Shown one piece after another: positions 1-32,532 of a stretch of 32,532 bases of DNA. The DNA is taken from contig JAGMCH010000029.1 of NCBI GenBank assembly GCA_023129255.1, positions 1 through 32,532 on the forward strand, given 5' to 3'. The DNA comes from Dehalococcoidales bacterium (lineage in GTDB: Bacteria > Chloroflexota > Dehalococcoidia > Dehalococcoidales > BS750m-G39). A program made the translations under genes and the position numbers. Positions within the stretch are counted from its first letter, which is position 1. Each line of letters starts with the position of its first letter. The notes beneath the pieces are model-generated. The model searched no databases and was not told the origin of the DNA. It was given only the letters and a program-made list of their open reading frames with translations.

Positions 1-113
1 TAAACAAGAGGAGTCTTAAAGGGGCGAAGCTTCCCCCCAACCCTTTTAGCTCTTTTCCCACCCACCACCCTCTAGGGTCGGCGGCTACTTTTTCTCCCCT
101 CCCCCCAAAAATT

Positions 114-197
114 AGAGAGTTTTAGGAGTGAAACCCCTGTAGGGCGGGCAGGGTGGGAAGAAAAACATAAGTTAAATGGGGAGGGGACAGGGTCACC
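114..197 (+). repeat. Dispersed GC-rich repeat, copy 1 (downstream of SDR gene)
   Basis: 'gagagttttaggagtgaaacccctgtagggcgggcagggtgggaagaaaaacataagttaaatggggaggggacagggtcacc' parallels 2164-2250. Confidence 0.72.
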
Positions 198-203
198 AAA
201 TTT

Positions 204-1118
204 CTACTTAGCTGGCTGGGGTGGTGCCGGGTTTTTATATCCCTCCAGCAGTACCTTAGGCACCTGGTCCATTAACTCCTCCACCGTCCACAGCCCTTCC
301 TCTTTAACGATGGACTTCTTCTTTACCGGCTCGGAGTAAATAGCAATACTGCCCCCGGTAACATCAAACACCTGCCCATTTATATCAGCCGCCTCGTCGG
401 TGCACAGATAGACGATTAGCGGAGTTACTGTTTCCGGACTCGGTGGATTGGTTAATTCCTCATACCGCTCCTTGGTCATAAGCCCTGCCTCATATCTCTT
501 CTTAAAACCAGCCACTATCTCATCGCTAAGGGTAAATCTGGTGGCGGCGGTTGGGGCATAGGCATTGCAGGTTACCCCATACCTGCCCATCTCCCTGGCC
601 ACTGCTCTGGTTAGACCAACGAGCCCGGCTTTAGCCGCACCATAATTGCAGTGCCCCACCGTGCCCAGCCAGGCAGTAGAGGTAGTATTTATTATCCGTC
701 CCCACCTCTGCTCCCTCATCAAGCCACAGGCAAACCGGGTACAATTGAAAGAGCCTTTAAGGAAGGAGTCCACACACCTATCCCAGTCCTCCTCAGTCAT
801 ATTCCAAACCATACGGGGAGCGTCGGCACCGGCGTTATTCACCAGAATATCCACCCTGCCAAAGCTATCCACTGCCGTCTGTATTATCTTCTCGGCCACG
901 TCAAACTCAGAGACACTGCCAAAGAAGGGCACCGCCTGACCACCCAGAGCCTCAATCTCCTTGGCGGCGGTCTCAGCGTCTCCGCCCTCAGTGCCGGGAC
1001 GGCGGTTATTAGTCACCACCTTAGCCCCTTCCTTAGCCAGAGCTACAGCGATTGCTTTACCGATTCCCTGTCCCGAGCCGGTAACTACGGCTACCCTATC
1101 CTTTAACCTAGCAGCCAT
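204..1118 (-). CDS. SDR-family NAD(P)-dependent oxidoreductase with C-terminal extension
   Basis: N-terminal VVTGSGQGIGKAIA (TGxxxGIG), NNAGA and YGAAKAG (YxxxK) motifs; ORF of 304 aa. Confidence 0.93.
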   Translation of the reverse strand: MAARLKDRVAVVTGSGQGIGKAIAVALAKEGAKVVTNNRRPGTEGGDAETAAKEIEALGGQAVPFFGSVSEFDVAEKIIQTAVDSFGRVDILVNNAGADAPRMVWNMTEEDWDRCVDSFLKGSFNCTRFACGLMREQRWGRIINTTSTAWLGTVGHCNYGAAKAGLVGLTRAVAREMGRYGVTCNAYAPTAATRFTLSDEIVAGFKKRYEAGLMTKERYEELTNPPSPETVTPLIVYLCTDEAADINGQVFDVTGGSIAIYSEPVKKKSIVKEEGLWTVEELMDQVPKVLLEGYKNPAPPQPAK

Positions 1119-1154
1119 TGGTCTAGCCTTCCTTTCCTATCTGTCTGATTATCA

Positions 1155-1586
1155 TCAGCCTCTGGAGGGCAAAATGACCATAGCCTTACCTGAGGCTGTC
1201 TTCTCACCCTTCGGATTCTCTGCCCACAGGCTACACTCCACAAAGTGTTGCCCATTCTGGACATACTTCTTGGTCACCTTACCCTTGCAGGTAACAGCCT
1301 CGCCGGGGTAGTTCATACCCTTATAACTACAACTCAGCTTCCTGAGACTGCCCCCCTCCCCTATCCAGTCGGTCATTAGCTGTCCCAGGAAAGCGCCTAT
1401 TAGCTGACCAGGAACGATGACGCCAGAAAGCCCCCGGCTCTGGGCAAAGTCCTTATCATAGTGAATAGGATTATAGTCACCTGATGCCCCAGCCCACATC
1501 ACCAACTGCATGGTGGTCGGCTGTTTGACCAGGGGGGTGATTTCACCGCCCACGGCGACATCTTGGTAATAGAGCTGCTCAGTCAT
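1155..1586 (-). CDS. MaoC-like (hotdog) dehydratase
   Basis: 143 aa; 'WAGASGDYNPIHYDKDFAQSRGLSGVIVPGQL' is a typical MaoC hydratase-2 signature; adjacent to SDR. Confidence 0.88.
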   Translation of the reverse strand: MTEQLYYQDVAVGGEITPLVKQPTTMQLVMWAGASGDYNPIHYDKDFAQSRGLSGVIVPGQLIGAFLGQLMTDWIGEGGSLRKLSCSYKGMNYPGEAVTCKGKVTKKYVQNGQHFVECSLWAENPKGEKTASGKAMVILPSRG

Positions 1587-1587
1587 A

Positions 1588-2043
1588 CTAATAGCCGATA
1601 ATCATCTGGCGGCACTTGGCTACCAGCTCCTGTTTTTGATTCTTATAGCTGCTATCAAAGGTCATAAACGCCATCCTGCCCATCTTACCCTGCCGCTCAC
1701 GAAGGTTGCTGATTTTGAAAATAGTCGTTATCACATCGCCCAGCCCGATGGGCTGATAGCACTCAAGCTCAGTGCCACCCATAAGCACCGTGTTAAAGGG
1801 GGCTAAGGACATTAAGTCGTCGACAAACTGCTCAAAGCCGATAGCCAGAATAAAGGTCGGGGGAGCAATAGCGCCATCCTGCCACAGGGGGTTGGGGTCG
1901 CCCACGGCTCGGGCGAACCGCCGTATCATCTCCCGCCCAATCTCATATTCCCTGGGCTGCCACTCCACCCCAATCTTGCTCTTTAACTTCTCTATGCCCG
2001 ATGAAGCCTCAGTCATATCAAGAAGTTTACTTTGCCCCGACAA
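1588..2043 (-). CDS. MaoC N-terminal / FAS1-type dehydratase-like domain protein
   Basis: 151 aa; 'EYEIGREMIRRFARAVGDPNPLWQD...APPTFILAIGF' pattern; 1-nt gap to the MaoC gene. Confidence 0.82.
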   Translation of the reverse strand: MSGQSKLLDMTEASSGIEKLKSKIGVEWQPREYEIGREMIRRFARAVGDPNPLWQDGAIAPPTFILAIGFEQFVDDLMSLAPFNTVLMGGTELECYQPIGLGDVITTIFKISNLRERQGKMGRMAFMTFDSSYKNQKQELVAKCRQMIIGY

Positions 2044-2065
2044 GCTGTGTCAAGAATTTTGTTTT

Positions 2066-2250
2066 TCTTCCCACCCTCCCACCCAATAGAGGTTTCACCT
2101 CTCTTAAACTTTCCTTTAGCCCCCCTCAGCCCCCCAATTAGTAAATAATCCCGGCGGGGTCTGGAGAGTTTTAGAGACGAAGCCTTTGAGGGTGGGTTAG
2201 GGTGGGAAAACAGACATAAATTAAAAACGGGGGGAGGGGTGGGGTCGACG
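2066..2250 (+). repeat. Dispersed GC-rich repeat, copy 2 (upstream of MaoC/SDR operon)
   Basis: 'gagagttttagagacgaagcctttgagggtgggttagggtgggaaaacagacataaattaaaaacggggggaggggtggggtcgac'. Confidence 0.74.
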
Positions 2251-2331
2251 CTATAGATAAACATTTAAACCAGCCCAGAAAAAGCCAAAGCCTTACACCA
2301 TAAACGAAAAACATGCTATTATAACCCTAAC

Positions 2332-3318
2332 ATGGGAAAGGAGGCAGGAATGACCTCACAAAATGTAAAAAGAGCCAAGGCGGGTGACGACTTCGCTATC
2401 CAGACTTTCAATCTGACCCGGAAGTTCAACAGTCTGGTAGCAGTAGATGGCATCGACCTTAATATTAAGCGGGGAGAACTATTTGCCCTGCTTGGTCCTA
2501 ATGGCGCTGGCAAAACCACTACCATCAATATGCTGTGCTGCCTCTTGAAACCAAGCGGCGGCACTGCCCAAGTACTGGGTTATGACATCCTCAAGCAGCC
2601 GTTTAAGATTAAGGAGACCATCGGCGTCTCACCCCAAGAGACGGTTATCTCCGAGCACCTTAACCCCCAGGAAAACCTCGTCCTGATAGGCAAGATTCAC
2701 GGCATAGATACCAGGGAGCTGAAGAGCAGGTCGCAGGAGCTGCTGGAAACAATGGGGCTTGAGGCACGGGCTAAAGACCAGGTGAGAAAATTCTCCGGTG
2801 GTATGAAGCGACGGCTCAACATAATGATGGCGCTGATTCACAACCCTAAGGTTCTATTCCTGGATGAACCCACTCTGGGTCTTGACCCTCAAGCCAGGCG
2901 AGCAATATGGGAATACATTATCAGGCTAAAGAAGGAAAAGACTATTCTGCTCACCACCCACTATATGGATGAGGCCGATTTTCTTGCCGACCGCATAGGC
3001 ATTATGGATGAGGGCAAAATCGTTGCCCTCGGCACCAGCAGGGAACTCAAAACAGGCCTACTGGACATACTGGAAAAGCACACCATAGTTATCCATGCTC
3101 AGAACTTTACCCAGAAAGTCATAAGTGAAATGCGAACCAGATATGCCGAGGTAGAGGTAACCGAGGATACCATGGTAATCAGCGATAAACAGCTTGGCTT
3201 CCAGGAAATCGTTGACCTCCTGCACATCTCCGGGGTTACGGTCAGCTCTGCCTATACGAAAGAGCCAACACTAGATGATGTCTTTCTAAACATAACAGGA
3301 AAGGAACTAAGAGAATGA
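2332..3318 (+). CDS. ABC transporter ATP-binding protein (DrrA/CcmA type)
   Basis: Walker A GPNGAGKTT, signature FSGGMKRR, Walker B VLFLDEPTLGLD; first in-track ATG 2332, second ATG at 2350 after GGAGGCAGG also possible. Confidence 0.95.
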   Translation: MGKEAGMTSQNVKRAKAGDDFAIQTFNLTRKFNSLVAVDGIDLNIKRGELFALLGPNGAGKTTTINMLCCLLKPSGGTAQVLGYDILKQPFKIKETIGVSPQETVISEHLNPQENLVLIGKIHGIDTRELKSRSQELLETMGLEARAKDQVRKFSGGMKRRLNIMMALIHNPKVLFLDEPTLGLDPQARRAIWEYIIRLKKEKTILLTTHYMDEADFLADRIGIMDEGKIVALGTSRELKTGLLDILEKHTIVIHAQNFTQKVISEMRTRYAEVEVTEDTMVISDKQLGFQEIVDLLHISGVTVSSAYTKEPTLDDVFLNITGKELRE

Positions 3319-4412
3319 GGTTATTAGCCTTAGCCAGCAGAAATCTTAAAGAAACATATAGAGACCCACTGGCGCTGGGTTTCCTCCTGGGGTTCCCCTT
3401 AGTGTTTATGCTGCTTTTCGGCGCCATTTTTAGCGGCGACGAGACTCCGAATTACGCTATCGGCGTCATAGATGAGGACAATACACCGCTATCGCAAGCC
3501 TTCGTTGATGAAGCATTGGCACAGGTGCCGGTGCTTGAGGTTTCCACCTATGATGATACCGCCACCGCCCTCAGAGACCTCAAGTTCGGCGACCTTAAAG
3601 CCTATATTGTTATCCCCGACGGTTTCGGCCAGCAGGTGAACAGCAACTGGCAGGGTGATAAAGCCGATATCACCCTGAATATAACCTATGACGAAAGTGA
3701 CATTATGGTATCGGAGCAGATAGTTACCATCATCAATGCCACCACCCGCGCCTTTGCCCAGATAGAGGTACCAATAACCATTAACGCTGAGCCTATCTAC
3801 ATAGAAACCGAGATAGACTATATGGACTTTATTGGTCCGGGGATAATAGTCTTCGGCATACTGATAATAATACCTACCGCTGCCAGAACCATGGTCAGCG
3901 ATAAGGAAAAGGGGATGCTTGCCCGCCTGCTGACTACGCCGACTCGGCCGATAGACTTTATCTTAGGCTACTCTCTGGGTCTTGTCCTGCTAGCTGCCGC
4001 CCAGATAATAATAATCATGCTAGCTACCTGGCTACTCGGTCTCAATATGACAGGCAACCCGTTTCTGGCTTTCTTCGTCTTTCTGCTGACCAGCCTGTGC
4101 TGTATTGGCATTGGCATGGTTGTCGCCTCCCTGACCAAGACTGAAAATCAGGCAGAGCCCCTCTGCTGGCTTTTCGCCATGCCCTTAGCTGCACTCTCCG
4201 GCTGCTGGTTTTCAATAGAGCTGATGCCTTCATATCTCAGGACTTTTGCCAATGCCTTCCCCTTTGCCCACACCATTGAGGCCTCACGGGCAATCCTCAT
4301 CCGGGGAGTAGGGCTGGAGGCAATAAGCTATGACTTCTTCTTCCTCGTTGGCTGGGCAGTGGCTATCTTTGCCCTTGGCGTCATTCTATTCAGGAGGAGT
4401 ATGCGAAGCTAG
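3315..4412 (+). CDS. ABC-2 type transporter permease
   Basis: Overlaps ATPase gene by 4 nt (ATGA); multiple TM segments, large N-terminal extracytoplasmic domain. Confidence 0.93.
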   Translation: MRLLALASRNLKETYRDPLALGFLLGFPLVFMLLFGAIFSGDETPNYAIGVIDEDNTPLSQAFVDEALAQVPVLEVSTYDDTATALRDLKFGDLKAYIVIPDGFGQQVNSNWQGDKADITLNITYDESDIMVSEQIVTIINATTRAFAQIEVPITINAEPIYIETEIDYMDFIGPGIIVFGILIIIPTAARTMVSDKEKGMLARLLTTPTRPIDFILGYSLGLVLLAAAQIIIIMLATWLLGLNMTGNPFLAFFVFLLTSLCCIGIGMVVASLTKTENQAEPLCWLFAMPLAALSGCWFSIELMPSYLRTFANAFPFAHTIEASRAILIRGVGLEAISYDFFFLVGWAVAIFALGVILFRRSMRS

Positions 4413-4418
4413 ACGTTT

Positions 4419-5456
4419 ATGAAAGCTATTGAATGGCTTGGCAATAGAGTAAGAATCCTGGACCAGACCAGGCTTCCCCAAGAAGAGGTCTATCTGGAGC
4501 TTAGCCGCTATCAGGATATAGCCTCAGCCATCGCAGAATTGAAAATCAGGGGCGCTCCGGCCATTGGAGTAGCTGGAGCCTATGCAGTGGCTTTAGGCGC
4601 CCTGGAAATCAAAGCTACAGCTAAAACTGAGTTCTTGCGAAAACTCCAAGCCATCATCCAGACCATTGCCTCTACCCGACCCACCGCCCGAAACCTGTTC
4701 CGCGCCCTGGAGCGAATGGGGCGAGCGTCGGAGTCGGGCAAAAACGTAGACCAGATTAAAACAGCCCTGGTCAATGAAGCCATCGCCATACATACTGGAG
4801 AGGCTGAGGCAACCAGAAGGCTGAGCCAGCTTGGCGCCGAGTTACTAAAAGATGGCTTTACCATCCTGACCCACTGTAATACCGGCGCCCTGGCTACCGC
4901 CGGCTACGGCACCGCCTTTGGAGTAATCAAAAAAGCCTGGGAGCGGGGCAAAAAGCTCAGGGTTTTCGCCACCGAGACCCGCCCCCTCCTCCAGGGGGCA
5001 CGAATCACCGCCTGGGAGCTAAACAAGGCTGGCATCCCGTTCACCCTTATCACCGACTCCATGACTGGCTATTTTATGAGCCGGGGGGAGGTTGACTGCG
5101 TTATTGTCGGCGCCGACCGGATTGCCTTAAATGGCGATACCGCCAACAAGATAGGCACCTACACTCTGGCGGTGCTGGCTAAGGAGCACAATATCCCGTT
5201 TTATGTTGCTGCCCCCACCACCACCATTGACCCCTCGCTGGCTTCAGGGGCTGAAATTCCCATTGAGCAGAGAAGTTCTGACGAGGTAACCCGTATTCAG
5301 GGAATAAGCATTGCCCCCGAAGGCGTTGATGTTGCCAACCCCGCCTTTGATGTTACCCCCCACCCCTATATAACCGCCATCATCACTGAGAGTGGTATAA
5401 TAAGACAGCCTTTTGGGGAGGGGATAAAGGAAATTTTTAGAAACCTATCCCCCTGA
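4419..5456 (+). CDS. mtnA: S-methyl-5-thioribose-1-phosphate isomerase
   Basis: KIRGAPAIGVAGAYAVALGA, HCNTGALATAGYGTA, FATETRPLLQGARLTAWEL-like, VGADRIALNGDTANKIGTY motifs. Confidence 0.95.
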   Translation: MKAIEWLGNRVRILDQTRLPQEEVYLELSRYQDIASAIAELKIRGAPAIGVAGAYAVALGALEIKATAKTEFLRKLQAIIQTIASTRPTARNLFRALERMGRASESGKNVDQIKTALVNEAIAIHTGEAEATRRLSQLGAELLKDGFTILTHCNTGALATAGYGTAFGVIKKAWERGKKLRVFATETRPLLQGARITAWELNKAGIPFTLITDSMTGYFMSRGEVDCVIVGADRIALNGDTANKIGTYTLAVLAKEHNIPFYVAAPTTTIDPSLASGAEIPIEQRSSDEVTRIQGISIAPEGVDVANPAFDVTPHPYITAIITESGIIRQPFGEGIKEIFRNLSP

Positions 5457-5552
5457 CCCCCTTCCCTTGGGAATTTATGAAGGGAAGGGGGGAGTGTGGG
5501 GAGAGGGGGCTTCGCCCCCTCTCCTGAACCTCTCCCCCAAAGGGTTAAGGTT
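5435..5552 (+). repeat. Dispersed GC-rich repeat, copy 4 ('tttttagaaacctatccccctgaccccctt...' module)
   Basis: Matches 8499-8580 closely (ttttagRaacctatccccctgacccccttccctt...gaagggaaggg..gagtg..gagagggggctt.gccccctctcc). Confidence 0.75.
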
Positions 5553-5581
5553 TATATTAAGCTGAAGTGGGAGGGAATGGA

Positions 5582-6358
5582 ATGGCAATAAGTGATTGGC
5601 TTTCTGCAAATTTAATAACAATTATCTTCGTGCTCAGTATATTAGTCCTAATATATTTCATAATCGAAGTAGTACGAACAATACGTAGAAAACGTTCAGA
5701 TACTAGTCCGATTACTGCCATCCTCTTGATTTTAGGTCTTGCCGTCGCTGTGTTTCTAATCTTTCGTGCTCAAGATTTAGAATCAGCGGACTTGGCACAA
5801 GTAATTCTTACCATCGGGTTAATTGCGGTTACAGCGGTCTATGCTTCCTTCACAGAAAAACAGGCTAGAGCCAGCGCAGAAATAGCTGAAGAGACGAGAG
5901 AGCAAACAGTTGTGGCCTCACGACCAATAATAATTCAGAAGGCTTTGTATGAAAAAGACGTTTGGGTAGGTAATAATCAAGATTATTTTGCTCATTTTGA
6001 GATATCAAGTGTGGGAAATACCCCCGCTATAGAGGTAGTAAGCTCAATAGTGGATAATGAAGATAATAGCCTTCACAGTATCCGACAAACTTACCTAAAG
6101 AAGGATGATCCCCCTATTAAATTTCGCCCTTATAACATTGCAAATCTAGAGAAAAATAAAACGTATTATCTTGTATGCGATTATCAAAGCATCTTTTCTT
6201 ACGGCACACAAAAACCGCTCTATCAAACGCGCTTGCCCTTCAAGATAAGTAAAGCCGCCAAGGAAGACAAAATATACGTGATAGCCGGTGAGTTAGAATT
6301 CCCCGAAATTCAAGAAAAAGACCGTATTGATGCCTTTGGTAACGTTAAACCAAAATAA
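5582..6358 (+). CDS. Hypothetical membrane-anchored protein
   Basis: ATG at 5582 after GGGAGGGA; two N-terminal TM segments, then soluble domain; lower GC than neighbours. Confidence 0.75.
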   Translation: MAISDWLSANLITIIFVLSILVLIYFIIEVVRTIRRKRSDTSPITAILLILGLAVAVFLIFRAQDLESADLAQVILTIGLIAVTAVYASFTEKQARASAEIAEETREQTVVASRPIIIQKALYEKDVWVGNNQDYFAHFEISSVGNTPAIEVVSSIVDNEDNSLHSIRQTYLKKDDPPIKFRPYNIANLEKNKTYYLVCDYQSIFSYGTQKPLYQTRLPFKISKAAKEDKIYVIAGELEFPEIQEKDRIDAFGNVKPK

Positions 6359-6371
6359 TCAAGGAGGCACT

Positions 6372-6557
6372 ATGAAGGTTAAGGCTACTTGTCGCAAGTG
6401 TGGGTATGCAATTGAGAAAGACTTGGAGATAGAGTTAGATACCAATAGGTTTGTAGAGGCTCTCAAGTTCCTACAACAACAGGCACAGGAACATCATCAT
6501 CCAGAGGTGAACGACTCTTTCAAATGGCGGCTTGGGTGGGAAAGTCCTGCACCCTAG
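6372..6557 (+). CDS. Small hypothetical protein with CxxC motif
   Basis: Internal ATG at 6372 preceded by AAGGAGG; 'MKVKATCRKCGYAIEKDLEIELD'. Confidence 0.65.
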   Translation: MKVKATCRKCGYAIEKDLEIELDTNRFVEALKFLQQQAQEHHHPEVNDSFKWRLGWESPAP

Positions 6558-6586
6558 CAACAATACCTCATAAGGAGACAACCTAA

Positions 6587-7456
6587 ATGCCAAACGCCAA
6601 AATAGCCGTTATCGGCGGGAGTGGGCTGTATGATATTGAGGGGCTGACCGATATTGAAGAGGTTAATCCAGATACCCCCTTCGGCAAGCCCAGCGATACC
6701 ATAACCATAGGCAGGCTGGGAGAAATTGGCATCGCCTTTTTGCCCCGCCACGGCAGAGGACACCGCATCTCCCCCACCGAAGTCCCCTATAGAGCCAACA
6801 TCTATGCCCTGAAGGGGCTGGGGGTGGAATGGATTATTGCCATTAACACCGTGGGTAGCTTCAAACAGAAAATAAAACCCGGAGACCTGGTTATCCCCGA
6901 CCAGCTAATCGACCGCACCCGGAGCCGGGCGAACTCCTTCTTCGGCGAGGGCATCGTCGTCCATATCCCCTTTGCCGAGCCCTTCTGCCCCGTCTTAAGC
7001 CAGATTTTGCTTGAGGCGGCCAAAGAGACAGGGGCTAGTGTCCACCCCAAAGGCACCTATGTAGTTATGGAGGGTCCCGCCTTCTCCACCAAAGCCGAAT
7101 CAAGGCTCTACCGCTCCTGGGGGGCTGACATTATCGGCATGACGGCACTGCCCGAAGCCAAGCTGGCACGGGAGGCGGAAATCTGCTACGCTATTATCGC
7201 CGGCGTTACCGACTACGATAGCTGGCAGGAGCAAAGCGAACCCCTCGTTGTTGACGTCATCTTGAACATCCTGCGCCAGAACGCCGATACCATCAAGAGA
7301 ATCATCAGGCTGGCGGTCAACAGAATACCTGAGGAGCGCCGTTGTGACTGTGCTACGGCGCTGAAGGCAGCCTTTGTTACTGCCCCCAGGTTTATGCCTC
7401 CGGAGCAGAAGCAGAAGCTAAACTTGCTAATTGGCAAATATTTAAAAGGAGATTGA
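6587..7456 (+). CDS. mtnP: S-methyl-5'-thioadenosine phosphorylase
   Basis: AVIGGSGLYDIEGL, FLPRHGRGHRISPTEVPYRANIYALK, EGPAFSTKAESRLYRSWGADIIGMTALPEAKLAREAEICYA. Confidence 0.95.
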   Translation: MPNAKIAVIGGSGLYDIEGLTDIEEVNPDTPFGKPSDTITIGRLGEIGIAFLPRHGRGHRISPTEVPYRANIYALKGLGVEWIIAINTVGSFKQKIKPGDLVIPDQLIDRTRSRANSFFGEGIVVHIPFAEPFCPVLSQILLEAAKETGASVHPKGTYVVMEGPAFSTKAESRLYRSWGADIIGMTALPEAKLAREAEICYAIIAGVTDYDSWQEQSEPLVVDVILNILRQNADTIKRIIRLAVNRIPEERRCDCATALKAAFVTAPRFMPPEQKQKLNLLIGKYLKGD

Positions 7457-8478
7457 TGATTGAATTTGGTTGCCTGCCAACGATTATTGGCAGTATGCCC
7501 CACACCGACCCAGCGGAGGCATGCGCCCTGGTCAGCCACCACCTTAAAGACATTCCCGCCTGGCCCCAGCTACCCAAGCGCTCCTTCAAGGAGAATATGT
7601 ACGCCCAGTTCAGCCAGGGCTTCCCTGGAGCCGTCCTCAAAGACGATAGCCTCTATGTTGACCGCTCCCAGGACCTGGACAAGCCGCTGGAAAAGCTCTA
7701 TGCCGCCTATCTGGACAACGATGTTGATAAATACCCCATCAGCCCTGATTATGCCGCCGGTCTCCACAGCTTCTTAGGTTTGACCAACCTGTCGCCACTG
7801 GCGGTCAAAGGTCAAGTCACCGGACCGGTCACCTGGGGGCTAACCGTCGCCGACAACGAAGGCAAGGCTATAATCTATGACGATGTTCTGGCTGATGCCA
7901 TGGCTAAATTTCTCCGGCTAAAAGCAGGCTGGCAGGAAAAGGAGCTAAGCCAAATCTCTAAGAACACCATTATCTTCGTTGACGAGCCGTATATGGCTTC
8001 CTTCGGCTCGGTCTCAGTGCCCCTGTCCAAAGAAAAGGTCGTCAGCCTGCTGGACGAGGTCTTGGGCGGCATCGGCGGGCTAAAAGGAGTCCACTGCTGC
8101 GGCAACACCGACTGGTCAGTGTTACTCAGCACCAAGATTGATATCCTCAGCTTTGACGCCTACAACTATGCTCAGTCGCTGAGCCTCTATCCCTCGGAAG
8201 TAAAAAGCTTCCTGGACAGAAAAGGCAATATTGCCTGGGGAATTGTGCCAAATGACGAACTCTTGCTAGCCAAAGAGACCGCCGCCAGCCTAAAAGACCG
8301 CCTTGAGGAAGCAATGGCGCCCTTCACCAGAAAGGGCGTCCCCTTCAAGCAACTGATAGAGCAAGGGCTGCTTACCCCCAGTTGCGGGCTGGCACCGCTA
8401 AATACCACCGACGCCGCCGGCCGAGCCCTTGAACTGCTGGCTGAACTATCGGCAAAGATAAGAAAACGCTATATATAA
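7453..8478 (+). CDS. MetE C-terminal-domain-like (short, 'core') cobalamin-independent-type methionine synthase / UROD-MetE superfamily
   Basis: 341 aa; 'GSMPHTDP', 'GVHCCGNTDW' and 'LLTPSCGLAPL' (candidate Zn ligands as in MetE C-domain); overlaps mtnP by 4 nt. Confidence 0.82.
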   Translation: MMIEFGCLPTIIGSMPHTDPAEACALVSHHLKDIPAWPQLPKRSFKENMYAQFSQGFPGAVLKDDSLYVDRSQDLDKPLEKLYAAYLDNDVDKYPISPDYAAGLHSFLGLTNLSPLAVKGQVTGPVTWGLTVADNEGKAIIYDDVLADAMAKFLRLKAGWQEKELSQISKNTIIFVDEPYMASFGSVSVPLSKEKVVSLLDEVLGGIGGLKGVHCCGNTDWSVLLSTKIDILSFDAYNYAQSLSLYPSEVKSFLDRKGNIAWGIVPNDELLLAKETAASLKDRLEEAMAPFTRKGVPFKQLIEQGLLTPSCGLAPLNTTDAAGRALELLAELSAKIRKRYI

Positions 8479-8498
8479 TTGAATTGTTTATGGGTAAG

Positions 8499-8647
8499 AT
8501 TTTTAGGAACCTATCCCCCTGACCCCCTTCCCTTAGTATTTGTTGAGGGAAGGGGGAGTGTAGTGAGAGGGGGCTTTGCCCCCTCTCCAAAATCTCTTCC
8601 CCCTCTCCAAGAGTGGAGAGGGGGATAAAGGGGGTGAGGTTGATAAA
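8499..8647 (+). repeat. Dispersed GC-rich repeat, copy 5
   Basis: Shares left module with 5435-5530 and right module 'cttccccctctccaaga.tg.agagggggayaaagggggtgaggttgataaa' with 15600-15652. Confidence 0.78.
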
Positions 8648-8675
8648 CGATTCAACGGGAGGGAAAACCTACTAA

Positions 8676-8876
8676 ATGGAATGCCAGATTGAAGCCAATA
8701 AAGCCAAATGCCCCTGCACCTACGAGCCGTGCTCCAGAAAAGGCAAGTGCTGTGACTGCATTGCCTACCATCTTCAGTTTGACGAGCTTCCCGCTTGCGT
8801 GTTCCCACCTGAGGTGGAGAAAACCTACGACCGCTCTTTCGCCAGGTTCGTCCAGGTCTACTCTCACCAAGCTTAA
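8676..8876 (+). CDS. Small cysteine-rich protein (DUF6485-like)
   Basis: '[55 protein letters not shown]' with 8 Cys in 66 aa. Confidence 0.8.
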
Positions 8877-8914
8877 GGTGGCAAGACAAGCCGATTTAGG
8901 TTATATTACTAACC

Positions 8915-9016
8915 ATGAACAAGAGAAAAAGGGTAGCTGCCCTAAAACACAGGCGCCAGAGAAAGAAGCTGAAAAAGAAAGCTCAGGCAGAACCCCAAGG
9001 CGGTAAAAGCCGATGA
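8915..9016 (+). CDS. 33-aa highly basic peptide, translationally coupled to downstream NTPase
   Basis: Read directly: ATG 8915, MNKRKRVAALKHRRQRKKLKKKAQAEPQGGKSR*, stop TGA 9014-9016 overlaps ATG of next gene (ATGA). Confidence 0.55.
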   Translation: MNKRKRVAALKHRRQRKKLKKKAQAEPQGGKSR

Positions 9017-9543
9017 AGCAAGTCTATCTGCTCACCGGGCAGCCGGGAACAGGCAAGACCACAATTATAAAGCAAGCCATAGCCGAGATGAAGGGCAAGG
9101 CCGGCGGCTTTTATACCGAGGAAATAAAAAGCCAGGGGGTAAGACAGGGCTTCAGGCTGGTTACTCTGGATGGACAAACTGCGGTACTGGCTCACCTCTA
9201 TTTCCACAGCCCACATCGGGTAAGCAAGTATGGTGTTGACGTTGAAAGCCTGGATAAGGTAGGAGTTTCTGCCATTAACCAGGCAATCAAGAAGTGCGAC
9301 TTAGTGGTCATTGACGAAATTGGCAAGATGGAGCTATTCTCGGCTAAATTCAGGGAAGCGGTGTTAAACATACTTAACAGCAGGAAGAGGCTGCTGGGAA
9401 CTATTATGCTCAGCCCCCACCCATGTGCCGATGCTATCAAGCGCCAGCCTCAAGTAAATCTGGTAACCGTCACCAGAACCAACCACCAGCAGGTGCTGGA
9501 GGAGCTGCAAGACTGGCTAGCCACCGAATCCCCCAAATTATAG
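9013..9543 (+). CDS. THEP1-family nucleoside-triphosphatase
   Basis: P-loop GQPGTGKTT, 'GGFYTEEIKSQGVRQGFRLVTLDG', 'VVIDEIGKMELFS' characteristic of THEP1 NTPases. Confidence 0.92.
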   Translation: MKQVYLLTGQPGTGKTTIIKQAIAEMKGKAGGFYTEEIKSQGVRQGFRLVTLDGQTAVLAHLYFHSPHRVSKYGVDVESLDKVGVSAINQAIKKCDLVVIDEIGKMELFSAKFREAVLNILNSRKRLLGTIMLSPHPCADAIKRQPQVNLVTVTRTNHQQVLEELQDWLATESPKL

Positions 9544-9569
9544 TATAATTCCCTCAGACGGAGGTTAAG

Positions 9570-11969
9570 ATGCCAACGGCTTATCTTGTCCCACATACTC
9601 ATTATGATGTGGCTTGGGCTTTCTCCAAGGAAGAATATCTCAAGATAAATGAAGCCATTCTGGAGCAAGCTTTAAGGCTGATGAAGAAACCGGAATTTAA
9701 GTTCTGCTTGGAGCAAACCTTCCTGCTCAAAGAGATGGAGAAAAGGAACCCTCCCATCTCCAAACGCATCACGAAAATGATAAAGGAGGGCAAATGCGAG
9801 ATAGTCGATGGGCAATACCTTATGCCGGATGCTATGCTTCCCACTGGTGAGGTGCTGGTAAGGGATATCCTGGTTGGCAAAAGATACTGTAAGCAGAAAT
9901 TTGGCATTGAGGTGCCCGTGGCCTGGGCCGCCGATAGCTTCGGCATGAATGCTCAGCTTCCTCAAATTTATAAGAAAGCGGGGTACAAATGGCTCGCTTT
10001 CAGAAGGGGTGCCCGGGCAGAAATTACGGAGAGCGAATTCCTGTGGAAGGGGTTGGATGGAACCACCATCCTGACTCACTGGTTCCCCCTGGGTTACCGG
10101 GCTGGGCTGGATATTGATAAATGGGAAGAGTCATTTGCTGAGCTTAATAAATATGCCTCCACCCCCAATATCTTGATGCCCTGCGGCAGCGGCTCCATGC
10201 CCCCACAGCCTGAAACCATCCCGGCAGTAAAGAAGTGGAACCGAACCCACCCCGACATTCAGATGAAGATAGCCACCCCAAAGGAATTCTTCCAGGCACT
10301 GGAAAGCTCCAGCAAAAGGTTTGAAGTAATAGAAGGCGAGTTATACGATGACGAACTGGTTGCTGTCTTCCCCCAGGTATGCTCCAGTCGGACCTGGATA
10401 GTGCAGGGCACCAGGGAATGCGAAGGACTGCTCATCACCGCTGAAACCTTTGCCACCATCGCCTGGCTTCTTGGCGCTGAATATCCAACCGACGAGTTCC
10501 GGGAGGCGTGGGGAAAAGCCCTGTTCCTTGCCTTCCATGATGTAATCACCGGCTGCGGCGTGGATGAAATTTATGAAGAGGTAAGGGAGATTTTTGCCTT
10601 TCTCAAAAGCAAACTCAGCCAAATCCTGACCGAATCTTTAATCTACATAGCGGGAAAAATAAACACCAAAGGTAAAGGGACAGCGGTGTTCAACCCCCTC
10701 CCCTGGCCGACAAAGAACTGGGTTGAATCAGCCAAGGGCGGTTTTATTGCTGATGTCCCCCCGCTGGGCTATAAGGTGTATAAGTCTGTCCCCCTAAAAA
10801 AGAAGCCATCGGATAGGATAAAAATTGAAGGCAATGAGATAGAAACGCCATTTTTCAAGCTAAAAGTAGATGATAAAACCGGGATAATTGAGGTCTCCGA
10901 TAAAGCTGGAAATCGGTTACTAAGCGGAAATGAGATTATTATTGAGGATGAGGTTGGCGACCTCTATTATCATCGCACTAGGTTCTCCCCTGAGTTGATA
11001 AAGAGCGAATCAGGCGAAGGCATACAATATGGAAGTTTCAAGCCCAAAGGCTTCCGCATAAAGGAGGAAGGCTCAAGGGTAAAAGTAATCTTTGAAAACG
11101 AGTATTACTGCCTCACCTGGCCTTACAGACTACAGAAAAGGTTCCCCCCCATAATTTACAAGTATAAAACGCTGGATATCAGCAAAGAGGTGGTGATTTA
11201 TAGCGATATCCCCCGCCTGGAATTTATTACCAGAATTGATAATAAATACCCCAATATAAGGCTGAGGGTTAAGTTTGATACCATGATAGACAGGAACGTC
11301 TGCTTTCGGGAGACACAATTTGGGGTTATTCCCGAGCCAACCGAGTTCTTCACCAGAGACGAGGGAGCCAAACCATCGGGGATACCTAATTTTCTGAGCT
11401 GGTTTGATGTAAGCGATGGGACACGAGGGATAACCTTTATGAACAAGGGACTACCGGCGGTGGAAAAAGTGGGCACCGCTGCCTACATCACCCTTTTCCG
11501 GGGGGTCTACGGACTCTCCGCCGATGGCATAGCCGGACCTTTAGTCCCCACCCCGGATGCCCTGGAGCTGAAGTCCTATACCTTTGAATACGCCGTCCAA
11601 CCCCATGATGGAGACTGGCGGCAGGCTGAGATGTATAAACAGGCACAGGATTTTCACCATTTGCCCACCGCCATCCAGGCTAATGCCAAGGGAGATTTAC
11701 CCTCAGAATACTCTTTTCTAAAGCTTTCGCCCCATAACCTCATCTTCTCCGCCCTGAAGAAAGCCGAAGACAGCGACGGCGTTATCCTGCGCTTCTTTGA
11801 GACCACGGGAGAGGTTACACAGGCTGAGGTGGAGCTATTCAGAGCCATTAAAAGATTGACACTGGTGGATTTACTGGAAAGAGAAGAAGGCGAACTGCCA
11901 TTTGAAGGAACCCGATTCAGGCTTGAGGTAAAACCCTTTGAGATAGTGACCCTGAAGCTTGAGTTTTAG
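9570..11969 (+). CDS. Glycoside hydrolase family 38-type alpha-mannosidase
   Basis: 799 aa; N-terminal 'PHTHYDVAWAFSKEEYL' (HxHxDxxW) and 'WAADSFGMNAQLPQIYKKAGY' nucleophile region. Confidence 0.9.
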   Translation: MPTAYLVPHTHYDVAWAFSKEEYLKINEAILEQALRLMKKPEFKFCLEQTFLLKEMEKRNPPISKRITKMIKEGKCEIVDGQYLMPDAMLPTGEVLVRDILVGKRYCKQKFGIEVPVAWAADSFGMNAQLPQIYKKAGYKWLAFRRGARAEITESEFLWKGLDGTTILTHWFPLGYRAGLDIDKWEESFAELNKYASTPNILMPCGSGSMPPQPETIPAVKKWNRTHPDIQMKIATPKEFFQALESSSKRFEVIEGELYDDELVAVFPQVCSSRTWIVQGTRECEGLLITAETFATIAWLLGAEYPTDEFREAWGKALFLAFHDVITGCGVDEIYEEVREIFAFLKSKLSQILTESLIYIAGKINTKGKGTAVFNPLPWPTKNWVESAKGGFIADVPPLGYKVYKSVPLKKKPSDRIKIEGNEIETPFFKLKVDDKTGIIEVSDKAGNRLLSGNEIIIEDEVGDLYYHRTRFSPELIKSESGEGIQYGSFKPKGFRIKEEGSRVKVIFENEYYCLTWPYRLQKRFPPIIYKYKTLDISKEVVIYSDIPRLEFITRIDNKYPNIRLRVKFDTMIDRNVCFRETQFGVIPEPTEFFTRDEGAKPSGIPNFLSWFDVSDGTRGITFMNKGLPAVEKVGTAAYITLFRGVYGLSADGIAGPLVPTPDALELKSYTFEYAVQPHDGDWRQAEMYKQAQDFHHLPTAIQANAKGDLPSEYSFLKLSPHNLIFSALKKAEDSDGVILRFFETTGEVTQAEVELFRAIKRLTLVDLLEREEGELPFEGTRFRLEVKPFEIVTLKLEF

Positions 11970-11997
11970 CCGGGGACTTTGTTTACTAAGGCGTCTC

Positions 11998-12092
11998 ATT
12001 CCCACCAAAAGCGGGAATTTAAGGGCGAAGCCCCTGAGGGTGGGCCGGGTGGGAAGAAAGACACCTAAAAATGGGGGGTGGGGTTGATAAAA
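11998..12092 (+). repeat. Dispersed GC-rich repeat, copy 3 (GGGTGGG type)
   Basis: 'ggcgaagcccctgagggtgggccgggtgggaagaaagaca...atggggggtggggttgataaa' parallels 2164-2250 and 114-197. Confidence 0.72.
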
Positions 12093-12128
12093 ATTCTCAC
12101 AACAAGGGCTAAAAGGAAGTAAACTCTA

Positions 12129-13124
12129 ATGCTGCCGGAAATGGTTAGAGCCCTATTAGAGCCCCAAGCCTATCCCCAGGCTCCAGGGAAAATAGAGCTG
12201 GTGCAGACCCAGATGTCATTCGTCTTCCTCACCGATGAATTTGTTTATAAGGTAAAGAAAGCGGTAAACCTGGGCTACCTGGACTATACTTCTTTGGAAA
12301 AGCGCCAGTTCTATTGCCAGCGGGAGGTTGAGCTTAACCGCCGTCTCTGCCCTGAGGTCTATCTAGGGGTGGTGCCCATAACCCGAGATAGAGGGGCTAT
12401 CTTGGTAGCCGGCAAAGGGGAAGTTATAGAGCATGCGGTAAAGATGCGCCGTCTCCCCCAGCAAGCAATGATGGATGTGCTGCTTGGTGATAACCAGGTA
12501 TCACCGGAAATGATAACCAGGGTGGCACAAAAACTGGTGGCGTTTCACCGAAAGGCGGAGACCAACGCCAATATCAGCACCTTTGGTGAAATTAAAGCCA
12601 TCACCCAGAACACTGACGAGAATTTTGACCAGACCAAAAAATACATAGGAACTACCCTTTCAAGAGAAAAGTATCAGCGTATCAAGGATTACACTGACGG
12701 CTTTATTGAGGAAAATGCCCCTCTATTTGGCAAGCGGATAGCCGATGGCAGGATAAAGGACTGCCACGGAGACCTTCATGCCGCCCATATCTGCTTCACC
12801 GACGACATCTGCATCTACGACTGTATAGAATTTAACGATAGGTTCAGATATTGCGATGTCGCCTCGGAGGTTGCCTTCCTGGCTATGGACTTAGACCACT
12901 ACGGGCGAGCCGACCTATCACGTAGCTTGGTCAACGCCTATGTAGCTGAGAGCCGGGATAGCCAGTTACTGGAGCTACTCAATTTCTACAAGTGCTACCG
13001 GGCTTATGTGCGGGGCAAGGTGGAGAGCTTTAAGCTCGACGACCCTTATATCTCAAAGGAGGAAAAGGAGAGACTCTTAGCTGTTGCCAAGAGGTATTTC
13101 GAACTTGCTGAATCGTATATATGA
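12129..13124 (+). CDS. Aminoglycoside-phosphotransferase-like kinase (N-half of APH-AAA bifunctional type)
   Basis: 'SFVFLTDEFVYKVKKAVNLGYLDYTSLEKRQFYCQREVELNRR', 'DCHGDLHAAHICF' (HGDLH), 'IYDCIEFNDRFRYCDVASEVAFLAMDLD'. Confidence 0.88.
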   Translation: MLPEMVRALLEPQAYPQAPGKIELVQTQMSFVFLTDEFVYKVKKAVNLGYLDYTSLEKRQFYCQREVELNRRLCPEVYLGVVPITRDRGAILVAGKGEVIEHAVKMRRLPQQAMMDVLLGDNQVSPEMITRVAQKLVAFHRKAETNANISTFGEIKAITQNTDENFDQTKKYIGTTLSREKYQRIKDYTDGFIEENAPLFGKRIADGRIKDCHGDLHAAHICFTDDICIYDCIEFNDRFRYCDVASEVAFLAMDLDHYGRADLSRSLVNAYVAESRDSQLLELLNFYKCYRAYVRGKVESFKLDDPYISKEEKERLLAVAKRYFELAESYI

Positions 13125-13202
13125 TATATTATCGTGTAGGTCAAGAACAAAGCCGATTAGGCGGACCCTGTAATATCAACGACAATTTGAAGGAGGTGCT
13201 TT

Positions 13203-13637
13203 ATGAAATGGATAACACGGGAGCATGTGCATGTGGATAGGGTGGCCTGTCCCTGGCTCATCAAGAGGTTCGTCGATGCAGATGCCGAGTTCATCTTCGC
13301 CCCACCTGACGAGGTGATGGATAGAGCCAAGCGTGAAGGAGCTACCCCTTTCGACGCCAGGGGTCAGGCTGAACTCGATCACCACGAGGGCAGATGCAGC
13401 TTTGAGAGCATCATTAAGAAGTACGAGTTGACGGATCCGGCTCTACTGGGAGTAGCCAAAGTAGTACATGCGGCTGATGTCAGGGAAGACCGTGCTACCG
13501 CACCGGAAGCAGATGGGCTAGAGGCAATCGCTAGAGGATTCGGACTAATCTATAGTGATGACTTCGAGATTCTGGAGAAGCAGTTCCCTGTTTACGACGC
13601 CCTGTACGCCTACTGCAAATCTAAACTTGGTCAATAA
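13203..13637 (+). CDS. ChrB C-terminal-domain-like ('chromate resistance') protein
   Basis: 'MKWITREHVHVDRVACPWLIKRFVDADAEFIF...FDARGQAELDHHEGRCSFE' signature; strong SD AAGGAGGTG at 13190-13198. Confidence 0.87.
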   Translation: MKWITREHVHVDRVACPWLIKRFVDADAEFIFAPPDEVMDRAKREGATPFDARGQAELDHHEGRCSFESIIKKYELTDPALLGVAKVVHAADVREDRATAPEADGLEAIARGFGLIYSDDFEILEKQFPVYDALYAYCKSKLGQ

Positions 13638-13741
13638 AGCTGCCCTCAAACCATGTTGGAAAAGATCCAGTTACTCGTTAGAGAAGCAGATACACTGTAT
13701 TCTTATTTCAAGAAACAGTTATAGAGCAAGGTGAAGTAATT

Positions 13742-14952
13742 ATGAGCAAATGGCGTTCATTCATTAATATTTCATTAGTAGATTTTTCGGCAAGATTGAG
13801 CTACAACGTCGCCAGAACGCCATTGTTACCACTTTTTGCCTTGTATTTGGGAGCCCCCCTCTCACTAATAGGTATAATAGTCGGAGCATCCACGGTAACC
13901 GGTATTTTCTTAAAAGCCCCTTCAGGTGCCTTGTCTGATTACATTGGCAGAAAGAGGATGCTTCTTTTTGGTGCGCTCCTTTTTGCCGTTATGCCCTTTA
14001 GTTATTATTTCGTAGCTCTAGCCTGGATTCTTATTATCATAAGAATTATTCACGGAATGGCTACCTCGATATACGGGCCGGTAGCAAATGCAGTGGTTGC
14101 CAATATTGCTGGTAAAGAAAAGGGGAAGTATCTGTCAATTTTCTCCTTGATAAAAATCGGGACTAATGCTCTGGGAGGCGTAATTGGCGGCTGGCTATTA
14201 TACTCTCTGGCCAAGGGACAAGATTATACTATCAGTGATTTTCACAATGCTTATTTAATTTGTGGAATCTTAGGAATGATTGCCTTACTAGTAGCTTTCT
14301 TTGTACTGCCTAAAATAGAACCGTCTACCGAACGTAGAGGAATAAAAGATTCTTTTGGCAAAACCCTTGATGGATTAAGGGATACAGGCAGAAATTTGAA
14401 AATATTGATGACTTCGTCAATGGAATCGCTTCAAAATATGACAATGGGTGCAGCCATGGCATTTTTGCCAATATTGGCCGTAAAAGAATACGGTCTTTCC
14501 GTACTTCAGGCTGGAATTCTATGGTCGGTGGCAATGGGTGTTTCTGTAGCCTGCAAGCCTGTTATGGGTTATCTTTCAGATAGGATGAAACGATGGAAGC
14601 TTGTTTCATTAGGTATGTTTATTTGTGCTATTTCATTTGTAGGTTTCACATTAACCTCTGATTTTTATTTGTTGACAGTAGTAGCGATATTCTTTGGTTT
14701 CGCCGAGGCGATTGTTACCACTTCCACCATTGCTTATGTAGCTGAAGTGGCATCGGCAAAGCGACTTGGAGCCAGTCTGGGTGTATTTGGAACTATTGCC
14801 GATACAGGCCAGGCTTTGGGTCCAATAATTGTCGGGATTTTGCTTGCCTACATAAGTTATTTTAGCAGTTTTATGGTTGTTTCATTGTGTATAATTTTGT
14901 TGACAGTTTTATATGCTGCTATGCAGATAAAGGGAGAGAAGGAGGTGGTAAA

Positions 14953-14956
<4 letters not shown>
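13742..14956 (+). CDS. MFS transporter
   Basis: 404 aa, about 12 TM segments, 'GALSDYIGRKRMLLFG' loop motif A; visibly AT-richer than flanking genes. Confidence 0.93.
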
Positions 14957-16907
<1,951 letters not shown>

Positions 16908-16920
16908 AAAAGGAGAAAAA

Positions 16921-18129
16921 ATGTCAAGTAGCTTTAGCAGTTCACCAACCTATATGCTCACCTCAGAGTCAGTTACTGAAGGGCACCCCGATAAGCTATG
17001 CGACCAGATATCGGACGCCATCCTTGACGCCATTCTGGCGCAAGACCCCTATGCCAGGGTAGCCTGCGAGACAGCGGTAACCAATGGCATGATAATCGTC
17101 CTCGGTGAGATTACCACCGACTGCTATATTGAGATTCCTCAGATAGTGCGGGAGGTAGTCCGTGACGTAGGCTATACCCATCCCGAATATGGCTTTGAGT
17201 ATCAAGCCTGCGGGGTGATGGTCTCCATCAAGGAGCAGTCCAGCGACATTGCCCTGGGGGTAAATAAATCGTTGGAGGCAAAAGGAGCTTCAGCCGATGA
17301 CCTTGATAAGATTGGTGCCGGCGACCAGGGAATGATGGTTGGCTTTGCCTGCAATGAGACGCCTGAGCTTATGCCACTGCCTATTTCCCTGGCACATAAG
17401 CTATGCCGGCGCCTGGCTCAGGTGAGGAAGGATAATACCCTACCCTACCTCCGCCCCGATGGAAAATCACAGGTAACCATTGAATATAGCCATGGCATCC
17501 CCAAGCGAGTAGATAGTATAGTACTGGGAGCCCAGCACAACCCCGATGTCAACCAGGCTCAGATTGAAAAAGACATCATTAAGCAAGTAATCAGGGAAGT
17601 CATCCCGACCACACTAATAGATGATAAAACCAAGTATTATGTCAATGCTACCGGTCGATTTGTCATCGGAGGTCCGGTATCCGATACCGGCTTTACTGGG
17701 CGCAAAATCCTGGTCGATACCTACGGCGGTATTGCCCGGCACGGTGGTGGTTGCTTCTCGGGCAAAGACCCAACTAAAGTCGACCGCTCAGCAGCTTACA
17801 TGGCTCGCTACATAGCCAAGAATATTGTCGCCGCCGGTCTGGCTGAACGGCTGGAGATCCAGATTTCTTATTCCATTGGCGTTGCCCATCCCCTCTCCGT
17901 CTCCGTTGAGACCTTCGGCACCGCCAAGGTTGACCACGAGAGCATACTCAAGCTGATAGATAAGCACTTTGACCTCAGGCCAGAAGCCATTATCCGAAAC
18001 CTTGACCTGCGCCGTCCGATATATAGACCCACCTCTTGTTACGGGCACTTCGGCAGAGACGACCTAGACCTCCCCTGGGAAAAGACCGATAAAGCCGAGA
18101 TATTAAAGAAAGAGGCGCTGGGTAAGTAA
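16921..18129 (+). CDS. metK: S-adenosylmethionine synthetase
   Basis: '[31 protein letters not shown]', '[24 protein letters not shown]', '[34 protein letters not shown]'. Confidence 0.97.
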
Positions 18130-18158
18130 TAGAAGCATAACTGGGAGGTGGCAAAATA

Positions 18159-18713
18159 ATGGAAACTTGGGCGATTGTGGCACTGGTGCTAGGGTCAAAT
18201 ATCATTATTGCTCTTTCCACGTTTTTCGCCACAAAAATGCAAGTAAGCCATTCTGACAAACGGTTAGACAAAGAACTCGAAAGAGCGAGGGAGGTAGATT
18301 ATCGGGAGAGGCGACGAGAAATTAGAGGTGAACCATTACTCAAACTAAGAGCTGAGCTGGCCCGTATGGCCAACAAACAAAACAGATTGGTGGACGCGGC
18401 ACATAAACAACACACCAGGTTTGGTTTTACGGACGAAGAAGCACAAGAGCTACTGCGAGAGGCTATCGACGATTGGAACAACTACGTCAGAGGTGGGGAG
18501 TGGTTGCAAACTCTTTTCATGTTAGACGATGCGGAACTTGGAGACAAGCTAGGAGATATATTAAAGGGTTACACAGAATCTTATGTTAGTGCTATATACC
18601 ATAAAGACCTAAAAGCAACAGAACTAGGAGAAGCTATGCAGGTCTTTGAAATAAACAAAAATAAGATTATTGAAGTCCAATCATTAATTAACAAACGCTT
18701 AGAGGAATTGTAG
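18159..18713 (+). CDS. Hypothetical protein, N-terminal TM plus helical/coiled-coil region
   Basis: 184 aa; METWAIVALVLGSNIIIALSTFF TM; SD GGGAGGTGG upstream. Confidence 0.72.
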   Translation: METWAIVALVLGSNIIIALSTFFATKMQVSHSDKRLDKELERAREVDYRERRREIRGEPLLKLRAELARMANKQNRLVDAAHKQHTRFGFTDEEAQELLREAIDDWNNYVRGGEWLQTLFMLDDAELGDKLGDILKGYTESYVSAIYHKDLKATELGEAMQVFEINKNKIIEVQSLINKRLEEL

Positions 18714-18721
18714 TTCATATA

Positions 18722-18880
18722 AATAGGGAGTTTTAGAGGGGCGAAGTCCCTCTTATACAACTAATTCCCCCTCTCCTTTGAAGGAGAGGGGGACAAAGCG
18801 GGTTCCCAGGAAAATCGAAGATTTTTCTGGGTGCTTACAGGGGGTGAGGTAGAATAAATCCTATAAAATCTGGCACCGGA
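18722..18880 (+). repeat. Dispersed GC-rich repeat, copy 7 (left flank of lipoprotein gene)
   Basis: From 'cccctctcctttgaaggagagggggaca' to 'ataaatcctataaaatctggcaccg' it is nearly identical to 20524-20634. Confidence 0.9.
18805..18831. repeat. Palindromic mini-element, copy in repeat 7
   Basis: CCCAGGAAAATC-GAA-GATTTTTCTGGG; 12-bp arms, one G:U wobble if transcribed. Confidence 0.8.
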
Positions 18881-18962
18881 TTTAGATAGATGATTGACTT
18901 AACCAGCTTAATGACGTAATATTTTGCCAAATAGCGGTAGAGGAGCAAGGAGGCATCAAACA

Positions 18963-20345
18963 ATGTGGAAATCTAAAGGTATTAAATGGGTAGTTGCGGG
19001 CCTGGTTATCCTCACCATGCTTATGGGGAGCGGTTGTGGCTTGTTCAACAAGTCGCCGGAGATTACCAGCCTTACCCCCAGTGCCACAACGGTAGGGCCT
19101 GGGGGGAGCTGCACCGTAACCTGTACCGCCAGTGACCCCGACGAGGACGATACCCTTACCTATGCGTGGGCAGTCACCGGTGGGGCTATCTCAGGAACGG
19201 GTAACTCGGTTACCTGGACAGCGCCGGCAACTGAGGGAACCTACACCATCAGCGTGACCGTCAGCGATGGCGAAGGCGGAGAAGCCAGCGAGAGCTGCGC
19301 TATTGAGGTAACCAATACCCCACCGGTTATCGCCAGCCTTACCCCCAGTGCCACCAACGTGTTACCCAGCGGGAGTTGCACCGTAACCTGTACTGCCAGT
19401 GACGCCGATGGCGATATCCTTACCTATGCGTGGACAGCCACCGGTGGGGCTATCTCAGGAACGGGTAACTCGGTTACATGGACAGCGCCGACAACCGAGG
19501 GAACTTATACCATCAGCGTGACCGTCAGCGATGGTAAAGGTGGGACAGCCAGCGAGAGCTGCGCTATCATCGTCGAAATGAGATTCGGCTCCATCGACAT
19601 CAATTCTAGTCCCGCCGGAGCAACAGTCTACCTCGATGGGGTGGATACGGGAAATATAACTCCCTACGTCATAACCAATGCCCCCCCTGGCACCTATACT
19701 ATCAAGCTGGAGTTGTATCATTACAAAAATCGCCAGGCGCTGGTAACAGTCAATGCCGATGAGACCACCTATATTAATTGGTCGCTCAACTATGCCTCAG
19801 AGCAGACGATAACCATACAGCCTGACGCCACTGCCGGTAAAGATGCCGGTGTAGATACGTATTACCCGAATCAGAATTATGAAATCCACTATCAACTAGG
19901 TGCTGGTCATGGGACAGTAGACACCTGTAGAGCATACCTTCAGTTCAACCTCGCTTCAATTCCCGCTAATGCCGTAATAGTAAATGCTAGGTTGGGATTA
20001 TACTACTACTACACGGATAATTTGTCAGCGGCACTCATTGGAGCTTACTTAGTGCCGGGAGCCTGGAATGAAAGTACTATAACCTGGAATAACCAGCCGG
20101 CGGTGGTAACAACGCCAGAATATACCGTCAATGTGCCTGCTTTGGCAACAAACGCTTTTATCTACTGGTATATTAGCAACATGGTTAAGGGTTGGTGGGA
20201 TGGCAGCATACTAAATTACGGTGTAATGCTGAAAGATTACGATGAGAGCACCATAGAAGCCTGGAAAGGCTTTTACTCTTCCGACTGGGGCACTGCTAGC
20301 CAGCGTCCCGTACTAATAGTTACCTATTTCGACCCAACCTCCTAA
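18963..20345 (+). CDS. Secreted lipoprotein with two Ig/PKD-like repeats, PEGA domain and DNRLRE (disaggregatase-related) domain
   Basis: ATG 18963 after AAGGAGG; lipobox-like 'LTMLMGSGCG'; repeats 'SLTPSAT.V.P.GSCTVTCTASD'; PEGA 'GSIDINSSPAGATVYLDGVDTGNITPYVITNAPPGTYTI'; DNRLRE 'DTYYPNQNYEIHYQLGAG...AYLQFNLASIPANAVIVNARLGLYYY'. Confidence 0.88.
   Translation: MWKSKGIKWVVAGLVILTMLMGSGCGLFNKSPEITSLTPSATTVGPGGSCTVTCTASDPDEDDTLTYAWAVTGGAISGTGNSVTWTAPATEGTYTISVTVSDGEGGEASESCAIEVTNTPPVIASLTPSATNVLPSGSCTVTCTASDADGDILTYAWTATGGAISGTGNSVTWTAPTTEGTYTISVTVSDGKGGTASESCAIIVEMRFGSIDINSSPAGATVYLDGVDTGNITPYVITNAPPGTYTIKLELYHYKNRQALVTVNADETTYINWSLNYASEQTITIQPDATAGKDAGVDTYYPNQNYEIHYQLGAGHGTVDTCRAYLQFNLASIPANAVIVNARLGLYYYYTDNLSAALIGAYLVPGAWNESTITWNNQPAVVTTPEYTVNVPALATNAFIYWYISNMVKGWWDGSILNYGVMLKDYDESTIEAWKGFYSSDWGTASQRPVLIVTYFDPTS
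19068..19580 (+). repeat. In-frame tandem duplication, unit about 267 bp (89 aa), within lipoprotein gene
   Basis: 'agccttacccccagtgccac' at 19068 and 19335; long identical stretches e.g. 'ggtggggctatctcaggaacgggtaactcggttac'. Confidence 0.88.
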
Positions 20346-20358
20346 CCCGCAGCCAATC

Positions 20359-20389
20359 AGGAGAGCCTCCCTTTTAGGGAGGCTCTCCT
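20359..20389 (+). terminator. Strong hairpin after lipoprotein gene (terminator-like)
   Basis: Perfect 13-bp inverted repeat AGGAGAGCCTCCC-TTTTA-GGGAGGCTCTCCT, 14 nt after stop; weak T-tract. Confidence 0.72.
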
Positions 20390-20422
20390 CCCTTATCTGG
20401 CAAGTAGATGAGCAGTAAAAGG

Positions 20423-20634
20423 GAAGTTTAAGAGGGGCGAATACGGGGTCCCCGCAAAGGGGTGAGAAGCCCCAAGTTATAGGGAGTTTAAGAGAGGCGA
20501 AGCCCCTCTTTATAAAAAACCCTCCCCCTCTCCTTTGAAGGAGAGGGGGACACAGGGGGTTCCCAGGAAAATCGAAGATTTTTCTGGGTGCTTACAGGGG
20601 GTGAGGTAGAATAAATCCTATAAAATTTGGCACC
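20423..20634 (+). repeat. Dispersed GC-rich repeat, copy 8 (right flank of lipoprotein gene; includes an extra partial module 20423-20480)
   Basis: Direct repeat of 18722-18880; 'aagggaagtttaagaggggcga' and 'agggagtttaagagaggcgaagcccctctt' modules in tandem. Confidence 0.88.
20562..20588. repeat. Palindromic mini-element, copy in repeat 8
   Basis: CCCAGGAAAATCGAAGATTTTTCTGGG; flanked by 8-bp direct repeats ACAGGGGG at 20552-20559 and 20594-20601. Confidence 0.82.
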
Positions 20635-22032
20635 GACGGCTGGCGGGGGATTATCGCCCAGGATTTCACCTTTGACAATGTGCGGGCTTGCTCCCAGGCG
20701 GTGGCTGACTACCTCAAACAGGCAGGCTTAGCCAGCCGGGGGCTGATTATCGGCTATGACAATCGCTTTGCCTCCGAGGACTTTGCCTCAGCCGCCGCTG
20801 AGGTAGCTGCCGGCAATGAGATAAAGGTATACCTCTGCCCCAAGGCTACCCCAACGCCAGCGATAAGCTTTGGCACCCTAGCCAAAAAGGCGGGCGGGGC
20901 TATCGTCATCACTGCCAGCCACAACCCGGCTATCTGGAGCGGCTTCAAGTATAAGAGTGAGGAAGGGACTAGCGCCCCACCCCAGGTTACCGCCGAGATA
21001 GAAAAATACATCTCTCTTGCTCTAACCACGGGAGAAATAAGCCGCATACCGCTTTCTGAAGCGTTAGACCAGGGAATAGTAAACTACCTTGACCTGGCTC
21101 CAATCTACGTTCAACAGCTAGCCAAGCTCGTTGACCTGAACCAGCTACGCCAGGCTAAGCTTAAGGTGGTGGTGGACCCTATGTACGGGGCTGGCGCCGG
21201 CTACTTCCCCATGCTTTTAAGCGGAGGGGCTATGCAGCTGGTGGAGATAAACAGCGAGCGCAATCCCCTCTTCCCCGGCATACAACCCGAGCCAATTGCG
21301 GCTAACCTGGCTAAGCTCTCGGCGACAATCAAACAGCAGAAGGCAAATGTTGGCTTAGCTACTGATGGTGATGCCGATCGCCTTGGCATCGTCGATGAGA
21401 ATGGAGAATTCCTGACCCAGCTCCAGGTCTTTGCCCTGCTCTGCCTCTATCTCCTGGAAGTGCGCCGGGAGCGAGGGGCTATGGTCAGGACGCTCACCAG
21501 TACCACTATGGTTGACCGCTTGGGCGAAATATTCAACGTGCCGGTATATGAGACGCCGGTGGGCTTTAAATATGTTGCCCCCATAATGATAGAGAAGAAT
21601 GCCCTCATCGGTGGGGAGGAGAGTGGGGGTTACGGCTTCCGCGGTTACATGCCAGAACGAGATGGCATCCTGGCTGGCATCTATTTCCTTGACCTCATGC
21701 TCAAGACAGGTAAGACCCCTTCACAGCTCCTGGACTATCTCTACAGCAAAGTAGGTCCCCACTACTACCAGCGCCGGGATTTCACCTTCCCCGAAGACCA
21801 GCGCCAGGCGATAACCAAGCGTGTCAGCGATAATCTGCCCCAGTCCATTGAAGGGGTCAAGGTGGCCAAGATAAACACCACCGATGGCTTCCACCTTACC
21901 CTGACTGATACCACCTGGCTGCTCATCAGATTCTCCGGAACCGAGCCCGTGCTCCGCATCTATGCCGAAAGTGAGAGCCCGGCTCGAGTAGAGAGGCTGC
22001 TGGAAGTGGGCAAGGAATTGGCTGGGATCTGA
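20611..22032 (+). CDS. Phosphoglucomutase/phosphomannomutase family (alpha-D-phosphohexomutase)
   Basis: In-frame [20 protein letters not shown] extends upstream of the track's GTG (20680) to a stop at 20602-20604; [44 protein letters not shown] motifs. No ATG/GTG/TTG in the extended part; ATA at 20611 or 20620 would be required. Confidence 0.88.
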   Translation: [473 protein letters not shown]

Positions 22033-22045
22033 GAAAGGATAAAAG

Positions 22046-22405
22046 ATGGAAGATAAACTTCCCCGGAAAATAGAGAAGCCCTGGGGGTTTGAGCTGCTAT
22101 TTGCTCGGACGCCAAAGTATGCCGGCAAGTTAATCTTCGTCAGAAAAGGGCACCGGCTCAGCCTTCAATATCATGAGAAGAAGGACGAAACCATGTATTT
22201 CTATCAGGGAAAGGCACTAATGGAAATTGAGGGCAGCGATGGGCAGCTGGTGCCGAACACATTTGAGCCCGGCCAGTGTATAAGAATTCCACCCCGCACC
22301 AAGCACCGCCTGAAGGCTATAGAGGACACCATATTCTTTGAAGTCTCAACCCCTGAGCTTGAAGATGTAGTAAGACTGGAAGACGACTACGGACGGGTCA
22401 AGTAG
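22046..22405 (+). CDS. Cupin, mannose-6-phosphate isomerase type II-like
   Basis: 'EKPWGFELLFARTPKYAGKLIFVRKGHRLSLQYHEKKDETMYFYQGKALMEI' and 'IRIPPRTKHRLKAIED'. Confidence 0.88.
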   Translation: MEDKLPRKIEKPWGFELLFARTPKYAGKLIFVRKGHRLSLQYHEKKDETMYFYQGKALMEIEGSDGQLVPNTFEPGQCIRIPPRTKHRLKAIEDTIFFEVSTPELEDVVRLEDDYGRVK

Positions 22406-22419
22406 TGATTATATAGCCG

Positions 22420-23061
22420 CTACTCTTTGAAAGTCAGGGCGCCGGTAGGACAACTAGCCACGCATTCACCACAATCTCGGCATCCCGACTCAGCCATTGG
22501 CTCATCACCAAAGGTGGTGACCATGCGCTTAAAGCCGCGATGGGCAAAACCAAGGGCGCCGATACCCAGACGCTCCCGGCAAATCCAAACACACCGGCCG
22601 CAGAGCACGCACCTGTTGGGGTCGTAGATAAACTCAGGGCTGCTGGAATCCACCGGGAGTTTCCGCAGAATCTTCCGGAAACGCCTCGTCTTAAGCTTAA
22701 CCTTCAGGTGAGCGGCTATCTTCTGCAACTCGCAGGAGCCGCTGGCAGGACAATGAGCACAGTCAACCACATTGCTCGCCAGAAGCAGCTCCAGGGCGGT
22801 GCGCGCCAGCCTTAAAGCCGCCGCACCCCTGGTATTTACCACCATGCCCTCTTTTGATGTCTCGGTGCAGGCGGTAACCGGCTGACTTTTGCCCTCCACC
22901 TCCACCCAGCACAGACGGCAGGAGGCGGCAGGCTCCGAAGCATCGCGCAGGGCGCACAGATTGGGTATATAAATACCGCTATCTAACGCCGCCCACAGGA
23001 CTTTCTCCCCCTCGGGGGCGGTTACTTTCTTACCATCAATGGTTAAAGATACCGTTTTCAT
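22420..23061 (-). CDS. NuoG/HoxU-like 2Fe-2S + 4Fe-4S subunit (short, no molybdopterin domain)
   Basis: 213 aa; 'MKTVSLTIDGKKVTAPEGEKVLWAALDSGIYIPNLCALRDASEPAASCRLCWVEVEG', 'CVLCGRCVWICRE', 'CRDCGECVASCPTGAL'. Confidence 0.9.
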   Translation of the reverse strand: MKTVSLTIDGKKVTAPEGEKVLWAALDSGIYIPNLCALRDASEPAASCRLCWVEVEGKSQPVTACTETSKEGMVVNTRGAAALRLARTALELLLASNVVDCAHCPASGSCELQKIAAHLKVKLKTRRFRKILRKLPVDSSSPEFIYDPNRCVLCGRCVWICRERLGIGALGFAHRGFKRMVTTFGDEPMAESGCRDCGECVASCPTGALTFKE

Positions 23062-23065
23062 CTCT

Positions 23066-24979
23066 TTACTTTGAAGCTGGCACCTGGCTGGGAGGTGATA
23101 GCCTTACCACAGCATTATACTGGGGAGGACAGGAGTCAACGCAGGTGCCACACTTAACGCACTTCTCCTGGTCGATAACCTTATATCTCTTCTTGGGGTG
23201 GCTGGATATGGCTTCCACGGTGCAGGTGCCAACGCAGGCATCACAGGAGCGTTCACACTTTTCCGGAATAATGTAAAAGGCGATGAGGTCGCGGCACATC
23301 AGTGCCGGGCACCGCCCCTCCAAGATATGTGCCTCATATTCGTCACGGAAATAACGCAGGGTGGATAGTATCGGATTGGGCGCCGTCCTGCCCAAACCGC
23401 AGAGCGAGCCAGCCTTTATGTCCTCGGCCAGCTCAACAAGCATATCCAGGTCTTTGATTTTCCCCTTGCCCTTGGTAAATTCATCCAGGACTTCCAGCAT
23501 CTGTTTCGTTCCCAGGCGGCAGAAGGTGCACTTGCCACATGACTCCCTCTGGGTGAACTCCAGGAAATAGCGGGATATCTCCACCATGCAGTCGTCCTCG
23601 TCAAGCACAATCATTCCGCCAGAGCCCATCATCGCCCCGGCATCGGTCAGGGAATCAAAGTCAATAGGCAAATCCAGAGCCGATTCCGGCAGGCAGCCGC
23701 CGGAGGGACCTCCTATCTGCACCGCTTTGAAACGCTTGCCCCCGGGAATACCACTGCCGACATCAAAGATGAGCTGGCGCAGGGTGGTACCCATGGGCAC
23801 TTCAGCCAGCCCGGTATTAACCACCTTGCCGGCAAGGGCAAAAACAGCCGTCCCTTTGCTCCCCTCAGTGCCAATAGCGGCAAACCTCTCCGCCCCATCC
23901 CCAATTATGTGGCGGATAAAAGCCAGGGTCTTCACATTATTGATAAGGGTCGGCTTGCCGTAGAGACCACTGGTTGCCGGGTAAGGGGGGCGGTAATGCG
24001 GATTCCCGGGTTCTCCCTCCAGCGAAGCGATAAGGGCTGTCTCCTCGCCGCAGACGAAGGCACCTGAGCCTTGAAACAGCTTGATATCAAAACTAAAGTC
24101 GCTGCCCAGGATATTCCTGCCCAGCAGGTTCAGCTTCCGCGCCTGTCGGAGGGCAATTCGGGTCCGGCGGACAGCCAGCGGATACTCAGCACGAACATAG
24201 ATATAGCCGTATCGGGCGCTGGTAGCATAGCCGGCAATGAGCATGCCCTCCAGCACTGAATGGGGGTCGCTCTCCAGAATAGCCCGGTCCATAAAGGCGC
24301 CGGGGTCACCCTCATCCCCGTTACAGATTACATACTTTGGCTTACCCTGGGCTTGACCACAGATTTCCCACTTCTCTCCGGTGGGAAAGCCAGCACCGCC
24401 CCTCCCCCTCAAACCCGACCTCTTGACCTCGCTTGCAACCTTCTCCGGCTGCATCTGGAGCGCCTTTACAAAAGCCGAATAGCCACCACTAGCAATGTAG
24501 TGCTCTATCTGTTCGGGGTCGATATGACCGCAGTTTTTCAGGATAACCTTTTGCTCAAAGCGGGCGCGGGGGAAATCGGAAAAGCTGGGAACAAGCTCAT
24601 TTTCTTCCAGAGCGCCAAGGACGAATTCAAGACAAGGGTCATCGCCGAGGATAAATTCCCTGACCAGCCTCTGGGCTATCACTGGATTGACCTGTCGGTA
24701 GCAAATAGGAGGATAGCCCGGCTTGCTTATGGTAACTATTGGTTCAGCGTAGCAATGCCCCATGCAGCCGACCTCAATGACGGGACAGTCAAGCTTATGC
24801 CTCTTAAGCTCCTTTTTTATTGCCTGGAGTACTTCCAGAGCCCCGGCAGCACGACCACAGGTGGCAGCACCCACCATAATTACCGGTTTGCCACCGTGGA
24901 GTTCCCGCCATTGGGATTCGGCTCGACTCTTTATCTCCCGGAAAGTTGAGGCCACCCTTTGATGCCCGGTTACTTTCAC
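23066..24979 (-). CDS. NuoF/HydB-like NADH-binding diaphorase subunit with N-terminal thioredoxin-like Fe-S and C-terminal ferredoxin domains
   Basis: 637 aa; 'SGLRGRGGAGFPTGEKWE', 'ICNGDEGDPGAFMDRAILESDPHSVLEGM', 'RESCGKCTFCRLGTKQMLEVL', C-terminal 'CDACVGTCTVEAI...CVKCGTCVDSCPPQYNAV'. Confidence 0.95.
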   Translation of the reverse strand: MKVTGHQRVASTFREIKSRAESQWRELHGGKPVIMVGAATCGRAAGALEVLQAIKKELKRHKLDCPVIEVGCMGHCYAEPIVTISKPGYPPICYRQVNPVIAQRLVREFILGDDPCLEFVLGALEENELVPSFSDFPRARFEQKVILKNCGHIDPEQIEHYIASGGYSAFVKALQMQPEKVASEVKRSGLRGRGGAGFPTGEKWEICGQAQGKPKYVICNGDEGDPGAFMDRAILESDPHSVLEGMLIAGYATSARYGYIYVRAEYPLAVRRTRIALRQARKLNLLGRNILGSDFSFDIKLFQGSGAFVCGEETALIASLEGEPGNPHYRPPYPATSGLYGKPTLINNVKTLAFIRHIIGDGAERFAAIGTEGSKGTAVFALAGKVVNTGLAEVPMGTTLRQLIFDVGSGIPGGKRFKAVQIGGPSGGCLPESALDLPIDFDSLTDAGAMMGSGGMIVLDEDDCMVEISRYFLEFTQRESCGKCTFCRLGTKQMLEVLDEFTKGKGKIKDLDMLVELAEDIKAGSLCGLGRTAPNPILSTLRYFRDEYEAHILEGRCPALMCRDLIAFYIIPEKCERSCDACVGTCTVEAISSHPKKRYKVIDQEKCVKCGTCVDSCPPQYNAVVRLSPPSQVPASK

Positions 24980-25467
24980 CGCTTTTCTTTTCCCAGCTTA
25001 AACGAGAGCAGGATTCCATCTACCTTAGTCGGTTCAACTTTGCCTTGTGGCTTATCATCGACCACAGTTACCGGTGCCATAACACAGCAGCCTACGCAAG
25101 CGACAGTATCCAGGTCGAACTCCCGGTCAGGGGTGGTCTGCCCTCGGTCAATCTCCAGCCTTCTCTTCCAGGCATCCAGCGTGATGTAACCACCCTTCAT
25201 ATGGCAGGCGGTACCTAAACATACCCTTATTGAGTGCCTCCCAGGAGGAACGAGCCGGAACTGATTGTAAAAGGTAGCCACGCCATAAACATCTATCCCT
25301 GGCATACCAAGAAATTGGGCAATCTCCAGCATGGCTTCCCGGGGAAGATAGTCAAGCTTGCCCTGAACCTTTTGCAGGATGGGGATAAGATTGCCTCTTT
25401 TTCTGCCAAACCTGTTTAGAATCCGCTTTGTTTGCTGTTTGACTTTACCCTGTTTCTCAGCCATCAC
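24976..25467 (-). CDS. NuoE/HydC-like 2Fe-2S subunit
   Basis: 'LIPILQKVQGKLDYLPREAMLEIAQFLGMPGIDVYGVATFYNQFRLVPPGRHSIRVCLGTACHMKGG', 'CVGCCVMAPV'; 4-nt overlap with NuoF-like gene. Confidence 0.94.
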   Translation of the reverse strand: MMAEKQGKVKQQTKRILNRFGRKRGNLIPILQKVQGKLDYLPREAMLEIAQFLGMPGIDVYGVATFYNQFRLVPPGRHSIRVCLGTACHMKGGYITLDAWKRRLEIDRGQTTPDREFDLDTVACVGCCVMAPVTVVDDKPQGKVEPTKVDGILLSFKLGKEKR

Positions 25468-25559
25468 GTTGAATTATATGATAGTGAGCCTATCTGTGCA
25501 AGCCGTCGCCAACGCTCCCGAAGGCAAAGAGGAAAACATTGCAGGTGGGGTAAAGATAA

Positions 25560-25587
25560 GGGGGCTGGGCTTTAAAGCCCAGCCCCC
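25560..25587 (-). terminator. Perfect palindrome, probable terminator of trpB2 transcript
   Basis: GGGGGCTGGGC-TTTAAA-GCCCAGCCCCC just downstream of the trpB2 stop. Confidence 0.68.
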
Positions 25588-25596
25588 TATTGCTAT

Positions 25597-26964
25597 TTAT
25601 GACGGTACCTTGGGCAGTTCGAGCTGCGCCTTCCTTACCTCCTCCTCAGGATAGGCGTAATCCTCAAGTTTACCTGTTAGGTAGGCATCATAGGCAGCCA
25701 GGTCAAAGTGCCCGTGCCCGCTGTGAGCTATCAGGATGGTCTTTGCTTCACCTGATTCCTTGCACTTAAGCGCTTCATCAATAGCCACCTTGACATTGTG
25801 GCATGGCTCAGGACCGCTGATAATGCCCTCAATGCGGGCAAACTTTACCCCCGCGTCAAAGGCGGCAGTTTGAGGCACAGCCACGGCTTCAACCAAGCCC
25901 AGTTTATGGAGGTGGCATATAGTAGGTGCCATCCCATGATAGCGCAGTCCCCCGGCATGGATTGGTGGTGGGATAAAGCCGTGCCCCAGGGTATACATTT
26001 TAATCAGGGGAGTCATCCCGGACAGGTCACCAAAATCATAGGCATAAAGTCCTTTGGTCACGCTAGGGCAGCTTTCCGGCTCACAACAGACGATGCGCAT
26101 GTCTGGCTTCTTTCCGCTAATCTTATCCCGAATCCAGGGAAAGAATTGCCCGGCAAAGTTTGAGCCACCGCCAATGCAGCCCACGATAATATCGGGGTAG
26201 GCGTCTGCCATCTCCATTTGCTTCCGGCATTCCTCGCCGACGATGGTCTGATGAAGCAGGACATGGTTAAGCACGCTGCCAATCGAATATTTATAGTCTG
26301 GATGGTCTATCATATACTCTATTGCCTCGCTAATAGCCAGACCTAAACTACCGGGACAATCAGGCCATTTTTCCAGCATAGCTCGCCCTGATTTGGTCTC
26401 GGGGCTGGGGCTGGGGACACAATTAGCCCCCCAGGTCTCCATGGCGATGCGGCGATATGGTTTCTGGTAGTAACTGATGTTAACCATAAACACCTTGACC
26501 TCTAGACCAAAGAATGCCCCCGCCAGAGCCAGGGCACTGCCCCACTGCCCGGCACCGGTCTCAGTACATAAGCCCTTGAGTCCCTGTTTCTTGGCATAGT
26601 ATGCCTGAGCCGTTGCGGTATTGGGCTTGTGGCTCCCCGCCTGATTTGTTCCTTCATACTTATAGAAAATCTTGGCTGGCGTATCCAGAGCCTTCTCCAG
26701 CCGATATGCCCGATGCAACACCGTTGGTCTCCAAGTACGGTAAACCGCCTGTAGCTCCTCAGGGATTTCAATCCAGCGGTCTTTGGTGTTGAGCTCTTGC
26801 TCAGCACACGCCCTGGAAAATAGACCGGCGGCATCATCTACAGTCGCTGGCTTTCCCGTTCCCGGGTGCAGCACTGGCGGCATATCCCCGGGCATATCAG
26901 CCATAATGTTGTACCAATGAGTTGGCATGTCCTTCTGGTCAAGAAAATACATTCCTTTCTCCAT
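25597..26964 (-). CDS. trpB2: TrpB-like pyridoxal-phosphate-dependent enzyme (TrpB2 type tryptophan synthase beta)
   Basis: 455 aa; 'RPTVLHRAYRLEKALDTPAKIFYKYEGTNQAGSHKPNTATAQAYYAK' (K for PLP), 'TETGAGQWGSALALA', 'GCIGGGSNFAGQFFPW'. Confidence 0.93.
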   Translation of the reverse strand: MEKGMYFLDQKDMPTHWYNIMADMPGDMPPVLHPGTGKPATVDDAAGLFSRACAEQELNTKDRWIEIPEELQAVYRTWRPTVLHRAYRLEKALDTPAKIFYKYEGTNQAGSHKPNTATAQAYYAKKQGLKGLCTETGAGQWGSALALAGAFFGLEVKVFMVNISYYQKPYRRIAMETWGANCVPSPSPETKSGRAMLEKWPDCPGSLGLAISEAIEYMIDHPDYKYSIGSVLNHVLLHQTIVGEECRKQMEMADAYPDIIVGCIGGGSNFAGQFFPWIRDKISGKKPDMRIVCCEPESCPSVTKGLYAYDFGDLSGMTPLIKMYTLGHGFIPPPIHAGGLRYHGMAPTICHLHKLGLVEAVAVPQTAAFDAGVKFARIEGIISGPEPCHNVKVAIDEALKCKESGEAKTILIAHSGHGHFDLAAYDAYLTGKLEDYAYPEEEVRKAQLELPKVPS

Positions 26965-27068
26965 TTTGTCCTCCTTTTATTTTGAGTTCATAGGTTAGTA
27001 TCCTATTCCGCTCGGCCCCGCACGGGGCCACCTCCGTGGCAAAATAAACATATCTACCTCCTTTAATT

Positions 27069-27098
27069 AAAAAACCCCTCGCCTCAAAGGGGCGAGAG
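27069..27098 (-). terminator. T-box intrinsic terminator
   Basis: Minus strand ccctctcgcccctttgaggcgaggggtttttt; GC stem followed by T6. Confidence 0.88.
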
Positions 27099-27295
27099 GG
27101 TTACTCGCGGTGCCACCCTTCTTGGTCAGATCCACTGACCATCTCTTTCAGGTACGGAGGATTTTGCCTCAATACCCTGGGGTCTGATAACGCTCCCCCG
27201 GCGACAAAGCCTACTCGTCTTTCACTTGTGAAGGACTTTCGGTTTGCAGCTCCCAAGTCCATTCAGCCTCTGCTCAGGCATCGGCTCACACCTTA

Positions 27296-27329
27296 GACAC
27301 CCAGAAAAATCTTTGATTTTTCTGGGAAC
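27296..27329. repeat. Palindromic mini-element inserted in T-box Stem I
   Basis: Minus strand GTTCCCAGAAAAATC-AAA-GATTTTTCTGGGTGTC, perfect 12-bp arms, flanked by TAAGG direct repeats (27330-27334 and 27291-27295). Confidence 0.78.
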
Positions 27330-27406
27330 CCTTACCCGACTCTCTGTGCCTTGGCTTGAAGCCTACTAGTCTTGTTCACAGCCTTTACTTTATTTACTTT
27401 CGCTCG

Positions 27407-27435
27407 ATTATATTCTAATATTCACCATCTGTCAA
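27407..27435 (-). promoter_or_regulatory. Sigma70-type promoter for T-box/trpB2
   Basis: Minus strand TTGACA (27430-27435) - 17 nt - TATAAT (27407-27412), perfect consensus hexamers and spacing. Confidence 0.85.
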
Positions 27436-27493
27436 TAGCTAACATAGCGGGGAAGCTTGCTAACCAGGCCGAGAGGGAATATAATACCGCCAA

Positions 27494-27727
27494 ATGGTGA
27501 AGGGCTATCTTCTCATCAAGTTGGTTCCAGGGCTAGAACCCGATGCTATGTCCCAGATTCGTGCCATTCCCGGAATCATCGATTTAAACCTGGTGTTCGG
27601 ACAGTGGGACGCAATAGCCATAGCCGAAACTAAGAGCCTCTTTGAGCTAGCCAAGGTAATCGTTGGCGAAGTGCGTAGTATCCAGGGGGTCCAGGATACT
27701 ACCACGCTGGTGCAAGGTGAGCTATAG
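27494..27727 (+). CDS. Stand-alone Lrp/AsnC effector-binding (RAM) domain protein
   Basis: 77 aa; 'KGYLLIKLVPGLEPDAMSQIRAIPGIIDLNLVFGQWDAIAIAETKSLFELAKVI', no HTH. Confidence 0.85.
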   Translation: MVKGYLLIKLVPGLEPDAMSQIRAIPGIIDLNLVFGQWDAIAIAETKSLFELAKVIVGEVRSIQGVQDTTTLVQGEL

Positions 27728-27763
27728 GCAACCCCTTTGTTTTTCGCCGAAAAGGAACAGGCA

Positions 27764-28438
27764 ATGCCGCCCATAGTCTCCATTGTCGGTAAATCAAAGT
27801 CAGGAAAGACAACCCTTATCGAAAAGCTGATTGGGGAGCTAAAATCAAGGGGCTACCGAGTGGCTACCATCAAGCACACTCCCCAAAACCTGACCTTTGA
27901 CGAGCCGGGCAAGGATAGCTGGCGCCATACCCAGGCAGGGAGCGAGGCGACGGTAATTAGCTCCGCGGATAAGATAGTGTTAATCAAGCCTATTAGCGGC
28001 GACTTCAGCCTTGAGCAGATAGCCCATCTCCTAGGCGAGGACTATGACATCATCCTGACCGAAGGTTTCAGGCGGGGCAATGCACCCAAAATAGAGGTAC
28101 ACCGCAAGCAAGCCGGCCCACCCCTTACCACCGTCAGGAAGCTCATAGCTATCGCTACCGATGAACCCCTGGAAACCAAGACCAGGCAGTTCTCTCTGGA
28201 AGACATCGAAGGTTTGGCTGACCTTCTGGAAAAGGGCCTCATAAAGCCGCAAAGGGAGCGCGTCTCCCTTTATGTAAACAATGCCCCCATAGTCTTAAGC
28301 AGCTTCCCCAAACAGATTATCAGCAATATCCTCCTGGCTATAGTCTCCACCCTGAAGGGAGTGAGAAAGGTCAGAAGCTTGGAGATTTTCCTGAGGAAGG
28401 AGCCCAAGCAAGCTGAAAATGACCCAGCCACTAAATGA
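27764..28438 (+). CDS. mobB: Molybdopterin-guanine dinucleotide biosynthesis protein B
   Basis: 'PPIVSIVGKSKSGKTTLIEKLIGELKSRGYRVATIKHT', 'DSWRHTQAGSEATVISSADK', 'DIILTEGFRRGNAPKIEVHR'; ATG 27764 after AAAAGGA. Confidence 0.93.
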   Translation: MPPIVSIVGKSKSGKTTLIEKLIGELKSRGYRVATIKHTPQNLTFDEPGKDSWRHTQAGSEATVISSADKIVLIKPISGDFSLEQIAHLLGEDYDIILTEGFRRGNAPKIEVHRKQAGPPLTTVRKLIAIATDEPLETKTRQFSLEDIEGLADLLEKGLIKPQRERVSLYVNNAPIVLSSFPKQIISNILLAIVSTLKGVRKVRSLEIFLRKEPKQAENDPATK

Positions 28439-28676
28439 GGTGCACCTGCGCCAACTTACCATAGATGAGGCACTAATAAAGCTTGACCGATACTTAAACG
28501 ACGCCTTCATGGCTGGCCTTTATCAGGTAAGGATAATCCACGGTAAGGGGACAGGGACCCTGCGCCAAGCCGTCCGCGAGCAGCTAGCCCGGCACCCACT
28601 GGTCAAGTCATACCGACCAGGCGGCTACGGGGAGGGCGGTGCCGGGGTTACTATAGCCGAGCTAAGCCAAAAATAA
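28419..28676 (+). CDS. Stand-alone Smr (MutS2 C-terminal) domain protein
   Basis: 'EVHLRQLTIDEALIKLDRYLNDAFMAGLYQVRIIHGKGTGTLRQAVREQLARHPLVKSYRPGGYGEGGAGVTIAEL'. Confidence 0.92.
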   Translation: MTQPLNEVHLRQLTIDEALIKLDRYLNDAFMAGLYQVRIIHGKGTGTLRQAVREQLARHPLVKSYRPGGYGEGGAGVTIAELSQK

Positions 28677-28679
28677 TCA

Positions 28680-28708
28680 TTGAAAGTAAAGCGGTTTTTA
28701 GCTATAAT
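28680..28708 (+). promoter_or_regulatory. Sigma70-type promoter for tRNA pair
   Basis: TTGAAA (28680-28685) - 17 nt - TATAAT (28703-28708), about 19 nt before tRNA-His. Confidence 0.75.
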
Positions 28709-28726
28709 AGCTATACTTATATTTAT

Positions 28727-28804
28727 GGTGAGTGTCGCCTAGCGGTCTAAGGCGCCAGGTTGTGGCCCTGGAGAACGAGGGTTCAAATCCCTCCACTCAC
28801 CCCA
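28727..28804 (+). tRNA. tRNA-His (anticodon GTG), CCA encoded
   Basis: Acceptor GTGAGTG/CACTCAC with G-1 at 28727 and C73; anticodon arm CCAGG-TTGTGGC-CCTGG; T-arm GAGGGTTCAAATCCCTC; CCA at 28802-28804. Confidence 0.93.
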
Positions 28805-28812
28805 CCAAGAAA

Positions 28813-28885
28813 GCGCCTATAGCTCAGCGGATAGAGCATCGGTCTTCGGAACCGAGGGTCGTGGGTTCGAATCCCTCTAGGCGCG
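28813..28885 (+). tRNA. tRNA-Arg (anticodon TCG)
   Basis: Acceptor GCGCCTA/TAGGCGC; anticodon arm TCGGT-CTTCGGA-ACCGA; T-loop TTCGAAT; no encoded CCA. Confidence 0.93.
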
Positions 28886-28920
28886 TACCTGAACCGAGAC
28901 ACGCTTCTCCTCATACTCCT

Positions 28921-30258
28921 TCAGCCATCTCCTGACCCCAGTTTATCGATCAACCGGTGCAAGGGAGCAGCGACCTGGTCTTCCTGGACATGGGGCGAGT
29001 AACAGCTATCAATCTGCACTAGCTTCGCCAGGGGCATGCGACATGCCATAGCCACTGCCAGCTTGTCTACCGTGCCCGACACTATCTCCTCAGAGATTAT
29101 TTGGGCTCCAATTAGCGTTTTAGTTTTGGCATCGGCGATAAGCTTATAGTGTGCCGGCCTGCCATTAAATCTTTCCCTGAGCCGAGGAGTGTCGACAGCA
29201 ACTGAGACCGCATCCAATCCCCTTTCCCTAGCTTCCCTCTCAGTAAAACCTACGGCTCCTATTTGGTGACCAAATACCTTGGTGATAAAGGGCATGACCG
29301 TGCCTTCATAGGTGATATGATTGCCCAGGACTGTATTTCTGCCTGCAATGTAGCCAGTTCGGATAGCGTTGGTAGCTAGTTGGTGCCGTCTCTTCGAGCC
29401 GGTAATAATGTCCCAGTTTTCCATACAGTCGCCGATAGCATAAATATCGGGGGCACTGGTCTGAAGGTAGTGATTCACTGCTATGGCGCCTGTCTCACCT
29501 ATCTGTAGTCCAGCTTTTTGAGCCAGCTCTACATTGGGCTTAGCACCAGTGGCAAAGAAGATAAAGTCCACATCCAGCTCGCCGTCGGAAAGACCTACGC
29601 ACTTCTTGCCCCTTTTAGTGGCTATATTCTCTATCTTAGCCGGTAGAATCAACTCTACTCCATTCTGCCTAAGCACATCTTTCACTCTTTCCGCCATGTC
29701 TTCGTCAAGGTAAGACCGCAGGATTTCGCGTCTTACTAACAGGCAGACTTTGCTGAAGCCTCTTGCTTTCAGGGCAGCAGCTATCTCCAACCCGATAAAT
29801 CCCCCACCAATAATGGTTGCTTCAGTGGACCGGGCAACAGCGTTACTCAGAGCTACGCCGTCAGCTATATCGGTGCTCAGTGAAAACTCGTTTTTGCCAT
29901 CCAATCCCGGGACCGCGGGAATGACTGGGATAGCACCCAGAGCCAGAATCAGCTTGTCATAGCTATACTTTTCACTGTCGGCGATAATGCATTTTCTCCC
30001 TCTGTCAATCTCGGTAACCTCGGTGTTCAGGTGGACGGCTACCTTTCTTTTCTCCCAGAAGGAACTCTCCCGGAAGCCGCGAAAGAGTTCGTCCCAGGTG
30101 GCTATAGCGCCGCCGATTACCAGCGGCATCTCACAGGGCGGACACCCGAGCGAGCCTCTCTTACTGAAGACGTCAATTTGCGCTTCTCTATCCAGGCGGC
30201 GGATCTGATTAGCGGCTATTGCACCACCGTCACCAGCGCCTATAATGCAAACCCTCAT
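28921..30258 (-). CDS. FAD-dependent pyridine nucleotide-disulfide oxidoreductase (CoA-disulfide reductase/NADH oxidase-like)
   Basis: 'VCIIGAGDGGAIAANQIRR', 'TIIGGGFIGLEIAAALKARG', 'ATGAKPNVELA', 'DIYAIGDCMENWDIITG'; 'GCPPCEMPLVIGG' near the active-site region. Confidence 0.9.
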   Translation of the reverse strand: MRVCIIGAGDGGAIAANQIRRLDREAQIDVFSKRGSLGCPPCEMPLVIGGAIATWDELFRGFRESSFWEKRKVAVHLNTEVTEIDRGRKCIIADSEKYSYDKLILALGAIPVIPAVPGLDGKNEFSLSTDIADGVALSNAVARSTEATIIGGGFIGLEIAAALKARGFSKVCLLVRREILRSYLDEDMAERVKDVLRQNGVELILPAKIENIATKRGKKCVGLSDGELDVDFIFFATGAKPNVELAQKAGLQIGETGAIAVNHYLQTSAPDIYAIGDCMENWDIITGSKRRHQLATNAIRTGYIAGRNTVLGNHITYEGTVMPFITKVFGHQIGAVGFTEREARERGLDAVSVAVDTPRLRERFNGRPAHYKLIADAKTKTLIGAQIISEEIVSGTVDKLAVAMACRMPLAKLVQIDSCYSPHVQEDQVAAPLHRLIDKLGSGDG

Positions 30259-30281
30259 TTGCCTCCCCCTTGCTTGCCCTA

Positions 30282-30623
30282 TTATCTCCTTGCTTTCAGT
30301 TTTTCAATCCTAACCAGGATATCATCCACTTGCTTGGATAGCCTCCGTATCTCCTGTCCCAGGGCCTCTGGTGAAGCACCAATCCCTAGCGTGGGAAAGG
30401 AAGCAGGCTGCAACCCGTAACGGTATGACGGTACCTCCAGTCCCACAATTTCACTTATGGTGTAACCTGCCCATGGGTTCTGCCTGCAACCGAAAGGCGA
30501 AGCTCTTCCCTCGGCGACTGCTCTGGCAAACTTCCCGCAACTCTCGAATCCGCAAAGCCCGCAATCCATCCTAGGCAGAGCTTCATAAATTTTTCCTATT
30601 CTCTCCTTAGTGCTAACGTCCAT
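30282..30623 (-). CDS. 4Fe-4S domain protein (ACDS-gamma/RnfB-like CxxCx4C motif)
   Basis: 'ALPRMDCGLCGFESCGKFARAVAEGRASPFGC' Fe-S binding pattern. Confidence 0.83.
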   Translation of the reverse strand: MDVSTKERIGKIYEALPRMDCGLCGFESCGKFARAVAEGRASPFGCRQNPWAGYTISEIVGLEVPSYRYGLQPASFPTLGIGASPEALGQEIRRLSKQVDDILVRIEKLKARR

Positions 30624-30672
30624 CCTTCTTCTCCGCCGGTCTCACAATATCCCTTTTAGTCCAACCAGCAAT

Positions 30673-30924
30673 CTACTCCTTGATGCCTTTCAAGGGCATG
30701 CTAAATGGGTCAACGGCACTGGGCATTTTGACGGGTATTTGAACTTGCTTACCGGGTTCCGCTTCAGAAGCGCCAGGGTTACTTCCCTTGGTGGCTCCCT
30801 CTGGCTTTTCCAAGCGCCCCCGATATTTCTTACTGAAACACAAGTAGTAGTGTCTGCCGCGGTAAAGGGCACATTCCCTGCATAATTTCCCAGAGAAGGG
30901 GCATATCATATCTTCCTTAGCCAT
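30673..30924 (-). CDS. Small Cys-rich conserved-type hypothetical protein
   Basis: 'MAKEDMICPFSGKLCRECALYRGRHYYLCFSKKYRG' (CPFx3LCx2Cx11C). Confidence 0.65.
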   Translation of the reverse strand: MAKEDMICPFSGKLCRECALYRGRHYYLCFSKKYRGRLEKPEGATKGSNPGASEAEPGKQVQIPVKMPSAVDPFSMPLKGIKE

Positions 30925-30974
30925 GAATACTGCCTCCGGTCACGTATCAATTACCCCTCGTTTGCCTGCCACTA

Positions 30975-31157
30975 TTATCGTAAATCCGGCATTCGGGGAA
31001 TAGCCCTCCTTGCCTCCTCCAGCTCAGCCTCCAGTTCCTCCAGTTGCTGCCACATTGATGGCGGCACTGAGTGAGCTGGCCACCGAGCCTTCAGGTCAGC
31101 TATTTTGTCCTCAATCTCTCTTACTTTGTCTTTACTCATTCTATGGCTCATTTCCAT
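30975..31157 (-). CDS. Small coiled-coil hypothetical protein
   Basis: 60 aa charged heptad-like 'KVREIEDKIADLKARW...WQQLEELEAELEEARRAI'; an internal ATG (MSKDKV) at 31139 is also possible. Confidence 0.5.
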   Translation of the reverse strand: MEMSHRMSKDKVREIEDKIADLKARWPAHSVPPSMWQQLEELEAELEEARRAIPRMPDLR

Positions 31158-31228
31158 TGTCGGCTGTCATACTATTCAGCAAGGCTCTCAGCGAACTTTA
31201 CCCCCCCCATATGGGCGCAGGGTTCACG

Positions 31229-32197
31229 TTAAGGATGTAACAAACTCGCCTGGTATCCGGGCAATTTCCGCATGTAAAACTTATTTCCCTGATATTCCAG
31301 TTCTACAAGACTGCGGTTCTCGACCAGCTCCCGGACAGTTTCCCAACCGGTGTCGGCATTTTTCAAGAACTCCGCCAGAGCCTCTTCCCTCATCGGGTGC
31401 ACCGCGGTAATGCTAAGCAGATCTTCCTGAACGTTGCCCGTGCAAGCGAAGGCATTTCCTTCGTAGCCAATCAGGTATTCGACCCCGCCCAGCTTTTCTC
31501 TGAAGACCTGGTAGGCAGCATTGATGGTTTGCTCACTGGCAGGCATTACCCTCTCCGCCGGTGGTCTTGTCGGGACAGCCACATAAGCCTTGGTCGGCTT
31601 TAGCACCGCCAGGAACTCGGCTATCCTTTTTACCTCATCAAGGTCATCATTAACGCCCTTAACAAGCATTGTCTCTGTTGCCAGTTCGCCACGGAACGCC
31701 TGGGCAAATTCCAGCATTCCGTGCAGAATCGTTTCAAGCTTCAGCAATTTGTATGGCCTATTGGTCTTGTGCCATATCCCTTCGCTGACGGCATCTAATT
31801 TCAGCGACACCCAATCGGCCTTCCGCAGGTTCTGCTTCATATCTTCACGCCAGAGCAGCGACCCATTAGTGATAACCGCCACCCTGACCCCCAGTGTCTT
31901 CAAAACCTCAATCTCCCTACCAAGGTCTGCATCCAGAGTAGGCTCGCCGTCAGGCGCAAAGGTTAAATAGTCTACCGGCTCACCTTTATCTCTGGCTTGT
32001 TCGAGTTTCGTCCTGACCTCCTCCGCTATCTCAGCCGTCTCGTAGAAAGACACCGGCTCAACCTCCATCCTTGTCGTTCTCCCCAGCTGGCAATAGACAC
32101 AGGAGTAACTACATATTTTAGGAGGGACATTGTTTATTCCCAGGCTACGCCCTAAACGCCTGGATGGGACGGGGCCATAAACAATTGAACCGGTCAC
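31229..32197 (-). CDS. Radical SAM protein (COG0731-like Fe-S oxidoreductase)
   Basis: 'YGPVPSRRLGRSLGINNVPPKICSYSCVYCQLGRTTRME' (CxxxCxYC), 'DYLTFAPDGEPTLDADLG'. Confidence 0.92.
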   Translation of the reverse strand: MTGSIVYGPVPSRRLGRSLGINNVPPKICSYSCVYCQLGRTTRMEVEPVSFYETAEIAEEVRTKLEQARDKGEPVDYLTFAPDGEPTLDADLGREIEVLKTLGVRVAVITNGSLLWREDMKQNLRKADWVSLKLDAVSEGIWHKTNRPYKLLKLETILHGMLEFAQAFRGELATETMLVKGVNDDLDEVKRIAEFLAVLKPTKAYVAVPTRPPAERVMPASEQTINAAYQVFREKLGGVEYLIGYEGNAFACTGNVQEDLLSITAVHPMREEALAEFLKNADTGWETVRELVENRSLVELEYQGNKFYMRKLPGYQASLLHP

Positions 32198-32214
32198 AAG
32201 TCTCTCCTTCTATC

Positions 32215-32532
32215 CTAGTGGTCGCATATATTATCGCCAGTATCCAGATTTCCATCCAGATAGCTGAGCACCGCCTTCTCGGGGTCACTCTCCAGGGCAC
32301 CGATGACCACCTCAATCTGGTTTTGCCGGAAAAGACTCTGAGCTCGTGAGCCTATGCCACTGGCAATGACCACCGATACTCCCTGCTCAGCCAGCCACTC
32401 TGGAAGCAGCCCTGGCTGGTGACCGGGCGACGGCACCAGCTCCTTGCTGAGAATCTGCTTCTGTTTCTCGTTGGCATCAATAAGGGCAAACTGCTCACAG
32501 TGGCCAAAGTGTGTTGACACCACACCACCGCT
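32215..32532 (-). CDS. NifX/NifB-like (dinitrogenase iron-molybdenum cofactor biosynthesis) domain protein, cut by window end
   Basis: 'SGGVVSTHFGHCEQFALID' reads off the window edge; 'LAEQGVSVVIASGIGSRAQSLFRQNQIEVVIGA'. Confidence 0.87.
   Translation of the reverse strand, partial: SGGVVSTHFGHCEQFALIDANEKQKQILSKELVPSPGHQPGLLPEWLAEQGVSVVIASGIGSRAQSLFRQNQIEVVIGALESDPEKAVLSYLDGNLDTGDNICDH

Follow-up and report, generated by a model that had tools for sequence, protein, structure and literature searches.

The stretch of DNA analysed here (the window, 32,532 nucleotides from a Dehalococcoidales bacterium) carries on its minus strand a tryptophan T-box riboswitch leader, preceded by a promoter and followed by an intact gene for a TrpB-like enzyme (Table 1). 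The match to the Rfam T-box family spans the full RF00230 model (1-219) at 27388-27085(-), with 95.1 bits against a gathering score of 93. A specifier codon, an antiterminator sequence, an intrinsic terminator and an amino-acid-related gene downstream are all present, as are both the AGAGA and the UGxRA pentanucleotides of the interdigitated double T-loop. The leader is a complete transcriptional Trp T-box within RF00230, but it is unusual in the distal loop of Stem I, which is longer by 39 nt; the orthologous leaders seen are all short-looped. Between the terminator and trpB2 there is also a small ORF with a Shine-Dalgarno sequence (27051-26995, -; MFILPRRWPRAGPSGIGY), which contains one Trp codon and overlaps a hairpin, GGTGGCCCC-GTGC-GGGGCC (27032-27014). 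The trpB2 gene of a related genome, G001 (L098), in whose examined flank no T-box was found, is preceded by a similar hairpin.

Table 1. Features of the Trp T-box leader, its insertion and related element copies in the window.
Feature	Position	Strand	Basis or remark
Sigma-70-like promoter of the leader, TTGACA-17-TATAAT	27407..27435 (27435-27407)	-	read directly
Trp T-box riboswitch leader with insertion	27085..27388	-	RF00230 covariance-model match, 95.1 bits
First elbow-motif pentanucleotide, AGAGA	27341..27345	-	consensus AGAGA in PMC7583486
TAAGG, first copy of the 5-bp target duplication	27330..27334	-	relatives have a single TAAGG, with TG directly after
Inserted 34-nt palindromic element, GTTCCCAGAAAAATCAAAGATTTTTCTGGGTGTC	27296..27329	-	without counterpart in any related leader
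Hairpin arms of the element	27326-27315 and 27311-27300 (loop 27314-27312)	-	perfect 12-bp arms
TAAGG, second copy of the target duplication	27291..27295	-	relatives have a single TAAGG
Second pentanucleotide, T-loop UGUGA (UGxRA)	27286..27290	-	intact, directly 3' of the insertion; consensus UGxRA in PMC7583486
Specifier UGG	27261-27259	-	read from the T-box sequence
Antiterminator-bulge UGGC within GGGTGGCACCGCG	27118-27106	-	read from the T-box sequence
Intrinsic terminator of the T-box	27069..27100	-	GC-rich hairpin then T6, read directly; hairpin also in the computed fold
Regulated gene, TrpB-like PLP enzyme (trpB2 type), intact, 455 aa	25597..26964	-	NF009057, TIGR01415
Further element copy	18800..18833	+	family member, nested in a larger intergenic repeat
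Further element copy	20557..20590	+	family member, nested in a larger intergenic repeat

Read along the minus strand, the tip of Stem I runs AGAGA (27345-27341), GTCGG (27340-27336), G, TAAGG (27334-27330), GTTCCCAGAAAAATCAAAGATTTTTCTGGGTGTC (27329-27296), TAAGG (27295-27291), TGTGA (27290-27286), G and CCGAT. This is the arrangement that an earlier, sequence-only reading of the window had described, with a 34-nt insert, an extra TAAGG and perfect 12-bp hairpin arms. The surplus of 39 nt consists of the 34 nt at 27329-27296 and the second TAAGG (27295-27291). The RF00230 alignment has 51 nt in the window leader where the family consensus has 13, and the hairpin is not among the regular elements that the covariance model assigns. 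The core common to all copies of the element, GGGTTCCC...GGGTG, lies here at 27331-27298. Because two G's before GTTCCC are common to the element and the duplicated TAAGG, its 5' end is ambiguous by 2-3 nt at this site, which leaves the net gain of 39 nt unaffected. The insertion point is in the connecting strand immediately 5' of UGUGA, so that neither pentanucleotide was hit and both parts of the elbow motif survive. We put at roughly 0.9 the probability that a short palindrome has inserted at TAAGG in the Stem I distal loop of this trpB2 leader, with duplication of 5 bp. The insertion is known from one draft genome, that of the window, which is the sole genome of its genus in the comparison.

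Related leaders preserve the site in its uninterrupted form. Orthologous leaders were gathered through a scan with the trpB2 protein and a DNA search of related genomes, and nine related Trp leaders (L024, L031, L033, L037, L042, L060, L064, L078 and L097) read GGGTAAGG-TG(T/G)GAG, with one additional T in L097 (GGGTAAGG-(T)TG(T/G)GAG); in the remaining related Trp leaders the loop is equally short but has small base changes. The 39-nt block was absent from every related Trp leader examined, including that of the same-family genome G005 (L097), and from those T-boxes inspected in the family that have another specificity. Hence the expectation that related leaders would lack exactly this block held for the related Trp leaders, as did the claim that its removal would leave an ordinary compact Stem I tip, the window site being equal to that of its relatives plus 34 nt and a second TAAGG. 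A profile HMM of 22 related leaders splits the window leader into two matches (176.3 and 42.4 bits) and matches it once, at 234.7 bits, when the 39 nt are left out. With the Rfam model, the related block-free leaders that passed score 94.8-115.1 bits, a range that includes the 95.1 bits of the window leader near its low end.

These comparisons bear on whether an insertion took place at all. Insertions peculiar to certain lineages are known from all T-box domains, and a review describes 'curious insertions in every domain' (PMC7583486), which would suit a hairpin that is an ancestral or lineage-wide extension of Stem I. Such an extension is nevertheless extremely improbable and was rejected on the strength of the empty leaders: the hairpin is missing from the related Trp leaders examined, the same-family L097 among them, the window site differs from theirs by the element and one duplicated TAAGG, and further copies of the sequence are scattered over other parts of the genome. 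The draft, metagenome-like assembly of 104 contigs could likewise raise the suspicion of an assembly or binning artefact. This is very hard to credit for an insert that is shorter than one sequencing read, has continuous T-box sequence on both sides and a clean 5-bp duplication at the join, and has a like event in the RNase P gene of another genome (described below).

The inserted hairpin belongs to a dispersed family. Its arm sequence occurs seven times in the window at no more than one mismatch, against 0.27 occurrences expected, and the genome as a whole holds seven close and three weaker copies. Within the family, 10 of 11 genomes carry the element, and within the order 23 of 151; an even sample of the phylum (399 genomes) yielded three matches, namely the genome of the window, one of the same order and an imperfect match elsewhere. 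The reversed pattern, used as a control, gave no match in the family and order genomes. About 110 copies were examined with their flanks in 20-odd genomes; they share the pattern GGGTTCCC-N-G-N-AAAATC-NNN-GATTTT-N-C-N-GGGTG, and the core is about 34-36 bp long, with the form GGGTTCCC-arm-loop-arm-GGGTG. Such dispersal is as expected for a non-autonomous palindromic element of the MITE type. The sequence-only reading had recognised the same element at 18805-18831 and 20562-20588; the two copies there do belong to the family but are not identical to the insert, having one G.T pair and a GAA loop. Most copies sit within larger intergenic repeats at GGGGGATAAAG|GGGG, and unfilled targets, GGGGGATAAAGGGGG, occur beside filled ones. 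The window itself has larger intergenic repeats at 18700-18860 and 20440-20620 (AGAGGGGCGAAGCCCCTCT ... CCCCCTCTCC TTTGAAGGAGAGGGGG ... AGGGGGTGAGGTAG), in which the mini-hairpin is nested at TAAAG|GGGG and of which empty copies exist.

Duplication of the target was assessed across the family in a fixed register, with those 61 copies counted as informative whose left 5-mer is other than the common TAAAG. The right 5-mer is identical to the left one in 10 of the 61, compared with a shuffle mean of 1.1, and none of 5000 shuffles reached 10. The right-hand repeats match the left-hand target letter by letter (e.g., TACAG, TTAAG, TAAGG). Together with the T-box site and its empty relatives, this excess is the pattern found in MITE-type elements; the repeated flanks are duplicated targets, 5-6 bp in length. 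In the T-box the target was TAAGG, which is close to the favoured TAAAG, and this similarity may be the reason for an insertion into this loop. The earlier suggestion of a mobile mini-palindrome is supported by the dispersal of the element, by its empty sites and by the duplication of its targets.

The target duplications favour insertion by a staggered cut, and the element is best described as a non-autonomous palindrome that was probably moved in trans, as DNA, by an activity of this (DDE-type) kind. The arms are inverted repeats, as at transposon ends, but matches to a 17-nt arm in six genomes lie nearly all in hairpin copies, with one apparent lone arm (G002:C9:3058), so that these genomes give no sign of a longer element or a transposase bounded by such ends. 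A search for longer versions, with arms up to 30 nt apart, found 2-4-nt loops only. Bacterial MITEs such as Correia/NEMIS, ERIC, RUP and BOX (PMC2229807, PMC10969869) are likewise non-coding, palindromic, dispersed and accompanied by target duplication, but the element is far shorter, consisting essentially of two arms and a loop of 2-4 nt, and in this comparison no insertion sequence matching it was found.

REP and REPIN sequences with their RAYT transposases offer another comparison, as they too are short hairpins that are mostly intergenic. The element could accordingly spread as REP sequences do, in the form of a single-strand hairpin mobilised by a Y1 (RAYT/IS200) transposase, with recognition sequences that only look like duplications, and its short hairpin and intergenic enrichment would agree with this, as would a large excess of G.T wobble over A.C on one strand of the arms (45 versus 6 in unique cores, 111 versus 6 in total). 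The wobble excess, however, stems from about three ancestral subfamilies (arm positions 4, 5 and 6) and was set aside as evidence. The Y1 domain (Y1_Tnp, PF01797) was found in none of eight carrier genomes, all of them drafts, while control genomes were positive, and the right-hand repeats copy the left-hand target exactly, as target duplications do. On these two grounds mobilisation by a Y1 enzyme was rejected as very unlikely. Integration at the RNA level, in a manner resembling reverse splicing, is disfavoured by the orientation of the copies, since the T-box copy is in sense and the RNase P copy in antisense orientation.

In published structures, AGAGA and UGxRA interlock, and the platform so formed stacks against the elbow of the tRNA (PMC7583486, PMC4919913). 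In the RNA, the insert would fold as a 12-bp helix off the strand that joins the tip helix to the UGUGA T-loop, beside which AGAGA and UGUGA should still be able to interlock, and the duplication would restore a UAAGG adjoining UGUGA. For these reasons the filled T-box probably still binds tRNA-Trp and controls transcription, with an elbow contact that is perhaps changed or weaker. In the minimum-energy fold the tip helix GUCGG/CCGAU persists and the 12-bp hairpin forms above it; in the whole-leader ensemble, which like the fold ignores the T-loop motif, the insert lowers the probability of the tip helix from about 0.52 to 0.19.

Sequence conservation favours tolerance over detuning. Outside the distal arm of Stem I, none of the 121 conserved columns deviates in the window leader (4.1% do so in other leaders), and purifying selection appears to hold there. 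Within the distal arm, three of 10 conserved columns deviate, against 5.6% in other leaders, which could reflect weakened selection on the elbow-contact arm. All three are located between the specifier loop and the elbow-contact tip (27366-27346 and 27280-27265, -). Alternatively, the insertion may have damaged the riboswitch, with elbow docking lost, antitermination weak or constitutively off and the leader beginning to decay. Disruption of the double T-loop motif lowers tRNA affinity by up to 60-fold in the T-boxes studied (PMC7583486), and the three altered columns would be in keeping with such damage. Four same-family relatives (L092, L095, L096 and L098) have a trpB2 gene with no recognisable T-box in the flanking DNA examined, which indicates that T-box control of trpB2 has been gained or lost within the family and that its loss is tolerated. 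On the other side, both pentanucleotides of the motif are intact, as are promoter, terminator and gene, the conserved columns elsewhere are unchanged, and the insert-free L097 deviates in two of eight distal-arm columns, so the distal arm drifts in this family anyway. We consider damage possible but the weaker prospect, and predict from the sequence, with moderate confidence, that the T-box still works, possibly in a retuned form.

Copies of the element were also found in hosts other than intergenic repeats. In genome G052 (contig 26), an antisense copy near 1031-1064 occupies the P19 tip of an RNase P RNA (L219:988-1292, 193 bits, cut off by the end of the contig), where the RNase P RNAs of its relatives G015 (L221) and G071 (L222) have plain P19 hairpins, CTCCGATTAGTCGGAG and CTCCGAACTTTCGGAG. 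We regard this copy as a second, independent insertion into a structured RNA. In three genomes (L122, L125 and L217), a copy near locus position 1500 or 1055 lies in frame within an ORF for a phage portal protein, close to the C-terminal end (NSPRKIGDFSGNP); the ORF matches PHROG 64 with an E-value of 1e-40. As the copies in RNase P RNA and portal ORFs show, loops of RNAs and coding regions can accommodate the element with no obvious loss of the gene that hosts it. A phage collection gave no match to the element, and two IMG/VR viral contigs (L235:3680-3713 and L236:348-381) have a copy in flanks resembling the portal region; phages are thus a possible route of its spread.

The closest precedent is provided by the Rickettsia palindromic elements (RPE), which PMC2229807, citing Ogata 2000 and 2002, places in RNase P RNA (rnpB), tmRNA and ORFs. 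In that account they are 105-146 bp long and confined to Rickettsia, and their target duplication is listed as '?'. The likeness lies in dispersed palindromes that occupy structured RNA genes, and conserved protein genes in frame, and are apparently tolerated. The element of the window differs from RPE as so described in its core of about 34-36 bp, in its occurrence in a Dehalococcoidia-like lineage of another phylum, in its duplications of 5-6 bp and in its riboswitch host, and thus falls outside their size range and genus. In the open-access literature we found no earlier report of a mobile palindrome in the sensing domain of a riboswitch, which is no proof of absence, and none of this element in the open-access work on repeats in Dehalococcoidia.

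Unexplained helices confined to single lineages abound among riboswitches and ribozymes. The window leader presents one caught so early that its empty site, its donor family and its target duplication can all be seen, at the very contact that measures the tRNA elbow. A natural insertion with natural empty counterparts is a test case for the weight of that contact, and an element so short, with target duplications and no evident transposase, raises the question of its movement. A bolder reading, which we hold to be less likely than not, is that a mobile element consisting of nothing but a hairpin of about 36 bp, and lacking any recognisable autonomous parent, is spreading in the order, perhaps carried by phages in the portal gene, and repeatedly settles in ORFs and at the apices of structured RNAs, which tolerate it. 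Lineage-specific helices in T-boxes and RNase P RNA would in that case arise directly from mobile DNA, and the helix added to the T-box may retune elbow recognition.

A GC-rich hairpin variant was also observed between two tRNA genes of a tRNA cluster in genome G008 (contig 41; L196, near 1059-1092).
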